Part shown: in pieces, positions 1-64,000 of the stretch
Layout of the letters: each line of letters opens with the position of its first letter
Position numbering within the stretch: the stretch's first letter is position 1
From: an uncultured Clostridium sp.
Lineage (GTDB): Bacteria > Bacillota > Clostridia > Oscillospirales > Butyricicoccaceae
Length of the DNA: 64,000 nt
Direction: 5' to 3'
Assembly: GCA_947427035.1 (NCBI GenBank)
Contig: CANEGK010000002.1
Location: 1-64,000 of the forward strand
Notes under the pieces: model-generated
Database searches by the model: none
The model's input: only the letters and a program-made list of their open reading frames with translations
Told to the model about the DNA's origin: nothing
Program-made: the position numbers and the translations under genes

Positions 1-1773
1 GCCCTGCACCAGCATGCAGTAGGACTGGCGGTCGCCACGCCCCACGCGGCCGCGCAGCTGGTGCAGCTGGGAAAGGCCGAAGTTTTCGGCGTTTTCCACC
101 AGCATGACGTTGGCGTTGGGGACGTCGACGCCGACCTCGACAACGGTGGTCGACACCAGGGCGTCGAGCCGCCGCGCCTGAAAATCGGCCATGACGGATT
201 CTTTTTCGGCCCCCGAAAGCCGGCCGTGCATCAGCCCGACGCGCAGGCCGGGGCATTGGGCGCGCAACGCATCGGCATACTGCACGGCGGCCTGCCTGCC
301 GCCGTCCTCCTGCCCGTCGATGCGCGGGCAGACGACATAAGCCTGCCCGCCGGCGGCCGCTTCCTTCTGAATGAAGGCAAAGGCGCGTTTGCGCTTGTCC
401 TGCCCGACGCGGTAGGTGAGCACCTGCTGTCGCCCGGGGGGCAGCTCGTCGATGACCGACAGGTCAAGATCGCCGAATAAAATGAGGGTCAGGGTGCGGG
501 GAATGGGCGTGGCCGACATGACGAGCAGGTGGGCGTTTTCCGCCTTTTCGGCGAGCGCGGCGCGTTGGCGCACGCCGAAACGCTGCTGTTCGTCGACGAC
601 GAGCAGCGCCGCGTTTTGAAAGACAACGCCCGGCTCCAGCAGGGCGTGGGTGCCGCACAGCACCTGAATGCGGCCGCAGCGCAGCGCGTCCAGCAGTTCG
701 GCGCGGGCCTTGCGCGCCATGCCCGAGGTCAAAAGGGCGACGGTCACGCCAAAAGGGGCGAGCAGGGCGGAAAAGGTCCTGTAGTGCTGGCGCGCCAAAA
801 GCTCGGTGGGGGCCATGACGGCGGCCTGGCGGCCGTTCTGCGCGGCTAGCCACGCGGCGGCGGCGGCGACCAGCGTCTTGCCCGAGCCGACGTCGCCCTG
901 CACAAGCCGGTTCATCCGGCGGCCGGAGGTCATGTCGGCAAAGCACTCGCAGATGCAGCGGCGCTGCGCGCCGGTCGGCGAAAAAGGCAGGGCGCTGAAA
1001 AAGCGCTCGGGCGCGCAGGGGGCCAGCGGATCGGCCTGGCGGCGGGTCGCGCGCCCCTTCATTTGCAGCGAGGCGAGGGAAAATACAAAAAATTCCTCGA
1101 AAATAAAGCGGGTGCGCGCCTGCCCGGCGGCGTCCCGGCTTTCGGGGAAATGGATATTGCGGTAGGCGAAATCGACGGGGCACAGGCCGTTTGCGCGGGC
1201 GGCAGCCGGGGGGACGGGGTCTTCAAAGCGCCCGCCCGCCGCCCGCAGCGCCGCCTGTACGCCCTGCAAAATCATCGGGCGGGTGACGCCTTCGGTCAGC
1301 GGGTAGACGGGCAGAATGCGCCCCGCCGTCCCGTTTTCCAGCCCGGCCGGCTCAAACTGCGGGTTCTGCATCTGGCGGCCGCGGCCCGTGGTTTCGACCC
1401 GGCCGTAAAAGATGTATTCGCGGCCGGGAATGAGCTGCGAGCGCAGGTAAGGGCGGTTAAAAAAGACGAGCGCCAGCGTGCCGGTCTCGTCAAAAACGCG
1501 GGTTTTGCTGACGCTCAGCCCCTGCCGCAGCCGCGCCGTCTGCGGGTCCGCGCCGACGACGGCGCGAATGCAGCAGCGCTCGCCGGGCGGCGCGCCGGCG
1601 ACGGTACAGAAATGCGTGCGGTCCTCGTAATCCCGCGGAAAATAGGTGAGAAAATCGCGCAGGGTAAAAAGCGACAGCTTTTCCAGCTGCTGCGCGCGCT
1701 TGTCGCCAATGCCGCGCAGGGTGCGCACGCCGGCGTCCAGCCCGGGCGCCGGCGCTGCCTTTGCGTCAGACAT
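1..1773 (-). CDS. recG: ATP-dependent DNA helicase RecG (3' end of gene cut by window)
   Basis: RecG remodels stalled forks and branch-migrates Holliday junctions. Reading leftward from the ATG at 1771-1773, 591 residues are visible; about 90 residues compared with a usual ~680 would lie outside the window. The start reads MSDAKAAPAPGLDAGVRTLRG, followed by the OB/wedge region and then superfamily 2 motifs: Walker A GDVGSGKT, motif Ia APTELLARQH, a DEQQ box (DEQQRFGV, where DEQH is the familiar RecG form), SATPIPRTL, and motif VI around QLRGRVGR. The start overlaps the lexA stop by 8 bp, so the two are probably cotranscribed from the lexA promoter and recG would then share lexA's SOS control (inference). 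Only overlapping antisense ORFs disguise this gene. Confidence 0.95.
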   Translation of the reverse strand, partial: MSDAKAAPAPGLDAGVRTLRGIGDKRAQQLEKLSLFTLRDFLTYFPRDYEDRTHFCTVAGAPPGERCCIRAVVGADPQTARLRQGLSVSKTRVFDETGTLALVFFNRPYLRSQLIPGREYIFYGRVETTGRGRQMQNPQFEPAGLENGTAGRILPVYPLTEGVTRPMILQGVQAALRAAGGRFEDPVPPAAARANGLCPVDFAYRNIHFPESRDAAGQARTRFIFEEFFVFSLASLQMKGRATRRQADPLAPCAPERFFSALPFSPTGAQRRCICECFADMTSGRRMNRLVQGDVGSGKTLVAAAAAWLAAQNGRQAAVMAPTELLARQHYRTFSALLAPFGVTVALLTSGMARKARAELLDALRCGRIQVLCGTHALLEPGVVFQNAALLVVDEQQRFGVRQRAALAEKAENAHLLVMSATPIPRTLTLILFGDLDLSVIDELPPGRQQVLTYRVGQDKRKRAFAFIQKEAAAGGQAYVVCPRIDGQEDGGRQAAVQYADALRAQCPGLRVGLMHGRLSGAEKESVMADFQARRLDALVSTTVVEVGVDVPNANVMLVENAENFGLSQLHQLRGRVGRGDRQSYCMLVQG

Positions 1774-2359
1774 GGGGGCGGTACAGCGAGACGACAAGGC
1801 CCAAAATGCTGCATTCCGAGCCGTCGATGGGCTCGTACGCCGGGTTTTCGGGCAGCAGCCACACGCCGCCGTCCTTTTTCAGCAGAAGGCGCTTGACCGT
1901 CGCTTCGTCCCCCAGAAGGGCGACGACAATGTCGCCCGAGCGGGCGTCGGGCTGCTGGCGGACGATGACGATGTCGCCGGACAAAATGCCGGCCCCCACC
2001 ATGGAATCGCCGCGCACGCGCAGGGCGAACAGCTCGCCCGACGGGCCGGTTTCATAGGGGACGTACCCTTCCACCTCCTGTTGGGCCAGGATGGGCAGGC
2101 CGGCCGTCACGGTGCCCAGAATGGGCACGCTGCGGTAGCTCTGCCGGCTGCTTTTCAGGCAGATGGCGCGGGTTTTGCGGTCGTCCTTCTCCAGGTAGCC
2201 GCCCTCTTTCAGCACTTTGATGTGGGCATGGACCGTCGAGGGCGAGCGCAGATGGACGGCCTCGCAAATTTCCCGAATGGAGGGCGGGTAGCCGTTCTGC
2301 TCGGTAAAATCGGTCAGATACTGGAGAATTTCCAGCCGTTTGGGACTCAGCTTTTTCAT
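1766..2359 (-). CDS. lexA: LexA repressor
   Basis: SOS transcriptional repressor and self-cleaving serine protease of 197 residues, the normal length. The N-terminal winged HTH (about residues 1-65) begins MKKLSPKRLEILQYL. The Ala-Gly cleavage site lies in the TVTAGLP segment (about residue 84). The S24 protease half has the catalytic Ser in GDSMVGAGI and the Lys in ATVKRLLL. An AGGAGG ribosome-binding site sits just upstream of the ATG. The promoter upstream carries a LexA-like box, consistent with autoregulation. The 3' end overlaps recG by 8 bp. Confidence 0.97.
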   Translation of the reverse strand: MKKLSPKRLEILQYLTDFTEQNGYPPSIREICEAVHLRSPSTVHAHIKVLKEGGYLEKDDRKTRAICLKSSRQSYRSVPILGTVTAGLPILAQQEVEGYVPYETGPSGELFALRVRGDSMVGAGILSGDIVIVRQQPDARSGDIVVALLGDEATVKRLLLKKDGGVWLLPENPAYEPIDGSECSILGLVVSLYRPHV

Positions 2360-2393
2360 ATGCAGACCTCCTGTAAGGGTGGGCGCAATGTTG

Positions 2394-2444
2394 GAACATT
2401 TGTATGATTAAAAAAAGTATAACACAGCTTGTCTCGAAAAGCAA
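2394..2444 (-). promoter_or_regulatory. lexA promoter with LexA (SOS) box
   Basis: On the minus strand, -35 TTGCTT (2439-2444) and -10 TATACT (2416-2421) are separated by exactly 17 bp. Eleven bases below the -10 lies ATACAAATGTTC (2394-2405; GAAC-ATTT-GTAT on the plus strand), which matches the Gram-positive SOS box GAAC-N4-GTTC at 7 of 8 conserved positions if GTAT is read against GTTC. The position at or just after the start site fits autorepression. Confidence 0.75.
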
Positions 2445-2458
2445 ACGCTTGTTTGAAT

Positions 2459-2484
2459 AAAAAACAGGCGGCCCGCAGGCCGCC
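2459..2484 (-). terminator. Rho-independent terminator of the WG-repeat gene
   Basis: GGCGGCC and GGCCGCC arms with a 4-nt loop, followed on the minus strand by a run of six T after a short CTG-type linker, 14 bp after the stop codon of the 2498-4105 gene and before the lexA promoter. Confidence 0.75.
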
Positions 2485-2497
2485 CGCTGTGCAGGGC

Positions 2498-4105
2498 TTA
2501 TTCAAACCAGAAGGTGATTTCGCCGTCCGTCCGCATGTCATAGCGAACGCGCGCGCCGGTGCGGTAAACCAGAACGCCGGTCTGCCCGCCGCCTTCGAAG
2601 CCGGTAAAGCCGAAATCTTCGGTGCTGCCGGGCAGGCGCAGCTGCAAAGCGTCGACGAGCGACCAGAGCGCGGCCCCCACCTCGTCGCTGCCTGACAGGT
2701 ATTGCAGCATTTCGAGCGCGGCGTTCTGGTACGGCGCGCCGCCGGCCGGGGCCGCGGCGCTGCTGCGCCAGGCCTCGATGGTCAGGCCGAGCCTTTCTCC
2801 GTCGTGCAGCACAGAAAAGCAGGGCGTGCCGTCGGCGTCGCGCAGAACGCCGTCCGCGCCGACAGACAGATGAAAAGCCTGGCGGACGATGCTGTCGAGC
2901 GCCGCGACATGCCCGGCGAAATCGCGCGACGGATCGTAGACGGCGGCCGGGTTGAGCACGCCGATGCCGTAAAGGCCGGCCGGCATTTCGTCCAGCCGGT
3001 ACTCGACGGTGCGGTAAAGGCACTCAACCTGCCCGGCCGCGTTGCCGTTGTACAGCAGCGGCAAATCAAAGCCGGCGGCCGGGAGCCGCCAGTCGGGCAG
3101 CTTTTCCGAGGGGACGGAACCCTCGTACGGGCGGGCGGGGTCCAGTGAAACGAGCTGCCGCTCATGATCCCAGCCGACCGAGACGTCGAGCAGCGCCATC
3201 AGGTCGCGCAGCCTGAAAAAGGTGTTGCCGTCGATCTGGTAGGCGCACAGGACGATTTCACGGCCGTCCCACAAAACCGGCGAGGTGGAAAAGCGGGCCA
3301 GGCGGCTCTGGCGCGGGCGGGCTTCAAGCTCGCCGCCGGCCGGCGCATAGGCGGCGCCCGGCGTGACGGAGATGGTCTGCGACGCGGCGTCCCAGCCCAC
3401 GGAAAAGCTTTTGCCCGCGCCCGACATCAAAGCGGCGACATCGCGCAGCTTGACATAGTTGCTGCCGCCGATTTCATAGGCCTCCAGCTCGACGGGGCGC
3501 GCGCCCAGCAGCAGCTTGGCCGGGGACGGGAAGACATACAGGTCGCCGTTCGGCTGAAAGGCGGCCGAGCACTGGCGGGCGTATTCCAGCGGAATGAGAA
3601 AGCGCCCCTCGCCGGCCTGCACCCAGGCGCCCACCGCGTCAAAATCGCGGGCGTACTGGTAGACGAGCGGTATGGCTTCACAGCCGCGCGTGTCGACAAA
3701 GCCCCACAGCCCGTCCCGCATGACGCGGGCAAAGCCGTTGTGAAAAGGGGCGGCGTAGTCGTAAAGCTGGCCGATGACGACATGGCCGTTGATGTCGGTA
3801 TAGCCGTACAGGCCGGTGTGGTAATTGTGCGTGACGGCCAGGTTTTCGCTGTACAGCGGGGGAGACGGTTCGGGTTCGGGCAGCAGAATGGGCAGCTCTT
3901 CGCGGCTGTCGTAGGTCAGGGGGACGGAGACGGCGCCCGTCCGGTCGACGGCGCCCCACTTGCCGTCTTGGCAGACGGCGGCCAGCCCGCCCCGGAAGTC
4001 CCCGGTGTACGCATAGTCGGCCATGTTGTCGGAAAGGGCGCCTGCGCTGGGGACGAGCAGGCAGAACAGCAATGCCAGCGGCAGCAGAATGCGGATTTTT
4101 TTCAT
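2498..4105 (-). CDS. Secreted WG-repeat protein with copper amine oxidase N-terminal-like domains
   Basis: 535 residues starting MKKIRILLPLALL, a clear signal peptide ending near residue 24 (ALS). A longer in-frame extension to 4444 is rejected because it runs into proA and an AAGGAGGAG site precedes this ATG. Residues ~35-135 hold WG-type beta-repeats (KWGAVDRTG, LYGYTDINGHVVI, LWGFVDTRG). Residues ~180-340 hold two stalk-type domains as in copper amine oxidase N-terminal domains (YEIGGSNYVKLRDVAALM and YQIDGNTFFRLRDLMALL, each followed by VGWD). The C-terminal third is unassigned. These domains are usually extracellular adhesive or structural modules; no enzyme site is visible. Confidence 0.8.
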   Translation of the reverse strand: MKKIRILLPLALLFCLLVPSAGALSDNMADYAYTGDFRGGLAAVCQDGKWGAVDRTGAVSVPLTYDSREELPILLPEPEPSPPLYSENLAVTHNYHTGLYGYTDINGHVVIGQLYDYAAPFHNGFARVMRDGLWGFVDTRGCEAIPLVYQYARDFDAVGAWVQAGEGRFLIPLEYARQCSAAFQPNGDLYVFPSPAKLLLGARPVELEAYEIGGSNYVKLRDVAALMSGAGKSFSVGWDAASQTISVTPGAAYAPAGGELEARPRQSRLARFSTSPVLWDGREIVLCAYQIDGNTFFRLRDLMALLDVSVGWDHERQLVSLDPARPYEGSVPSEKLPDWRLPAAGFDLPLLYNGNAAGQVECLYRTVEYRLDEMPAGLYGIGVLNPAAVYDPSRDFAGHVAALDSIVRQAFHLSVGADGVLRDADGTPCFSVLHDGERLGLTIEAWRSSAAAPAGGAPYQNAALEMLQYLSGSDEVGAALWSLVDALQLRLPGSTEDFGFTGFEGGGQTGVLVYRTGARVRYDMRTDGEITFWFE

Positions 4106-4163
4106 CAAAACTCCTCCTTTGCACCGGCGGAAAAGCCGCAGGCACGCGGACGGCAGAGGCGTC

Positions 4164-5408
4164 TCAGCGGGTTTGCCCCTGGCCGCGCACAACGTATTTA
4201 TAAGAGCAGAGCTCACGCAGGCCCATCGGCCCGCGGGCGTGCATCTTCTGGGTGGAAATGCCGATTTCCGCGCCCATGCCGAACTCTTCGCCGTCGGTGA
4301 AGCGGGTGGACGCGTTGTGGTAGACGGCGGCGGCGTCGATTTCGCGCAGGAAGCGGTCGGCGGCGGCCTGGTCGCCGGTGACGATGCACTCGCTGTGCCC
4401 CGTCGAATAACGCGAGATATGGGCGATGGCTTCATCCAGACCATTTACAATGCGCACGGCCAGAATGTAGTCCAGGTATTCGGCGGCCCAGTCGGCGTCG
4501 CAGGCGGGGACGGCGCCGGGCAGAATGGCCCGGGTGCGCCCGCAGCCGCGCAGCTCGACCCCTTTGGCGCGCAGGGCCTTTTGCGCCAGCGGCAGAAAGG
4601 CGCCGGCCACGGTCTCGTCGACCAGCAGCGTTTCGGCGGCGTTGCACACCGATACCCGCTGCGCTTTGGCGTTGACGATGATGTTGACGGCCATGTCCAA
4701 ATCGGCCTTTTCATGCACATAGACGTGGCAGTTGCCGGTGCCCGTCTCGATGACGGGGACGGCGGCGTTCTGTACGACGGCGGCAATCAGCCCCGCGCCG
4801 CCGCGGGGGATGAGCACGTCGATGACGCCGCGCAGGCGCATCATCTCGCCGGCCGTTTCGCGGCTGGTGTCGTGCAGCAGGGTGACGGCGCCTTCCGGCA
4901 GGCCGACATCCCGCAGCGCCCCGCGCATGACGCTTTCCAGCGCGATGTTGGAGCGGATGGTCTCGCTGCCGCCGCGCAGAAAGGCGGCGTTGCCCGACTT
5001 GAGGCACAAAACGGCGGCGTCGACGGTGACGTTGGGCCGCGACTCGTAAATGATGCCGACGACGCCGAGCGGCACGCGCGTTTTGGCGACGCGCAGGCCG
5101 TTCGGCAGGGTCTGTTCGCTCAGCACCTCGCCGACCGGGTCGGGCAGATCCCGGACCTTCAAGACAGCGTTTGCAATGCTTTGCAGCCGCGATTCGGTCA
5201 ATGTCAGCCGGTCGAGCATGGCGTCGGACATGCCGCCGGCGCGCGCGGCGTCAAAATCGGCGCGGTTGGCCGAAAGAATCTCGCCGCCGCGCTGCAACAG
5301 GGCGGCGCTGATCGCCTCAAGCGCCCTGTTTTTCAGCGCGGTGGGGGCGGCGGCCAGAACGCGGGCCGCCTGCCGGGCCTGTTCGCCCAGCGCAGTGAGC
5401 CGGCTCAT
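4164..5408 (-). CDS. proA: Gamma-glutamyl phosphate reductase (ProA)
   Basis: Second step of proline synthesis: NADPH-dependent reduction of gamma-glutamyl phosphate to glutamate semialdehyde. At 414 residues it has the family length. Aldehyde-dehydrogenase-type signatures include LPNGLRVAKTRVPLGVVGIIYESR, LRGGSE and the active-site Cys region RVSVCNAAETLLVD. The C terminus EFGMGAEIGISTQKMHARGPMGL is the ProA signature (given in parts: EFGMGAEIGIS, ARGPMGL). The start overlaps the proB stop by 4 bp (ATGA), so translation is coupled. Confidence 0.96.
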   Translation of the reverse strand: MSRLTALGEQARQAARVLAAAPTALKNRALEAISAALLQRGGEILSANRADFDAARAGGMSDAMLDRLTLTESRLQSIANAVLKVRDLPDPVGEVLSEQTLPNGLRVAKTRVPLGVVGIIYESRPNVTVDAAVLCLKSGNAAFLRGGSETIRSNIALESVMRGALRDVGLPEGAVTLLHDTSRETAGEMMRLRGVIDVLIPRGGAGLIAAVVQNAAVPVIETGTGNCHVYVHEKADLDMAVNIIVNAKAQRVSVCNAAETLLVDETVAGAFLPLAQKALRAKGVELRGCGRTRAILPGAVPACDADWAAEYLDYILAVRIVNGLDEAIAHISRYSTGHSECIVTGDQAAADRFLREIDAAAVYHNASTRFTDGEEFGMGAEIGISTQKMHARGPMGLRELCSYKYVVRGQGQTR

Positions 5409-6196
5409 TGTGCTTCCCCCCCAAATAAGGTGCCGACCGGCCGGCCTTCGGTCAGGTCGTACAGGTTTTGCAGCCGCCCGCCGTTGACGATGGCCATCAG
5501 GCAGCCGGCCTGAAGGGCGATTCTGGCGGCGGCGATTTTGGTCTGCATCCCGCCCGTGCCGCGGCTGGTGCCCGCGCCGCCGGCAATACTTTCAATATAT
5601 GGCGTAATGGCCGGTACATGACGGATGAGCGGCGCGCCGGGGCACACGGCGGGGTTTTGTTCGTACAGCCCGTCGATGTCGCTCAGCAGAATGAGCCCGT
5701 CGGCGCCGGTCAGGCCGGCGACAATGGCCGAAAGGGTGTCGTTGTCGCCGAACTCGATTTCTTCGGTGGCCACCGTGTCGTTTTCGTTGACGACGGGGAT
5801 GGCCCCCATGCGCAGAAGCGCTTCAAAGGTGTTCTGCACATTGCGCTTGCGCAGCGGGTTTTCGACGACGTCGCGCGTCAGAAGCACCTGGGCGGTTTTG
5901 TGGTGGTATTCGCTGAAGTGTTTGTCGTACAGGTACATCAGCTCGCACTGGCCGACGGCGGCGGCCGCCTGCTTTTCGGGAATGGTCTGCGGCCGCCCGC
6001 CCAGCCCCAGCTTGGCGGTGCCGACGGCGATGGAGCCGGACGAGACCAGGATGATGTCGCGCCCGCTGTTTTTCAGGTCGGCCAGAACCCTGCACAGCTG
6101 CTCGACCTGGCGGATGTTGATGAGCCCGGTTTCATACGTCAGCGACGACGAGCCGACCTTGACGACGATGCGCCGGGCGTTTTGAAAGCTTTTCAT
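5405..6196 (-). CDS. proB: Glutamate 5-kinase (ProB), short form without PUA domain
   Basis: First, feedback-regulated step of proline synthesis. The 263 residues match the kinase-only form; the PUA domain of the longer ~370-residue form is absent. Motifs: RIVVKVGSSSLT at the N terminus, VSSGSIAVG, VNENDTVAT, FGDNDTLSAIVAGL (substrate binding) and GTGGMQTKI. It forms a two-gene operon with proA behind a strong promoter at 6229-6257. Confidence 0.96.
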   Translation of the reverse strand: MKSFQNARRIVVKVGSSSLTYETGLINIRQVEQLCRVLADLKNSGRDIILVSSGSIAVGTAKLGLGGRPQTIPEKQAAAAVGQCELMYLYDKHFSEYHHKTAQVLLTRDVVENPLRKRNVQNTFEALLRMGAIPVVNENDTVATEEIEFGDNDTLSAIVAGLTGADGLILLSDIDGLYEQNPAVCPGAPLIRHVPAITPYIESIAGGAGTSRGTGGMQTKIAAARIALQAGCLMAIVNGGRLQNLYDLTEGRPVGTLFGGEAQ

Positions 6197-6228
6197 ACGA
6201 CGGTTCCCCTTTAAAGCATCTGCCAGCT

Positions 6229-6257
6229 ACTATAGCATAAAGCGGCGGTTTTGGCAA
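6229..6257 (-). promoter_or_regulatory. proBA promoter
   Basis: Minus strand TTGCCA (6252-6257), 17-bp spacer, TATAGT (6229-6234), 33 bp upstream of the proB start. No proline-responsive leader structure is apparent. Confidence 0.7.
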
Positions 6258-6303
6258 ATTCACCATGCTTTTCCCCCTGTTTTAGGGCAGAATGCCATGA
6301 CGC

Positions 6304-6337
6304 AAAAAAGGCGGCAGTCCGAAGACCGCCGCCTTTT
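6304..6337 (-). terminator. Terminator after M42 peptidase
   Basis: AAAAGGCGGC and GCCGCCTTTT arms around an inner GTC/GAC pairing and a CGAA loop; T-rich on both strands. It lies 35 bp after the peptidase stop and also insulates the proB promoter. Confidence 0.8.
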
Positions 6338-6371
6338 GACGGGTAAAAGGAATTGCGCGGCAAACCGGCCG

Positions 6372-7397
6372 TCAGGCCAGGTAAGCGCGCAGCAGGGCGA
6401 AGGTGTTCCACAGCCCTTCAACATGGCTGCGCTCGTACCCGTGCGAAGCGTAGACGCCGGGGCCGATCAGCGCGCAGCGGACGTCGTGCCCGGCGCGCAG
6501 GGCGACGGTTGCGTCCGAGGAATAATAGTTGTAGACGTCGACCGCGTAATCGACGCCGGCCTTGCGCGCCGCTTCGATGAGGGCCGAGGTAAAAGCGTGA
6601 TTGTAGGGGCCGGAGGAGTCTTTGGCGCAGATGGAGACCTGCTTTTCGGTGCAGGTGACGTTTTCGCCCACGCAGCCCATATCGACGGCGAGGCATTCGA
6701 CGACGTCGTCGGGAATGCCGCAGGCGGCGCCGTGGCCGATCTCTTCAAAAACGGTGAAGTTGAGGTAAATGCTGCGGCTGGGCGTGATGTTCTCGTCCTT
6801 CAGATACTTGGCGTAGGCGAGCAGGACCGAGGCCGAGGCCTTGTCGTCCAGAAAACGGCTTTTGATATAGCCGGACGGCGTGACGGTAAAGCGCGGGCAG
6901 ACGGCGAGAACGTCGCCCGGCATGATGCCCAGCTTGCGCACGTCTTCGTCGGTGTGTACGTCTTCGTCGATGACGACTTCGAGGTTTTCGGCAAAATTGC
7001 GCGGGTCGTTGACGTGGCCGTTGACGTGAACCGAAGCGTTGGGGACCTGAATGGTGCCGTCGTACACGCCGTTGAAGCGGGTGATTATTTTGACGGTCTC
7101 GGTCTCGACATTGTTGGCGTTCAGGCCGCCGATGTTGGTCAGGGCGAGGCGTCCGTCCTGCTTGATGTAGTTGACGACGGCGCCCAGCGTGTCGACATGG
7201 GAGAAGAGCATGATGGGGTTGCCCGTGCCGCCCAGATGGACGGTGACGCCGCCCTTATTGAGCTTCCGGGGCCGGTAGCCCATAGCCGACAGCTCGTCCA
7301 TCAGCCAGTTCTGCGCCTGCTCGGTATAGCCCGAGGGGCTGTCGATGGAAATGAGGTTCCCGAGCTTTTCGAGCATATAATCCTTGATCTGCTGCAT
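6372..7397 (-). CDS. M42 family metallopeptidase
   Basis: Cytosolic metal-dependent aminopeptidase-like protein of 341 residues. Metal and catalytic motifs of the M42 family are visible in order: HVDTLG (about residue 66, first His ligand), RFLDDKAS (bridging Asp), FEEIGHGA (general-base Glu and Glu ligand), VDMGC (Asp ligand) and a C-terminal SHGYERSH segment (His ligand). An AGGAGG site precedes the ATG. It has its own promoter and a terminator, so it is a single-gene unit. Substrate cannot be told from sequence. Confidence 0.9.
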   Translation of the reverse strand: MQQIKDYMLEKLGNLISIDSPSGYTEQAQNWLMDELSAMGYRPRKLNKGGVTVHLGGTGNPIMLFSHVDTLGAVVNYIKQDGRLALTNIGGLNANNVETETVKIITRFNGVYDGTIQVPNASVHVNGHVNDPRNFAENLEVVIDEDVHTDEDVRKLGIMPGDVLAVCPRFTVTPSGYIKSRFLDDKASASVLLAYAKYLKDENITPSRSIYLNFTVFEEIGHGAACGIPDDVVECLAVDMGCVGENVTCTEKQVSICAKDSSGPYNHAFTSALIEAARKAGVDYAVDVYNYYSSDATVALRAGHDVRCALIGPGVYASHGYERSHVEGLWNTFALLRAYLA

Positions 7398-7462
7398 AAA
7401 TATGCCTCCTTGCCGCGCGCGGCGCGGCAGCCGTTATTAAAATAGGGTTCAAACCGTCTTTA

Positions 7463-7491
7463 AGTATAACAGGGTGAAGGCCGAAAAACAA
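7463..7491 (-). promoter_or_regulatory. Promoter of M42 peptidase
   Basis: Minus strand TTGTTT (7486-7491), 17-bp spacer, TATACT (7463-7468), about 65 bp upstream of the start codon. Confidence 0.7.
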
Positions 7492-7501
7492 GCCGGAGCG
7501 G

Positions 7502-8713
7502 TTATGAAATGTCGTCGAAATACGATCTGTATTGTATTTTCAGCGGGCTTTTGGGGAAGAGATAATGGTGCAGGTCGATAAAATAATCATCGGTCATGCT
7601 GGCGATGTAGTCGATGACCATCTGGTGCGGGTCTTCGAGGGCGTAATCGTCCTGCGTGTAGTGGGCGCGCTGGCTGTTGATGTGGTCCACATGGTGCCGC
7701 CACAGAACGGACGAGCGGCTGCCGGCGCGCGCCTGGCGCAAAAGCTCGTCATACAGCTGGCACATCATGGGCCGGATGGTTTCGGAATACAGGCGCTCGA
7801 CGACGTCGGCCTTGTAAATATACCGGTAATTCTGCGCTTTGGCGCGCTGAAGGGCGGCAAAGATCTCGCCGTCCATTTCAATGCAGCCGCGGCCGTAGCT
7901 ATGCTCGATGATGCTGACGGTCAGGTTGTTGATGATTTCGGCGTTCTGCCGCCCCATATCCCCGCCGTCAAAGATGCTGAAATCGTCGAGAACGTGCGCC
8001 TTTTCAGCGTCCTGCCGGTCTTTGCCCAGGTAAGCGACAATGTCGCACACGCGGACAAGGCAGCCTTCAAGCGTGGCGGGCACCAGCGCGTCGGCGGCCG
8101 CGGGGTCGCGCAGGCAGTTTTGGTACTTGGCGTCATAGTCGGCAAAACCGCTCAGCGGCTGCGGGGCGTAATGGCGGGCCTCCAGCTCGCCGTTGTGGCA
8201 CAGAATGCCGTCGAGCACCGGCAGGCTGACGTTGCGGGCGTACAGCGCGTCGAGCACGCGGGCGCTCTGGATGTTGTGGCGGAAGAGCCGGCCGGCCTTT
8301 TCCTGCGCCAGCTCGTTTAAAAAGCGCTCGCCGGCATGTCCAAAAGGCGTGTGCCCCAAATCGTGCCCCAGGGCGATCGCCTCGATAAGGTCGAGATTGA
8401 GCCCCAGAACGGTGCCGATGTTGCGCGCAATGCGCGAGACAATCTGCACATGCAGCGCGCGGCGGGTGATGTCGTCGTTGTGGGTGAAGGAAAAGACCTG
8501 CGTCTTGTCGGCATAGCGGTTGTAGGCCGGCAGGTGCAGGATTTTTTCAATGTCGCGCACAAAGGCGGGGCGCCACAGATTGGGCCTGTCGCGCCCGGAA
8601 TCGCGCCGCAGAGCGGCCCCGTCGGGGCAGCGCCCGGCGCCCTGCACGCCCTGCCGGCGGTCGGCGATGATGCGTTCCTGTAACGCGGGGGAAAGGGAAA
8701 GATAGTTCAGCAT
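7502..8713 (-). CDS. dGTPase-like HD-domain deoxynucleoside triphosphate triphosphohydrolase
   Basis: Hydrolyses dNTPs to deoxynucleoside and triphosphate in characterised relatives. 403 residues from MLNYLSLSPALQ. The HD motif is clear in HDLGHTPFGHAGE (about residue 120), with the upstream NRYADKTQVFSFTHND segment and downstream HNIQSARVL and KADVVERLYS typical of the Dgt family. An upstream in-frame ATG at 8762-8764 would leave almost no leader after the promoter at 8775-8803, and a GGGGTG site precedes 8713, so I chose the shorter start. DNA-replication operons often carry this gene beside dnaG; here it stands alone. Confidence 0.9.
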   Translation of the reverse strand: MLNYLSLSPALQERIIADRRQGVQGAGRCPDGAALRRDSGRDRPNLWRPAFVRDIEKILHLPAYNRYADKTQVFSFTHNDDITRRALHVQIVSRIARNIGTVLGLNLDLIEAIALGHDLGHTPFGHAGERFLNELAQEKAGRLFRHNIQSARVLDALYARNVSLPVLDGILCHNGELEARHYAPQPLSGFADYDAKYQNCLRDPAAADALVPATLEGCLVRVCDIVAYLGKDRQDAEKAHVLDDFSIFDGGDMGRQNAEIINNLTVSIIEHSYGRGCIEMDGEIFAALQRAKAQNYRYIYKADVVERLYSETIRPMMCQLYDELLRQARAGSRSSVLWRHHVDHINSQRAHYTQDDYALEDPHQMVIDYIASMTDDYFIDLHHYLFPKSPLKIQYRSYFDDIS

Positions 8714-8774
8714 AACAGCACCCCGGCCCCGAAAGCATCGGGAGCCCCTTTCAAAAGCGGTCATTTGTTTTTTT

Positions 8775-8803
8775 ATTATACCACACCCGCGGGCAAAAGC
8801 GAA
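8775..8803 (-). promoter_or_regulatory. Promoter of dGTPase-like gene
   Basis: Minus strand TTCGCT (8798-8803), 17-bp spacer, TATAAT (8775-8780), with TGTGG directly before the -10 (extended -10, TGG-TATAAT). Confidence 0.6.
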
Positions 8804-8832
8804 GGTTTTGCCCGACCTGCGCGCAGCGCGGT

Positions 8833-8859
8833 AAAATCCGGACGCCAGTGCGGATTTTT
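8833..8859. terminator. Possible second terminator hairpin
   Basis: AAAATCCG and CGGATTTT arms (8 bp) around a 10-nt loop with T runs on both strands, between the ATPase terminator and the dGTPase promoter. Confidence 0.35.
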
Positions 8860-8956
8860 GGGCGGCCGTCAACGCCCGGCGGCGCAAAGCGCAGGCTTTG
8901 AGAGAAGCCGCGGGCGTTATACCACAGACCGCGCTCCGGCGCCAGCGGCGCGCGGC

Positions 8957-8987
8957 AAAAAGGGGAAGCGGCGGGGCTTCCCCTTTT
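8957..8987 (-). terminator. Terminator of PRK06851-type ATPase gene
   Basis: AAAAGGGGAAGC and GCTTCCCCTTTT arms with a GGCGG-type loop, 13 bp downstream of the stop codon at 9000. Confidence 0.8.
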
Positions 8988-8999
8988 CGGAAAAAGGCT

Positions 9000-10073
9000 T
9001 CATTTTTGCAGCTGCACGCGGATTTCTTCGGCCCTGCGGTCGAGCGCGGGAAGGTCTATGTGGGGCCGGTAGATTTCCTCGATGCGGTCATGTAAAGCGT
9101 GCGCGGCCGCGATTTCCTGTACGGCGTCGGCCGTCAGCGCCTCAGACAGCCGGGTCAGGATTTTGGCGTGACCGCGCAGCTGTTTGCGCGGGCCGTAGTC
9201 GATGCAGGCGTCGACGCGGATGCGGCGGTAGGGCGAACCCGCATAGTAGCGCGCCGGGGAAGAGGTCGTAAAGCCGAGCGAAAGCTCGGGAATCAAAAGG
9301 TGCAGCAGCCTGGACGGGTCCTTGGGGCAGTAGCAGGCGTAGACGTCGTAGCCCTGCGCCACAGCGCCTTCGAGCAGCGGCTGCAAAAGGATGGGCGCGA
9401 AGCCGTAGCTGTCGAACAGGTCGTACACGCGCGAGCACAGGATGTCGATGGTCTCGGTAAAGCGCATGACGCCGTTTGGGGTGATGCCGTCGATAAAACG
9501 CTTTTTGACGGCGCCGCGCCGGGGGCCCCTGCGCGGCATTTCGCGCGCGATGATCCCCTTTGCGCGGCGGCGCAGACGGTCGGCGGCAAAGTAGGGGCGG
9601 ATGGACTGGGTGATGTGATCGTCGACCTGCGCGGCGGCCGAAATGAGCCGGTAGGCCTGCGCGTAATGCTCTTTGGCGGCGGCCGACAGCGTCAAAAGGG
9701 CGGGGTATTTTTCCTTCAGCTTTTCGCGGTCGAGAAACTCCGGCAGGGCCAGGTACCCGCCCCGCGCGCCGGGAAAGGCGGGCTCAAGCACATGGGGGGC
9801 CGTCGCGTCGAGCACGGCCAGGCCGCGTGTGCACAGCGCCATGCCGTCGAGCGAGCCCGGGTCGCTCGAACAGTAAATGGCTTCAACCAGCTCGCCTTCG
9901 CCGGCCAGCGGCTGGCAGACCCTGCGGATCATGGTGGATTTCCCGCAGCCGGGGCCGCTTTTTATCATGTAAACATCCCGTTCAAAATCCTCGGCGGCGA
10001 AGTCGTCGAACAGGGACACAAAGCCGTGCCGCGAGTTGGCGCCCAGGAAAAAAGCGCATTCTTTGTGGGGCAT
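9000..10073 (-). CDS. PRK06851-type P-loop ATPase
   Basis: 357 residues from MPHKECAFFLGANSRHG; GGAGG lies 10 nt upstream and the longer open frame further upstream has no ribosome-binding site. Walker A is GPGCGKST (about residues 39-46), followed by YCSSDPGSLDG. A second Walker-like segment is not obvious, although CSRVYDLFDSYG and YDVYACYCPKDP fit the duplicated architecture of the PRK06851 family. Members are common in spore-forming Firmicutes and have no established role; the family call is from pattern memory. Monocistronic with a strong terminator. Confidence 0.7.
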   Translation of the reverse strand: MPHKECAFFLGANSRHGFVSLFDDFAAEDFERDVYMIKSGPGCGKSTMIRRVCQPLAGEGELVEAIYCSSDPGSLDGMALCTRGLAVLDATAPHVLEPAFPGARGGYLALPEFLDREKLKEKYPALLTLSAAAKEHYAQAYRLISAAAQVDDHITQSIRPYFAADRLRRRAKGIIAREMPRRGPRRGAVKKRFIDGITPNGVMRFTETIDILCSRVYDLFDSYGFAPILLQPLLEGAVAQGYDVYACYCPKDPSRLLHLLIPELSLGFTTSSPARYYAGSPYRRIRVDACIDYGPRKQLRGHAKILTRLSEALTADAVQEIAAAHALHDRIEEIYRPHIDLPALDRRAEEIRVQLQK

Positions 10074-10146
10074 AGGGCATTTACCTCCAGAAAATATTGT
10101 CACGCCAGTATATGTGTTTTGGCCCCCGCGGGGTGCAGAAAGGGTC

Positions 10147-10175
10147 TTTTTTTTCGCGTGTTTTTCCGGTATAAT
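10147..10175 (+). promoter_or_regulatory. Putative promoter of the deacetylase operon
   Basis: TATAAT at 10170-10175 with a T-rich poor -35 (TTTTTT, 10147-10152) at 17 bp. The leader to the ATG at 10302 is about 120 nt, with no recognised riboswitch. Confidence 0.45.
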
Positions 10176-10301
10176 AGCCCTGTGCCAAAAAGCGATTTTT
10201 TTCGGCTTTTTAAAAAATCTTAAGAAACAAAGGGGCGGCGGCGCGCGTCTAAAATTTAAAAGGCCGCCGCATGGCGGAAACGGTTGATAGGGGGATGTGC
10301 A

Positions 10302-11663
10302 ATGAGCAAACATGTCGCGACGACGAGAAGAAAAAGAAAGCCCATGTGGCCGCTTTTGCTGCTGGCGCTGATAGCGGTTGTTTTTGCCGTGTGGGCGCTC
10401 GTTTCGGTCTTTAAAGGCGGCGGAGAAGGGGCTGACGGACGCAGCCCGTCTTCGCAGGGCGGAGAGGTTCAGCCCGGGCAGGACCAGGACGAGGGCGGCG
10501 GGACAGAGCCAAAAACGGAAGAGGACCTGGCGGCGCAGCGGCAGGCGCTTTTGGACGAAGCGGCTCTTTTGGCGCGCGGGTATTTTTATGACGAGGCGAT
10601 AACCGCCCTGCAAGGAGCCGGCGAGCTGAAGAATGAAGAGGTTGACGCTGAAATCGCGCGCATTCAGGCCCTTAAGGACGGCCTCGTCAAGTATGAAGGG
10701 CAGCCGTATCACGTCTTTTTCCACAGCTTGATCATTTACCCCGAGCTGGCCTTTGACGACAAGGGGCACCCGGCCGAAGGGTATAACATGTGGATGACGA
10801 CGGTCGACGAGTTCAAGGCCATGCTGCCGCTCTTTCTGGAAAATAATTTTGTGCTGTACGATATTACCGAGCTTTTGGAGTTTGACGAGACGGGCAAGGC
10901 CAAAGCCAAAGACATCTATCTGCCCGCCGGCAAAAAGCCGCTCATTATCTCGATCGACGACGTCAGCTATTACGACTATATGATGCCCGACGGCTTTGCC
11001 ACCCGGCTGGTCATCAACAGCGCGGGCGACGTGGTGACCGAGGTCAAGGCCCCCGACGGCACGGTGTCGCAGACCTATGACGGCGACGTCATGCCCATTG
11101 TCGATCAGTTTGTCAAAGAGCACCCCGAGTTCTCGTGGCGGGGCGCAAAGGGCGTCGTCGCGCCGACCGGCTACCAGGGCGCGTTTGGCTACCGCATCAC
11201 CGACCCCGACTGGTTCACCGAGGAAGAGTTTAAAAAGTTGTGCGACGACGTCAAGGCCATTTCGGCCCGCCTGCGCGAAACGGGCTGGCAGATAGCCTGC
11301 CACAGCTATACGCATAATTCCTTCTGGCGCGGCGACATGTCGCTGGCCCAGGTCAAGGACGACCTAGAGCGCTGGAAAAGCCTGATGACCCCCTATGTGG
11401 GCGAGACCAATATTCTCATCACGCCGTTCGGCGGCCGTTTTGACGCGGGCGGCGACGTGTATAACTATATTGTAAAGGAGCTGGGCTTTACCATTGTCTG
11501 CCCGGTGGGCGCCGGCATGACGACGACCTATCAGTCGGACGGCATGACGCAGGACCGGCTCAATCTGGACGGCTACACCATGATCAAGCACCCCGAGCGC
11601 ATCAGCAAGCATTTCTTTGACCCGACGCCCATCATCGACCCGGCGCGGCCGCCGCTGAACTGA
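10302..11663 (+). CDS. Membrane-anchored polysaccharide deacetylase-like protein
   Basis: 453 residues; start at the ATG preceded by AGGGGG (a TTG at 10284 lacks this). Residues ~17-38 form a single membrane anchor after a basic N terminus (TTRRKRK), followed by a Gly/Glu/Gln-rich linker and a short helical region. The C-terminal NodB-like domain (about residues 150-440) shows the metal Asp pair in IISIDDVSYYDY and the metal-binding HSYTH motif; LITPFGGRFD corresponds to motif 3. This predicts a metal-dependent deacetylase acting on wall or surface glycan outside the cell. First gene of a probable three-gene plus-strand unit. Confidence 0.8.
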   Translation: MSKHVATTRRKRKPMWPLLLLALIAVVFAVWALVSVFKGGGEGADGRSPSSQGGEVQPGQDQDEGGGTEPKTEEDLAAQRQALLDEAALLARGYFYDEAITALQGAGELKNEEVDAEIARIQALKDGLVKYEGQPYHVFFHSLIIYPELAFDDKGHPAEGYNMWMTTVDEFKAMLPLFLENNFVLYDITELLEFDETGKAKAKDIYLPAGKKPLIISIDDVSYYDYMMPDGFATRLVINSAGDVVTEVKAPDGTVSQTYDGDVMPIVDQFVKEHPEFSWRGAKGVVAPTGYQGAFGYRITDPDWFTEEEFKKLCDDVKAISARLRETGWQIACHSYTHNSFWRGDMSLAQVKDDLERWKSLMTPYVGETNILITPFGGRFDAGGDVYNYIVKELGFTIVCPVGAGMTTTYQSDGMTQDRLNLDGYTMIKHPERISKHFFDPTPIIDPARPPLN

Positions 11664-11707
11664 GAAAGACGGCCCTTGCGCCGAAAGAGAAAGGAGACTT
11701 CAGGGAT

Positions 11708-13303
11708 ATGTTTGATCTCATCATCCGAAACGGCCTTGTCGTCGACGGCACGGGCGCGCCCGCCTTTCGGGGCGACGTCGCCGTACAGGACGGGCGCATC
11801 GCCGCCGTCGCCCCGCGCATTGAAGGGACCGGGCGCGAGGAAATCGACGCGCACGGCAAATGTGTCGCCCCCGGCTTTATCGATGTGCACACCCATTCGG
11901 ACCGCCGGATTTTTGACGATGCGCTGACCGGCTGGAACCATCTGGAGGCCGGGACGACGACCGAGCTGGTCGGGCAGTGCGGCTCGCAGGCCGTGCCGTG
12001 GTATGAAGGGCTGACCTGCAATACTTACGGTATGGCGGAAGAGGAATACCGCGCCGTCTGCCGCGATTTTCACAGCTATATGGCCTATGCCGAAACGCGC
12101 AGCCTGGGCGCCAATATCGCCGTGCTGGCCGGGCAGGGGAATATTCGCGGCAGGGTCATGGGCCTGGGCGCGGGGCTGCCCGACGAGCGAAAGACCGCAG
12201 AAATGCGCGACATCATGACCGAAGCGATGGAGGCCGGCTGCCTCGGTTTTTCGACCGGCCTCGTTTACACGCCGTCGGTCTTTGCCGGGCCGGATGAAAT
12301 TGCCGAAATCGCCCGCGCGGCCCACGAAAAGGGCGGCGTGTACACCAGCCACATCCGCGGCGAGGGCAACGCGCTGCTTGAATCCATGGAAGAAGCGCTC
12401 GAGGTCGGGCGAAAGACGGGCATCCCCGTCAACATTTCGCACATCAAGGTCATCGGCCGGCACAACGAGGGCAAGTCAAAGCAGGCCGTCGCCCTGATTG
12501 AAAAAGCGCGGGCCGCCGGCCTGCGTGTGACGGCGGATCTGTATCCCTTTACCGGCGGTTCGGCCCCCCTGGCCAGCCAGCTTCCGCCCAAATACCTGAC
12601 CGACGGCATTGCAAAAAGCGTGCAGAAGCTGGCCGACCCCGCCCTGCGGGCGCAGGTGCTCTGGTCCATCATGAACGAGCCCCAGGAGTTTGAAAGCAAC
12701 ATCTATTCGGCCGGCTTTGACGGCTGTCTGCTTTGCGCCTGTTCGAAGACGCCGCAGTATGTCGGCAAAACGCTGGGCGAAATCGGGCGGGAAGAGGGCC
12801 GCGACCCCTTTGACGTCTGCTGCGATATTTTAATGCGCAACAACGGTGTGGCGCAGGGCATTTACCTGTCGCAGAATGAAAGCGACATGCTGTACTTCCT
12901 GCGCCAGCCGTGGGTCATGTCGGGCAGCGACTGGTCGGACGAGAGCGGCCCGGTCGACTGCGAACGGGTGGCCGGCAGCCACCCGCGCGGCGTCGCCACC
13001 ATGACGCGGCGTCTGGAGCTGGTGCGCGAGCACGGCATCGAGGGGCTGGAAAGCGCCGTATACCGGCTGACAGGCCTTCCGGCCGATGTTTACGATTTGC
13101 CGCAAATCGGCCGTTTGCAGCCGGGAAAAAAGGCGGATATTACTGTTTTTGAATGGGAAAAGGTGCGGGCCCACGCCGACTTTATTCACCCCTACCGCCG
13201 CAACGAGGGCATCGACACCGTGATTGTCGGCGGCGGCGTGGCGGTCAGGGACGGGCGTTTTACCGGCCTGCGCTGCGGAAAAGTATTGAAAAAAGGCCAA
13301 TAA
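11708..13303 (+). CDS. N-acyl-D-amino-acid deacylase (amidohydrolase superfamily)
   Basis: 531 residues, typical of D-aminoacylase. N-terminal small beta domain (LIIRNGLVVDGTGAP), then metal-site HxH in IDVHTHSD (about residue 60), the bridging Cys region VGQCGSQ, SHIRGEG and ISHIKVIG His ligands, and catalytic Asp in MSGSDWSD. The C-terminal IGRLQPGKKADITVFE is the usual amidohydrolase ending. Family members release D-amino acids from N-acyl forms. An AAAGGAG site precedes the ATG; the gene lies 44 bp after the deacetylase, suggesting joint work on cell-wall-derived material (inference). Confidence 0.9.
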   Translation: MFDLIIRNGLVVDGTGAPAFRGDVAVQDGRIAAVAPRIEGTGREEIDAHGKCVAPGFIDVHTHSDRRIFDDALTGWNHLEAGTTTELVGQCGSQAVPWYEGLTCNTYGMAEEEYRAVCRDFHSYMAYAETRSLGANIAVLAGQGNIRGRVMGLGAGLPDERKTAEMRDIMTEAMEAGCLGFSTGLVYTPSVFAGPDEIAEIARAAHEKGGVYTSHIRGEGNALLESMEEALEVGRKTGIPVNISHIKVIGRHNEGKSKQAVALIEKARAAGLRVTADLYPFTGGSAPLASQLPPKYLTDGIAKSVQKLADPALRAQVLWSIMNEPQEFESNIYSAGFDGCLLCACSKTPQYVGKTLGEIGREEGRDPFDVCCDILMRNNGVAQGIYLSQNESDMLYFLRQPWVMSGSDWSDESGPVDCERVAGSHPRGVATMTRRLELVREHGIEGLESAVYRLTGLPADVYDLPQIGRLQPGKKADITVFEWEKVRAHADFIHPYRRNEGIDTVIVGGGVAVRDGRFTGLRCGKVLKKGQ

Positions 13304-13331
13304 AGGCCGTTTTTAAAGGAGTTGTTGCAAA

Positions 13332-13829
13332 ATGAAAAAGCTGCAAAGGCTGCTGGCGTTGGTTTTGTGTGTGTGCGCGCTGGCCGCGCTGCCCGCGGTC
13401 AGTGCGGCGGACGCCGAAGGGTACCCGGCTTCCATCCGCGTGATGACGCAGGAGGAGCGCGATGATTTTGAAAAGCAGAGCGCGGCCGCGCAGTATACGC
13501 CGGCTACGGCGTATCTGCCGAAAAATAACCCGGGCGGGACCAACGGCAACATTTGCGCGCCCTTTCAGGCCCAATCGGGCAGCGTGGCTTTTGTGCTGAC
13601 CAGCGCGCCGGGCGCTGCCAGCTACAATGTGCAGCTTTATGCCGGCGCGCCGGGCGCAGGCGAGCGCGTGTCCGACTATGCGGTGGTCGGGGTCAACAAC
13701 GGGGTTTTCTTTTCCGGCCTGACCGCCGGGCAGGACTATTACATCAAAATCAGCTCGGACACGCTGGCGACCGACGGCTGCACGGCGCTGTATATCCTAG
13801 CGGCCGCCCAGGAGCAGCAGCCGGCGTAA
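13332..13829 (+). CDS. Small secreted protein with Fn3-like segment
   Basis: 165 residues with a signal peptide (MKKLQRLLALVLCVCALAAL, cleavage likely near AVSAAD). The mature part contains a beta-rich stretch (VAFVLTSAPGAASYNVQLYA ... VNNGVFFSGLTAGQDYYIKI) with the spacing of a fibronectin type III-like fold. No lipobox or membrane anchor is seen. 28 bp after the D-aminoacylase with an AAAGGAG site, so likely the last gene of that unit. I do not recognise a function. Confidence 0.75.
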   Translation: MKKLQRLLALVLCVCALAALPAVSAADAEGYPASIRVMTQEERDDFEKQSAAAQYTPATAYLPKNNPGGTNGNICAPFQAQSGSVAFVLTSAPGAASYNVQLYAGAPGAGERVSDYAVVGVNNGVFFSGLTAGQDYYIKISSDTLATDGCTALYILAAAQEQQPA

Positions 13830-13913
13830 AGGCCCGCTGACAGAGAGTGGGCGCCGCGAAGAACGCCGCCCTGCCATGCAAAGCGGGGCTTGCGGGAAAC
13901 GGGAACACGGCAG

Positions 13914-13953
13914 AAAGGCACGGCAAACTGTTTTGATTTGCCGTGCCCTTTTG
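13914..13953. terminator. Bidirectional-looking terminator
   Basis: GGCACGGCAAA and TTTGCCGTGCC arms (11 bp) with a 9-10 nt loop followed by CTTTT; ends the deacetylase/D-aminoacylase unit. Confidence 0.8.
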
Positions 13954-13992
13954 GCTTTTTATGGATTTTAGCAGTTTATACAGGAGGCTGAC

Positions 13993-14406
13993 ATGCTTGA
14001 TACAATACCCGGCGCAGAAGAGATGACCCGTTTAATCGGAGAGCCGTTGTACGATGTTTGGCGTAAATTGGATGCTTTGATTAAAGAGAGATATGACATG
14101 GACTGTTCCTGGAATCAGGGTGGCAAAGCGTGGAAGTATGAGTATAAATATCGCCGGGGCGGCAAAACGCTATGCGCATTGGTTGCAAAAGAAAACTGTG
14201 TGGGGTTTATGGTGATTTTAGGGAAGGGCGAAAGGGTAAAATTTGAGGCAGACAGAGCGCGTTATACAAAGGAAGTGCAAAGGGTCTATGACGAAACTCA
14301 AACTTATCATGATGGGAAATGGCTGATGTTTGCGCCAAAGGATACGGCTTTGTTTGACGATTTTATCAGGCTGCTGGGAATCAAGAGAAGGCCAAACAGA
14401 AAATAG
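13993..14406 (+). CDS. DUF3788 family protein
   Basis: 137 residues, cytosolic. The pattern PLYDVWRKLDALIKERYDMD ... WKYEYKYRRGGKTLCALVAKE ... DGKWLMFAP is that of DUF3788, a small domain family with no assigned activity. Base composition is visibly lower in GC than the flanking genes, which may point to separate acquisition. An AGGAGG site lies 6 bp upstream of the ATG. Confidence 0.75.
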   Translation: MLDTIPGAEEMTRLIGEPLYDVWRKLDALIKERYDMDCSWNQGGKAWKYEYKYRRGGKTLCALVAKENCVGFMVILGKGERVKFEADRARYTKEVQRVYDETQTYHDGKWLMFAPKDTALFDDFIRLLGIKRRPNRK

Positions 14407-14510
14407 CGTATTGCCCTACCGGCAGCAGATAAAGAAGCAAAAGCGCGGCAAACTTTGACGCAGACGCAAGCATCGACGGCGGCTGGACAGCCATTTAAAA
14501 GAATCTGCTG

Positions 14511-14543
14511 AAAAAAGCCGGGGGATTGTTCCCCCGGCTTTTT
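14511..14543. terminator. Bidirectional terminator
   Basis: AAAAAAGCCGGGGG and CCCCCGGCTTTTT arms with an ATTGTT loop; 15 bp after the chemoreceptor stop. The preceding 14407-14510 stretch holds nothing I can identify. Confidence 0.85.
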
Positions 14544-14557
14544 ATGTATGCCGACGC

Positions 14558-16237
14558 TTACCAGCGCGATTCCTGCTTCAGGCGGAAGGCTTCCACCAGG
14601 TTCTTGAGCAGGCTGGCCTGCGAAGACAGCTCCTCACTGGCGGCAGCGCTCTGCTCGCTGGTGGCGGAGTTGGTCTGTACGACGGAAGCAATCTGCTCGA
14701 TGCCTTCGTTGACCTGGCTGATAGAGATGGTTTGGCTCTTGATAGCCTCTACCACAATAGACATTTTGTCGGTGACGCCGCCGGCGCTTTTGCTGGTGCG
14801 TTCCAGCGATTGGGTGACTTTGCCCACCACATCGCTGCCCTCGGTGACGGCCGCGATGGAGCTTTCAATCAGATCCTTGGTGGCTTTGGCTGCCTCGTCG
14901 GACTTGTTGGCCAGGTTGCGCACCTCGTCGGCCACCACGGCAAAGCCCTTGCCGGCCGCTCCCGCACGGGCCGCCTCGACAGCGGCGTTGAGCGCCAGGA
15001 TATTGGTCTGGAAGGCGATGTTTTCAATGGCGGCGATGATTTTGCTGATTTCCTCGGAGGATCTGGAAATCTTATCCATAGCCGAATTGAGCTGCTGGAC
15101 ATATTCCATGCTGATGCCGAGCTGGGCGCCGGCCTGCTCGACAAACTGGCCGGCCTCTTCGGTAGCCTGCGCAGTCATTTTGGCGTTTTCAGAAATTTCG
15201 GTGACGGTGGCGGAAAGCTCTTCAACGGCGCTGGCCTGTTCGGTAGCGCCCTGCGCCAGGGCCTGGGAACCGGTGGCCACCTGGTCAGAGCCGGCGGATA
15301 CCTGTTCGGCGCTCACTTTGATTTGCCCGAGGGTATCGTTCAGCTTGGCTTCGATGCCGTCCATGGATCGTTTAATGGATATAAAATCCCCGATGTAGTC
15401 CTGCTGGGCATTGGAGGTGAGATCCCCGTTGGAAATGGCATCAAGCACGCCGGAAATTTCACCGATGTAAGCGCGCAGGCGGCGTATGGTGTCTTCAAAA
15501 ATTTGCCCCAATTCGCCCACTTCGTCGTCGGAGTGGACGCTGACGCGGACCTCTTTGCCGCTGGCCAGCCCCAAATCGCCCTGCTCCAGGCGCTCGGCCA
15601 CCTGGGTGATTTCGGCCAGCGGGGCGGAAACCTTCTTTTTCAGGTAGGCGCTCAGGAAGAGGATGCACAGGACAATGGCGATGACGGTCAGCACGGCGGA
15701 CAGCCCGATGACAATGAAGGTTTCACGGCTGGCTTCGGCGCTGGAAACGCCGGCGAAAATCAGGCCGTTGATCCGCCCGTTGGCGTCCCGGGTGGGGACA
15801 TAAGAGCATACGAAGGTCTTGCCCTGAATGGTCGCTTCGCCCACAAAGGACTTGCCGTGCTGAAGGATGATGGAAGACAGGTCGGAAGGGAGCTTGCTGC
15901 CCACCAGGCGTTTGCCGTTTTCCATGACGGTGCTGTAGGTGCGCGTGTCCCCTTCGTAGACGGAGAATTCGCAGCCCATGCGCGTTTTCAAATCGTCCAG
16001 CAGCTGGTTGACATCGTCTGCGCCGCCGTTTTCAAGGGCATAAGCCAGCATATTGGTGCCGTTGGTACAGCGCTGCTCCAGCATACCCGTAATCAGGGAA
16101 CGGAACATAAACACGCACACTGCCACGACCACAATAATTGAAATTGCCAGCATGATGACGACCGCATTGCCCACCTTCCGGCCAATGCGCTTGCGCTTTC
16201 CGCCCGCCCGATTGCCGGGCTGCCGAATCATTTCCAT
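14558..16237 (-). CDS. Methyl-accepting chemotaxis protein
   Basis: 559 residues. TM1 at about 23-44 and TM2 at about 173-197 flank a ~125-residue extracellular sensor that looks like a single Cache (sCache) domain ([32 protein letters not shown]). A HAMP region follows ([18 protein letters not shown]), then the signalling hairpin with the conserved tip EIGSIV-type sequence [20 protein letters not shown] and [10 protein letters not shown]. No CheR-binding pentapeptide at the C terminus (ends LKQESRW). No che or flagellar genes are nearby, so it may signal to a distant array. Confidence 0.93.
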
Positions 16238-16274
16238 ACTTGCTCACTCCATCTGTTAAATAATTATAGGTGGA

Positions 16275-16323
16275 TAGACGAACTCAGTCTAACTATTATA
16301 ATGCGGACCAAAGGTTTTTGCAA
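16275..16323 (-). promoter_or_regulatory. Chemoreceptor promoter with adjoining dyad
   Basis: Minus strand TTGCAA (16318-16323), 17-bp spacer, TATAAT (16295-16300). Four bases below the -10 is an inverted repeat TAGAC-N7-GTCTA (16275-16291), placed where a repressor would block initiation or where it could fold in the leader. Confidence 0.65.
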
Positions 16324-16368
16324 GACCCTTTCCGCTTATATCCGGGGCGGGAATGCCTTTTCGCGGCG

Positions 16369-17031
16369 TCAGGTATGGACGATGAGGCGCTGTGCCCAGC
16401 AGATCAGCTCTTCTGAATAGGGGCCAAAGCAATTGAGAGGCGCCGCGCCCGACTGGAGTTCGCCGGCGTACTGTAAAATCAGAGCGTTCTCGCCCGTCAG
16501 CGCCTCGCGCAGCGCGGCGTGGGTGCGGATATACCGGCCGGTGTGGACAAAATGCGCCGCCTGCAAAACAAACAGGGCCGACTTGTAAAGCCCGCAGAGC
16601 AGGGACATGTCGCGTTCATGTACAAAATTATGGCAGCAGGCATGATAAATGGCGCAGGCGCCGTTTTGTACCGCAAGACGGGCGTCTTCGGCGCCCGGCC
16701 GGGGAAAAAGATCGTCCAGCCGGCCGTAGACGGCGTCGGTGTCGTAATAAAACTGAAAAAGCTCGGCCCGCGTCCAATTTGAAAGCACGGCGCGGCCCGA
16801 GACAAAGCCGCACACCAGCTCGCGGTGCGGCAGGGTGTCAAGCATGACCCGATAGTGTTCCAGGTCGCCGGGCAGAAGTTTGTCCAAAATCAGGACGACG
16901 TCGATGTCGCTGCCCGCGCGCGCTTCGCCGCGGGCGCGGCTGCCCTGCAGCCCGACAAAGAGGACGCGCGCGCCGAAGAGGCGCAGTACAGCGTCGCGGT
17001 ATAGGGTCATCCACGGGAAAATATCCGTCAT
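16369..17031 (-). CDS. Nucleotidyltransferase-domain protein
   Basis: 220 residues. The Pol-beta-type nucleotidyltransferase signature is GLQGSRARGEARAGSDIDVV (about residues 28-47), giving the GS motif and metal DxD. The C-terminal part is helical (HEPN-like length, NGACAIYHACCHNFVHERD). The start at 17031 has AAGGAG six bases upstream; the longer in-frame start at 17070 would overlap trkH. It follows trkH by 23 bp and may be the last gene of the trkA-trkH unit. Substrate unknown. Confidence 0.75.
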   Translation of the reverse strand: MTDIFPWMTLYRDAVLRLFGARVLFVGLQGSRARGEARAGSDIDVVLILDKLLPGDLEHYRVMLDTLPHRELVCGFVSGRAVLSNWTRAELFQFYYDTDAVYGRLDDLFPRPGAEDARLAVQNGACAIYHACCHNFVHERDMSLLCGLYKSALFVLQAAHFVHTGRYIRTHAALREALTGENALILQYAGELQSGAAPLNCFGPYSEELICWAQRLIVHT

Positions 17032-17054
17032 AGCGGCTCCTTTCAGACCGGGGT

Positions 17055-18497
17055 TTATTTGCGCTTCCATACGCCGGGGGTAAAGAGGATGAGCATGGGG
17101 AAGATTTCAAGGCGGCCGGCCAGCATGTCAAAGCAGAAGACCAGCTTGGAAAAGACGGAAAAGCCGGCAAAGTTGCCCGCCGGCCCGACCAGCCCCAGGC
17201 CGGGGCCGACGTTGCCGAGACAGGTCAGAACCGAGGTTGCCGTCGTCGTCGTATCAAAGCCGTTGAGGGCGACAAGCAGCATGGAGCCGAGCAGGACAAA
17301 CATATAGGCGGAAAAATAAACGCTGACGCTGTCGGCCGTTTCCTTGTCGACCGTCCGGCCCTCGAACTTGATATTTTTGACGACGCGGGGGTGAATCATG
17401 CCGCGGATCTCCTGCACAATGGATTTGACCAGGATGATGAAACGGGAAATCTTGAGGCCGCCGCCCGTCGAGCCGGCGCAGGCGCCGATGACGGTCAAAA
17501 GCAGGAGAACGGTTTTGGAAAAGGAGGGCCATACCTCGTAATTGAGGCTGGAAAAACCGGTCGTCGTGATGATGGAGGACACCTGGAAAAAGGCGGCGCG
17601 CAGCGTGTCGCCGGCCGAGGAAAACAGGTGGGAAATGTTGCCGGCAATGGCCAGGGTGGACAGCGCGACAATGGCGAGATACCAGCGCAGCTCCTGGCTT
17701 TTGAAGACGCTTTTGAGCTTGCCGAGCAGAATGAGGTAAAAGAGGTTGAAGTTGACGCCGAAAAGCAGCATGAAAATGCCGATGACCCATTCGAAAAAGG
17801 GGCTTTGATACGCGCCTATAGAAGCGTTGCGCACCGAAAACCCGCCGGTGCCCGCCGTGCCGAAGGAATGCACGACGCTGTCGTACAGGCTCATGCCGCC
17901 CAGGCGCAAAATGACGATTTCCAAAAGGGTGAGGGCCAGGTAGACGGAATAGAGGATGACGGCCGTCGAGCGCATCTTGGGCACCAGCTTGCCGACCGAG
18001 GGGCCGGGCGCTTCGGCGCGCAGAATGTGCATCGACCGCCCTTCGGCCATAGGCAGCAGGGCAAGGGCGAAAACCAGCACGCCCATGCCGCCGATCCAGT
18101 GGGTAAAGCTGCGCCAGAAAAGCATCCCGCGCGACAGGCCTTCAATGTCGGTCAGAATGGTCGAGCCGGTGGTGGTAAAGCCGGAAATGGTTTCAAACAG
18201 GCAGTTGACAAAGCCGTGGATTTCGCCGCTCAGGTAAAAGGGCAGGGCGCCCACAACCGACAGGGCGATCCACGACAGGGAGACGATAATAAGTCCCTCG
18301 CGCGCGTAAATGACGTTGGTGCGCGGCTTTTTGAAGGTGAAAAGAAAACTCAGGCCGAGCGACAGGGCGGCCGTCAGGATAAAATAAAGGGTTTCATGCT
18401 CGCCGTACAGCGCACCGACGACGGTGGGCAGCAGCAGAAGCGCCGCCTCGATGCGCATGATAAGCCCGACGGTGCGGGCAACCATCCTGCTGTTCAT
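17055..18497 (-). CDS. trkH: Potassium uptake protein TrkH
   Basis: Membrane subunit of the Trk/Ktr K+ system, 480 residues with four M1-P-M2 repeats. Selectivity-filter segments are visible in order: SGFTTTGSTIL, GTAGTGGFS, ITTTGFSSL and TCLGNVGPGLG. ACAGSTGGGLKISR marks the helix after the third pore. The start lies 3 bp after the trkA stop, so the two are cotranscribed and form one transporter. Confidence 0.95.
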   Translation of the reverse strand: MNSRMVARTVGLIMRIEAALLLLPTVVGALYGEHETLYFILTAALSLGLSFLFTFKKPRTNVIYAREGLIIVSLSWIALSVVGALPFYLSGEIHGFVNCLFETISGFTTTGSTILTDIEGLSRGMLFWRSFTHWIGGMGVLVFALALLPMAEGRSMHILRAEAPGPSVGKLVPKMRSTAVILYSVYLALTLLEIVILRLGGMSLYDSVVHSFGTAGTGGFSVRNASIGAYQSPFFEWVIGIFMLLFGVNFNLFYLILLGKLKSVFKSQELRWYLAIVALSTLAIAGNISHLFSSAGDTLRAAFFQVSSIITTTGFSSLNYEVWPSFSKTVLLLLTVIGACAGSTGGGLKISRFIILVKSIVQEIRGMIHPRVVKNIKFEGRTVDKETADSVSVYFSAYMFVLLGSMLLVALNGFDTTTTATSVLTCLGNVGPGLGLVGPAGNFAGFSVFSKLVFCFDMLAGRLEIFPMLILFTPGVWKRK

Positions 18498-18500
18498 AAC

Positions 18501-19856
18501 TCAGCGCAGGATGTCGTCCAGATCGTGGATCTGGCGGCTGGCCGAGACGATGACGACGCTGTCGCCCTTTTCAATGTGGTCGCTGCCGCCGGGGATGATG
18601 GTCTTGCCGTGGCGGACGATGGAGGCGACGAGCAGGTTGGGCTTGGTGTTCAGCTCGCTCAGCGGCTTGCCGATGACGCGCGAACGCTCGCCGACGCGGA
18701 ATTCCAGGGCTTCGACCTGGTCGTTGACAATGCGGTGCAGCGTTTCCATCTTGCTGCCGATGGAATTGCGCAGCGCGCGCACATAGCGGATGATGCGGGT
18801 GGCCGTCAGGTTTTTGGGTGAGATGACCGTTTCGATGCCGGAGTTGGACAAAATTCCCGTAAAAGAAATGCGGTTGACTTTGGCGATGACCTTGCCCTGC
18901 GTGCGCGTTGCGGCGTACATCGACAGAATGATATTCTCTTCGTCCATGTTGGTCAGGGCGATAAAGGCGTCGGTGCGCTCGATGCCCTCCTCCAGCAAAA
19001 GCTCTTCGCTGGTGCCGTCGCCGCAGATGATTTCGGCCCCCGGCAGAAGCTCGCACAGCTTGTCGCAGGTGGCGCGGTTGATGTCAACGATTTTGACGCG
19101 CATGTTGAGCTCAAGCAGCATTTTGGCCAGGTAAAAGCTGATGCGGCCGCCGCCGACAATGAGCACCGAGCGCACCTTGTGCGACGCCAGCCCGATGGCG
19201 CGGAAAAACCCTTCGGTTTCGGCCGGCGAGGCGGTGATGTGAATGCGGTCGCCGCCGCGCAGCACAAAGCTGCCGTCGGGGATGGTGACGTCGTTGCCGC
19301 GCTGCACGGCGACGATGAGCACCTTGACCTGGTGCTTCTGGTATAGGGCGGACAGCGGCATACCGTCGAGCGGGCTGCGCTCGGCCACGCGGATTTCCAC
19401 CAGGTCGACGCGCCCTTTGGCAAAGGAGTCGATTTTGCTGGCCGAGGGGAAGCGCAGCACGCGCGAGATTTCGGCGGCCGCCGCCTGCTCGGGGTTGATG
19501 ACCAGGGATATGCCGAAGACCTCTTTCATAATGCCGAGCTGGCGGGTGTATTCCGGGTTGCGGACGCGGGCGATGGTGTGGTGCGCGCCGATTTTTTTGG
19601 CCGTGATGCAGGCCAGAAGGTTGACCTCGTCCGACGAGGTGGCGGCGATGACAAGGTCGGCGCGCTCGGCGCCCGCTTCACGCAGGACGTCGATGGACGC
19701 GCCGTTGCCGTAAATGCCGATGACGTCGAGCACGTTGACCGACTGCCGCAGCGCGGCGGTGTTCTTGTCGACGACGACGACGTCGTGCCCCTCTTTTGAA
19801 AGCTGTTCGGTAAGGGCGTAGCCGACCTTACCGTTTCCGATGACGACAATTTTCAT
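18501..19856 (-). CDS. trkA: Trk system potassium transporter regulatory subunit TrkA
   Basis: 451 residues, the double-length TrkA with two RCK units. The first Rossmann motif is KIVVIGNGKVGYALTEQL and the second SVLIVGGGRISFYLAK; each is followed by a TrkA-C domain (VEIRVAERSPLDGMPLSALY and LEFRVGERSRVIGKPLSEL). These cytosolic domains bind NAD(H)/ATP and gate TrkH. GAGAGGATC precedes the ATG. No separate promoter is obvious in the 131-bp gap after the malic enzyme gene. Confidence 0.95.
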   Translation of the reverse strand: MKIVVIGNGKVGYALTEQLSKEGHDVVVVDKNTAALRQSVNVLDVIGIYGNGASIDVLREAGAERADLVIAATSSDEVNLLACITAKKIGAHHTIARVRNPEYTRQLGIMKEVFGISLVINPEQAAAAEISRVLRFPSASKIDSFAKGRVDLVEIRVAERSPLDGMPLSALYQKHQVKVLIVAVQRGNDVTIPDGSFVLRGGDRIHITASPAETEGFFRAIGLASHKVRSVLIVGGGRISFYLAKMLLELNMRVKIVDINRATCDKLCELLPGAEIICGDGTSEELLLEEGIERTDAFIALTNMDEENIILSMYAATRTQGKVIAKVNRISFTGILSNSGIETVISPKNLTATRIIRYVRALRNSIGSKMETLHRIVNDQVEALEFRVGERSRVIGKPLSELNTKPNLLVASIVRHGKTIIPGGSDHIEKGDSVVIVSASRQIHDLDDILR

Positions 19857-19875
19857 GGGTGGATCCTCTCTTTGG

Positions 19876-19910
19876 AAAAACGCCCGAAGCCCCGGGAGCC
19901 GGGCGGCTTC
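19876..19910 (-). terminator. Possible terminator after malic enzyme gene
   Basis: GAAGCC and GGCTTC arms plus an alternative CGCCCG/CGGGCG pairing, followed on the minus strand by GGGCGTTTTT. Stem is imperfect and the T run is a few bases away, so termination may be partial. Confidence 0.45.
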
Positions 19911-19987
19911 CGAGGCTTTGAAGGCAAAATGAACAGGGAACCGGCCGGAAAAGCGGCGCTGCCGCGCGGTGCTTTTGAACGGGAAGC

Positions 19988-21160
19988 TTAAACGCGGGCG
20001 ACGCCCGATGCAATAGCGGCGCGGCGCACGGCCTCGGCCACCTTCTGGTGCCCGGCGCGGTCAAAGGCGGGGGGCATGATATATTCGGGCGAAAGCTCGC
20101 CCGGCCCGACGAGGTCGGCGATGGCGTGGGCGGCCGCCAGCTTCATCTCTTCGTTGATGTCGCTGGCGCGCACGTCGAGCGCGCCGCGGAATACGCCGGG
20201 GAAGGCCAGAACGTTGTTGATCTGGTTGGGGAAATCCGAGCGGCCGGTGCCGACGATGAAGGCGCCGCCCGCTTTGGCATCCTCCGGCCAGATTTCGGGC
20301 ACCGGATTGGCCATAGCGAAGACGACCGCCTTGTCGGCCATCAGTGCGACGTCCTCACGCGTCAGGCAGTTGGGGGCCGAAACGCCGATGAAAACGTCGG
20401 CGCCCGCAATGGCGTCGCGCAGGCGGCCCTTCAGGTTGCGCGGGTTGCACAGGGCGGCGACGAGCGCCTGCTCGGGGTTCATGTCGGGGTTGCCGGCGTA
20501 CAAAAGACCGTATTTGTCGCACAGGATCAGGTCGGGCACGCCGAGCGAGAGCAAAAGCCGCGCGATGGCCAGGGCGGCCGCGCCCGCGCCGTTGATGACG
20601 ACGCGCAGCGAGGAAACGGCCTTGCCCGTCAGCTTGCAGGCGTTGATGAGGGCGGCGGAAACGACGATGGCCGTGCCGTGCTGATCGTCGTGAAAGACGG
20701 GGATGTCGCACTTTTTCTTGAGCTGCCGCTCGATTTCTATACAGCGCGGGGCGGAGATATCCTCCAGGTTGATGCCGCCGAACGAGCCGGCCAGCAGCTC
20801 GACGGTGCGGACGATTTCATCGACGTCCTTGGAGCGGATGCAAAGGGGGATGGCGTTGACGCCGGCAAAGGCCTTGAAAAGGGCGCATTTGCCCTCCATA
20901 ACCGGCATACCGGCTTCGGGCCCGATGTCGCCCAGGCCGAGGACGGCCGTGCCGTCGGTGATGACGGCGACCAGGTTGCCGCGGCCGGTGTAACGGTAAG
21001 AGAGCTCGCGGTCCTCTTTGATTTTCAGGCAGGGCTCGGCGACGCCGGGCGTGTAGGCGATGGTCATATCCTCATAGGATTCGATGGGGCAGCGGTTGAC
21101 AATGTCCAGCTTGCCCTTCCACTGCTCGTGGGCCAGAAGCGCGCGTTCCTTGATGTCCAT
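19988..21160 (-). CDS. NAD(P)-dependent malic enzyme
   Basis: Oxidative decarboxylation of malate to pyruvate. 390 residues from MDIKERALLAHEQWKGK; AAGGAG lies just upstream. This is the short prokaryotic form without the phosphotransacetylase domain. Motifs: IAYTPGVAEPC, NLVAVITDGTAVLGLGDIG, IPVFHDDQHGTAIV (metal/substrate), INGAGAAALAIARLL (Rossmann) and FAMANPVPEI. The upstream neighbour is the SLH glycosidase, ending 25 bp before this start. Confidence 0.94.
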   Translation of the reverse strand: MDIKERALLAHEQWKGKLDIVNRCPIESYEDMTIAYTPGVAEPCLKIKEDRELSYRYTGRGNLVAVITDGTAVLGLGDIGPEAGMPVMEGKCALFKAFAGVNAIPLCIRSKDVDEIVRTVELLAGSFGGINLEDISAPRCIEIERQLKKKCDIPVFHDDQHGTAIVVSAALINACKLTGKAVSSLRVVINGAGAAALAIARLLLSLGVPDLILCDKYGLLYAGNPDMNPEQALVAALCNPRNLKGRLRDAIAGADVFIGVSAPNCLTREDVALMADKAVVFAMANPVPEIWPEDAKAGGAFIVGTGRSDFPNQINNVLAFPGVFRGALDVRASDINEEMKLAAAHAIADLVGPGELSPEYIMPPAFDRAGHQKVAEAVRRAAIASGVARV

Positions 21161-21185
21161 CTTTTCACTCCTTATGAAATCGTAT

Positions 21186-24158
21186 TTAATACAGCTTAAA
21201 GAACAGGGAGGCCATTTGGCCGCGGGTGATGGTTTCGAGCGGGGCGACGTTACCCGTGCCGCCGACGCCCGAGACAATGCCGAGCGAAGCCAGAAGGCTG
21301 ACGTGATCCTGCGCCCAGTAGGGCACGGCGGAAAAGTCGTCAAAGGCGGCGGTCCGGTAGGCGTAGCCGCGCTCGATGGTACGGCCCAGGATGGTCATGA
21401 CCTGCGCGCGCGTCGTGCTGGCGTTGGGCTGGTACAGGGAAACGCCGTTGACGACGGTGCCCTTCATGATGCCCTCGGCGTACAGGGCGCGGACGTGGGG
21501 CAGCGCCCAGTCGGCGATGTCGGCGGCGTCGGCATGGGGCAGCGCGACGGCGTCATACTTTGCGGTGTCCAGACCGAGCCAGCGCGAAATGAGGGTAGCC
21601 GCCATCTGGTTGGTGGCGGAGCGGTCGGGGTAGAAATTGTCGTCCGGCGAGAAAATGCCCTGTATACACAGGTATTCGGCGTACGGCTGCGCCCAGTGGC
21701 CGCCGGCCAAATCGGCAAATACGCTGGTCTGCACGCTGCCAACAGACGCCGTCTGCATGGCGCGGTTGCAGAAGGCGTCGCGCACCGTCAGCACGATATG
21801 GTGCATGGCGTCATCGGCAGGCAGCGCGGCCGAAAGCGTGCCGGAAGACTGCTGGTATTCAAAATCAAGGGGCTGGCCGTCCAGGGTGAGGGAAATCATC
21901 TCGCGGGTCACGGGCTGGGGGAAATTGTCGGTGATGCCGGCCGAAATCAGCCCGTCGGCGGCTGTCAGCGTGACGGTGGGCGGGGTCAGATCGGCCCCTG
22001 TGCTGGAATAATGGCACAGGATCTGGTCGATGGCCAGGCTGCCGGACGATGCGGCGGCAACCGAAGAGGAAAGGCCGAGCAGCGTTTTGGCGCCCGACGG
22101 GACGCGCACGGAGACATACTGCCAGTCGGCGCCGGACGAGAGGCCGAGCGGAACCGACGAGACGCTGCCGTCGCCCATGCCGAAGTCGAGTGAAAAGCTG
22201 CCGCTGCCGCGCGCCATCAGGCTGACGGCGTAAGCGCCCGATCCGAGCGTGTAGGCCGGCGCAGGGCGGTAGGTAATAGTTTCAGGCAGGCTGGCGGCCG
22301 GTACATGATAGGCCAGTGATGCGCTGCCAAAGCCGTAGCGGGCGTTTTCCGGCAGCTTCGAAACGGTGCAGGCCGCCGAAGTGTCGGGCTTGGCAGCGGC
22401 AGCCGTCCACTGCGCGCCGCCCTCAAAATCTTCGAGCAGGTCGGGGGCGCGGCCGACGGTGAGCGGAATGGACGCCGTTTTGGCGCCGGCCGAAACGGTC
22501 AGCGTGCCCGAAAGCCCCGGGGCGCTGCCCGCCGTGACAACGCCCTCAGCGCTGACCGTGCCGGCGTTGCCGGACAGAGAAAAGGCAAAGGACGGATCCT
22601 GCGAAAGAATGGTGCGTATACCGTCGGTGCAGATGACGTCAAGGTCGACCTGCTCGCCGGGGGACAGGCTGAGCTGGGTCACGGACGAGGTGCTGCCGTG
22701 CCGCACCACCTTCATGGTGACGGGGGTTTCATAGACGGTAAATACCGCGTCCTGCGAGGCCATAGTGCTCGACAGCGCGCCCACCGTCACCGTGCCCGCT
22801 TCGGCGGGTGCGGTAAAAATATTGTCCGTGACCGATCCGCCGCCCGAGGTGACGGCGAAGCCTTCGGCGTACAGCTCTTTGGGAAAGTAATCGGGGTTGT
22901 AGCTGCGTGAAGAAAGCGTGGCCTGCGAGCCGGCCATGATGGGCTGGTTCTGCGGGTAGACGACTGCCGTCGAGGCGGGCAGCGAAGCGTCGCCGCCGTT
23001 GACAAAGACGATGAAGTTGGCGCATTTGCGGGCGCTGCCGTCGGACGGTGAAGAGATGACGGGCACGGTCCGCTCGCCGTTTGAGCGCGCGGCGGTGATG
23101 GTCGAACCGCCGCCGTCCAGATTGACGACGTTGGTGCAGCCCTGGGCCTGAAGCCGCAGAGCGGCGTCGCGCAGGCTGATGCCGTCGGCCAGCCCGCTCT
23201 GGCGGCCGTCGCACACCAGAATGACGCATGAGCCGTCGTCGCGCGTGCCCAGTACGGTACGGGGCGCGCGGCCCGTCGTCGCGGCCGAGGTCAGCTGGCC
23301 GTTCCGCAGCAGCATATCGCCCCCGCCGCACGAAAAGACGGCGTCGTGCCAGCGCGGGTCGGCGGTCGAAGCGTTGATGGTGATGGTCTGGCCGGCTTCC
23401 AGGCCGCCCAGCGTCGTGCCGGATGTATTGACGTCGCTCAGCGCGAGAATCATCTGGTTCTCGTTTAAAGGAAGGGATTCGGCGCCGTGGACGACGCGTG
23501 AAACGGTGGCGGTCAGCGGCTGGCCGAGGCGCAGGCAGTCGCCGGGGGCGATGTCGAGCACCACCTGCACGCCGGCCGCCGACACGCGCGTCGTCGCGGC
23601 AAAGTCGGGGGTGTACAGGTAAATGCCCTTCTGCGTGCGGGTTTTATTGAGGGCGTAAATGGGCCGTACAAGGCCGTTTACGTCGGTCAGGCTCATTTTA
23701 AGGGCGGGCGCGCCGGTGATGACGCTGCCGTCGGACAGAAAGCCGACGGCGTTCCACGCGCCGTCCGAAACGCACAGGCGGCCGTTCTGAATGAGCATCC
23801 CGGTGGGAATGCCGGTGTTCATATCAAAAAAATCGGCGTTGACGGCGGCCATGACGGTGTAGCCCTGGTTCTGGCACCAGTTGATCACCGTGCTGATGTC
23901 GGATTTTCCATAAATCTTGTTGCCGTAGGCGGTGATGGGCACGGCCGTAAAGCCGGGGGTGTAGTCAAGGGTAAAGTACTGGTCGGCTGCGCCGGCGTCG
24001 GTGCGGCGCAGGGTAGAGGTCAGCGTCAGGCCCTGGACAAGGGTCTGGACGTCTTCATACACATACTCGCCTGCGGCGGCAAGGCCGGCGGGGAATGATG
24101 CGAGCACAAGGAAACAGGCGGTGACGAGGGAACAGGCGCGGCGGAAAAAGGGTTTCAT
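21186..24158 (-). CDS. SLH-anchored phosphodiester glycosidase (NAGPA-domain) exoprotein
   Basis: 990 residues. Signal peptide 1-28 (ends LAAAGE). Residues ~90-385 form an NAGPA-type phosphodiester glycosidase domain, with AAVNADFFDMNTGIPTG, GRAPRTVLGTRDDG and the conserved NLDGGGSTI segment. Then come Ig-like beta domains (~400-570), a carbohydrate-binding-like beta sandwich (~575-730, LLEDFEGGAQW) and three S-layer homology repeats (~800-990; FADLAGGHWAQPYAEYL, IADWALPHVRALYAEGI, FSAVPYWAQDHVSLLASLGI). Relatives remove GlcNAc-phosphodiester caps, so wall teichoic acid or exopolysaccharide modification at the cell surface is plausible. AAGGAG precedes the ATG. Confidence 0.9.
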   Translation of the reverse strand: MKPFFRRACSLVTACFLVLASFPAGLAAAGEYVYEDVQTLVQGLTLTSTLRRTDAGAADQYFTLDYTPGFTAVPITAYGNKIYGKSDISTVINWCQNQGYTVMAAVNADFFDMNTGIPTGMLIQNGRLCVSDGAWNAVGFLSDGSVITGAPALKMSLTDVNGLVRPIYALNKTRTQKGIYLYTPDFAATTRVSAAGVQVVLDIAPGDCLRLGQPLTATVSRVVHGAESLPLNENQMILALSDVNTSGTTLGGLEAGQTITINASTADPRWHDAVFSCGGGDMLLRNGQLTSAATTGRAPRTVLGTRDDGSCVILVCDGRQSGLADGISLRDAALRLQAQGCTNVVNLDGGGSTITAARSNGERTVPVISSPSDGSARKCANFIVFVNGGDASLPASTAVVYPQNQPIMAGSQATLSSRSYNPDYFPKELYAEGFAVTSGGGSVTDNIFTAPAEAGTVTVGALSSTMASQDAVFTVYETPVTMKVVRHGSTSSVTQLSLSPGEQVDLDVICTDGIRTILSQDPSFAFSLSGNAGTVSAEGVVTAGSAPGLSGTLTVSAGAKTASIPLTVGRAPDLLEDFEGGAQWTAAAAKPDTSAACTVSKLPENARYGFGSASLAYHVPAASLPETITYRPAPAYTLGSGAYAVSLMARGSGSFSLDFGMGDGSVSSVPLGLSSGADWQYVSVRVPSGAKTLLGLSSSVAAASSGSLAIDQILCHYSSTGADLTPPTVTLTAADGLISAGITDNFPQPVTREMISLTLDGQPLDFEYQQSSGTLSAALPADDAMHHIVLTVRDAFCNRAMQTASVGSVQTSVFADLAGGHWAQPYAEYLCIQGIFSPDDNFYPDRSATNQMAATLISRWLGLDTAKYDAVALPHADAADIADWALPHVRALYAEGIMKGTVVNGVSLYQPNASTTRAQVMTILGRTIERGYAYRTAAFDDFSAVPYWAQDHVSLLASLGIVSGVGGTGNVAPLETITRGQMASLFFKLY

Positions 24159-24281
24159 GACGGCTCCTTTCAGGGGTGAGGCTGGCGGAATCTGCGCAGG
24201 GCGCGATGCGCCCGTGCAAAGCCTATTCTAGTACACTTTCAGGCAAAAGAAAAGAGATAAAATGGACAAAGAAAGAGGAAA

Positions 24282-24310
24282 TTGTTTTTAATCGCCGAAT
24301 GTGGTATGAT
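24282..24310 (+). promoter_or_regulatory. Promoter of PTS IIC gene
   Basis: TTGTTT (24282-24287), 17-bp spacer, TATGAT (24305-24310) preceded by TGTGG (extended -10). Confidence 0.7.
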
Positions 24311-24373
24311 GTCGGCGGGATTTCTGACGATTTGCCCACAAAGCCAAACAGAAGGAAAAGAGAGGATTCGACT

Positions 24374-25405
24374 ATGCCGGACAACAACAAGCAGACGCTG
24401 CTGACCAGGTTTTTCAAAAGGTACTTTATCGACGCCATGAGCGCTATGGCTATGGGCCTTTTCTCGTCGCTCATCATCGGGCTCATTCTGTCGCAGCTGG
24501 CCAAGCTGCCGGGGCTTTCGTTCATCGCGCCGCTGACCGAGGTGCTGGCGGCCAGCTCGCCCGTCGTCGGCGCGGCCATCGGCGTCGCCATTGCGTGGGG
24601 GCTCAAATGCGACGGCATGGTCGTCTTTTCGTGCGCCGGCGCCGGCGCTGTCGGCTATGCCTACGGCGGCCCGGTCGGCGCCTTTATCGGCGCGGTGATC
24701 GGCGCCGAGTTCGGCCAGCTTGTCTCCAAAAAGACGCCGGTTGACATTGTCGTCACCCCCATTGTCACCATTGTTGCGGGCGGGTTTTTCGGCCACCTGG
24801 TCGGCCCGTCCATTCAGAGCGCGATGGACTGGCTGGGCCAGGTCGTCAACGCCGCCACCGTCTTGTCGCCGCTGCCTATGGGTATTGCCGTCGGCGTCAT
24901 CGTCGGCATGGTGCTCACCCTGCCCATCAGCTCGGCGGCGCTGTGCATCATGCTGGGCCTGTCCGGCCTGGCGGCGGGCGCGGCCACGGCGGGCTGCGCG
25001 GCGCAGATGGTCGGCTTCGCCGTCGTCAGCTTCCGCGACAACGGCGTGTCCGGCCTGATTTCGCAGGGCATCGGCACGTCCATGCTGCAGGTGCCCAACA
25101 TCATGCGCCGCCCGCAGATCTGGATAGCGCCGACGGTGGCCAGCGCCGTCTGCGGCGCGCTGTCGGCCGCCGTCTTCGGCATGACCAACGTCGCGGCGGG
25201 GGCCGGCATGGGCACGTCGGGCCTGGTGGGCGAAATCACCATGTACGGGGATATGGCCGCGTCCATCGGCGGGCTGAAGGTCATTTTGCTCATGCTGCTG
25301 GTGCACGTCGCCGTGCCCGCCGCGGTGGCGTTCGCCGTCGACCAGCTGATGAGAAAAATCGGCTGGGTGCGCGAGGGCGATATGAAGCTGCGTGAAATTT
25401 CGTAA
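24374..25405 (+). CDS. PTS sugar transporter subunit IIC (PTS_EIIC_2 type), orphan
   Basis: 343 residues from MPDNNKQTLLTRFFKRYF; about eight to ten hydrophobic helices rich in Gly/Ala (VVGAAIGVAIAWGL, GGPVGAFIGAVIGAEFG, IAVGVIVGMVLTLPIS). The pattern fits the PTS_EIIC_2 membrane family. No IIA, IIB, kinase or sugar-metabolism gene is adjacent, so either its partners are elsewhere or it works without phosphotransfer. AGAGGA lies 8 bases upstream of the ATG. Own promoter; the DegV gene 140 bp downstream has its own. Confidence 0.8.
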   Translation: MPDNNKQTLLTRFFKRYFIDAMSAMAMGLFSSLIIGLILSQLAKLPGLSFIAPLTEVLAASSPVVGAAIGVAIAWGLKCDGMVVFSCAGAGAVGYAYGGPVGAFIGAVIGAEFGQLVSKKTPVDIVVTPIVTIVAGGFFGHLVGPSIQSAMDWLGQVVNAATVLSPLPMGIAVGVIVGMVLTLPISSAALCIMLGLSGLAAGAATAGCAAQMVGFAVVSFRDNGVSGLISQGIGTSMLQVPNIMRRPQIWIAPTVASAVCGALSAAVFGMTNVAAGAGMGTSGLVGEITMYGDMAASIGGLKVILLMLLVHVAVPAAVAFAVDQLMRKIGWVREGDMKLREIS

Positions 25406-25428
25406 GGAAACTGAAAGGCGCGCTGTCT

Positions 25429-25456
25429 TTGCTTTTTCGTATATGTATGATATACT
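25429..25456 (+). promoter_or_regulatory. Promoter of degV-family gene with overlapping dyad
   Basis: TTGCTT (25429-25434), 16-bp spacer, TATACT (25451-25456). A 17-bp inverted repeat GTATAT-N5-ATATAC (25439-25455) overlaps the spacer and the -10. Confidence 0.6.
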
Positions 25457-25545
25457 ACACACAGTTATGCTTTGAAAGAGGATGCCGCAGAAAAGCCCTG
25501 TACCGATCTGCGGCGCCCGTCAATTAAAGAAAAAGGAGAACGACG

Positions 25546-26424
25546 ATGTCTGAGTATAAGTTTGTTCTGGCGTGTGACAGCACCTGCGACCTGCCGCGCG
25601 AATGGTATGAGAGCACAGGCGCCATCTGCATTCCGCACGGCATAGTGATGGACGGGAGAGAGTACTGGGATGATTTCGGAGCCAGCGTGTCGGCCCAGAC
25701 GGTCTATGCAAATATCCGCGGCGGCGGGATGCCCTCGACCCTGCAGGGCAGCCTGGAAGCCTTGACCGAGGCGTTTGAAGAAAGCTTCAAGAAGGGGCTG
25801 GACGTTTTATACGTCGGCTTTTCCTCGCAGCTGAGCGGCACCTTTGCCACTTCGCGCATGGTCGCCGGGGAAATTGAGGGGAAATACCCCGGCCGCAGGG
25901 CCATCTGCTTTGACACGCGCGGCGCGACCATGGGACACGGCATTCAGGTGCTGCTCGCACAGTCGCTGCGCGAGCAGGGCCTTTCGGCTGCCGAAACGGC
26001 CGAGGAGCTGGAAAAGCGCTGCCTGAAAGCGTGCCACTTCTTTACCGTCGACGACCTCAACCACCTGTACCGCGGCGGGCGGCTGTCCAAGACGACGGCG
26101 GTGGTCGGCAGCCTGATAGGCATCAAGCCGGTCATGTATGTCAGCGACGAGGGCAAGCTGGTGCCGATAGGCAAAAAGCGCGGACGCCGCCAGTCGATGG
26201 AAGAGCTGGCGCGGCTGACCGCAGAACATATTAAAGATCCGCTGGAGCAGACCATTTACATCACCCACGGGGACTGTCTGGGCGAAGCCGAAGAGCTGAA
26301 GGCTATGGTCTGTGAAAAGCTGCCCGGCGCCAGGGTGGAGGTTTCGATGCTGTCGCCCATTATCGGCATCCATTCCGGCCCGGGAACGCTGGCCATCTTC
26401 TTCTGGGGCGAAAAGCGGCTGTAA
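25546..26424 (+). CDS. DegV family fatty-acid-binding protein
   Basis: 292 residues. DegV/FakB proteins hold a fatty acid and in FakAB systems present it to the FakA kinase. Features: N-terminal LACDSTCDLP (DSTxD motif), GGGMPSTLQGS, VGFSSQLSGTFATS, and C-terminal SPIIGIHSGPGTLAIFFWG with the family His. No fakA-like kinase is in the window. An AAGGAG site precedes the ATG. Confidence 0.9.
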   Translation: MSEYKFVLACDSTCDLPREWYESTGAICIPHGIVMDGREYWDDFGASVSAQTVYANIRGGGMPSTLQGSLEALTEAFEESFKKGLDVLYVGFSSQLSGTFATSRMVAGEIEGKYPGRRAICFDTRGATMGHGIQVLLAQSLREQGLSAAETAEELEKRCLKACHFFTVDDLNHLYRGGRLSKTTAVVGSLIGIKPVMYVSDEGKLVPIGKKRGRRQSMEELARLTAEHIKDPLEQTIYITHGDCLGEAEELKAMVCEKLPGARVEVSMLSPIIGIHSGPGTLAIFFWGEKRL

Positions 26425-26432
26425 AAGCAAAT

Positions 26433-26472
26433 AAAAGCGCCGGTGCAGACGGTTGGACTGCGCCGGCGTTTT
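26433..26472. terminator. Bidirectional terminator between degV-family gene and MATE gene
   Basis: AAAAGCGCCGG-GCAG and CTGC-CCGGCGTTTT arms with a 9-nt loop; serves both converging genes. Confidence 0.8.
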
Positions 26473-26499
26473 CCATATTTGGCAAAGGGGAAAACGGCG

Positions 26500-27876
26500 T
26501 CAGGCAGAGGCGGCGTCCGGGCCGCGCCGTCTGCCTTCGCGGCGCAGGAAGAGCAGGAAGAGCGTGAGCAGCACGACGCCCTTGAGAATGCTCGAAACGG
26601 TGATGCTCCACCAGATGCCGTTGAGGCCGAGGGCCGTCGACGAAAGGACCATGGCCATGGGAATGCGCGCCGACGTCAGCACAATGCTGTTGAGAGAGGG
26701 GGGCAGGGTCTTTCCAAAACCGGAAAAAGCGCCGCCCGTCATGATTTCGATGCAGGAGAAAAGCTGCGAAAGCCCGAGGATTTTCAGGTAATCGACGCCG
26801 AGCGGCAGCGCTTCCGCTTCGCGGATAAAGATACGGAAGATAGGGGCTGCGCCCAAAATGAGCAGCAGAGAGGTGAAAACACCCCAAACCGTCATGACAA
26901 TGAGCGAGTCGCGGAAGCCGCGTTTGGCGCGCGCGAAGTTGCCGGCGCCGTGGTTTTGCGCCACAAAGGAGTTGAGGGCGGCGCCGAAGCCTTCGGCCGT
27001 CATCCACGAAATGGATTCGATCTGCCCGCCGACCTTTTGCACGGCGACCGCCGTGTCGCCAAAGCTGGAAACAGTGCGCGCCAGAACCATTGAAATGCTG
27101 GTGAAGAGCGCGCTCTGCACAGCCGTCGGCAGCCCGATGCGCAGAATATCCCGCATTTTTTTGGCGTCGGGCCTTTTCAGTATATTGACATCGCAGAGCA
27201 GGTGCGTGTCGCGCCGGGCATACAGAATGTACAGCAGCGTGACGAGCGCCTGCGCCAGCACGGTGGCAACGGCGGCGCCGGTTACTCCCATGGCGGGCAG
27301 CGGCCCCAGGCCGAAAATGAGCAGAGGATCCAGAACGATGTTGAGCACCAGCCCGACGGCTGTCACGGCAAAGGGGGTGCGGCTGTTGCCGGTCACGGTG
27401 ATGAGGCCGGTAAAAACCTGGTTGACGGTGCTGAAAAGGATCAGCCCGCCCGTGATGAGCAGATAAGATTCGGCGTCTTTGATGACCTGTGCGCCGTTGA
27501 GCCGAAAAAAGCCGATGAGCGGGCCGGTGAATAGCGCCATGACAAGGCCGAAGGCCACGCTGAGCCCGACCTCAAGCTGTAAGGCGTTCTGGGCGTATTG
27601 GGCGGCCTCGTGCTTTTCGCCGGCGCCCAGACGGTGGCCGGCGTTGACCTGGCCGCCGGTGCGCGCCAGCGTCGCGACCGCCTGTGAAAGCCAGCCGTAC
27701 ATGCCGGCGGCGCCGATGCTGGCCACCGCGTCGGCGCCCAGGCGGCCGATCCAGATCATATCGATCATATTATACGCCATCTGCAAAAGCGACGTCGCCA
27801 TAATGGGTACGGCCAGCCGCGCCAGCGACGAAAAGATGTTGCCTTCGAGTAAATTGACGGTGCGTGTGCGTGCCAT
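26500..27876 (-). CDS. MATE family efflux transporter
   Basis: 458 residues with about 12 transmembrane helices, the MATE length. Characteristic pieces are LAVPIMATSLLQMAYNMIDM and WIGRLGADAVASIGAAG at the N terminus, RTGGQVNAGHRLGAGE, and AEGFGAALNSFVAQNHGAG in the second half. Predicted Na+- or H+-driven export of cationic compounds. An AGGAGGCG site precedes the ATG. The promoter region carries a near-perfect LexA box, which suggests DNA-damage control. Confidence 0.92.
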   Translation of the reverse strand: MARTRTVNLLEGNIFSSLARLAVPIMATSLLQMAYNMIDMIWIGRLGADAVASIGAAGMYGWLSQAVATLARTGGQVNAGHRLGAGEKHEAAQYAQNALQLEVGLSVAFGLVMALFTGPLIGFFRLNGAQVIKDAESYLLITGGLILFSTVNQVFTGLITVTGNSRTPFAVTAVGLVLNIVLDPLLIFGLGPLPAMGVTGAAVATVLAQALVTLLYILYARRDTHLLCDVNILKRPDAKKMRDILRIGLPTAVQSALFTSISMVLARTVSSFGDTAVAVQKVGGQIESISWMTAEGFGAALNSFVAQNHGAGNFARAKRGFRDSLIVMTVWGVFTSLLLILGAAPIFRIFIREAEALPLGVDYLKILGLSQLFSCIEIMTGGAFSGFGKTLPPSLNSIVLTSARIPMAMVLSSTALGLNGIWWSITVSSILKGVVLLTLFLLFLRREGRRRGPDAASA

Positions 27877-27899
27877 GAAACGCCTCCTGAAAAATAAAC

Positions 27900-27911
27900 G
27901 AACAAATGTTC
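27900..27911 (-). promoter_or_regulatory. LexA (SOS) box in the MATE leader
   Basis: GAACAAATGTTC is a perfect GAAC-N4-GTTC dyad; with flanks CGAACAAATGTTCA it matches 13 of 14 positions of the Gram-positive consensus CGAACRNRYGTTYC. It lies 19 bp below the -10, in the position expected to block elongation or clearance. Confidence 0.75.
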
Positions 27912-27930
27912 AAAAGAGTCGACAGAATGC

Positions 27931-27959
27931 ATTGTAGCACAGCGGCGCAGGAAAAGCAA
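27931..27959 (-). promoter_or_regulatory. MATE gene promoter
   Basis: Minus strand TTGCTT (27954-27959), 17-bp spacer, TACAAT (27931-27936). The -35 hexamer and 17-bp spacing equal those of the lexA promoter. Confidence 0.7.
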
Positions 27960-27987
27960 GGGGGCCGGGGAAAAAGTCCGGCCCGTC

Positions 27988-28016
27988 TTGAAGCGCACAG
28001 GCGCCTGTGGTAAAAT
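27988..28016 (+). promoter_or_regulatory. Esterase promoter with a perfect palindrome in the spacer
   Basis: TTGAAG (27988-27993), 17-bp spacer, TAAAAT (28011-28016). The spacer contains CACAGGCGCCTGTG (27996-28009), a perfect 14-bp palindrome, which is a natural operator position. Confidence 0.65.
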
Positions 28017-28074
28017 AAAATATACGGAAAAAGAAAAACCATCCGGGCGGCGCGGAAAAGAAAGGAAGAGCGGA

Positions 28075-28968
28075 ATGAAGTATATCGAGCAGCAGCGCGC
28101 GCACATCCCCGCCGATACGGCCTTTGTCCGGCGGAAGTTCCTCGACCTGCCCTACATGCAGGGCGGCGAGCGGCAGACGCTTGACATCTACCTGCCCAAC
28201 GAGGGGGACGGGCCCTTTCCCGTCGTCATCGATATTTTCGGCGGCGGCTGGTATTTCGGGCAGAAAAGCTCGCATAAGCTCGAGCCCGCCCTGCACCTTC
28301 TGCGCCGCGGCTTTGCCGTTGCCAGCATCAATTATTCGCTGTCATGGCAGGCGCAGTTCCCCGCGCAGGTGCAGGAAATCAAGACGGCCATCCGCTTTGT
28401 CAAAGCGTCGGCCGCGCGTTATGGGCTGGACAAAAGCCGCGTCGCCCTGCTGGGCGAGTCGGCGGGGGCGCATTACGCGGCGCTGTGCGCCGTTTCGTCG
28501 GCTGCCGGGCAGCTGGAGGACAAAAGTCTGGGCTGGGCGGAAGAGAGCAGCGAAGCGCAGGCCGTCATCGCCGTGTACTGCCCGTCGGACCTCGGCCGGC
28601 TGCGCGAGGATTTCTGGGTCATGGGGCAGGAAAGCGACCTGCCCGAAACGGGGGAAAGCGATTCGATGGAGGGGGCGCTGTTCGGCCGCCGCGCCCCGCG
28701 CGACGTGCCCGAGCTGGTGCGTCTGGCCAATCCCGTGACCTATATCACCGGCCGGTGCCCGCCTTTTCTCTTCCTGCACGGGGACCGCGACCGCGTCATA
28801 CCCGTGCAGCAAAGCCGCGTGCTGGCCGCCGAAATCATGCGCGCCTGCGGCCGCGCGGCCGTGGAGTATCACATTGTCGAGGGCGCAAAGCACGACATCC
28901 ACGACTTTGAACGCGAGGATTTGTACGATTTGGAAGCGGATTTTCTGCGCCGCAAGCTTGGAATGTAA
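28075..28968 (+). CDS. Alpha/beta hydrolase (BD-FAE/acetyl-esterase-like)
   Basis: 297 residues from MKYIEQQRAHIPAD, with GGAAGAG upstream; the longer open frame to 27988 lacks a site and covers the promoter. Oxyanion region IDIFGGGWYFG (HGGGW-like), nucleophile elbow LLGESAGAHYAA, Asp in LHGDRDRVIP and catalytic His in EGAKHDIHD. No signal peptide, so a cytosolic ester or acyl-group hydrolase. Flanked by its own promoter and a shared terminator. Confidence 0.88.
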   Translation: MKYIEQQRAHIPADTAFVRRKFLDLPYMQGGERQTLDIYLPNEGDGPFPVVIDIFGGGWYFGQKSSHKLEPALHLLRRGFAVASINYSLSWQAQFPAQVQEIKTAIRFVKASAARYGLDKSRVALLGESAGAHYAALCAVSSAAGQLEDKSLGWAEESSEAQAVIAVYCPSDLGRLREDFWVMGQESDLPETGESDSMEGALFGRRAPRDVPELVRLANPVTYITGRCPPFLFLHGDRDRVIPVQQSRVLAAEIMRACGRAAVEYHIVEGAKHDIHDFEREDLYDLEADFLRRKLGM

Positions 28969-28970
28969 AG

Positions 28971-28997
28971 AAAAAGGACGCGGCAGCGTCCTTTTTT
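28971..28997. terminator. Bidirectional terminator
   Basis: AAAAAGGACGC and GCGTCCTTTTTT arms with a GGCA-type loop; it abuts the stop codon of the YbjQ gene and ends the esterase gene. Confidence 0.85.
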
Positions 28998-29311
28998 CAT
29001 CCGATGATTTTGACCGCCGTGCCGTAGGCGATGACCTCGGCCGCGCCCTGCTTGACCGAAGAGCTGGCGTAACGCATGTTGACGACGGCGTCGGCCCCCA
29101 TCGCTTCGGCGTCTTCCACCATGCGCTTGACGGCGATTTGCCGCGCCTGGTTGAGCATTTCGGTGTATTCGGTGATTTCGCCGCCCACCAGCCCTTTGAC
29201 GCCGGCCATGAAGTCCTTGCCAAAATGCCTGGACTGCACGATGCTGCCTTTGGCGACGCCGAGCGCCTCGATCTGCTTGCCGGGAATGTGATCAATATTG
29301 AGAAGCAGCAT
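28997..29311 (-). CDS. YbjQ family (DUF74) heavy-metal-binding-domain protein
   Basis: 104 residues, full family length. Starts MLLLNIDHIPGKQIEALGV, with SRHFGKDFMAGVKGLVGGEI, EYTEMLNQAR and GADAVVNMRYASS, all typical of YbjQ/DUF74, which forms small homopentamers of unknown role. It overlaps the 3' end of the upstream merR-type gene by 20 bp and must be co-translated with it. Confidence 0.92.
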   Translation of the reverse strand: MLLLNIDHIPGKQIEALGVAKGSIVQSRHFGKDFMAGVKGLVGGEITEYTEMLNQARQIAVKRMVEDAEAMGADAVVNMRYASSSVKQGAAEVIAYGTAVKIIG

Positions 29312-29942
29312 CCTCTTCGCCCCCTTTCAGTTCGCGGATGCGCCGTATAAGCGCCAGTATGACGCCGACAATGACGGCGGCAGGCAGGATAAAGAGCAGA
29401 GCGGCCAGCATAAACGGCGGCGCGTTTTCAGCGTCGGCGGCCAGCGCCCAGGCGACCAGCCCGATGACATACAGCATGAGCGCAATGAGAACGGCCGCAA
29501 CGACGGCCGGCCCGATAAACTTCCGCCGGATGTCGTTCTTTTTGATGTTCACAAAACGGGATCCCTCTCTTTCCAATCCGTCGATGTGCGCAAGGTACTG
29601 GGCGGCATCGAGCGTCGGGTAGCCTTCGCCGCGGCCGCTCAGCAGCGTGCAGATCGACTGCATGTTTTGCAGGCTTTCACGCGTGTGCTCCAGCTCGGCG
29701 ACGTGCGCGCGCAGCGCGTCGGCCAGGGGCACGCGGTTTTCCTGGATGGCGCGGATGCGCTCGAGCGGCATGTCCAGCTTGCGCAGCAGCTTGATTTTCT
29801 GAAGCTCGGCGACGTCGCTCTCACTGTAATCGCGGTAGCCGTTCTGGCTGTCGCGCCCGGGGGACAAAAGTCCCTCGGCCTCGTAAAAGCGGATGTTGCG
29901 GCGGGTTATGCCGACAAGCTGTTCAACCTGATGAATCTTCAC
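29292..29942 (-). CDS. Membrane-anchored MerR family regulator
   Basis: 216 residues from a GTG at 29940-29942 (MKIHQVEQLVGITRRNIRFY) with GGAAAGGGG upstream; the frame extends further but covers the promoter. N-terminal MerR winged HTH (residues 1-70, NIRFYEAEGLL, GYRDYSESDVAEL), a coiled-coil dimerisation helix (~75-120), then two hydrophobic helices (about 150-173 and 178-200) instead of a soluble ligand domain. This suggests a regulator tethered to the membrane that senses an envelope signal (inference). The promoter contains a dyad, so autoregulation is likely. Confidence 0.85.
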   Translation of the reverse strand: MKIHQVEQLVGITRRNIRFYEAEGLLSPGRDSQNGYRDYSESDVAELQKIKLLRKLDMPLERIRAIQENRVPLADALRAHVAELEHTRESLQNMQSICTLLSGRGEGYPTLDAAQYLAHIDGLEREGSRFVNIKKNDIRRKFIGPAVVAAVLIALMLYVIGLVAWALAADAENAPPFMLAALLFILPAAVIVGVILALIRRIRELKGGEEDAASQY

Positions 29943-29967
29943 GCAGAGCGCCCCTTTCCATGACCAG

Positions 29968-29996
29968 CTTATACCCTGCACCGGGTGGAAGGTCAA
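29968..29996 (-). promoter_or_regulatory. merR-ybjQ promoter with MerR-type dyad in the spacer
   Basis: Minus strand TTGACC (29991-29996), 17-bp spacer, TATAAG (29968-29973). ACCTTCCACC-C-GGTGCAGGGT (29973-29993), a dyad with 10-bp arms matching at 8 of 10 positions, fills the spacer, as MerR operators do. Confidence 0.7.
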
Positions 29997-30015
29997 GAGA
30001 GATCCGGAGAAAAGC

Positions 30016-30360
30016 CTATAAAATGACGATGGCCAGCATCTCGGCCGGTTCGGACGACAGGTTTTTGGCCCAGTGGGAATCGCCGCCGCCGGTGAACATG
30101 ATATCGCCTGCGTGCAGAATCTTCTGCTCGCCGTTGTCGCCGACGGTGATTTCGCCCGACAGGCAGTAATAAATCTCGGCGTCGGGGTTGTGCGGGTGCT
30201 CGCCTATCGAGACGCCGGGCAGCAGCGTCATGCGCGAGCACAGGCTGCATTTGCCCAGCAGCTCGCCCTGTTCCAGCAGGTGAAGGGTTTTGATTTCACC
30301 GCTGCCGCCGCGCAGATCCTTTTTGATCTCGGTGCGCATGTCCTGCGTGTGCTTTACCAT
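30016..30360 (-). CDS. Cupin domain protein
   Basis: 114 residues, one small beta-barrel. Cupin motif 1 is GEHPHNPDAEIYYCLSGE (His, His, Glu ligands) and motif 2 is GDIMFTGGGDSHW (His ligand). Single-cupin proteins bind a metal and a small ligand; function is not fixed by sequence. GGAGGG lies upstream of the ATG. No clear terminator follows, so transcription may continue into the merR promoter region. Confidence 0.87.
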   Translation of the reverse strand: MVKHTQDMRTEIKKDLRGGSGEIKTLHLLEQGELLGKCSLCSRMTLLPGVSIGEHPHNPDAEIYYCLSGEITVGDNGEQKILHAGDIMFTGGGDSHWAKNLSSEPAEMLAIVIL

Positions 30361-30398
30361 AAAAAATCCCTCCGTTTTATTGTGGTCAGACTGCTGCT

Positions 30399-30427
30399 AT
30401 TATACCGTTTCGCGGCGGCAAAAACAA
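30399..30427 (-). promoter_or_regulatory. Cupin gene promoter
   Basis: Minus strand TTGTTT (30422-30427), 17-bp spacer, TATAAT (30399-30404). It is back to back with the iclR promoter, whose -35 starts 11 bp away. Confidence 0.75.
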
Positions 30428-30437
30428 GACGGAACGG

Positions 30438-30467
30438 TTGCAAAAGGCAGCCGCAGTATGGTATGAT
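30438..30467 (+). promoter_or_regulatory. iclR-type gene promoter
   Basis: TTGCAA (30438-30443), 18-bp spacer, TATGAT (30462-30467) preceded by ATGG (extended -10). Confidence 0.65.
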
Positions 30468-30506
30468 GAAACGAATAAAGCGCCTGATGCTCAGGGGGGA
30501 TGGGGT

Positions 30507-31283
30507 ATGCCCAGGTCAGAGGGGGTCGTCGCGGCCGTCGACCGCGCCGTCGACATTATCGAATACATTTACCAGCAGGGCGGCGAATGCTCGCTCAGCG
30601 GCATTGCGCAGGGACTGTCCATTCCGAAAAGCGCCGTGCACCGTATGCTGCAAACGCTGAAAAACCGCAATTTTATTTATCAGGACGAGCAGACCGGCCG
30701 CTACGGGCTGGGAACCCGTCTTTTTGTGCTGGGGCGCATGATCGAAGAGAAAAACGCCTTTGTCAGCGTCGTCCGCCCCTATGCGGACCGGCTCAACGCG
30801 CGCTATAACGAGTGCGTTCACGTCACGGTGCCTTACAACGGCGGCGACGAGCTGCCGCGCCAGCTGCTGATTGCAAAGATCCAGAACCCGCAGAGCGTGC
30901 TGCGCGTCTCGCCGTCGGTCGGCGCTTTGACCTACTGCCACGCTTCGGCCAGCGGCAAGTGTATGCTGGCCTTTTCGCAGCCCGGATTTTTGGACAGGTA
31001 CCGCGGCCGGCCGCTCATCGGCTTTACCGAAAACACCATCACCGACTGGGACACGCTCGACCGGCAGCTCGCCGAAATCCGGCAGAAGGGCTACGCCACC
31101 GAGGACGGCGAGACCGAGCTGGGGCTTTCATGCACGGCGGCGCCGGTGCTCAACCGCAGGGGCGAGCTGTGCGTCGTCATCTCGGTGTCGGGGCCGACCA
31201 GCCGCATCCGCGCGCTGAATCAGGCGCAGCTTGTCGCCGACCTGAAGCAGGTCGCGCTCGACATGCAGCAGGGGATATCGTAA
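30507..31283 (+). CDS. IclR family transcriptional regulator
   Basis: 258 residues from MPRSEGVVAAVDRAVDIIEY. N-terminal winged HTH (about 7-70; CSLSGIAQGLSIPKSAVHRML) and IclR effector domain (80-250; LTYCHASASGKCMLAF, GYATEDGETELGLSCTAAPV). A GGGGGG-type site precedes the ATG. It is separated by 12 bp from the asparaginase gene, which is its probable target, and by divergent promoters from the cupin gene. Confidence 0.92.
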   Translation: MPRSEGVVAAVDRAVDIIEYIYQQGGECSLSGIAQGLSIPKSAVHRMLQTLKNRNFIYQDEQTGRYGLGTRLFVLGRMIEEKNAFVSVVRPYADRLNARYNECVHVTVPYNGGDELPRQLLIAKIQNPQSVLRVSPSVGALTYCHASASGKCMLAFSQPGFLDRYRGRPLIGFTENTITDWDTLDRQLAEIRQKGYATEDGETELGLSCTAAPVLNRRGELCVVISVSGPTSRIRALNQAQLVADLKQVALDMQQGIS

Positions 31284-31295
31284 GGGGGCGGAAAA

Positions 31296-32303
31296 ATGAA
31301 AAAGATTCTGATGCTGACGACGGGCGGCACCATTGCGTCCATCCCGGGGGCCGACGGGCTGGCCCCGCGCGGGAGCGATGAAATTAAAAGCCACCTGGGC
31401 AGCGGCTTTGACGGGTATGAGGTGACGACGCGTGAAATTTTCACGCTGGACAGCACCAACATCCAGCCCGAAGAGTGGAAGATTATCGCCGCATCCATCT
31501 ACGAGGGGTTCCGCACAGGCGGCTATGACGGCATCGTCGTCACCCACGGCACCGACACGATGGCCTACACCGCGTCCATGCTGTGTTTCATGCTGAAAAA
31601 CCCGCCGGTGCCCGTGGTGCTGACCGGCTCGCAGCTGCCCATTTCGCAGCCGCTGACCGACGCCGTTTTGAACCTGCGCTGCGCCTTTGCGATGGCGGGC
31701 AGCGGCCGGCCGGGCGTTTTTGTCGCTTTTGACCGCAAAATCATCCTCGGCTGCCGCGCCGTCAAGGTGCGGACTACCGGCTTTGACGCTTTTGAAAGCG
31801 TCAATTGCCCGCCCGTCGGCCTGATAAGCGCCGCCGGGCTCAGCCTGCGGGAAGAGGGCCTGCCGCCCGCAGGAGGCAAGCCGGCGCTCGACACGACGAT
31901 TGACACGGGGGTGTTCCTGCTCAAGCTGACGCCGTGTACCAGCCCGTCCATCATCGACATGCTCATTGATTCGGGCATCCGCGGCATTGTCATCGAAGCC
32001 TTCGGCGCCGGCGGCATCCAGTTCATCCGCCGCGACTTTGTCTCGCGGCTCGAACGCGCGGCGCGGGAGAAAATCCCTGTCGTCGTGTGCAGCCAGTGCC
32101 TGTACGAATCGAGCGAGCTGTCGATTTACCAGGTGGGGCAGAAGGCGCTGGAGCAGGGGGTCATTCAGGGCTATGACATGACGAGCGAGGCCGCCGTGAC
32201 CAAGCTGATGTGGGCGCTTGGCAGAACGCGCGACGTGGCCGAAATCCGCGAGCTGTTCGCGCACAGCCTGGCAGGCGAGATCAACGTCCCGCAGACTGAG
32301 TGA
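31296..32303 (+). CDS. L-asparaginase (type I/II asparaginase family)
   Basis: 335 residues, no signal peptide, so cytosolic. Both catalytic threonines are in view: MLTTGGTIAS (residue ~12) and VVTHGTDTMAYTA (residue ~90), followed by VVLTGSQLPISQP. Converts asparagine (or a related amide) to the acid plus ammonia. A GGGGGCGG site precedes the ATG, 12 bp after iclR. The DUF819 transporter gene downstream is separated by a terminator and its own promoter. Confidence 0.92.
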   Translation: MKKILMLTTGGTIASIPGADGLAPRGSDEIKSHLGSGFDGYEVTTREIFTLDSTNIQPEEWKIIAASIYEGFRTGGYDGIVVTHGTDTMAYTASMLCFMLKNPPVPVVLTGSQLPISQPLTDAVLNLRCAFAMAGSGRPGVFVAFDRKIILGCRAVKVRTTGFDAFESVNCPPVGLISAAGLSLREEGLPPAGGKPALDTTIDTGVFLLKLTPCTSPSIIDMLIDSGIRGIVIEAFGAGGIQFIRRDFVSRLERAAREKIPVVVCSQCLYESSELSIYQVGQKALEQGVIQGYDMTSEAAVTKLMWALGRTRDVAEIRELFAHSLAGEINVPQTE

Positions 32304-32322
32304 AAATATTGTGGAAAAACAG

Positions 32323-32359
32323 GCGGCCAGACGGTATATTTACAGCTTGGCCGCTTTTT
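32323..32359 (+). terminator. Terminator after asparaginase gene
   Basis: GCGGCCA and TGGCCGC arms with an 18-nt loop followed by TTTTT. Confidence 0.65.
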
Positions 32360-32494
32360 GCAGATAAAAAATCACATGACCAGTAAAACGGTCGAAAATT
32401 GTGACGGCTGGACAAAATGTAGGAGTTTTTACAGAAAAAATGTGAAATATGCACAAAGAAAATGTAAAAAATAGACTAAATTACGCCTTTCATC

Positions 32495-32523
32495 TTGCAG
32501 TTTGAAAATAGATATGTTATATT
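32495..32523 (+). promoter_or_regulatory. DUF819 gene promoter
   Basis: TTGCAG (32495-32500), 17-bp spacer, TATATT (32518-32523) in AT-rich surroundings. Confidence 0.7.
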
Positions 32524-32527
32524 AAAA

Positions 32528-32548
32528 ACGTTCATAGTACGTTCATAG
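32528..32548 (+). repeat. Tandem direct repeat ACGTTCATAG at the transcription start
   Basis: Two perfect copies of ACGTTCATAG (32528-32537 and 32539-32548) one helical turn (11 bp) apart, beginning 5 bp below the -10. The position suggests a pair of protein sites covering the start point. Confidence 0.6.
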
Positions 32549-32662
32549 AATATTTAAATTCTCGCGGCCATATCTATCAGGTAAAACACGACAGGGCCTC
32601 TTTTACGTGGAGAAGGGAAGGCGGGTCTGCCGGTTTTATAAAAAAATTGTAGGAGGTCTACC

Positions 32663-33880
32663 ATGCTTAATCTATTGTTGGCTGAAGAAGCTGCAACCCT
32701 GGTTAAAGCAGACGACACTTGGGTATTGTGGACAATCCTGATCGTTTTCGCCGCCATCTCCATTTATTGCGAACAGCATTATAAATGGGCGGAAAAGCTG
32801 TCGGGCCCGGTCATCGGCCTTATTCTGGCCGTTGTCGCCACAAACGTCAAAATCATCCCGGCTTCGGCGCCGGTGTATGACATCGTCTGGGATTACTGCA
32901 TTCCCCTGTCGGTGGCCATGCTCTTGTTCAGGGCCGATATCAAAAAGATCGTCAAAGATACCGGCAAAATGTTCATCTGCTTCAATATCGGCGCCGTCGG
33001 TACGCTGCTCGGCGCGGTAATCGCCTATTTTGCCCTGCGCAACGCCATTCCCGACCTTGACAAGATGGCGGGCGTTCTGACCGGCTCGTACATCGGCGGC
33101 GGCGTCAACCTGTTTGCCGTTGCTTCGTCGGTCGGTATGAATGAAACCCTGCTCTCGGCCGAGGTTGTGGCCGACAACTTTGTCATGGCCATCGCTTTCT
33201 TCCTGCTGCTGTGGCTGCCGAGCAGCAAATGGGGCAAAAAGAACTACAAGCACCCGCACCAGGAAGAGGTCGAGGCCCGCGGCGTCAGCGCGGAAGGCCA
33301 GACGCTGGCCGGCTCGTACTGGGGCAAAAAGGAAATTTCGCTGCTTGATCTGGCCATGACCATTTCCACTGCGTTCGTGGTTGTCACCGTGGCCACCAAA
33401 ATCGCCGGCCTGCTCGGCGGCGTCACCAGCGGCCTGCTGAAGACCATTGTCGGCAACCAGTTTGTCATCCTGACCATTGTCGCGGTGGCTCTGGCGTCCA
33501 TCTTCCCGAAATTCTTCTCCAACCTCAAGGGCGCGCAGGAGATCGGCACCTTCCTCATCTACATCTTCTTCGTTGTCATCGGCTGCCCGGCCGACCTGTG
33601 GAGCGTCATCAAGAACGCGCCGCTGCTCTTTGTCTTCTGCGGCATCATCGCTCTTGTCAATATCGTCACTCTGCTGGGGCTTGGCAAGCTCTTCAAGCTG
33701 CCTATCGAAGAGCTGACCGTTTCCTCCAACGCCAACCTGGGCGGCCCGTCCTCGGCGGCTGCTATGGCGGTTGCGAAGGGGTACGACAACCTCATTATCC
33801 CCGCCATTCTCGTCGGCCTGTACGGCTACATGATTGGCACGCCGCTCGGCCTGGTCATTACCGATTTGCTGTCCCGGTAA
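32663..33880 (+). CDS. DUF819 family integral membrane transporter
   Basis: 405 residues with about 10-11 hydrophobic helices arranged as two similar halves. DUF819 landmarks include SGPVIGLILAVVATNVKIIP, GSYIGGGVNLFAVASSVG with LSAEVVADNFVMA in the first half, and SSNANLGGPSSAAAMAVAKG in the second; these Gly-rich stretches resemble the broken helices of anion and glutamate-type carriers. Substrate unknown. An AGGAGG site sits upstream of the ATG. Its own promoter and terminator make it monocistronic; its position after asparaginase might hint at an amino-acid-related substrate (weak inference). Confidence 0.88.
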   Translation: MLNLLLAEEAATLVKADDTWVLWTILIVFAAISIYCEQHYKWAEKLSGPVIGLILAVVATNVKIIPASAPVYDIVWDYCIPLSVAMLLFRADIKKIVKDTGKMFICFNIGAVGTLLGAVIAYFALRNAIPDLDKMAGVLTGSYIGGGVNLFAVASSVGMNETLLSAEVVADNFVMAIAFFLLLWLPSSKWGKKNYKHPHQEEVEARGVSAEGQTLAGSYWGKKEISLLDLAMTISTAFVVVTVATKIAGLLGGVTSGLLKTIVGNQFVILTIVAVALASIFPKFFSNLKGAQEIGTFLIYIFFVVIGCPADLWSVIKNAPLLFVFCGIIALVNIVTLLGLGKLFKLPIEELTVSSNANLGGPSSAAAMAVAKGYDNLIIPAILVGLYGYMIGTPLGLVITDLLSR

Positions 33881-33902
33881 GCGCCAGCTGCAAAGTCTAT
33901 AG

Positions 33903-33934
33903 AAAAGCCGGATCCTTGGGGATCCGGCTTTTTT
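33903..33934 (+). terminator. Terminator after DUF819 gene
   Basis: AAAAGCCGGATCC and GGATCCGGCTTTTTT arms with a TTGG loop. Confidence 0.9.
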
Positions 33935-34018
33935 CTGCCCGCAGGCAGGCCGGGGCCCGATATTCCGGCGCGGCAGCATAAGCCTGCTCGGGCCGCCGCG
34001 ATTTTTTTGGCCGCCCTT

Positions 34019-34046
34019 TTGTTTTCACCGGACGCGCCGATATAGT
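34019..34046 (+). promoter_or_regulatory. Promoter of the 34087 gene
   Basis: TTGTTT (34019-34024), 16-bp spacer, TATAGT (34041-34046). Confidence 0.55.
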
Positions 34047-34086
34047 AAATAAAGGGACTGTCGCCCGGCAGGGAGGGGGAGCGGGC

Positions 34087-34815
34087 ATGAGCGACATGAA
34101 AATACCGTCCGGGGCCGCGTGGCCTGCGTATTCGCGGCCGGCGCCGGCATCGGCGGACAGGCAGCAGGAATGGACGCCGGACACCCGGAAGGAGCAGGCG
34201 CCCTCTTTGGCCGAAATGATACGGCAGGCGCGGGAAAAGGCGCAGGAGCACGCCGAACGCCTGAAGGCGCCCAAGAACCCCGCCCGATACGGCGACGCGC
34301 CCATGCAGGCGTACGCCCGCCTGCGCCGTGCCAGAAACCGCGCCGAGGTCGGCGCCGCCACCGGGTATGCCCGGCGGCAGATTGCCCAGCTCAAAACGGC
34401 GCTGCGGCAGGATCCGGAAAATGCCGAGCGCATTCGGGCCGCCATTGGCCAACTGCAAAAGGCCGTCGCCCGCGGCAGCAAAAAGAACCGGGAGCTCGAC
34501 AGGGAAAGGCTGCTGGATGCGAAACGCAGCCGGGCGCAAAAGGAAAAAAAGCTGCGCCGGGCCCAGTGTTTAAAGCAGGAATTGCAGAGCAGGCGGGTCA
34601 TGCGCGTCGTGCGGGAGTCGGGCTACCTGCGCGAAGCCGAGGCCGAAAACAGGATGCAGAGCCAGTTGGCTGCCACCCGGATGGAGCTGCGCGCGCAGGC
34701 ACAGAGCCTGGCCGGCGCGCTGGAGCCCCAGATAGGGGCCGCTGTTCAGCAATATACTGCCCAAAGCGCCCCTGCGCCTGCGGATACGGGCGGAAAAGTG
34801 GATATTATCGCTTGA
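34087..34815 (+). CDS. Unrecognised basic coiled-coil protein
   Basis: 242 residues; I recognise no family. The first ~45 residues are Pro/Ala-rich and probably disordered. Residues ~45-215 are almost continuously helical, rich in Arg, Lys, Gln, Ala and Glu, with heptad-like patterns (AEMIRQAREKAQEHAERL, NAERIRAAIGQLQKAV, RAQKEKKLRRAQCLKQEL). No signal peptide or membrane helix. Support for a real gene: an AGGGAGGGGG site, a promoter, a perfect terminator just after the stop, and no competing frame. A cytosolic structural or nucleic-acid-binding role is possible but unproven. Confidence 0.7.
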   Translation: MSDMKIPSGAAWPAYSRPAPASADRQQEWTPDTRKEQAPSLAEMIRQAREKAQEHAERLKAPKNPARYGDAPMQAYARLRRARNRAEVGAATGYARRQIAQLKTALRQDPENAERIRAAIGQLQKAVARGSKKNRELDRERLLDAKRSRAQKEKKLRRAQCLKQELQSRRVMRVVRESGYLREAEAENRMQSQLAATRMELRAQAQSLAGALEPQIGAAVQQYTAQSAPAPADTGGKVDIIA

Positions 34816-34846
34816 GAGACGCCGCAACATGCGGCGTCTCGTTTTT
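34816..34846. terminator. Terminator between the coiled-coil gene and GNAT gene
   Basis: GAGACGCCGC and GCGGCGTCTC perfect 10-bp arms with an AACAT loop, then GTTTTT; shared by the two converging genes. Confidence 0.9.
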
Positions 34847-35264
34847 AGAGCGCTTTGATAAAAAAGATCTCCATGGGCTGTGCATAAGCCGGAATGTCAA
34901 TGACAAACCCGCCGCAGTCCTTATACCCCAGCCTGCGGTAAAAATGCTGCGCGGTTTCGTCGGCCTGCGTAGAGGTCAGCAGCATTCCGTAGCCCTGCGC
35001 TTTCATGTCCCTTTCCCAGTGCTCCATCAGCTGCCGGCCATAGCCCCTTCCCCGGCAGCGCGGGTCGACGAAAAGCATGGTGCAGAAGGGCGTGTTGTCC
35101 CAGAAAAGATTATACCGCAGCAGGCCTGCCGGATCGCCGTCTTCCAGCAGGACATACCCCCTTTTGGTCCGCACTTTGTCCTCAAATTCTTTTTCCGGCA
35201 AATGCCGGTCAAGGGAATGCCAGAATGCTTTGTCAGAAGCCTCCGGATACCGGATCGTGATCAT
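34845..35264 (-). CDS. GNAT family N-acetyltransferase
   Basis: 139 residues. Motif A is VDPRCRGRGYGRQLMEHWE (RGRGYG, acetyl-CoA pyrophosphate binding), preceded by MLFVDP, and followed by TSTQADETAQHFYRRLGYKD, the usual C-terminal tyrosine region. Substrate unknown. The start at 35264 follows a GAAACGGGG stretch. Divergent from the methyltransferase/ECF operon. Confidence 0.88.
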   Translation of the reverse strand: MITIRYPEASDKAFWHSLDRHLPEKEFEDKVRTKRGYVLLEDGDPAGLLRYNLFWDNTPFCTMLFVDPRCRGRGYGRQLMEHWERDMKAQGYGMLLTSTQADETAQHFYRRLGYKDCGGFVIDIPAYAQPMEIFFIKAL

Positions 35265-35298
35265 GAAAGGGAGCCCCGTTTCCTGATGGTTTTTTCCG

Positions 35299-35328
35299 AT
35301 TTTACCACAGGCAGGCGCCCTTCTTCAA
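35299..35328 (-). promoter_or_regulatory. GNAT gene promoter
   Basis: Minus strand TTGAAG (35323-35328), 18-bp spacer, TAAAAT (35299-35304) with CTGTGG before the -10. The -35, the GCGCCTG run and CTGTGGTAAAAT closely resemble the esterase promoter at 27988-28016. Confidence 0.65.
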
Positions 35329-35355
35329 GAGACGGCGGCGGAATGGACGGCGTGC

Positions 35356-35385
35356 TTGACGAGGGCAGCAAAAGAATGGTAAAAT
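35356..35385 (+). promoter_or_regulatory. Promoter of the methyltransferase-ecf-truA-clpE operon
   Basis: TTGACG (35356-35361), 18-bp spacer, TAAAAT (35380-35385) preceded by ATGG. No other promoter is evident before clpE. Confidence 0.65.
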
Positions 35386-35416
35386 AAAACGATATCGCGT
35401 GAGGGGGAGAGATCGC

Positions 35417-36277
35417 ATGTGGATTGCGCCGGACTGGCACGATTATCGGCTGCTTGACTGCGGCGGCGGAGAGCGGCTGGAGCGCTGGGGAAATTACACC
35501 CTTGCGAGGCCGGATCCGCAGGCCATCTGGGACAAAAGCGCCCCTGCGCTGTGGGCAAAGGCCGACGCCGTATACCACCGTTCGAACACGGGCGGCGGAA
35601 GCTGGAGCATCCGCTCGCTGCCCGAAAGCTGGAGCGTGGCGTGGCGTGAACAGACCTTCAACGTCAAACCGATGAGCTTTAAGCACACCGGCGTCTTTCC
35701 CGAGCAGGCGGCCAACTGGGACTTTATCGCGCAGCGCGTCCGCGCGGCCGGGCGGCCTGTTTCGGTGCTCAATCTCTTTGCCTATACCGGCGGCGCGACG
35801 CTGGCGGCGGCGGCGGCCGGGGCTTCGGTCTGCCATGTCGACGCGGCGCGCGGCATGGTGTCGTGGGCGCGGGAAAACGCCCGCAGCTCGGGGCTTGGGG
35901 AAGCGCCCATCCGCTACATTGTCGACGACTGCAAAAAGTTTGTCCAGCGCGAAATCAAGCGCGGCCGCCGCTATGACGCCATTATCATGGACCCCCCGTC
36001 CTATGGCCGCGGGCCGACGGGTGAGGTGTGGAAGTTTGAAAACGACATCGCCGATTTTCTCGCGCTGTGCGCCGGCGTACTGTCGCCCGAGCCTTTGTTT
36101 GTCATCATCAGTTCGTACACAGCGGGCATTTCGCCCTCGGTGGCGTCCTACCTGCTGGGGACCGTTCTGCGGCCCCGCTTCGGCGGGACCGTCGAAGGGC
36201 AGGAGCTGGGGCTTTTGTGCCAGTCAACCGGGCTGGCCCTGCCCTGCGGCCACACAGCCCGCTGGATGAAAGGATAG
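35417..36277 (+). CDS. Class I SAM-dependent methyltransferase (RlmI-like)
   Basis: 286 residues from the ATG after GAGGGGGAG; a GTG at 35399 would put the site inside the gene. The Rossmann motif I region is VLNLFAYTGGATLAAAAAGA, motif II CHVDAARGMVSWARENA, and the catalytic-type motif IV is IIMDPPSYGRGPTG. This is the arrangement of the RlmI/RlmK rRNA 5-methylcytosine group (DPPSxxR), but the N-terminal PUA domain is missing. First gene of an eight-gene operon that also contains the tRNA enzyme TruA; RNA methylation is likely, target unknown. Confidence 0.85.
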   Translation: MWIAPDWHDYRLLDCGGGERLERWGNYTLARPDPQAIWDKSAPALWAKADAVYHRSNTGGGSWSIRSLPESWSVAWREQTFNVKPMSFKHTGVFPEQAANWDFIAQRVRAAGRPVSVLNLFAYTGGATLAAAAAGASVCHVDAARGMVSWARENARSSGLGEAPIRYIVDDCKKFVQREIKRGRRYDAIIMDPPSYGRGPTGEVWKFENDIADFLALCAGVLSPEPLFVIISSYTAGISPSVASYLLGTVLRPRFGGTVEGQELGLLCQSTGLALPCGHTARWMKG

Positions 36278-36284
36278 AACCGTT

Positions 36285-37139
36285 ATGCGCCCCATCATCG
36301 AGCTTCAAAATGTCAGCTACACTTATCCGCACGGCGAGGACAGGCAGCCTGCGCCCCCCGCTGTCGACGGCGTCTCCCTGCGCATCGAGCCGGGCGAGTT
36401 TGTCGCCGTGCTCGGCCACAACGGCAGCGGCAAATCGACGCTGGCCAAGCTGCTCAACGCCATTTTGCTGCCCACGGCGGGCGACGTGCTGGTCGACGGC
36501 ATGAACACCCGCGACGAAAAAAGCCTGTTCGACATCCGCAAAACGGCGGGCATGGTCTTTCAAAACCCCGACAACCAGATTGTCGCCACCGTTGTGGAAG
36601 AGGACGTCGCCTTTGCGCCGGAAAATATGGGGCTGCCGTCGGCCGAAATCCGCCGGCGGGTCGACGAGTCGCTCGACGCCGTGGGCATGGGCGAGTTCAA
36701 GCGTCACGCGCCCCACCTGCTGTCGGGCGGGCAAAAGCAGCGCATCGCCATCGCCGGCGTGCTGGCCATGCAGCCGCGCGCCATCGTTATGGACGAGCCG
36801 ACCGCCATGCTCGACCCGCTCGGCCGCGCCGAGGTCATGCGCACCATTCTGCGCCTCAACCGTGAAACCGGCATGACGGTCGTTTTGATTACACACCATA
36901 TGGACGAGGCGGCGCAGGCCGGCCGCGTGCTGGTCATGGATCACGGCCGGCTGTTGCTCGACGGCCCGCCGGATGAAATTTTTGCGCGCGCCGACGCGTT
37001 GCGGGGCTGTTCGCTGGCGCCGCCGCAGACGGTGGCGCTGCTCGATGCGCTCAACCGCGCGGACGGCGCCGCTCTGCCGCTGACCGCGCTGTCGGTTGAG
37101 CGGTGCGCGGACGTTATTTTTGAGTATTTAAAGGGGTAA
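36285..37139 (+). CDS. ecfA1: Energy-coupling factor transporter ATPase EcfA1
   Basis: 284 residues. ABC ATPase of the shared energising module for vitamin and metal S-components. Walker A GHNGSGKST, Q-loop FQNPDNQIVATVVEEDVAF, signature LSGGQKQR, Walker B AIVMDEPTAMLDPLG, switch His in LITHHMDEA. The FQNPDNQ segment is the EcfA1 form. Followed by ecfA2 after 6 bp. No S-component gene is adjacent, as is usual for group II ECF modules. Confidence 0.95.
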   Translation: MRPIIELQNVSYTYPHGEDRQPAPPAVDGVSLRIEPGEFVAVLGHNGSGKSTLAKLLNAILLPTAGDVLVDGMNTRDEKSLFDIRKTAGMVFQNPDNQIVATVVEEDVAFAPENMGLPSAEIRRRVDESLDAVGMGEFKRHAPHLLSGGQKQRIAIAGVLAMQPRAIVMDEPTAMLDPLGRAEVMRTILRLNRETGMTVVLITHHMDEAAQAGRVLVMDHGRLLLDGPPDEIFARADALRGCSLAPPQTVALLDALNRADGAALPLTALSVERCADVIFEYLKG

Positions 37140-37145
37140 GCAGCA

Positions 37146-38009
37146 TTGAATGAGGTTTTAAAGGTCGAGAACCTGTGCCATATTTATTCGGCCGGCACCC
37201 CTTTTGAAAAAGCGGCGGTCCAGGACGTCACCTTCTCCGCCCAAAAGGGTGAGATCATCGGGCTGATCGGCCACACGGGAAGCGGAAAGTCCACCCTGAT
37301 CCAGCACTTCAACGGCCTGCTCAAGCCGACGAGCGGCCGGGTTCTGATCAACGGCGAGGACATTCACCAGAGCCGCGAGATGACGCGCGCCGCCCGCTTT
37401 GCCGTCGGGCTGGTTTTTCAGTATCCCGAATACCAGCTGTTTGAAGAGACGGTGCGCAAGGACGTATCCTTCGGCCCCAAGAACATGGGGCTGGAACAGG
37501 CGGAAATCGACCGCCGCGTGGAAGAGGCGGTGCGCATTGTCGGCCTTTCGCCCGACGTGCTCGAAAGCTCGCCCTTTGAGCTGTCGGGCGGGCAGAAGCG
37601 CCGCGTCGCGCTGGCCGGCGTCTTTGCGATGGAGCCCGAGGTGCTGGTGCTGGACGAGCCGATGGCCGGCCTGGACCCTGTGGGGCGCGAAGAGGTGTTC
37701 CGCTTCATTGTCAACTATCAGCAAAAGCACGGGACCACCGTCATTTTCGTCACCCACAGCATGGAAGACGCGGCGCGCATGGCGCAGCGCATTGTCGTGA
37801 TGGAAAAATCCCGTATTTTAATGGAGGGCGCCCCGCGTGAAGTGTTTGCCCGCGCCGAAGAGCTGACCCGCGCCGGGCTGGACGTGCCGCAGGTCACCCG
37901 CGTTCTTATGCGTCTGCACGAGCGCGGCGTCGACATCGGCACCGACGCTTATACCGTCGAGCAGGCCGCCGCCCTCATCCGGGCGAAAAAGGGGGGACGG
38001 CCATGCTGA
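37146..38009 (+). CDS. ecfA2: Energy-coupling factor transporter ATPase EcfA2
   Basis: 287 residues from a TTG start (37146-37148) preceded by AAAGGGG. Walker A GHTGSGKSTL, Q-loop FQYPEYQLFEETVRKDVSFG (the FQYPEYQLF form marks EcfA2), signature LSGGQKRR, Walker B VLVLDEPMAGLDPVG, switch VTHSMEDAA. Pairs with EcfA1 to drive EcfT. Its last 7 bases overlap ecfT. Confidence 0.95.
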   Translation: MNEVLKVENLCHIYSAGTPFEKAAVQDVTFSAQKGEIIGLIGHTGSGKSTLIQHFNGLLKPTSGRVLINGEDIHQSREMTRAARFAVGLVFQYPEYQLFEETVRKDVSFGPKNMGLEQAEIDRRVEEAVRIVGLSPDVLESSPFELSGGQKRRVALAGVFAMEPEVLVLDEPMAGLDPVGREEVFRFIVNYQQKHGTTVIFVTHSMEDAARMAQRIVVMEKSRILMEGAPREVFARAEELTRAGLDVPQVTRVLMRLHERGVDIGTDAYTVEQAAALIRAKKGGRPC

Positions 38010-38806
38010 AGGACATCACGCTGGGCCAGTATTTCCCGGGCCAAAGCCCGATTCACCGCTTTGATCCGCGCCTCAAGGTGCTTATGATGGTGGCTTATAT
38101 CGTCGCGCTTTTCTGTGCCGACGGGCCGTGGGCCTATCTGTTCTGCTTTTTTATGCTGGCGCTGTGCATCGGCCTGTCGCGCATCAAGCCCAAAATGATG
38201 ATCAAGGGCTTAAAGCCGGTGCTGTTTATCATCAGCTTCACCGCCATCCTCAACATGTTTTACACGCCGGGCGTCGTTTTGTGGGAGTGGTGGATCTTCA
38301 CCCTGACGCGCGAGGGCATTTTCAACGCCCTGTACATGGTGTCGCGCATTGTCATGCTCATCATGTGTACCGCGCTTTTGACCTACACCACCTCGCCCAT
38401 CGCGCTGACCGACGCGCTCGAGCATCTGCTCGGCCCGCTCAAGCGGCTGCACGTGCCGGTGCATGAGTTTACCATGATGATGACCATTGCCCTGCGTTTC
38501 ATTCCGACGCTTATTGAGGAGACCGACAAAATCATGTCGGCGCAAAAGGCGCGCGGCGCTGATTTTGACAGCGGGAACCTGGTGGCGCGCGCCCGTGCGC
38601 TGGTGCCTGTGCTGGTGCCGCTCTTTGTCTCGGCCTTCCGCCGCGCCGACGAGCTGGCCACTGCCATGGAATGCCGCCTGTACCACGGCGGCGAAGGGCG
38701 CACCCGTCTGCGTGAGCTGCATCTTCAGCCGCTCGACTGGCTGGGGGGCGGGCTGACGGCTTTATGTGTCGCCGCCGTGTTCGTCATCAGCCATTTTTGG
38801 GCTTGA
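38003..38806 (+). CDS. ecfT: Energy-coupling factor transporter transmembrane protein EcfT
   Basis: 267 residues with about five membrane helices and two cytosolic coupling helices. The first coupling motif is KARGADF; the second position reads MECRLY where family members generally carry an Ala-Arg-Gly-like triplet. Starts in an overlap with ecfA2 after AAAAAGGGGGGACGG. Completes the ECF module. Confidence 0.93.
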   Translation: MLKDITLGQYFPGQSPIHRFDPRLKVLMMVAYIVALFCADGPWAYLFCFFMLALCIGLSRIKPKMMIKGLKPVLFIISFTAILNMFYTPGVVLWEWWIFTLTREGIFNALYMVSRIVMLIMCTALLTYTTSPIALTDALEHLLGPLKRLHVPVHEFTMMMTIALRFIPTLIEETDKIMSAQKARGADFDSGNLVARARALVPVLVPLFVSAFRRADELATAMECRLYHGGEGRTRLRELHLQPLDWLGGGLTALCVAAVFVISHFWA

Positions 38807-38818
38807 AAAGAGGGGCTT

Positions 38819-39586
38819 ATGGCTAAAATCGCACTGCGCCTTTCCTACCTCGGCACGGCGTACCACGGCTGGCAGCGCCAGAAAAACGCCCTGAGCGTGC
38901 AGCAGGTGCTCGAAGACGCGGTTGCCGACCTGACGGGGCAGAAGATCGCGCTGTCGGGCTGTGGCCGCACCGACGCCGGCGTCCATGCCCGCACCTACGT
39001 CGCCAGCTGCCGGCTGCAAACGGGCATTCCGCTCGAGCGTCTGCCCGCCGCTTTGAACGCGCGGCTGCCGCGCGACGTCGTCGTACACCGCGCCCACCGG
39101 GTCCCCGACGATTTCGACGCGCGCTTTTCCTGCAAAAACAAGGAGTATACCTATCTGATCCACAACAGCCGCACGCGGGACCCGTTTTTGACGGCGCGCG
39201 CGTGGTTTTACCCGCAGAAGCTGGACGTCGACGCCATGCGCCGCGCTGCCCGCGCGTTTGTCGGACGGCAGGATTTTGCCGCCGTCAAAAGCGAGGGAAC
39301 GCCGGTCAAAAGCACGGTGCGTGAAATCTATTACTGCGAGGTCGAGCGGCGCGAGGGCAGCATGATCGCCGTGCGCGTCTGCGCCGACGGTTTTTTGTAC
39401 AACATGGTGCGCGCCATTACAGGGACGCTTGTTTATTGCGGCGTCGGGAAAATTGATCCCGGCGACGTAGAGGCCATTCTGCACAGCGGCCGGCGTGAAA
39501 GCGCCGGGCCGACGGCCCCGCCCGACGGGCTGTATATGACGGCGCTCAGCTATGGCATGGAGGAGCTTGATGGCAGTCAGGAGTAA
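38819..39586 (+). CDS. truA: tRNA pseudouridine(38-40) synthase TruA
   Basis: 255 residues. Isomerises U38-U40 in tRNA anticodon arms. Catalytic Asp in SGCGRTDAGVHAR; other TruA landmarks are AYHGWQRQKNALSVQQVLE, FDARFSCKNKEYTYLI and FLYNMVRAITGTLV. The ecfA1-ecfA2-ecfT-truA order is common in Firmicutes, where ribosomal protein genes usually flank it; here they do not. Confidence 0.95.
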   Translation: MAKIALRLSYLGTAYHGWQRQKNALSVQQVLEDAVADLTGQKIALSGCGRTDAGVHARTYVASCRLQTGIPLERLPAALNARLPRDVVVHRAHRVPDDFDARFSCKNKEYTYLIHNSRTRDPFLTARAWFYPQKLDVDAMRRAARAFVGRQDFAAVKSEGTPVKSTVREIYYCEVERREGSMIAVRVCADGFLYNMVRAITGTLVYCGVGKIDPGDVEAILHSGRRESAGPTAPPDGLYMTALSYGMEELDGSQE

Positions 39587-40763
39587 GGAAAACATCGTAA
39601 GGTTCAGGCGGGACAGGCGCCTGGCCGTTGTCGGCGGGCTGCGCTCGCTGGCGCTTTTAATGCTGCTGGCCACCGTGGTCTTCTGTATTTTTGAATACCG
39701 GGAAGAGTTCAATCTCAACAACCTGCGCCGCATAGGGGCTTATCTCAGCTCGGCGTCGCGCGGCGGCGAGTTTCAAAGCTATCGCTTTGAAAGCGGGCTG
39801 GACGCTGTTTACGCGCCCTTTCAGGCGGGGCTGGCCGTGCTCAGCGGCAACACCTACCGTTATGTCACCGCCCTGCCCGAGGGCGATTTTACCGCGCAGA
39901 TGAAGGCGTCTAACCCCGCTATCAGCGCCGGCGAAAAAAAAGTGCTGCTGTACGACCGCGGCGGCCGGAACCTTTCGGTCGTCAACGGCTACGCAATGCT
40001 GTGGAGCGACGCACTGGAATCGCCCATCATTTCGGCTGAAATGAACGAAAAGGGCGCCTTCTGCGTCGTGACCGACGAGGCCGGCTACCGTTCGGCCGTC
40101 GCGCTGTACGACACGCGCCAGAAGCAGGTGTACAAATGGTACACCTCGGATTATTTTGTCATGCTGGCCTCGCCGGCGCCCGACGGGCGGAGCTTTGCCG
40201 CGCTCTGCCTGCGGGAAAAGGACGGGGCCGTCGCCTTCACCCTGCGGGGCTATTCAACGGGGCAGGAAGAGCCGGAGTTTTCCATCGAACTGCCGGTGCA
40301 GGCCGTTTATTCGCTTAAGCACAGTGCGGAAGGAAATCTGGTACTAATCTGTGACAACGGCGTTTATATTTATGATGATAAGGGGCAGATGCTGGGGCAA
40401 AGCGGCTTTGCGCACGGGACGCTCCAGCGCTTTGCGCACCACCAGGGGCAGCTGCCGTGCCTGGCCCTGCAATCGGGCGGCGCAGGCGAGCAGGTCATGC
40501 TGCGCGTTGTCGGCGAAGACGGCGCGGCCGTTTTTGAAAAGGCGTACAGCGGATCGCTGCGCGCGCTGGACGGGCTGGACGGCTGCGCGGCGCTGCTCTT
40601 TCAGTCGCGGCTCGTCATGCTGGAGGGCATTGGCGAAGAGCCGAAGGAAACCGTTTTGCAGACGGCCGGCGCGCGCGACGTCGTCACCCGGCGGGGCGGC
40701 AGGCACATTCTGGTGTATTCCGACCGCGCCGAGCTGGTCACTGTTGAGGAGGAGGACAAATGA
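39570..40763 (+). CDS. DUF5711 family membrane-anchored protein
   Basis: 397 residues. Start at the ATG after GGAGG, which overlaps the end of truA by 17 bp. One membrane helix at about 23-43 after a basic N terminus (VRFRRDRR), then a large extracellular beta-propeller-like domain (repeated beta patterns such as KVLLYDRGGRNLSVVNG, SAVALYDTRQKQVYKW, LVLICDNGVYIYDDKGQ). This fits DUF5711, a family in clostridia with unknown role. Translationally linked to the CvpA gene by an ATGA overlap. Confidence 0.85.
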   Translation: MAVRSKENIVRFRRDRRLAVVGGLRSLALLMLLATVVFCIFEYREEFNLNNLRRIGAYLSSASRGGEFQSYRFESGLDAVYAPFQAGLAVLSGNTYRYVTALPEGDFTAQMKASNPAISAGEKKVLLYDRGGRNLSVVNGYAMLWSDALESPIISAEMNEKGAFCVVTDEAGYRSAVALYDTRQKQVYKWYTSDYFVMLASPAPDGRSFAALCLREKDGAVAFTLRGYSTGQEEPEFSIELPVQAVYSLKHSAEGNLVLICDNGVYIYDDKGQMLGQSGFAHGTLQRFAHHQGQLPCLALQSGGAGEQVMLRVVGEDGAAVFEKAYSGSLRALDGLDGCAALLFQSRLVMLEGIGEEPKETVLQTAGARDVVTRRGGRHILVYSDRAELVTVEEEDK

Positions 40764-41452
40764 ACGCAGCCATGTTCATCGATTTGCTTTTGATCATTGT
40801 TTTTGTCGCCTGTGTATGGGTCGCCGCGCGCAGGGGGATTATAAATGCTGTCTCGGGCCTTTTGGGCAGCCTGGCCGGTTTGATAGGCGCCCTTTTGCTG
40901 ACGCCCAGGCTGATGTTTATCACCGTCAGGGGCATCCGCCCCTTCCTCAGCGGCATGGTCAGGCGCGCTGCCGAAGCGGCGGGGCTGGGGCAGCTGCTGT
41001 CTTCGCCCGTTGTGGAAGAGACGAAAAACGGACTGCTGGAGATTTTGAAGGCGCTGGGGGTGCCCGAAAGCTCGTGGGAACCGCTGGCGGCGGGGGCGCA
41101 GTCGGCCGGCGACAAGATATCGGATGCCGCAGGCCAGGCCCTGGCCGAACAGCTGGCCCCGGTCGTCACCTTTATCGTTTTGTTTTTGCTCATTCAGCTT
41201 GCCGTGCGTCTGATTTGTTCGGTGCTCAACCTGAACATTCCGCTGCTGCGCTCGGTCAACAAGCTGGGCGGCGCGCTTTTGGGCGCGGTGACGGGGCTGT
41301 GTATGGTGGTGGCGCTGTGCTGGGGCGCCATGCGCTTTGCGCCCCAGGAAAAGGTTGGGTTTCTCAACCGGCCGGCTTTGGAACAGAGCCGGATCGGCGG
41401 CGCCGTGTGCAGGGTTTTCAATCTGGGCGGGGACAGCCCGTCCCAACAATAG
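40760..41452 (+). CDS. CvpA family membrane protein
   Basis: 230 residues, about four membrane helices. N-terminal FIDLLLIIVFVACVWVAARRGIINAVSGLLG is the CvpA pattern (shown by ARRGIINAVSGLLG), and a later helix pair LNKLGGAL-like segment reads VNKLGGALLGAVTGL. CvpA proteins are linked to colicin V production in E. coli and envelope stress elsewhere. ATGA overlap with the DUF5711 gene. Confidence 0.87.
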   Translation: MNAAMFIDLLLIIVFVACVWVAARRGIINAVSGLLGSLAGLIGALLLTPRLMFITVRGIRPFLSGMVRRAAEAAGLGQLLSSPVVEETKNGLLEILKALGVPESSWEPLAAGAQSAGDKISDAAGQALAEQLAPVVTFIVLFLLIQLAVRLICSVLNLNIPLLRSVNKLGGALLGAVTGLCMVVALCWGAMRFAPQEKVGFLNRPALEQSRIGGAVCRVFNLGGDSPSQQ

Positions 41453-41473
41453 AGTCCCGAAGGAGGGTTTCAT

Positions 41474-43831
41474 ATGAACATGCCAATCTGTGCCCGCTGC
41501 AAAAAGAACATTGCGGTGGTGTTTATCACAAAAGTGGAGGACGGCAAAGCACATCAGGAGGGCCTTTGCCTGAAATGCGCCCGCGAGCTTGGCATCAAGC
41601 CGGTCAGCGACATGATGGAAAAGTTCGGCATCAGCGACGAGGATATCGAGCATATGTCGGAAGAGCTGGCCCAGGGCGGGAAGGAAATGTTTGAAAACCT
41701 GATATCGGGGCTGTCAGGCGAAGACGGCGGGCAGGAAAATGAGCCCGAGGCCGAGCCGGACGAGCGGGAAGAACAGCCTTCGCGCGCGCCCACCTTTCCG
41801 TTTATGAGCTTTTTGAGCCGCAGCAGCCGCGGGGACGGCGAAGAGCTGCGGTTTGGCGAGGATAAAGAGCCGCCCCGCAAGCCGTCGCGCAAAGAAGAGA
41901 AAAAGCACAAATTCCTGCGCTCGTACGCGCTGTGCCTGACCGGGCGCGCGCAGGAGGGAAAGCTGGACCGCGTGGTCGGCCGCGACCGTGAAACCGAACG
42001 CGTCATACAAATCCTCAACCGCCGGCAGAAGAACAATCCCTGCCTGATAGGCGAGCCGGGCGTCGGGAAAACGGCGGTGGCCGAAGGGCTGGCGCAGCGC
42101 ATTGTCAGCGGCGATGTGCCGTACAAGCTGCGCGGAAAAGAGGTCTGGCTGCTCGATATGACAGCTATGGTGGCCGGGACACAATTCCGCGGCCAGTTTG
42201 AAAGCCGCATGAAAAGCCTGATTGACGAGGTCAAATCGCTGGGAAACGTCATTCTGGTCATCGACGAGGTACACAATCTGGTCGGCGCGGGCGACGCCGA
42301 GGGCAGCATGAACGCCGCCAACATCTTAAAGCCGGCGCTGTCGCGCGGCGAGATTCAGGTGATAGGCGCCACGACCTTTAAAGAATACCGCAAGCATATT
42401 GAAAAGGACAGCGCGCTCGAACGGCGTTTTCAGCCCGTCGTCATCACCGAGCCGACGGGGGAGGAAACCTTTGAAATCCTGCGCGGCATCAAGGGGTATT
42501 ATGAAAAATTCCATGGCGTCGCCATCCCCGATGAAATCCTGCGCCAGGCCGTTTATCTGGCCGATCGTTATATCAGCGATCGCTTTATGCCCGACAAGGC
42601 CATCGATCTTTTGGACGAGGCGTGCTCGGATCTCAACCTGAAAAACGCGGCGCTCAATGAGCGGGCACAGCTGGAAGAGGAATTGGCCGGGCTGATCGCC
42701 GAGCGCGAAGAGCTGCTGGCCAAAACACAGGAGCAGGCCGAGCGCGCCGAAGAGTTTTACGCCCGCATTGCCGAAATCCGCAGCCGCGAAATGCGTACGG
42801 AAGAGCGCATTCACGAGCTGGAAAAACAGCCGCAGCCTGTGCTGGGCGTAGACGACTTGTCCCGCGTCATCGAGCTGTGGACCAAGATTCCCGCCAGCCG
42901 CGTGCGCGAGCAGGATTACGAGCGCCTGCTGCGCCTGGACGAGCGACTCAAAAGCAGGGTGATCGGGCAGGACGAAGCGGTGGATGCCGTCTCGGCGGCC
43001 ATCCGCCGCCGCCGCGCCGGCATCAGCGAAAAACGCAAGCCCGTTTCCTTTATCTTTGTCGGCCCGACCGGCGTCGGCAAAACCGAGCTTGTCAAGCGCC
43101 TGGCCGAGGATTTGTTCAACACGCCCGACGCGCTCATCCGCCTTGACATGAGTGAGTATATGGAAAAACACTCGGTCTCCAAGCTCATCGGCGCGCCGCC
43201 GGGCTATGTCGGCTATGACGAGGCCGGGCAGCTGACGGAAAAAATCCGCCGCCGCCCCTACAGCGTCGTGCTGTTTGACGAGATCGAAAAGGCGCACCCC
43301 GACGTGCTCAACACATTGCTGCAAATCCTGGACGACGGCCGCATCACCGACGCGCAGGGCCGCACCGTCAATTTTGAAAACGCCGTCGTCATCATGACGT
43401 CCAACGCCGGGTCCGAACGGCGCGACGGCACGGTGGGCTTTGGGCACACGGTGACCGAGCAGGGGCGCGAAAAAGCGCTCAAGGCGCTGAGCGACATCAT
43501 GCGCCCCGAGTTTATCAACCGCATCGACGAGGTCATTTCCTTCAACCAGCTTTCGCAGAGCGACTTTGAAAAAATCTGCCGCATTATGCTGGGCGACCTG
43601 ACCGAAGCGACGGCGCGCAACGGCATCGAGCTGGCCTGGGACGACGGGCTGGTCAAGTATCTGGCGGAAAAATCCTACTCCATTAAATACGGCGCGCGCA
43701 ACCTGCGCCGCCTGATCGAAAAAGAGGTCGAAGATAAAGCGGCCGCCCTCATCATCGCGTCGTATGAAAAACCGCTGAGCAAGCTGTCTGTCACGGTGCA
43801 GGACGGGGAAGTCGCGGTGAAAGGCGAATAA
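41474..43831 (+). CDS. ClpE-like AAA+ protease ATPase subunit
   Basis: 785 residues. An N-terminal zinc finger (Cys6, Cys9, Cys32, Cys35) replaces the Clp_N repeats of ClpC, as in ClpE. After an acidic linker come AAA domain 1 (Walker A GEPGVGKTAVAEG, Walker B VILVIDEVHNLVGAG), a coiled-coil UVR-like middle region (~395-460, rich in Glu and Arg), and AAA domain 2 (GPTGVGKTELVKRL, VVLFDEIEKAHPDVL). The ClpP-binding loop region is not certain by eye. It unfolds substrates for ClpP, usually during stress. Last gene of the operon; AAGGAGGG precedes the ATG. No CtsR box is obvious upstream. Confidence 0.9.
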   Translation: MNMPICARCKKNIAVVFITKVEDGKAHQEGLCLKCARELGIKPVSDMMEKFGISDEDIEHMSEELAQGGKEMFENLISGLSGEDGGQENEPEAEPDEREEQPSRAPTFPFMSFLSRSSRGDGEELRFGEDKEPPRKPSRKEEKKHKFLRSYALCLTGRAQEGKLDRVVGRDRETERVIQILNRRQKNNPCLIGEPGVGKTAVAEGLAQRIVSGDVPYKLRGKEVWLLDMTAMVAGTQFRGQFESRMKSLIDEVKSLGNVILVIDEVHNLVGAGDAEGSMNAANILKPALSRGEIQVIGATTFKEYRKHIEKDSALERRFQPVVITEPTGEETFEILRGIKGYYEKFHGVAIPDEILRQAVYLADRYISDRFMPDKAIDLLDEACSDLNLKNAALNERAQLEEELAGLIAEREELLAKTQEQAERAEEFYARIAEIRSREMRTEERIHELEKQPQPVLGVDDLSRVIELWTKIPASRVREQDYERLLRLDERLKSRVIGQDEAVDAVSAAIRRRRAGISEKRKPVSFIFVGPTGVGKTELVKRLAEDLFNTPDALIRLDMSEYMEKHSVSKLIGAPPGYVGYDEAGQLTEKIRRRPYSVVLFDEIEKAHPDVLNTLLQILDDGRITDAQGRTVNFENAVVIMTSNAGSERRDGTVGFGHTVTEQGREKALKALSDIMRPEFINRIDEVISFNQLSQSDFEKICRIMLGDLTEATARNGIELAWDDGLVKYLAEKSYSIKYGARNLRRLIEKEVEDKAAALIIASYEKPLSKLSVTVQDGEVAVKGE

Positions 43832-43851
43832 AAAATCTGCTTTTGCACAGG

Positions 43852-43884
43852 AAAAGGCGGCAGCCCCCGGGCTGCCGCCTTTTT
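43852..43884. terminator. Bidirectional terminator after clpE-like gene
   Basis: AAAAGGCGGCAGCC and GGCTGCCGCCTTTTT arms with a CCCG loop; also ends the converging M20 gene. Confidence 0.9.
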
Positions 43885-43897
43885 GTCATGCAGGCGT

Positions 43898-45268
43898 TCA
43901 GATATTCTGAAAATCGACGCGGGCGTTGCCATTTTCGTCGTAAACGACGGCGTCTTTGTCCAGGGTAATTTTGTCGATGGCGGCAAAAAAAGCTTCCTTC
44001 GACGGGTAAAGCGGCCGGTAGCCGTCGATAATTTCACGGGCAGCGGCTGCGCCGTCTGTCAATAGAGCGTCGGCGACGAACAACTGTGCTTTGGTCGAAT
44101 TGACGCACAGGCGCTCCGGGTCGGCGACGCAGTAATCAATGCCGTGGCCGGTGCCCGTCACGCCGGCGGCGTTGAACTGCACGCCCGGCATAATGCAGGT
44201 CAGGTCGCCGAAGTCCGAGGAGCCGGTGCTCCAGCCTTCGTAATCAAAGCGCACGCGATCGGCGCCCACCAGGTCGACACAGCAGCGCTCGATCAGCTGC
44301 ATAAAGGTGCGGTCGTGAACCTCGGGCGAATAGCCGGGGCGGTCGCACAGCTCGACCCCGGCGCCCAGGGCCAGCGCCGCGCCGGCCAGCGCGCGGTTGA
44401 CGCGCTTGTTGGCGGCGATCATGGCGTCCAGCGTGCGGGCGCGCACATAGCTTTCTATCTTCATCTCGTCGGGGATGATGTTGACGGCGCAGTTGACGCC
44501 CATCATGATGGGGTGGAAGCGCACGCAGTCCTTGTCCCGGAAGGTTTCACGCAGGTCGTTGCAGGCCTGAAGCCCGAGCATGGCGGCGTACTGGGCGTTG
44601 ACGCCCAGGTGGGGCGCGCCGCCGGCGTGCGAGGATTTGCCCTTAAAACGGATGGTTTTGGCCATACAGCCGTTGCTGCCCAGCCCGCAGGACAGGTCAA
44701 AAGCTTCGTCTTTGCCGGCGGCAGTGCCGTGCACCATCATGCACAGATCGACGCCGTCAAAGTACCCGCGGTACAAAAACTCGACCTTGCCGCCCATGTA
44801 GTGAATAACGCCTTCCCGGCGCAGCTCTTCGCGGAAGGCGAGCTGGATCATCTCTTCGGCGGGCACCATCATCAGGCGGATGGAGCCGCACAGGCCGTCG
44901 AGCGCGCCCGGCTCTTTCAGCGCCGCCGCAATGCCCAGAAGCGCCGCGCCCTGGCCGTGGTGGCCGCAGCAGTGGGTCATGCCGTTGACCGACTCGGGGT
45001 GGTTGGCGATGTCGAGCGCGTCCAGCTCGCCCATGATGCACAGCCTGGGGCCGGGCCGGCCGGTGTCGAGATCGGTGAAAAAGCCCGGGATGTCGCCCGG
45101 CTCGGTCAGCGTGTAGCCCAGTTTCTCAAAGGCATCTTTGAGATACGCGTGCGCCTCCCACTCGGTGTAGCCGGTCTGGGGGTGCGCCCACAGCCAGCGC
45201 TCGGCGTCGAGGACGAGCTTGCGGTGTTTGTCTGCATTGCCTGCGATTTGAAGCTGTCTTTCGGTCAT
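43898..45268 (-). CDS. M20 family amidohydrolase (aminobenzoyl-glutamate hydrolase-like)
   Basis: 456 residues. Metal-binding pattern of M20D-type amidohydrolases: MGELDALDI with NGMTHCCGHHGQGAALLGIA (Cys/His ligands), VPAEEMIQL (catalytic Glu pair), MVHGTAAGK, and the C-terminal VTGTGHGIDYCVAD His region. The dimerisation insert contains KTIRFKGKSSHAGGAPHLGV. Cytosolic hydrolysis of an N-acyl or amide bond; substrate unknown. It is the last of four tightly packed genes, 3 bp after the membrane protein gene, with AGGAGGAA before its ATG. Confidence 0.88.
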   Translation of the reverse strand: MTERQLQIAGNADKHRKLVLDAERWLWAHPQTGYTEWEAHAYLKDAFEKLGYTLTEPGDIPGFFTDLDTGRPGPRLCIMGELDALDIANHPESVNGMTHCCGHHGQGAALLGIAAALKEPGALDGLCGSIRLMMVPAEEMIQLAFREELRREGVIHYMGGKVEFLYRGYFDGVDLCMMVHGTAAGKDEAFDLSCGLGSNGCMAKTIRFKGKSSHAGGAPHLGVNAQYAAMLGLQACNDLRETFRDKDCVRFHPIMMGVNCAVNIIPDEMKIESYVRARTLDAMIAANKRVNRALAGAALALGAGVELCDRPGYSPEVHDRTFMQLIERCCVDLVGADRVRFDYEGWSTGSSDFGDLTCIMPGVQFNAAGVTGTGHGIDYCVADPERLCVNSTKAQLFVADALLTDGAAAAREIIDGYRPLYPSKEAFFAAIDKITLDKDAVVYDENGNARVDFQNI

Positions 45269-45271
45269 ATA

Positions 45272-45853
45272 CTATTCCTCCTCTCCGGTCGACTCTCCGT
45301 CCAGAAAGCCGGTGCGGATATTATAATCGGTCAAATACCACTGTCCGCCGATTTTGGTCAGGCGGGTGCTGCCGCGCAGCGTGCGGCTGCCCAATTCACC
45401 GGTCAGCCTGATGTCAAAGGTGACGTCGGAAACGCTTTCGACCGCGCTGTTTTCGGCCCGGGCCTCGTTCAAAGCGCCCGAACTGGGTTTTTCCTGCTCG
45501 ACAATACTGACCTTGACGGCGGGCTTTTCGCCCACCCATTCAACGGCCTGCATCCGATAGGTTTCCGCCATGTTGGACACGCCGCCCATAGTGAACAGAA
45601 GCTCGAACTCGTCGCGCAGAGCGCCCTCGGGGAAGCACAGGGCCATGCTGTCGACGTCGGCGTGGGCATAGAGGTTTTCAAAATAATCTTGCAGGACGCT
45701 CTGTACTCCTCCGCCGCCGAAGGCCAGGCGAAGGATGACAAACAGCAGGACGGCGAGCAGGGCAGCCGCGATGACAACGGCGGCTTTCGGCGAGACTTTG
45801 CGCTGCGGTTCGGGTTTGCGGGGGCCGGTCGGCCGGGCTTTGGTTTTGCTCAT
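45272..45853 (-). CDS. Single-pass membrane protein of unknown function
   Basis: 193 residues. A basic Pro-rich N terminus (KTKARPTGPRKPEPQRK) precedes one membrane helix (about 25-46), then a ~140-residue extracellular domain with an early helical part (VQSVLQDYFENLYAHADVDS) and a beta-rich end (TRLTKIGGQWYLTDYNIRTG) that resembles DUF4878/NTF2-like folds. No enzyme motif. The start overlaps the phosphohexomutase stop (ATGA) and the stop lies 3 bp before the M20 gene. Confidence 0.75.
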   Translation of the reverse strand: MSKTKARPTGPRKPEPQRKVSPKAAVVIAAALLAVLLFVILRLAFGGGGVQSVLQDYFENLYAHADVDSMALCFPEGALRDEFELLFTMGGVSNMAETYRMQAVEWVGEKPAVKVSIVEQEKPSSGALNEARAENSAVESVSDVTFDIRLTGELGSRTLRGSTRLTKIGGQWYLTDYNIRTGFLDGESTGEEE

Positions 45854-47577
45854 AAAATTTTCATGCTCCTTTTGCCGGTATAATTCTCAAGGCGCAGGGT
45901 TTGCAGGGCGTCCTGCGCGCAGGCTTCGGCCGCGGAAAGCGCCGCATCCTGCGCGTCCCCGCGCGCCAGAACGTACAGTTTAATTTTCGGCTCGGTGCCC
46001 GACGGGCGGACAAGCAGCCGGCACCCGTTTTCCAGTTCAAAGCGCAGGACGTCGGAGCCGCGAAGCGGCAGAGCAGACGTTTGTCCGCCGGAAAGCGAAA
46101 GGCCGCGCAGAAAATCGTCGGCGCGCATGACACGCCGGCCGGAAAGAACGGTGGGCGTCTGCGCCCGCAGGCTGTCCATACAGGCTTTGATGGCGGCCTG
46201 CCCTTCGGGGCCGGGCAGCGTGACGCTGACGGTTTTTTCAGCATAAAAGCCGAAAAGCGCGCTCAGCTCGGCCAGCCGGTCGTGCAGGGTTTGGCCCTGC
46301 GCCTGCCAGCGGCAGGCCATAGACGCGATGACAAGGGCCGCCGAAATACCATCCTTGTCGAGCACGTCGGGGTTGAGCATGTAGCCGATGGCCTCTTCAA
46401 AGGCGAGCACGGGGCGCAGCCCCTTTTTTTGCAGACGCTGCGCCTCGGCCGCAAGGAATTTAAAGCCGGTAAAGGTGTCAAAGCAGGCGCAGCCGCGGCT
46501 TTCGGCCACGCGGCGCGCCAGGTCGGTCGAGACCAGTGTTTTGACAATGGCGCCGTTTTCCTGCGTGTGTTCGAGCAGGTAATCGGCCAGCAGCACGCCG
46601 ATTTGGTTGCCGGTCAGCGGGCGCATTTTGCCTGCGCCGTCGCGCGCCCAGACGGCGACGCGGTCGGCGTCCGGATCGTTGGCCAGAATGAGGGCGGCGT
46701 TGACGCGCCCGGCCAGGTCGAGCGCCGGGCCGAAACCGCCGGGATCTTCGGGGTTGGGGCTGGGCGTAGTGGGAAAGTCGCCGTCCGGCTCCAGCTGCTC
46801 GGGCACGCAGTGTACCGCCTGCAAACCGGCGAGGCGCAGCGCCCGGAACGCAACGGCCCCGCCCACGCCGTGAAAGGGGGTGTAGACAATGGGCAGCGCC
46901 GGGCAGCGCTCAATGTCGCCGCGCCCCTGCACACAGCGCAGGGCGGAAGCGATAAAGCGCTCGTCCATTTCTTTGCCCAGCGGCGACACCTCGTTAAGAA
47001 CAAAAAAGGGAAGCGGTGCGAGGGGATCCGAAGCGTCCATTTCAGCGCCGATTTCGGCGGCCAGCGCGTCGTCAATCTGCGTGCCGCCCTGCCAGTACAC
47101 CTTATAGCCGTTGTATTGGGGCGGGTTGTGGCTCGCTGTGATGCAGATGCCGGCCGCGGCGCCGAGCGCACGGACGGCAAAGGCCAGCTCGGGGGTCGGG
47201 CGCGGGGCACTGAACAAATAAACGGGAATAGAAAGCTCGCGCAGCGCGGCGGCGGCCGTACGCGCGAACAGGTCGCTTTGACGCCGGCAGTCATAGCCGA
47301 CGCAGACGCCGGCCGCGGCAAAGTCCGCGCCGCGCGCAAGGATACGGCGCCCCAGCGCGCGGGTAGCCCACGCCACCGTGTGCTCGTTGAGCCATGACGG
47401 TCCCGCGCCGACAGGGGCGCGCAGGCCCGCAGTGCCGAAACGCAGGGGCGCGCCGAAGCGCTCGGCGACGCCGGCCGGGTCGAGCGAAGAGAGCTCGCGG
47501 CGCGCTGCGCCGGGCACCAGGGGGCTTTGCAGCCAGCGGTTATATTCAACTTGCGGCAATTGGCGGGTCAAAGGCAT
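45850..47577 (-). CDS. Phosphoglucomutase/phosphohexomutase
   Basis: 575 residues, the length of PGM/PMM enzymes of the PgcA type. Phosphoserine loop GICITASHNPPQYNGYKVY, metal loop LANDPDADRVAVWA, sugar loop FEEAIGYMLN and C-terminal phosphate-binding LVRPSGTEPKIKLYV. Interconverts glucose-1-P and glucose-6-P or a related pair, feeding wall or storage polysaccharide. Start has AAGGAAGGG upstream. Sits between a GNAT gene and a membrane protein gene in one minus-strand unit. Confidence 0.93.
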   Translation of the reverse strand: MPLTRQLPQVEYNRWLQSPLVPGAARRELSSLDPAGVAERFGAPLRFGTAGLRAPVGAGPSWLNEHTVAWATRALGRRILARGADFAAAGVCVGYDCRRQSDLFARTAAAALRELSIPVYLFSAPRPTPELAFAVRALGAAAGICITASHNPPQYNGYKVYWQGGTQIDDALAAEIGAEMDASDPLAPLPFFVLNEVSPLGKEMDERFIASALRCVQGRGDIERCPALPIVYTPFHGVGGAVAFRALRLAGLQAVHCVPEQLEPDGDFPTTPSPNPEDPGGFGPALDLAGRVNAALILANDPDADRVAVWARDGAGKMRPLTGNQIGVLLADYLLEHTQENGAIVKTLVSTDLARRVAESRGCACFDTFTGFKFLAAEAQRLQKKGLRPVLAFEEAIGYMLNPDVLDKDGISAALVIASMACRWQAQGQTLHDRLAELSALFGFYAEKTVSVTLPGPEGQAAIKACMDSLRAQTPTVLSGRRVMRADDFLRGLSLSGGQTSALPLRGSDVLRFELENGCRLLVRPSGTEPKIKLYVLARGDAQDAALSAAEACAQDALQTLRLENYTGKRSMKIL

Positions 47578-47619
47578 CCCTTCCTTTTTGAAAAATGCAC
47601 AGGCAGCTCACTGCGAAAA

Positions 47620-48126
47620 TCAGCGGAGCTCGATTTCATAAATCTCTTCTTCCAGGGTTCGGCCGTCTGCCGTGCGGATGGTTCTGGATCCGGCGGCCCG
47701 CCCGCCGTAAAAAAGAGGAATTTTTCGGCTGGCGATGTTCCGGCGATCGACCGGATAGCGCAGCCTGGCAATGCCCAGGCTGCGCGCGTATTCCATTAAG
47801 CCGCCGATCGTCTCGCGGCCGTAATGCTGCCCGTGCGCAGGGACCTTGAGCCACAGACCGAGTTCGGGAACTTCACTTTTCAGCTCGTGCAGTCCGGCCA
47901 GGCCGAGAAATTCACGCCCGCATTTGAGCAGGACGGCAAAGACAAGCTCTTCGCCGTTTTCGCGGCCCTTTTCCATCCCGCGGAGAACCGCGCGTGATTC
48001 TTCCGGGTTATGCGCCGCGCCCGCCTGCATATAAGCGACGACCTCGCCGCGGAAATGGGTATAAACCTCGTCGGCATATTTTGCGGATACGGGTGTGAGC
48101 AAAAGCCGTGCGGTCTCCAGCGGCAT
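47620..48126 (-). CDS. GNAT family N-acetyltransferase (RimJ/RimL-like)
   Basis: 168 residues. MPLETARLLLTPVSAKYADE is the RimJ/RimL-type start, and the acetyl-CoA motif is PAHGQHYGRETIGGLMEYAR, where HGxHYGRE replaces the usual QGKGYGTE. The later DRRNIASRKIPLFYGGRAAG carries the Asn-x-x-Ser motif. Substrate unknown. A AAGGAGGG site precedes the ATG. First gene of the four-gene unit down to 43898. Confidence 0.87.
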   Translation of the reverse strand: MPLETARLLLTPVSAKYADEVYTHFRGEVVAYMQAGAAHNPEESRAVLRGMEKGRENGEELVFAVLLKCGREFLGLAGLHELKSEVPELGLWLKVPAHGQHYGRETIGGLMEYARSLGIARLRYPVDRRNIASRKIPLFYGGRAAGSRTIRTADGRTLEEEIYEIELR

Positions 48127-48209
48127 GATTCGCCCTCCTTATCAGCGGATGACAATGGTAGTTTATCACAATTTTCGAGCCTTTTCCACTCCCCCGGCCG
48201 GCAATGGAA

Positions 48210-48238
48210 TTGTTTTTTTATTGCAGATCCAATATACT
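48210..48238 (+). promoter_or_regulatory. DRTGG gene promoter
   Basis: TTGTTT (48210-48215), 17-bp spacer, TATACT (48233-48238). Confidence 0.7.
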
Positions 48239-48293
48239 GAAGAGAAAGCGGCGGCAGAACGCCGGCCGCTGCGAAACGGAAAGGGGAAACAGA

Positions 48294-48626
48294 ATGACCA
48301 TTCGGGAATGGGTGGACGGGCTGGCGCTGCGCGTGTTGGCCGAAGGAAAGGACCCGGACGCGCAGCTGGCAGGCTGCTATATTGGCGATTTGCTCAGCCG
48401 GGCGATCAGCCGCGGCGTTCCGGGCGGGGTGTGGATTACCATTATGGCGAACCTCAATGTGGCGGCGGTGGCGCTGCTGGCCGAAATACCCTGCGTCGTT
48501 CTGGCCGAAGGGATGGAAGCGCCGGATGATTTGCGGGAAAAATGCCGGGAAGAGGGCATTTTCCTGCTGGGCAGCGGCCAAAGCGCTTATGAGCTGGCAG
48601 CAGCCTTTGCCCAAATGCAGCAATAA
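48294..48626 (+). CDS. Stand-alone DRTGG domain protein
   Basis: 110 residues from MTIREWVDGLALRVL, with AAAGGGG upstream. AGCYIGDLLSRAISRG, GVWITIMANLNVAAVALL and FLLGSGQSAYELAAAF match the short DRTGG proteins that in clostridia often accompany [FeFe]-hydrogenase and HPr-kinase-like genes. No hydrogenase gene is in the window. Probably a small-ligand sensor. Own promoter and terminator. Confidence 0.8.
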   Translation: MTIREWVDGLALRVLAEGKDPDAQLAGCYIGDLLSRAISRGVPGGVWITIMANLNVAAVALLAEIPCVVLAEGMEAPDDLREKCREEGIFLLGSGQSAYELAAAFAQMQQ

Positions 48627-48637
48627 AAGAGCACGGC

Positions 48638-48675
48638 AAAAGCCGGCCCACAGCCAAGCGCTGTGGGCCGGCTTT
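48638..48675 (+). terminator. Terminator after DRTGG gene
   Basis: AAAGCCGGCCCACAG and CTGTGGGCCGGCTTT perfect arms with a 7-nt loop; the T run is short (TTT then ATAGTTT). Confidence 0.75.
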
Positions 48676-48741
48676 ATAGTTTACAAATGAACAAATTGTA
48701 AATACCGACAAAAAAACTGGATTTTAACACGATTGATTTAG

Positions 48742-48747
48742 TATAAT
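48742..48747 (+). promoter_or_regulatory. -10 element of the KamA-family gene
   Basis: TATAAT in a very AT-rich stretch 43 bp before the ATG; no convincing -35 hexamer was found at 16-18 bp. Confidence 0.45.
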
Positions 48748-48789
48748 TATTTTATGAAACAGTGTTATAGATGGAAAAGGAGGTCATCA

Positions 48790-49902
48790 ATGAACTGGAA
48801 GCAGGAATTGAGAGAAAGTATAACCGATATCGAACGGCTGAGCGAGCGGCTGCCGATCGACAGGGAACGCCAAAAGGCGCTTGCCGATATTATTGACATG
48901 TACCCCATGCGCATCCCGGATTATTACCTGTCACTGATCGATCCCGGCGACCCCGACGACCCCATCGCGCGCATGTGCGTGCCTTCGGAATACGAGCTGG
49001 GGGAAGAAGGGGCCTTTGACACCAGCGGCGAAGGGGAAAACACCAAGCTCGAAGGCTTGCAGCACAAGTACAGCCAGACGGCTATGGTGCTGTCGACCAG
49101 CCGCTGCGCCATGTACTGCCGCCACTGCTTCCGCAGGCGCATGGTCGGCCTGTCGGAAGAAGAAACCATCAAGCAGTTCGAGCCGATGGCCGCGTATATT
49201 GCGGATCACCCCGAAATCACCAATGTGCTCATTTCGGGCGGCGACGCGCTGCTCAACAGCAATGCAGTCATTGCGCATTTTCTCAGGGTGCTGGGCGAAA
49301 TCGAGCATGTGCGCATGATACGTTTTGGCACACGGCTGCCCGTGGTGCTGCCCCAGAGAATCAGCGAAGATCCCGAGCTTTTGACGCTGCTGGGCAATTA
49401 CACACGCAAAAAGCAAATCAATATCGTCACACAGTTTAACCACCCGCGCGAGCTGACGCACGAGTCGCGGCGGGCGGTGCGCCGCCTTTTGGCGCACCGT
49501 ATGGTGGTCAGCAATCAGACGGTGCTGTTGAAGGGGGTCAACGACGACCCCGATGTGCTGGCGCAGCTGATGGCCGGCCTGGTGGCCTGCGGCGTCGTGC
49601 CCTACTATGTTTTCCAGTGCCGCCCCGTGCGCGGCGTCGTCGACCAGTTTCAGGTGCCGCTGCACCGCGGCTATGCGATTGTGGAGCAGGCCAAAAGCAA
49701 AATGAACGGACAGGAAAAGCGCTTCCGCTACATTATGTCGCATGTGACAGGAAAAATCGAAATACTGGGCAGCCTGTCCGGCGATCGGATGCTTTTTAAA
49801 TATCATCAGGCAAAAAAGCCGGAAAACCAGGGGCGCATTTTTACGCAGACGGTGGCGCCCGGCCAGCTGTGGCTTGATACAATTAAGCCGCAGGAGCTGT
49901 AA
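48790..49902 (+). CDS. KamA family radical SAM protein (lysine 2,3-aminomutase-like)
   Basis: 370 residues from MNWKQELRESITDIERL after AAAGGAGG; an in-frame ATG at 48754 has no site. The radical-SAM cluster motif is CAMYCRHCF (CxxxCxxC, about residues 100-107), followed by NVLISGGDALL. The fold continues with IRFGTRLPVVLPQRI and VVPYYVFQCRPVRG. It is shorter than classical lysine 2,3-aminomutase (~415 residues); TGKIEILG near the C terminus may carry the PLP lysine, which is uncertain. Substrate cannot be assigned; no lysine-fermentation genes are nearby. Confidence 0.85.
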   Translation: MNWKQELRESITDIERLSERLPIDRERQKALADIIDMYPMRIPDYYLSLIDPGDPDDPIARMCVPSEYELGEEGAFDTSGEGENTKLEGLQHKYSQTAMVLSTSRCAMYCRHCFRRRMVGLSEEETIKQFEPMAAYIADHPEITNVLISGGDALLNSNAVIAHFLRVLGEIEHVRMIRFGTRLPVVLPQRISEDPELLTLLGNYTRKKQINIVTQFNHPRELTHESRRAVRRLLAHRMVVSNQTVLLKGVNDDPDVLAQLMAGLVACGVVPYYVFQCRPVRGVVDQFQVPLHRGYAIVEQAKSKMNGQEKRFRYIMSHVTGKIEILGSLSGDRMLFKYHQAKKPENQGRIFTQTVAPGQLWLDTIKPQEL

Positions 49903-49945
49903 GAGAATAGCAAAACATTCGGCGGGCTGAGAAAATAGAATATAG

Positions 49946-49978
49946 AAAAACGGCATGACCGCAGGTCATGCCGTTTTT
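49946..49978. terminator. Bidirectional terminator
   Basis: AAAAACGGCATGACC and GGTCATGCCGTTTTT perfect 15-bp arms with a GCA loop between the KamA-family gene and the converging cysteine-rich protein gene. Confidence 0.92.
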
Positions 49979-50003
49979 GACGCAGTACCCAGAGCGGCCG
50001 AAC

Positions 50004-50705
50004 TCAATGCACTGCAATATAGGCCTTTAAATCATTATGATAGCCGTCCAGCGTATTGGTCATTTTTTCCGTCCGGCGCCCGAACACAAGGTCGGGCAGA
50101 TAAAGCGGCTGCTTGCCGCCCACAGTCATGGAGCGGACACAGCCGATGCAGTAGACCGCCACGTCGGCGCAGGGCATTTGGGCGGCGCGCTTTTTCTGGA
50201 GCGCGGCGACCTGTTCATTGGGAAGGAGGGAGTAAAAGGTATCGCCGCAGCAAATGGATCGGGTCCCGCTGAACGCGGATTCGATGATGTTAAAGTTCAT
50301 TTTCCGCAGGATATTCCGCACGGCAGCGTGCACCTGCGGCTTTTGGCGGAAGGAGCAGGAATCGTGAACGGACACGGCGGCCCCCTGATAATCCGGGAGC
50401 CTCAGCCCGTCAATGCTATCGATCATCTCCCAAAAGGTAATGGTCCGGATGCCCGGATAGTCCGAGCGAAAGCGGCGGTCGCAGCCGGCGCAGTTGTTGA
50501 TGATGGTCGCGCCGTCCGGCAGCTTCGGGTCATGCTGACAGCACAGGCTGTGCAGCTTCACATCCCCGAAGTTTTCCCGCAGCAGCGCGAGCATGGGCTC
50601 GATCAATTCGGGCTTATAAATGCTCATGGCGCAGCCGGGGTTAAACCAGCAGTTCTCCCTGTCGATGCTCTTGATATCGATGCTGGGAATGACCGTTTCG
50701 CTCAT
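50004..50705 (-). CDS. Cysteine-rich (CCG-domain) protein, HdrB/GlpC-related
   Basis: 233 residues with two cysteine-rich halves. The first has NPGCAMS, SLCCQHD and NNCAGCDRR; the second has the canonical order HDSCSFR ... ICCGDTF ... YCIGCVRSM. CCG domains in HdrB, GlpC and lactate-utilisation proteins bind noncubane [4Fe-4S] clusters or quinone/thiol partners. In the first half CCQ replaces CCG. No ferredoxin domain, dehydrogenase or hdr partner gene is adjacent. Transcription appears to start at an extended -10 at 50765-50770. Confidence 0.78.
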   Translation of the reverse strand: MSETVIPSIDIKSIDRENCWFNPGCAMSIYKPELIEPMLALLRENFGDVKLHSLCCQHDPKLPDGATIINNCAGCDRRFRSDYPGIRTITFWEMIDSIDGLRLPDYQGAAVSVHDSCSFRQKPQVHAAVRNILRKMNFNIIESAFSGTRSICCGDTFYSLLPNEQVAALQKKRAAQMPCADVAVYCIGCVRSMTVGGKQPLYLPDLVFGRRTEKMTNTLDGYHNDLKAYIAVH

Positions 50706-50764
50706 GGAATCGCCTCCGTTTTCAGAAAGATAGAGTCGGCTTTTTCAAAAAAAGCGCTGACAGC

Positions 50765-50770
50765 ATTATA
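50765..50770 (-). promoter_or_regulatory. Extended -10 promoter of the CCG-protein gene
   Basis: Minus strand TGC-TATAAT, a TGn extended -10, 60 bp before the start codon; the -35 region is poor. The rest of 50706-51000 holds only the HtrA terminator and about 130 bp in which I see nothing. Confidence 0.55.
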
Positions 50771-50833
50771 GCATAAACCACATCGGGCGGCCAGCATGAA
50801 CCGGCAAAGTTCGGCCGCTGCCGTAAACAACGG

Positions 50834-50865
50834 AAAAGGCGCCCGTGGGGTAACGGACGCCTTTT
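50834..50865 (-). terminator. Probable terminator downstream of htrA-type gene
   Basis: AAAAGGCG-CCGT and ACGG-CGCCTTTT arms with one mismatch and a GGGGTA-type loop, 136 bp after the HtrA stop. Confidence 0.65.
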
Positions 50866-51000
50866 CGCGTTTCAGTCTTTAGAGGGGTTGGGGGATAAGA
50901 GAGGTACTTTCCGATATTTATATTACCATGCGGGGGTCTGAAATGTGTGGACGTTCTGTAAACGATCCTTTAATATTTCCGGTTGGTTTTGTGAACAATT

Positions 51001-52182
51001 TTAGTCAGATGACGAGCCGAGCGTGACCTTGAGTTCGAGTTCGGAACCGCCGCGTTCCACCGTCAGCGTGACGGTGTCGCCCGGTTTGCATTTGTCTTTT
51101 TCGTAATTGAGCTCGGCAAAGGTTTCGACGTCGACGCCGTTGAAAGCGATGATTTTGTCATCGACCTGGACGCCGGCCTTTTCGGCAGGGCCGCCCGGCG
51201 TGACTTCTTTGACAACCAGGCCGGCTTCCATGCGGTACAGCATGGCTTCCTGCGCGGTCAGGCTCTGGACGGAGACGCCGAGAACGGGGCGGTTGGTCAC
51301 ATAGCCGTACTCGATGAGGTCGTTTGCGACGTTGAGCGCCGTTTCAATGGGGATGGCGAAGCCGATGCCTTCGACGTCGTTGGAATTGCTGGTCATGATT
51401 TTCGCGTTGACAACGCCGACGACCTGGCCCTGGCTGTTGACAAGCGGGCCGCCCGAGTTGCCGGGGTTGATGGCGGCGTCGACCTGAATCAGCGTCATGA
51501 CGTAACGGTCGATGGTCACTTCACGGCTGGGGGCGGAAATCATGCCGCCCGTCATGGTTTCGGCGAATTGAATGCCCAGCGGGTTGCCGATGGCGTAGGC
51601 CGGTTCGCCGGTGACGAGCGACGAGGAGTCGCCGAACTCGGCGACGGTCAGGCCGGCCGCGTCGATTTTGACGACGGCGATATCGGTGTTGGCGTCGGTG
51701 CCGACCACCTCGGCGTCAAAGCTGCGGCCGTCGTTTAACGTGACCTGAACGCTCTGCGCGCCTTCGACAACGTGGTTGTTGGTGATGATATAGCCGTCTG
51801 CGCTCATAACAATGCCGGTGCCGGTGCCCTGGCCGATTCGGCCGTAGCTCTGCACTTCGGTGGTGATGGAAACGACCGAAGGAACCGCCTTCTGGAAAAT
51901 TTCAGGGGGCGTCAGCGCGTCGGCGCTGTAGGTGGGCAGGTAAATGGTCGGGCTGGCCGAGGGGGCGTTGGAAGCGGCGCCGCCGGCGTTATCGGGAGCG
52001 GCGGCCTGCGGGGGGAAGAGGGCGTTATAGCCCAAAATGGAGCCGACCGAAATGCAGGCGACGAGCGCCAGCCCGGCGACGGCTTTGCCGAACTTTTTCA
52101 GTCCGGCGTGCTTTTTGGGGGGCTTGGGGGCGAAAACCGGGTCGTACAGATTATTTTGGTTCCTGTCGTTTTGCTGATACAT
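51001..52182 (-). CDS. S1C family serine protease (HtrA/DegP-like)
   Basis: 393 residues from MYQQNDRNQNNLYDP after AAGGAGG; the frame extends upstream but this ATG has the only good site. Cytosolic N terminus, one membrane anchor (about 31-51), Ala/Pro linker, then a trypsin-like domain with catalytic His in ITNNHVVEG, Asp in TDIAVVKID and Ser in NPGNSGGPLVN. A PDZ domain follows (~300-390; VLGVSVQSL, GGPAEKAGVQVDDKIIAFNG). Extracytoplasmic quality control. No two-component system is adjacent, unlike many HtrA loci. Confidence 0.94.
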   Translation of the reverse strand: MYQQNDRNQNNLYDPVFAPKPPKKHAGLKKFGKAVAGLALVACISVGSILGYNALFPPQAAAPDNAGGAASNAPSASPTIYLPTYSADALTPPEIFQKAVPSVVSITTEVQSYGRIGQGTGTGIVMSADGYIITNNHVVEGAQSVQVTLNDGRSFDAEVVGTDANTDIAVVKIDAAGLTVAEFGDSSSLVTGEPAYAIGNPLGIQFAETMTGGMISAPSREVTIDRYVMTLIQVDAAINPGNSGGPLVNSQGQVVGVVNAKIMTSNSNDVEGIGFAIPIETALNVANDLIEYGYVTNRPVLGVSVQSLTAQEAMLYRMEAGLVVKEVTPGGPAEKAGVQVDDKIIAFNGVDVETFAELNYEKDKCKPGDTVTLTVERGGSELELKVTLGSSSD

Positions 52183-52334
52183 ATATGTTTCCTCCTTGCG
52201 GCTGGATGTTTGTTTGTATGCTATTATTTTCGGCGGAAAATGTGAAATACGAATGAAACAAAACAAAACTTTCTGTAAATAACCAAAATATTGCAAAAGC
52301 CGCATCGGGGCTGGAAAAAGGCCGTTTTTTTTGA

Positions 52335-52340
52335 TAGAAT
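52335..52340 (+). promoter_or_regulatory. Extended -10 element of the capA-dusB-sigma operon
   Basis: TTTGA-TAGAAT (TGn extended -10) 43 bp before the ATG. No good -35; the spacer is T-rich. Confidence 0.4.
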
Positions 52341-52383
52341 AACAAAAGAGAAAAAAGCGATTGAAAAAGAGGGACGGATAGCC

Positions 52384-53619
52384 ATGAAAAAACTGTTTTG
52401 CCTGCTGCTGGCGGCGCTCGTTCTGCTGCCGCTGCTGCCCGCCTGCCAAAAGGCGGAGCAGCCTTCGCAAAGCGCGCCGGACAATACGGACAACACCCCG
52501 GAAGACCAACAGGCCGAACTGCCTGAGCAGGACGATCAGCCGCCGCAGGAGCCGGAGCACGACCCCGACGCGCAGCCCGCGCCCGAGCCGGTGCGCATCT
52601 GCCTGACCGCCGTGGGCGACAACCTGCTGCACAACACGGTGTCGACCGACTGCAAGACGGAAGGCGGCGGCTTTGACTATGTGCCATTATACCACAATAT
52701 CGCGCCGTTTGCGCAAAAAGCGGATCTTGCTTTTATTAATCAGGAAGTACCGCTGGCCGGTGAGGTCGGGACGTATCCCACGCTGAGCGGCCCGGCAGAG
52801 GTGGCCCCCGGGCTGAAGGAAACCGGCTTTAACATTGTCAACCTGGCGACCAACCATTCGCTGGACAAGGGACAGAAGGGGCTTTTGACTTCGATTGAGA
52901 CGGTCAAAGCGCAGAACTTTGACGCGGTGCTCGGCTGCTATGCTTCGCAGGAAGACGCCGACGCGCCGATCCTCGTCGAAAAACAGGACGTGACCTTTGG
53001 TTTTCTGTCCTACACCTATGGCACCAACGGCATTCCTGTGCCGTCGGACAAGCCCTATCTGGTTTCCCTGATAGACGAAGGGAAAATTGAACGCGAAATG
53101 GCGGCGCTGCGGCCGCAGTGCGACGTGCTCATCGTTTCGCTGCACTGGGGCAACGAATACCAGCTCACCCCGTCGGACGGGCAGCGCGCGCTGGGGCAGA
53201 AGGTGGCCGACTGGGGAGCCGATATCATTATCGGCCACCATCCGCACGTGCTCCAGCCCATGGAGATGCTGACGCGGCAGAACGGCGGGCAGACGCTGTG
53301 CGTCTATTCGCTGGGCAATTTTGTGTCCGGCCAGCATAAAATGAACACCATGCTGGGCGGGCTTTTGTGGTGCGAGCTGGTCTTTACCCCCGGTCAGGAG
53401 GGGTTTGCGTTTGAAAACGCCGGCATTGTGCCGCTCGTCACTCATTACGAGGGCAAGGGGCGCGATTTTGACATCATCCCTCTTTCTGATTATACGCCGG
53501 AGCTTGCGGAAAAGCACGGTATTGTCAACTTTGATTCCAAAGCGAGCGTCGAATATTTTCAGGACCTGGCCACGCGCGTGCTGGGCGACCATATTCTGAC
53601 GCCGGAGCAGATTCTGTGA
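52384..53619 (+). CDS. CapA family lipoprotein (metallophosphatase-like)
   Basis: 411 residues. Lipoprotein signal MKKLFCLLLAALVLLPLLPA followed by the lipid-modified Cys (LPAC). An acidic Pro/Gln-rich linker (~25-70) leads to the PGA_cap domain: VRICLTAVGDNLLH (metal Asp), INQEVPLAG, NIVNLATNHSLD, VLIVSLHWGNEYQ and ADIIIGHHPHVLQP (metal His pair), CVYSLGNFVSGQ. CapA relatives act in poly-gamma-glutamate or other surface-polymer handling; no capB/capC is here. Its stop overlaps the dusB start (GTGA). Confidence 0.88.
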   Translation: MKKLFCLLLAALVLLPLLPACQKAEQPSQSAPDNTDNTPEDQQAELPEQDDQPPQEPEHDPDAQPAPEPVRICLTAVGDNLLHNTVSTDCKTEGGGFDYVPLYHNIAPFAQKADLAFINQEVPLAGEVGTYPTLSGPAEVAPGLKETGFNIVNLATNHSLDKGQKGLLTSIETVKAQNFDAVLGCYASQEDADAPILVEKQDVTFGFLSYTYGTNGIPVPSDKPYLVSLIDEGKIEREMAALRPQCDVLIVSLHWGNEYQLTPSDGQRALGQKVADWGADIIIGHHPHVLQPMEMLTRQNGGQTLCVYSLGNFVSGQHKMNTMLGGLLWCELVFTPGQEGFAFENAGIVPLVTHYEGKGRDFDIIPLSDYTPELAEKHGIVNFDSKASVEYFQDLATRVLGDHILTPEQIL

Positions 53620-54599
53620 TCGAGCTGGCGGCCGGCCTGCAAAGCAAAAACCGGTTTGTCCTGGGGCCGATGGCCGGCGTCACGGACGCCGCGTTCCGCA
53701 CCGTCTGTATGGAACAGGGCGCGGGGTTGTGTTATACTGAAATGGTGAGCGCAAAGGCGCTGACCTATCACGATAAAAAAACGGCGTCGCTGCTGGCGCT
53801 GACGCCCGCGCAGCGGCCGGTCATCGCCCAGATTTTCGGGAGCGAGCCCGACGTCATGGCCGAAGGCGCGCGCCTGGCGCTGGAGCTTTCGGCGGCCGAC
53901 GGCATTGACATCAACATGGGCTGCCCCATGCCAAAAATCACGGGAAACGGCGAGGGCAGCGCGCTCATGCGCGACCTCGCGGCGGCCTCGCGCGTCATCA
54001 AAGCGGTGCGGCGCGCCGTGCCTGTACCGCTGTCGGTCAAGTTCCGCGCCGGCTGGGATGAAGAAGACAAAAACGCCGTCCCGTTTGCTCGCATGGCGCA
54101 GGAGAGCGGCGCGGATTTTGTGTGCGTGCATGGCCGAACCCGATCGCAGTTTTACGGCGGGACGAGCGATCGCACCATTGTCGCCGCGGTGAAAGAAGCG
54201 GTGTCCATACCGGTCATCGCCAGCGGCGACGCGCTGTCGGCCCGCGCGTGTGATGAACTGCTGCGCGACACCGGCGCCGACGCCGTCATGCTGGCGCGCG
54301 GGGCACAGGGCGCGCCCTGGGTTTTTGCGCAGTGCCTCGCGCTGGCGCGCGGCGAAGAACCCGCGCCGCCCAGCGTGCAGACACATATCGAACTGATGCG
54401 CCGGCATGTGCGCCTGGTCTGCGAAATGAAAGGCGAAGAGCGCGGAATGCCGGAGATCCGCAAGCACGCGCTGTGGTATCTGGGCCGCCTGCGCGGCGGC
54501 AAACCCTTTAAAACTGCGATGGCGCAGGTGAGCACCCTGCGCCGGTTTGAAGAAATATGCGGCGAGCTGAAGAACGCCCGATTGCAGGTGAAAGAATGA
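53616..54599 (+). CDS. dusB: tRNA-dihydrouridine synthase (DusB type)
   Basis: 327 residues from GTG 53616-53618 overlapping the capA stop. FMN enzyme reducing uridines in tRNA. Signature GPMAGVTDAAFRTV, CYTEMVSAKAL, catalytic Cys in INMGCPMPKITGNGEGSAL (core NMGCPMPK), VKFRAGWD, VHGRTRSQFY, IASGDALS and VMLARGAQGAPW. In Firmicutes dusB is often an isolated housekeeping gene; here it is coupled on both sides by 4-bp overlaps. Confidence 0.93.
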   Translation: MIELAAGLQSKNRFVLGPMAGVTDAAFRTVCMEQGAGLCYTEMVSAKALTYHDKKTASLLALTPAQRPVIAQIFGSEPDVMAEGARLALELSAADGIDINMGCPMPKITGNGEGSALMRDLAAASRVIKAVRRAVPVPLSVKFRAGWDEEDKNAVPFARMAQESGADFVCVHGRTRSQFYGGTSDRTIVAAVKEAVSIPVIASGDALSARACDELLRDTGADAVMLARGAQGAPWVFAQCLALARGEEPAPPSVQTHIELMRRHVRLVCEMKGEERGMPEIRKHALWYLGRLRGGKPFKTAMAQVSTLRRFEEICGELKNARLQVKE

Positions 54600-55207
54600 G
54601 CAACGAACAGGCCGTAGTCCGGCGCGCCCGGGCAGGCGATCAAGGCGCTTTTGAAGAGCTTGTGTTCACGTACGAGAAAAAAATCTATCATTTATCCCTG
54701 CGCTACACCGGCAGCGAACAGGATGCCATGGATGTGACGCAGGAGGTTTTTCTGCGCGTTTTCCGCTTTCTCCCGCAGTTCCAGGAGGAAAGCCGTTTTT
54801 CCACCTGGCTGTACCGCATCGCCGTCAACGCCAATATGGACTTTCTGCGTAAGCGCGGACAGGCGAACGATCTGTCGCTCGACGCCGAGGATGAAGAGGG
54901 GCTGAGCTACGAGATCAGCGACCTGCGCTATAACCCGGAAAGCCAGCTGGAGCGCATAGAGCTGCAGCAGGCCATCTGCGAGGGCATCCGGTCCCTGCCG
55001 CCGCGTATGCGTGAAATCCTTATTTTGCGCGATATCAGCGGCCTGACTTACGAAGAGATCGGAAGGGCCCTGTCCATTGAACAGGGCACCGTCAAATCCC
55101 GCCTGTCGCGCGCCCGCGGCCGGCTCTGCGCCTTTTTGAGCGCCAACGGGAACAATTCCCGAAGGGCTGCGTCAAAAAGGCAGATGGAGGGCACGCGCAA
55201 TGAATAA
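54596..55207 (+). CDS. ECF-type RNA polymerase sigma factor
   Basis: 203 residues. Sigma region 2 (about 20-90; AFEELVFTYEKKIYHLSLRY, DAMDVTQEVFLRVF, STWLYRIAVNANMDFLRK) and region 4 (about 130-185; LPPRMREILILRDISGLTYEEIG, TVKSRLSRARGRL). SigW/RpoE-like. Starts within the dusB stop (ATGA) and overlaps the anti-sigma start by 8 bp. No GGAAC-type ECF autoregulatory promoter is visible in front of it, so expression probably depends on the capA promoter. Confidence 0.93.
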   Translation: MSNEQAVVRRARAGDQGAFEELVFTYEKKIYHLSLRYTGSEQDAMDVTQEVFLRVFRFLPQFQEESRFSTWLYRIAVNANMDFLRKRGQANDLSLDAEDEEGLSYEISDLRYNPESQLERIELQQAICEGIRSLPPRMREILILRDISGLTYEEIGRALSIEQGTVKSRLSRARGRLCAFLSANGNNSRRAASKRQMEGTRNE

Positions 55208-56114
55208 CTGTCAGGATTACATCATTAAAATGAACCAATATCTGGACGGCGAGCTGCCCGTGGACGAAATTTCCGATCTGCTGCGCCACATGGACGAATG
55301 TGAGGAATGCAGAAAGAAGTATGAAAACCTGAAGATCGTCGCGTTTGAAACGCGGCATCTCCGTGCAGAAACGCCGCGCCAGCTGCACGCAAACATCATG
55401 AACGCCATTGCGCATGAGCGCCCGATTCGCCGCCTGCGCCGCCTGAACCGGCTGGGCCATTTGGCGGCGCTGGCCGCCTGCGGCGCGCTGCTCGTCGTCA
55501 TGGTCAATACCGTGGCGCCCTGGCTGCGCGAAAAGCCGCTGTTCGGCGGCTCGTCGAATTACAGCGGCGAGGCGGCAGACGAAAGCATGAATATGGCCCC
55601 TATGGCGCCGCAGGCGGCCGAAAGCGCGCCGGAAGATGCGGGAGGAGCGGAAAGAAGCCTGGCAGCGGACAATGACGCTGCGGCCATGCCGGCCGCAGCG
55701 CCCGGCGACGCGGCGACAGCGTATGATCAGAACGGCGAAGGCGAAAACGGGCCGGAAAAGGATCAGCCTGACGCCGCTTCCGGCGAGGCGCAGCCCGGGG
55801 TGCTGATGCAGACGGCGGGGTACGACCACGACCTGTTCACGGTGCCCGCCCTTCGATCGTCCGAGCTGGTAGCCTGGTATATTATTGCGACCGGGACTGG
55901 CGATCCGTCCGAGCTTTTTCCCATGGAATCGGTGATAGGCGAGCGGGAGCTGGGCGAAACGTATATCTTTGTGCCCAACACGGCCGGCGAAAAGGAAGAG
56001 GCCGGCCAGACGCTGATAGACGCCGGATTTATTCTGCACGACAACGTTGACAACCTCCCGGAAGTCGACGAAACGGCGGAGTACGGCCTGATCGTCGTTT
56101 TCGAAAGCAGGTGA
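55200..56114 (+). CDS. Anti-sigma factor with zinc-finger ZAS domain and extracellular domain
   Basis: 304 residues. N-terminal zf-HC2/ZAS motif HMDECEECRKKYENL (H-x3-C-x2-C) holds the sigma factor in the cytosol. One membrane helix at about 82-103 (LAALAACGALLVVMV). Outside the membrane there is a ~90-residue Ala/Glu/Asp/Met-rich disordered segment, then a folded alpha/beta region (~200-304; AWYIIATGTGDPSELFP, GETYIFVPNTAGE). The outer domain does not resemble a known sensor. Overlap with the sigma gene implies a matched pair. Confidence 0.88.
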   Translation: MNNCQDYIIKMNQYLDGELPVDEISDLLRHMDECEECRKKYENLKIVAFETRHLRAETPRQLHANIMNAIAHERPIRRLRRLNRLGHLAALAACGALLVVMVNTVAPWLREKPLFGGSSNYSGEAADESMNMAPMAPQAAESAPEDAGGAERSLAADNDAAAMPAAAPGDAATAYDQNGEGENGPEKDQPDAASGEAQPGVLMQTAGYDHDLFTVPALRSSELVAWYIIATGTGDPSELFPMESVIGERELGETYIFVPNTAGEKEEAGQTLIDAGFILHDNVDNLPEVDETAEYGLIVVFESR

Positions 56115-56123
56115 CGGACGCCT

Positions 56124-56831
56124 GTGGATAAAGGAGAGGACAAGGCGCTTGCGCGCCTGCGGTGCAGCACCATTGATTTTCCGTGGATTACGGCGCCCAG
56201 GCGTTCGATGCAGGCGCTGCTGCCGGGCGCCGAGGTCGTCTGTATGAAAAAGGGCGACATCCTGTACGATTGCAATTATGACGGAAGCGACGTTTTCATT
56301 GTGCGCGACGGGCGGATTTTCAATTACTTTGTCACTTCGCGCGGGCATGAAAAGGTGGTGGGGGTCTTTACCGCCGGTTCGCTTTTGGGCGAGCTGCGCG
56401 CGCTGGACGCCGGCGCCGACTTTTACACCTCGCAGGTCTGTTCTGAAAGCGCGTCCGTGTACAAAGTTTCGGCGAAGCGGTTTTTACAGGCAATTGAACA
56501 GGACGCCGAGGTGCGTATGGCTGTGTACGAAAGCCTGGCGGCAAAGATCCGGCTGATGTCGCGCCAGATCGAATATTCGGTCTGCACGTCGGCTCTGACC
56601 AAAATCGCCTATCTTCTGCTGTCGGCCTGTAAATATTATGGCGAACCGGCAGAGGGCGGGCAGCGCATCCCCCTCAGCTTTACGCACAGCGAAATCGCGC
56701 GGATTTGCGGCATCAGCCGCGTTTCGGCCAGCAATAAATTGCAGGAGCTGCGCTCCCGCGGGGCGATTGCGCAGGAGGACGGCCGTTTTATCTTATGCGA
56801 TCTGGAGTATCTGCTGTCGCTTGTGGAATGA
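56124..56831 (+). CDS. Crp/Fnr family transcriptional regulator
   Basis: 235 residues from GTG 56124-56126 with only a weak site upstream; a later start would cut the sensor domain. Cyclic-nucleotide-binding fold at 25-140 (VCMKKGDILYDCNYDGSDVF, GSLLGELRALD) and C-terminal winged HTH (FTHSEIARICGISRVSASNKL, RGAIAQEDGRFIL). No N-terminal Fnr cysteine cluster is evident. It lies 9 bp after the anti-sigma gene and closes the operon, so a stress signal could feed both regulators (inference). Confidence 0.9.
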   Translation: MDKGEDKALARLRCSTIDFPWITAPRRSMQALLPGAEVVCMKKGDILYDCNYDGSDVFIVRDGRIFNYFVTSRGHEKVVGVFTAGSLLGELRALDAGADFYTSQVCSESASVYKVSAKRFLQAIEQDAEVRMAVYESLAAKIRLMSRQIEYSVCTSALTKIAYLLLSACKYYGEPAEGGQRIPLSFTHSEIARICGISRVSASNKLQELRSRGAIAQEDGRFILCDLEYLLSLVE

Positions 56832-56847
56832 ATCAAACAGAAAAGTA

Positions 56848-56880
56848 CCGGGGCGTTTTCATAAAACGCCCCGGCTTTTT
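56848..56880. terminator. Bidirectional terminator
   Basis: CCGGGGCGTTTT and AAAACGCCCCGG arms with a CAT loop followed by CTTTTT; placed between the crp-type gene and the converging HTH gene. Confidence 0.9.
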
Positions 56881-56895
56881 ATGTTGCCCGCTATA

Positions 56896-57687
56896 CTACA
56901 AAAGGTGCTTAAACAGCTCTTTGGCCCATGACAGCCAGGCGGGCACGCAGCTGTCAAGCAGCTCTTTGACGGTTTCCACATCCTGCGCGGACAGTTCCCC
57001 GATCTTCTGAAAAAGGCTGCCAGATGCCCGGGTTGCGCCCAGCGCGATCATGGCCCGGGCGCTGTCGCCGATGGCGATGTATCGGCCCCTGGCCAGGGCC
57101 CCCGCGGTAAAACCGCCCATAGCGACGGCGCCGAAGGAAACCATGCCCAGGCTGATGGCGCCGGCCGAAAGCACGCCGGCAGAAAAACAGCCGGCGGACA
57201 GCCCCCCGAGTGCGAACAGCCCGGCAGACAGCAGCCCCAGGGACAGCATACCAAAGGACAAAACTCCGGCAGACAGCATCCCGAAGGATATCACTCCCCG
57301 CGCTTTCATGCCGACGGCAATGACGCCGCGGGCCTTTACGCCGACGGCGACAATGCCCCGCGCGTTTCTGGCGACGTGCCACAGCGGCAGCCCCCACAGG
57401 GTTTTATCGCTTTTTCGCTCGCGGGGGAGAGGGCGAAAAGAAAGGGATTCCGGCGGCGCGTCATCGGGCGCGCTGCCGGCGCCGGCTTCGGCCGCGTCCC
57501 GGAGCAGGTAATCGAGCGAGCAGCGGAACAGATCGCTGATTTGAATGAGCTTGTCGGTTTCAGGGTAGGCGGCATCCGATTCCCATTTGCTGATGGCCTG
57601 TCTGGAAACGCCGAGAAGCTCTGCAAGCTGCTCCTGCGTATAGTTGTTTTCCTTTCTCAGCTTGGACAGTTTACTGCCGAGCGACAT
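56896..57687 (-). CDS. XRE-type HTH protein with 19 glycine-phased pentapeptide repeats
   Basis: 263 residues from MSLGSKLSKLRKENNYTQEQ, with GGAGGG upstream; an earlier in-frame start (57744) lacks a site. Residues 1-60 are a standard XRE/Cro-CI HTH (LLGVSRQAISKWES). Residues 61-107 form a polar linker. Residues 111-205 carry Gly at every fifth position without a break (19 pentads; GVLSF, GMLSL, GLLSA), a composition that suggests a tight beta-solenoid or a membrane-embedded element. The last 45 residues are helical. The usual members of this HTH class have a helical or membrane C-terminal half instead. Ligand and target unknown. Confidence 0.85.
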   Translation of the reverse strand: MSLGSKLSKLRKENNYTQEQLAELLGVSRQAISKWESDAAYPETDKLIQISDLFRCSLDYLLRDAAEAGAGSAPDDAPPESLSFRPLPRERKSDKTLWGLPLWHVARNARGIVAVGVKARGVIAVGMKARGVISFGMLSAGVLSFGMLSLGLLSAGLFALGGLSAGCFSAGVLSAGAISLGMVSFGAVAMGGFTAGALARGRYIAIGDSARAMIALGATRASGSLFQKIGELSAQDVETVKELLDSCVPAWLSWAKELFKHLL

Positions 57688-57820
57688 GATTGTGCCCTCC
57701 ATTCCGGGTGAATTGTTCCCATTCATCATACCCGATTTTTGCACAAAAGGCCATCATTTTGCGGTTTCGCGATGTAAACTTCAGGTTGCATTCATAAAAA
57801 GCAGGGGGTGCTTTTACAGC

Positions 57821-57850
57821 AAAAGGGAGACGCTTTTTAAAGCGTCTCCC
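57821..57850 (-). terminator. Terminator after YkvI-like gene
   Basis: GGGAGACGCTTT and AAAGCGTCTCCC arms, followed on the minus strand by TTTTGC, 23 bp after the stop of the 57874 gene. Confidence 0.8.
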
Positions 57851-57873
57851 CGGAAAACCTGAAAATAGGTTTT

Positions 57874-58989
57874 TTAAATGTGCTGTTCGGACGGTGTTTC
57901 GCGCTTTTGCCCGCGCGCCTTTTTGAAGCGCACGACAACCTGCTTGACCAACATGAAGCCCATGACGATGACGCCCATATAGCCGGTATAGGGGTATACG
58001 ATGCCAACCAGGTCGGTGAAAGGCAGGTGGGACAGAACAATGGCGGCGACAACGGCGCCCGCACAGGTCAGGTTATAGCGGCGGGTGTGCTCTGTCGCCA
58101 CCCGGCGGCAGACAACCCACAGAAGGGGGATGGCCGTCGAGTAGATGCCGGCCAGCAGGATAAAGACGAAGATACCGGCCAGGGCGGGGTGGATGTTATT
58201 CGCCAGCGTCAGCGCCGGAATGGCCTTGTCATGCACACTGCCGATATTGCACAAAAGCCCCAAATTCATGACGATGATGGCGAGCACTAAAAACAGACCG
58301 CCGATAAAACCGCCGGCAACGCCTGTTTTGCGGGTTTTGGCCGTTTTGGAAAGCTGTGAAAGGAACGGCAGCAGAATGATGGCGTTATAGCCGGTGTACA
58401 GGGCGCCGGCAAAGAGCCAGTTGGCAGCCGGCTGCTCGATGGAAACCGACCGCATGGTCAGGCTTACATTTTGCAGGTTGCCCAGGTTGGCGGCGGCCGC
58501 CGTGCCGCCGATAAACAGGGAAAAAACGATGATAACCGGGCCGATGACGCCGATGATGCTGACCAGCTTGTCAAGTCCCATAAAAACGGTCGCCAGGGCC
58601 AAAACGCCCATGATGACGCTGCCGGCGAAGGAAGGCAGACCCCAGTATTCGTTGAGCGTCGCGCCGGCGCCGGCCAGCATGATGGTAAAAACGCCAAAGC
58701 TGAAAATAACCGAGAACCATTCAAGCGCAGTGCCCAGCCCCGCGCCGCAGTAATAGCGGTAAATTTCGCCGCCCTCGCCGGAGGACAGCGAGCGGCCGGT
58801 CTGCATCAGGGACATGCCAAGCCAGATAAACAGAACCAGACTGACGGCGCAGGCGGCAAAGCTCTTCCAGCCGTACGACGTGAAAAACTGCATGATTTCC
58901 TGGCCGGTCGCGTAGCCCGAGCCGATGCAAAAGGCGATGTAGGCGCCCCCCAGCTTGACGGCGTCGGTTATTTTTTCTCTGCGGTTCAC
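57874..58989 (-). CDS. YkvI-like membrane transporter
   Basis: 371 residues from GTG 58987-58989 after GGAGGGG. About ten hydrophobic helices with the APC-superfamily-like start GGAYIAFCIGSGYATGQEIM, then GPVIIVFSLFIGG, NWLFAGALYTGYNAIILLPFL and YTGYMGVIVMGFMLVKQ. This fits the YkvI family, relatives of amino-acid and sodium symporters with unknown substrate. It is divergent from the germination operon and has an extended -10 promoter. Confidence 0.85.
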   Translation of the reverse strand: MNRREKITDAVKLGGAYIAFCIGSGYATGQEIMQFFTSYGWKSFAACAVSLVLFIWLGMSLMQTGRSLSSGEGGEIYRYYCGAGLGTALEWFSVIFSFGVFTIMLAGAGATLNEYWGLPSFAGSVIMGVLALATVFMGLDKLVSIIGVIGPVIIVFSLFIGGTAAAANLGNLQNVSLTMRSVSIEQPAANWLFAGALYTGYNAIILLPFLSQLSKTAKTRKTGVAGGFIGGLFLVLAIIVMNLGLLCNIGSVHDKAIPALTLANNIHPALAGIFVFILLAGIYSTAIPLLWVVCRRVATEHTRRYNLTCAGAVVAAIVLSHLPFTDLVGIVYPYTGYMGVIVMGFMLVKQVVVRFKKARGQKRETPSEQHI

Positions 58990-59021
58990 AAAGGATCCCC
59001 TCCCTGTATCTTCATGGCTTT

Positions 59022-59027
59022 ACTATA
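59022..59027 (-). promoter_or_regulatory. Extended -10 of the YkvI-like gene
   Basis: Minus strand TGC-TATAGT (TGn extended -10), 32 bp before the GTG start; -35 is poor. The palindrome at 59050-59065 lies just upstream. Confidence 0.5.
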
Positions 59028-59049
59028 GCACAGTCATGCAGGCGGGACG

Positions 59050-59065
59050 TGTAAAGCGCTTTACA
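59050..59065. promoter_or_regulatory. Perfect 16-bp palindrome TGTAAAGCGCTTTACA
   Basis: A perfect dyad between the divergent YkvI-like and ger promoters. The AAAGCGCTTT core resembles LacI/CcpA-type operators, but it has one extra base per arm compared with a canonical 14-bp cre site. Confidence 0.6.
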
Positions 59066-59149
59066 GGTATTGTGAAAAAAATATCGATATAAAAAGCAAA
59101 GATTTTGTCGCTTTGCACAAAGACATCTTGTGCTGTCTGTGCAAAGAGC

Positions 59150-59179
59150 TGTATTTTCAGCGGCCAGAATGCCATACTA
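59150..59179 (+). promoter_or_regulatory. SigG-type promoter of the ger operon
   Basis: CATACTA (59173-59179) equals the SigG -10 consensus; TGTATT 17 bp upstream (59150-59155) matches TGAATA at 4 of 6 positions. No sigma-A promoter is evident. The start site would leave a ~70-nt leader to the GTG at 59257. Confidence 0.6.
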
Positions 59180-59256
59180 AGGGAATTAAAAGACTGCGGC
59201 ACGCGGGAAAAGCGGCATTTGGCGCCGTACGGCCGCATGAAAGGGAGAGATGCAGG

Positions 59257-60702
59257 GTGTCGGTATCGGTAGAGCTCAAGCAGAACATCGACAAAATGCA
59301 CAGGCTTTTTGACCGGGACAAGACGGTGATTACGCGTATGGTCAACCCGGCCGGCTGGCCGGCCTGTGAAATCTGCCTGTTTTTCTGTGACGGTATGGTC
59401 AGCTCGGCCAGCATTAACGAAAGCATCATCAAGCCGCTGACCCTGATGGCGCCGCCGCCTGAAAAAACAGACAGGCTGCGTTATCTGGAGCAGAGCGTCG
59501 TGCAGTCCAACGAGGCGCGGCAGAGCGGCGACTGGGACGATCTGGTGTACTCTATGGTATACGGCGATACCATTTTATTTTGCAGCGGCTGTGACAAGGC
59601 GCTGGTGCTCAATACCAAGGGCTTTGCCATGCGGGGGATCGAGGAGCCGGACGGCGAAACGGTGCTCAAGGGCCCGCGCGAAGGGTTTACCGAGGGCATT
59701 TTGCGCAACCTGTCCATGCTGCGCCGGAAAATCCGCGTCAGCGAGCTCAAGCTGGAGTATATGACGCTGGGCAGCGTCAGCAAAACGGTGTGCGCCCTGT
59801 GCTACATTGACGGGATTGTGGACAGCGCTGTGCTGCTGGAGGTGCGCAGGCGGCTGCAAACGGTCGCGATGGACGGCATTCTGGATTCCAACTACATTGC
59901 CGAGATGATTCGCGACCACAAAAAAAGCCCCTTTAAAACCATCGGGACAACCGAACGGCCCGACGTTGTCGCCGCCAAACTGCTCGAAGGCCGGGTGGCG
60001 CTCGTCGTCGACGGCACGCCGGTCGTCCTAACCATGCCGGGAATCCTGATCGAGAGCTTCCAGTCGAGCGAGGATTATTACGTCGGCTTTCAGTTTGCCG
60101 CCATTTCGCGCTTTTTGCGCATGGCGGGCTTTCTGCTCGCCATTTCGGTGGTGCCGGTGTACCTTGCGCTCATGACCTTTCACGCCGAAATGCTGCCCAC
60201 GCCGCTGCTGCTGTCCATCGCGTCGGCGCGGCAGGGAGTGCCTTTTCCGTCCGTCCTGGAGGCGCTGACGCTGCTGACCGCCTTTGATCTGCTGCGTGAA
60301 GCGGGGACGCGCACGCCCTCGGCCATCGGGCAGACGCTGTCCATTGTCGGCGGCCTGGTCGTCGGCTCGGCCGCCGTCGAAGCGCGCTTTGCCTCGGCGC
60401 CTATGGTCATCATCATTGCTTTTTCCGGCATCACCGGGCTGATGATTCCCAAGCTCAAGTCGGCCGTTATTCTGGTGCGGCTGGGGCTGATAGCGCTGTC
60501 GGCCTGCGCCGGGCTTTACGGGTATATACTCGGGATGGCGGCGCTCATGATGCATTTGGCTTCCATGCAGTCCTTCGGCGTCAACATGCTGTCGGCGGGG
60601 CCGCTGTCCGAGTTGGGCAGCCACGAGGACAGCCTGATGCGCGCCCCCTTTGCACGCATGAAAAAGCGCGGCCGCTTCCTGTCGCGCGGGGAGCGCTCGT
60701 GA
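59257..60702 (+). CDS. GerA family spore germination receptor subunit A
   Basis: 481 residues from GTG 59257 after AAGGGAGAG, the usual GerA length (~480-500). The N-terminal soluble half holds VTRMVNPAGWP-like TRMVNPAGW, GDTILFCSGCDKALVLNTKG and EEPDGETVLKGPREGFTEG (core KGPREGF, the GerA hallmark). The membrane half (about 285-445) has the AISRFLRMAGFLLAISVVPVY and PFPSVLEALTLLTAFDLLREAG segments. Subunit A of an inner-spore-membrane nutrient receptor. Overlaps the next gene by 4 bp (GTGA). Confidence 0.94.
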   Translation: MSVSVELKQNIDKMHRLFDRDKTVITRMVNPAGWPACEICLFFCDGMVSSASINESIIKPLTLMAPPPEKTDRLRYLEQSVVQSNEARQSGDWDDLVYSMVYGDTILFCSGCDKALVLNTKGFAMRGIEEPDGETVLKGPREGFTEGILRNLSMLRRKIRVSELKLEYMTLGSVSKTVCALCYIDGIVDSAVLLEVRRRLQTVAMDGILDSNYIAEMIRDHKKSPFKTIGTTERPDVVAAKLLEGRVALVVDGTPVVLTMPGILIESFQSSEDYYVGFQFAAISRFLRMAGFLLAISVVPVYLALMTFHAEMLPTPLLLSIASARQGVPFPSVLEALTLLTAFDLLREAGTRTPSAIGQTLSIVGGLVVGSAAVEARFASAPMVIIIAFSGITGLMIPKLKSAVILVRLGLIALSACAGLYGYILGMAALMMHLASMQSFGVNMLSAGPLSELGSHEDSLMRAPFARMKKRGRFLSRGERS

Positions 60703-61784
60703 AGCGCGGGGCGGGAATGGCGCTGGCGCTCTGCCTGCTGCTGTGCGGCTGCAAAGATTACCGGGAGCTTGATCAGCGCGACATTGTTTCGGGCGTCGCC
60801 GTCGACCGCGTGAAGGACGGCTATGCGCTGCTGCTGTCCATTGCCGATGTCACCGCCGGCTCGGACGACAACCCGGGCGCGCGTTGGCTGCCATTGCAGG
60901 GGGCGTCGCTGGCCGAAGCCGTAGGCAGCGGGGCGGGCAGCACCGGGCGGCAGGCCTATCTGGGGCATATGCAGCTGGCCGTTGTAGGCGATGAAACGGC
61001 GCGCGGCGGCCTGGACGACCTGCTCTGGTATTTGCAGCGCAGCGCCGACGTTCATATGACGCTGGCGCTTGCTGTGGCCGAGGGTGATGCTGTCGCCTTG
61101 TTTCAAAAGCAGGAGGATGCGCAGGCCGCCGCGTTTGATTTATCCCGCGCAGCCGTTCACGCCGGCAAGGCGGGGCTGGCGCCCGACATGCCGCTGTACC
61201 GTTTTCTCAGCGACCGGCAGGAAGAAGGGATCGAAGGAATTTTGCCCCGCATTTCCACCGCCGAAGGGGGCGTGCATATAGAAGGCGCCGCTCTTTTCAG
61301 GGGCGACAAGCTTTGCGGGCGGCTGGATCCGAAGCTCACGCAGGTTCTGCTCATGGCGCGCGGACTGCTGCACGAAGGGGTTCTGACCGTCAACCAGGGG
61401 GAAGGCAGCGTCGCTTTTGACATCCGCGGCTGCACGGCGCGGCTGCGCACGCAGGAAAGCGGAGACGGCGTGCTTGCAAAGTACGAAATCAAGCTGTCGC
61501 TCGAGCTGTGCCAGGGCGCGCAGAGCGACAGCCTGAGCGCTGAAATCAAAGAGCAATATGAAAAGCTGGCGCAAAGCGAGGTCGAGCGGCGCTTTGTCGA
61601 GCTGTGCACGCTGCTGCAAAAAACCTATGGCGTCGATTCGCTGGGGGTAGGAAGGCATATTCACCGCCACGACGCCGGGCTGTGGGCGCGCATGGGCGAA
61701 GACTGGGAGAAAAACTTTGCCGCCAGCCAAATCACGGCGGAGGCCGACGTGGTGCTGCACGGCAGCGGGCGTTCGCTTAAATAA
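60699..61784 (+). CDS. Ger(x)C family spore germination lipoprotein
   Basis: 361 residues from GTG 60699. Lipoprotein signal MALALCLLLCGCKDY, with Cys in the LLCGC lipobox, followed by the family hallmark YRELDQRDIVSGVAVDRVKDGY (core ELDQRDIVSGVAVD). The middle GQAYLGHMQLAVVGDE-like stretch and C-terminal VERRFVELCTLLQKTYGVDSLGVG are GerAC-like. Lipid-anchored subunit C of the germinant receptor. Overlaps the upstream subunit A gene. Confidence 0.93.
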   Translation: MKRGAGMALALCLLLCGCKDYRELDQRDIVSGVAVDRVKDGYALLLSIADVTAGSDDNPGARWLPLQGASLAEAVGSGAGSTGRQAYLGHMQLAVVGDETARGGLDDLLWYLQRSADVHMTLALAVAEGDAVALFQKQEDAQAAAFDLSRAAVHAGKAGLAPDMPLYRFLSDRQEEGIEGILPRISTAEGGVHIEGAALFRGDKLCGRLDPKLTQVLLMARGLLHEGVLTVNQGEGSVAFDIRGCTARLRTQESGDGVLAKYEIKLSLELCQGAQSDSLSAEIKEQYEKLAQSEVERRFVELCTLLQKTYGVDSLGVGRHIHRHDAGLWARMGEDWEKNFAASQITAEADVVLHGSGRSLK

Positions 61785-61795
61785 GGGGGCGGGGT

Positions 61796-62869
61796 ATGAA
61801 AAACGCGGACAACGGGATGCTGTCGGGCCGGCAGATTTTCTGCCTGCTCGCCCTTTTTCTGAGCGGCGGCGTGGGAACTATGGGCGGCGGCGGCTCGGTG
61901 CGCGATATCTGGCTGCTCATGCTGCTGGCAGGCGCAGCAGCCATTCCCCTTTATCTGCTGTATATGTATTTGGCACGGGCAGGGCAGGCGCCGCTGGGAT
62001 GCTTTGAGGCGGCCTTTGGCCGCGTGGCGGGCGGCGTGATGCGCCGGCTGCTCGGGCTGATCGCGTTGGCGGCCGCGGCCATTGAGCTGCGCATTTTTAC
62101 CGATTTTACGGCGGCGACGGCGTTGCCGCGCAGTCCGCGGTTCCTCATTGCCGCGCTCATGGCGGCAGCGCTTTTTCTGGCCCTGCGCGCCGGGGCCGAG
62201 GTCCTGGCGCGTGCCGCCGCGCCGGCCTTTTGGGTGGTCTTTGGAATGCTGGCGCTCTCGTTTGCAGCCGCACTGCCGCAGCTTGACTGGGGGGCGGTGC
62301 TTCCCCTGGGGGAAGCAGGGCCGGCGCGGCTGGGCCAGAGTTTTCTAAGCAACGCCATGATACCGTTTTTTGAGGGCTTTTTCGCCCTGATGGTGCTGGC
62401 GCCCCTGTACAATAAAAAAGGCGGCGCGCGCCGCTCCGTACTGGGAGCTGTCCTGTTCGCCGGGCTGTTTCTCGGCCTGACGCTGATGAAAAACATCATG
62501 CTGCTCGGCTACCCGGCAGGCAGCCAGTATTATTTCCCGTCATATACGGCGGGGAGCGTCACGGTGATCAGCGAGTTTTTCCAGCGGCAGGAGCTGCTCA
62601 TCGCAGCGCCGTTTCTGCTGTGCGAGCTCGTCAAGGCCGCTTTGTGCCTGTTGTTTGCCGGGCAGGCTCTCGGTGCGCAAAAGCATCGGTGGACTGGACC
62701 CGCGCTGTGCGCCGCGGCGCTTCTGCTCTCCCTTTTGGGGCGCGGCGGCGTGGCCGAGACGGTAGAGCCGCTGCGGCTCTACGGCCGGTCGCTGTTTGTG
62801 CCGCTGCTTTTGCTGCCGCTTTTGACGGCGGCCGCGCTGCGGCTGCGCAAAAAAAGACGCCGGCGATAA
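61796..62869 (+). CDS. GerAB/ArcD/ProY family germination permease subunit B
   Basis: 357 residues, about ten membrane helices of the APC fold. N-terminal MLSGRQIFCLLALFLSGGVG, ATALPRSPRFLIAALMAAAL and LSNAMIPFFEGFFALMVLAP are GerB-like. It is the likely germinant-binding integral membrane subunit. A GGGGCGGGGT site lies before the ATG, 11 bp after gerC. The order A-C-B differs from the B. subtilis A-B-C order. Confidence 0.9.
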   Translation: MKNADNGMLSGRQIFCLLALFLSGGVGTMGGGGSVRDIWLLMLLAGAAAIPLYLLYMYLARAGQAPLGCFEAAFGRVAGGVMRRLLGLIALAAAAIELRIFTDFTAATALPRSPRFLIAALMAAALFLALRAGAEVLARAAAPAFWVVFGMLALSFAAALPQLDWGAVLPLGEAGPARLGQSFLSNAMIPFFEGFFALMVLAPLYNKKGGARRSVLGAVLFAGLFLGLTLMKNIMLLGYPAGSQYYFPSYTAGSVTVISEFFQRQELLIAAPFLLCELVKAALCLLFAGQALGAQKHRWTGPALCAAALLLSLLGRGGVAETVEPLRLYGRSLFVPLLLLPLLTAAALRLRKKRRRR

Positions 62870-62870
62870 A

Positions 62871-62903
62871 AAACGGGCGGAAACCATGCGGTTCCGCCCG
62901 TTC
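62871..62903. terminator. Bidirectional terminator after the ger operon
   Basis: ACGGGCGGAA-CC and GGTTCCGCCCGT arms with an ATGC-type loop; flanked by A and T runs. Confidence 0.8.
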
Positions 62904-62920
62904 TGTTGTCGGTACAGCCG

Positions 62921-63817
62921 TTATTTGACGTATTCTTCGTAAATATCGCGCGAGAGTTCGGCCAAGAGACTGTCGCTCATAATGCCGTTGAGATTCTTTT
63001 CGTACTCCTCTTCACTGGCCGAGTTGCCGTTGTAGAACAGGGTCAGGATGTAGTCGCCCTTGGGCGAATAGACAATGCCGCAGTCGTTGGCGACGCGGTC
63101 CATTGTGCCGGTCTTGTGCGCGACTTCAACATTCCCGGGCAGGTATTTGGGAATGCGGGAATTGGTCTGGCACTGCTTCATAATGTTGAGCATTTCGTCG
63201 CACACCCAGGGGGTGAAGAGCTTTTTGTCATAAACCATGCGCAGAATCTTCATCATGTCGTTGGGGCTGGTCGAATCGTTTTCAGGCGTCTGGCACAGGT
63301 AGTCGGGGGTGTTGCGGTAGGATTTGCCGACGGTGTCGGCAAAGGTTTCGTTGCCGGCCGTCTGGTAATAGAGGGCGATCAGCTTTTTGCAGGGGTAGTC
63401 ACATTTGGTTTTGGAAAGGCCGAGCGGATCGATGACGTTGGCCTTGATGTTGTCGCGGCCGACAAAGTCAAACAGGAAATCGGTGGCCGTGTTGTCGGAA
63501 ATGATCATCATCAGCGTGGCATAGTCCTGCAAGGTGGGGTTGAGCCCGGCTTGCAAATTGAAGAAAACGCCGCTGCCGATGCTTTTGACTTCATCGGTCA
63601 GAACGTGGCGGTCGCTCATTTTGAACTTGCCTTCCTGCGCCTGGCGGAAAAGCTCGGCGAGGATGTACACCTTAAAGGTGCTGGCCGAGGGGAACTCGTC
63701 GTCGCCCATCAGCGAAAAGCTTTCGCCGGTCTGCAGGTCGGTAAAACCGACGCCCAGGTTGCCGGTGACAGAGTCGCGGTATTTTTCGGCGATGGCGCGA
63801 ATGTTTTTAATGTTCAT
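62921..63817 (-). CDS. Beta-lactamase-fold serine hydrolase, leaderless, lacking Glu166
   Basis: 298 residues. Class A-like motifs: SASTFKV (SxxK, Ser/Lys at about 45-48), ISDNTA (SDN) and AHKTGT (KTG). PENDSTSPNDMM aligns with the end of the omega loop (RDTTTP in TEM). Counting back from its Asp, the position of the deacylating Glu166 is Arg and no ExxLN-like motif is nearby. There is no signal peptide (MNIKNIRAIAEKYRDSVTG). It may therefore be a cytosolic hydrolase or peptidase rather than a resistance enzyme (inference). Start overlaps the upstream gene by 11 bp. Confidence 0.85.
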   Translation of the reverse strand: MNIKNIRAIAEKYRDSVTGNLGVGFTDLQTGESFSLMGDDEFPSASTFKVYILAELFRQAQEGKFKMSDRHVLTDEVKSIGSGVFFNLQAGLNPTLQDYATLMMIISDNTATDFLFDFVGRDNIKANVIDPLGLSKTKCDYPCKKLIALYYQTAGNETFADTVGKSYRNTPDYLCQTPENDSTSPNDMMKILRMVYDKKLFTPWVCDEMLNIMKQCQTNSRIPKYLPGNVEVAHKTGTMDRVANDCGIVYSPKGDYILTLFYNGNSASEEEYEKNLNGIMSDSLLAELSRDIYEEYVK

Positions 63818-64000
63818 CTGAAAAACTTCCTTTCTTTTCTAAAGCGTCAAAGGGCCGCAGACCCTGTAAACGCATCATTTCCAAAATTTTTCCGCCCGTT
63901 TCGTACATATCGCGGGCGTGGTAATGCAGGCCGAAGCGGCGCTGGGTTTCGTTGATAAAGCCCTGCCCGTCGGCCGTTTTCAAAATGGCCTCGGTGCGCT
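63807..64000 (-). CDS. C-terminal end of an unidentified protein (cut by window)
   Basis: The minus-strand frame is open from the window end to TAA at 63807-63809 and encodes about 63 visible residues including AILKTADGQGFINETQRRFG, LHYHARDMYETGGKI and LEMMRLQGLRPFDALE. It overlaps the beta-lactamase-fold gene by 11 bp, which supports it as a real, cotranscribed gene. I do not recognise the family from this end. Confidence 0.6.
   Translation of the reverse strand, partial: RTEAILKTADGQGFINETQRRFGLHYHARDMYETGGKILEMMRLQGLRPFDALEKKGSFSDEH

Follow-up and report, generated by a model that had tools for sequence, protein, structure and literature searches.

The stretch of DNA analyzed here (hereafter the window) comprises 64,000 nucleotides of contig CANEGK010000002.1 from an uncultured Clostridium sp. 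Between its positions 56,896 and 57,687 we found a gene for a transcriptional regulator that joins an XRE-type DNA-binding domain to a C-terminal half built on a glycine-phased five-residue repeat (table 1). Its reading frame (56899–57687, reverse strand) translates without stops into 263 aa. A mechanically listed open reading frame starting at a GTG is longer (282 aa vs. 263 aa from the ATG), but a ribosome site ahead of the ATG at 57687 and the agreement with the starts of orthologues indicate that translation begins at the latter.

Convergent with this gene is one for a Crp/Fnr-type regulator (56124–56831, forward strand), before which lie genes for an ECF sigma factor and then a zf-HC2 anti-sigma protein whose C-terminal part is long and variable (54557–56114, forward strand). 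Upstream of the regulator there is a 371-aa membrane protein (57874–58989, reverse strand), permease-like but with no significant Pfam or NCBIfam match. Spore germination genes follow (59113–61784, forward strand), encoding a GerA-family protein (PF03323, 1.2e-153) and then a 361-aa product similar to GerAC-type lipoproteins. The presence of GerA-family and GerAC-like genes suggests that the host is probably a spore former.

Table 1. Position of the regulator gene, its protein regions and its putative control sites in the window
Feature	Coordinates	Strand	Basis or remark
XRE-pentad regulator CDS	56896..57687	-	263 aa; stop codon 56896-56898; ATG at 57685-57687
Ribosome-binding site GGAGGG	57695..57700	-	Sequence
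XRE/HTH_3 DNA-binding domain, residues 1-62, SRQAISKWES recognition region	57502..57687	-	HTH_3 profile
Solenoid N-terminal cap, residues 90-104, E-x-K-S-x5-G-x-P-L-x-H	57376..57420	-	74-sequence alignment
19 glycine-phased pentads, residues 111-205	57073..57357	-	Two pentads per predicted solenoid coil
Last predicted solenoid coils, residues 206-229, IGDSARAMIALG...	57001..57072	-	Strand to residue 229, pLDDT about 98
Two predicted C-terminal helices, residues 234-262	56902..56988	-	AlphaFold2; Trp-rich in family
Operator-like site 1, TGCAACCTGAAGTTTACAT	57772..57790	-	Centre about -64 from inferred transcription start
Operator-like site 2, degenerate, AAACC-GCA-AAATG-ATGG	57751..57767	-	Centre about -43, over -35 region; weak copy
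-10 hexamer TATGAT	57725..57730	-	42 bp past site 1, the spacing of most relatives

The N-terminal domain matches HTH_3 at 8.7e-17, with 61.3 bits against a curated cut-off of 23, and its nearest solved structures, according to Foldseek, are the DNA-binding domains of ImmR and of the P22 C2 repressor. With the exception of this domain, the regulator has no Pfam or NCBIfam match. Residues 63–88 form a linker poorly predicted by AlphaFold2, followed by a cap region that as a whole spans residues 90–107 and in which E90, S93, G99, P101, L102, and H104 do not vary among 74 sequences. At the other end of the repeat, tryptophan makes up 6.0% of the last 20 residues in the family, compared with 0.7% elsewhere. 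We also considered this tail as a strong amphipathic membrane helix, but its hydrophobic moment was modestly higher than in shuffled tails and exceeded their 95th percentile in just 23% of the members.

According to the initial annotation, the protein carries 19 unbroken pentapeptides with glycine at residues 111, 116, 121, and so on to 201, which proved to be exact. In 20,000 shuffles of residues 96–215, glycine runs with periods of 2 to 11 reached at most 9, compared with the 19 observed. While the first position of the pentad is always glycine, the second is mostly V, M, A, or L, the third is L, V, I, or F in 16 of the 19 pentads, the fourth is Ser (10) or Ala (7), and the fifth may be A, R, F, L, V, or M. 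The pentad region is present as a single copy in the host genome.

The same annotation had proposed, among other possibilities, a compact β-solenoid attached to the DNA-binding domain, and recommended a structure prediction of the C-terminal part. AlphaFold2 run on the full protein with 12 relatives placed strands at residues 108–229 (mean pLDDT 82.8). With residues 83–263 and 74 relatives, the prediction was a continuous β-solenoid with strands at 138–229, a mean pLDDT of 94.1, a pTM of 0.82 and all five models between 92 and 94, the pLDDT reaching about 98 over most of the repeat. In residues 206–229 the strict glycine phase is lost, but the strands are kept. The match to HTH_3 and the predicted solenoid agree with that proposal, except that the structural unit would be a coil of ten residues containing two pentads. 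Profile searches matched no characterized HTH family with the same repeat, finding nothing beyond the HTH, and AlphaFold2 predicted strands and no transmembrane helices.

Three kinds of data bear on the length of the coil. In both AlphaFold2 runs, the breaks between predicted strands are spaced by ten residues. In the pentad region, mutual information with APC correction has its maximum at a separation of 10 (1.11 sd); 20 and 30 give weaker maxima, and 15 and 25 give none. Within gap-free subsets covering residues 117–158, separation 10 reached 1.27 sd against 0.04 ± 0.17 in a shuffled-column null, and separation 5 gave −0.05; as the sequences in each subset share an identical gap pattern, misalignment of repeats can hardly produce this maximum. 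Finally, the size of the side chain at position 2 alternates between pentads (−0.43 at lag 1, +0.54 at lag 2). Canonical PF00805 proteins of the same order have no such alternation, although they make a weak control, having no clear 20-residue signal either. Taken together, the covariation, the size alternation and the spacing of the strand breaks show that the coil, as predicted and as read from the alignment, consists of two pentads, or ten residues, and not of the 20 residues of a quadrilateral helix. In such a roll, positions 3 and 5 of the pentad would more likely point inward and positions 2 and 4 outward, which would still give an exterior made up of V, M, L, I, or G and of A or S.

Searches for solved structures of this kind returned little. 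Foldseek of the C-terminal model against the PDB gave no match below E 1; the PDB sequence search with the whole protein returned essentially only relatives of the HTH, and that with the C-terminal profile only chance matches to designed proteins. The top fold neighbors in VIA-align were YadA-type β-roll heads (Z 7.5 and 7.1), although the superposition was poor, with an rmsd of about 9 (9.3 for the match with Z 7.5), and a YadA-like head was also matched in BFVD by Foldseek (probability 0.89, E 0.11). These left-handed β-rolls likewise have two strands per coil, but they belong to extracellular trimeric adhesins and there is no sequence match to them in the PDB; such a resemblance would not by itself amount to membership. 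The "Knotted Solenoid" fold was considered as well and set aside, for it has three-sided coils and is found in Brevundimonas proteins of a different family (PMC13123833).

Judged by its sequence, the glycine-pentad C-terminal domain is a widespread and uncatalogued domain present in dozens of species of Bacillota. A profile of the domain (E up to 1e-6) found relatives in 23 of 295 genomes of the order and in 15 of 299 genomes of the phylum, numbers that are upper bounds because several of the matches are simple-sequence. We discarded the profile matches L048–L050, L052–L055, L057, L067, L068, and L070 as simple-sequence repeats or unrelated proteins; for instance, L048 and L057 contain an open frame of 251 aa with 23 glycine pentads (GLLSVGVLSVG...), which probably represents one frame of a simple-sequence DNA repeat and not a relative. 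A scan with the pentad region alone gave no match, and one of the GTDB genomes anchored on the cap motif retrieved 145 relatives among 160 pattern matches. Taxa represented among 80 of these relatives include Clostridium, Paenibacillus, Sporolactobacillus, Fervidibacillus, Faecalibacterium, and Diplocloster, besides Haloplasma- and Anaeroplasma-like MAGs and many uncultured clostridia. The domain tree joins the window protein to L033 and L035, and these belong to a wider supported group which also contains Fervidibacillus halotolerans, the deep forks being without resolution. No relative was found in the phage records searched; plasmid records contained two, one of them annotated as "XRE family transcriptional regulator". 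We found no conserved neighbors of the XRE-pentad genes; the sole large cluster consists of generic ABC ATPases.

Nearly all relatives examined carry an XRE domain of the same type, and a smaller set has a HAAS domain (PF22564) in its place. In nine loci examined (L045, L046, L060, L061, L063, L064, L066, L114, and L124), the HAAS-pentad gene directly follows a PadR-type gene, assigned as such by eye from the sequence. Some HAAS versions also have a hydrophobic, transmembrane-like C-terminal segment beyond the solenoid. One genome with an XRE-pentad gene contains in addition a 190-aa glycine-pentad protein with neither HTH nor HAAS (L072:1426–1995, reverse strand).

The initial annotation had raised the possibility of an undescribed sensor architecture, a reading supported in part: the domain recurs in other proteins, and a HAAS fusion with a "pentapeptide repeat" domain was noted in 2024 as part of the HAAS–PadR dyad in an mSystems article (PMC11237479), whose accessible part mentions no XRE version, coil period, or operator. 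We infer that this "pentapeptide repeat" example is the glycine-pentad domain. The HAAS-pentad proteins share with the window protein the same C-terminal domain, cap motif included, but there it stands on HAAS directly after a PadR-type gene. The window protein has its DNA-binding domain on the same chain as the solenoid, the Pfam search detected no HAAS domain, and the flanking genes are those of the Crp/Fnr regulator and the membrane protein, with no PadR gene beside it. For the XRE version, the ten-residue coil, and the upstream element described below, no description was found in a literature search that left subscription papers mostly outside, and thus offers weak evidence of novelty.

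Upstream of the XRE-pentad genes there is a conserved element with the consensus tGCAACC-N3-aGTTGaCA, followed 15 bp on by tTGGTWGc; the two dyads are spaced by about 21 bp. At the window gene, the form GCAACC-N3-RGTTKACA occurs with 0 mismatches at 57773–57789, within the 200 bp upstream of the start, and this is the sole match in the 64 kb at up to 3 mismatches. Of 74 upstream regions, 53 contain site 1 with up to 2 mismatches, whereas shuffles would give 0.05. In the 41 promoters with a good −10 box (26 belonging to pentad genes and the others to the wider class of genes with the element), this box lies 40–43 bp past site 1, mostly 42, a tightness that counts inside the 9-bp range searched. 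A good −35 hexamer is absent from nearly all 41, the best one being usually 3 mismatches off the consensus, and the window promoter is without one as well. The probable reading of this sequence pattern is that the XRE-pentad protein binds the element and regulates its own gene.

The centers of the dyads at −64 and −43 assume that transcription starts 7 bp after the −10 box, the start being placed from the −10 match. The lambda CI protein occupies two dyads at the promoter of its own gene, PRM, near −42 and −65, and this promoter has a weak −35. The window gene resembles this case in its CI-like HTH and in the two-dyad layout at an own promoter with a weak −35, but its operator sequence and C-terminal domain are unrelated to those of CI, and activation by the window protein is a proposal. 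By this analogy, the layout suggests positive autoregulation, while dyads near −43 and −64 would also fit a repressor lying over the −35 region.

The host genome has just 3 sites at up to 1 mismatch, all of them ahead of XRE genes that were also matched independently in a separate search of the genome. One is the window gene. Another encodes an XRE protein of 452 aa with one transmembrane segment and a large C-terminal domain, and the third an XRE protein of 210 aa with about four transmembrane segments. No second target gene of the window regulator was identified in the host genome. A search of 117 genomes from the order gave 35 sites with the exact pattern, compared with 1 for the reversed control, and in 21 of 30 sites inspected an XRE gene lies 15–197 bp downstream. 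Most of these 21 genes encode multi-transmembrane C-terminal halves, as called by hydropathy window only, and another five encode the pentad solenoid. XRE/HTH_3 regulators with membrane-spanning C-terminal domains therefore share with the window protein the HTH type, the element, and a similar spacing, and differ in having transmembrane helices where it has a solenoid. Since one element precedes both kinds of genes, the solenoid appears to take the place of the membrane sensor of related regulators.

Based on these data, we propose, with about even odds, that the window protein is a self-regulating one-component regulator whose hydrophobic solenoid is a module for oligomerization and for sensing either the membrane surface or some hydrophobic ligand. 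The transmembrane-sensor paralogues, the HAAS fusions, some of them with a transmembrane-like segment, and the Trp-rich tail are the indirect reasons for proposing a sensor of this type. The XRE domain would bind the dyad pair before its own gene, formed by GCAACC-N3-RGTTKACA and a degenerate second copy. The C-terminal half would fold as a two-sided β-solenoid of ten residues per coil, with an E/S/G-x-P-L-x-H cap and a Trp-rich helical tail, and serve for input and oligomerization in the slot that membrane-spanning sensors occupy in paralogues with the same element and that the solenoid itself fills behind HAAS in the HAAS–PadR systems. What the hydrophobic rod and its tail detect would most likely be a hydrophobic ligand or the state of the membrane surface, and their response would alter the pairing of HTH dimers on the two dyads, adjusting the (probably positive) expression of the gene itself and of any further targets.

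The solenoid could instead be an oligomerization rod only, whose hydrophobic faces pair side by side and join XRE dimers into tetramers on the two dyads with no sensing involved. A pair of dyads spaced by about 21 bp requires dimers that cooperate, pentad positions 2 and 5 carry hydrophobic residues, the solved Knotted Solenoid proteins dimerize via a hydrophobic surface (PMC13123833), and YadA-type heads are trimeric β-rolls (PMC7247746). Nevertheless, the same domain stands behind HAAS, where other members have membrane or intracellular sensor domains, and the invariant E, S, and H of the cap exceed what a rod needs, though they are possibly structural; we regard the rod as rather unlikely. 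Less probable still is that the regulator itself is the effector: a hydrophobic solenoid under autoregulation would build up in the cell and serve as a scaffold or act on the membrane, the HTH doing no more than set its level. This would suit the self-type sites of the host genome and the solitary genes without conserved neighbors, but in all intact members examined, bar the short HTH-less L072, the domain is attached to a regulator.

A true pentapeptide-repeat (PF00805-type) quadrilateral helix of 20 residues per coil, with a hydrophobic surface, has little probability in our estimate. The window family does share with PF00805 proteins the five-residue period and the small and hydrophobic residues at fixed places, the small one standing two places ahead of the hydrophobic one, and GLTT and Pentapeptide_2 are matched weakly by some of the 74 relatives, with nothing stronger on the C-terminal domain. 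However, covariation peaks at 10 and not at 20, neither the window protein nor the 74 relatives match PF00805, and glycine replaces A/C/S, as hydrophobic residues replace the polar ones elsewhere. In the register of a 20-residue helix, the three outward positions are polar in 0–8% of cases in the glycine-pentad family, compared with 52–54% in canonical pentapeptide proteins of the same order. Neither the Foldseek matches in the PDB (E up to 10) nor the neighbors listed by VIA-align included a pentapeptide protein, although such an absence does not disprove a match. That the glycine-rich stretch forms ordinary transmembrane helices of an integral membrane regulator, despite its very high hydropathy and the transmembrane sensors of paralogues with the same element, is the most improbable reading, given the continuous strands predicted with high confidence over most of the repeat and a covariation at exactly 10, a non-helical period.

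In its broadest form, our proposal is that of a new sensor domain, that is, a glycine-clamped, externally hydrophobic solenoid with ten-residue coils that, from the cytosol, would sense either a hydrophobic ligand or the membrane surface and replace transmembrane sensors in XRE and HAAS–PadR regulators across Bacillota. We put this forward only tentatively, as it may well not hold. If true, reading the membrane from the cytosol would be an unusual way of sensing the state of the envelope without crossing the membrane. For an uncatalogued, widespread domain, the analysis yields a fold prediction, a coil length read from covariation, and a position in signaling where it is exchangeable with membrane sensors behind a common DNA-binding domain and element. 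Besides, the GCAACC element would allow many solitary genes labeled only as "XRE family transcriptional regulator" to be grouped and studied. In the loci L193–L220, GCAACC-N3-RGTTKACA marks a large class of XRE genes, many with a conserved multi-transmembrane C-terminal domain (EANEFLxxRxxAAxRIAxGxFLCI...), apparently an autoregulated membrane-sensor family.
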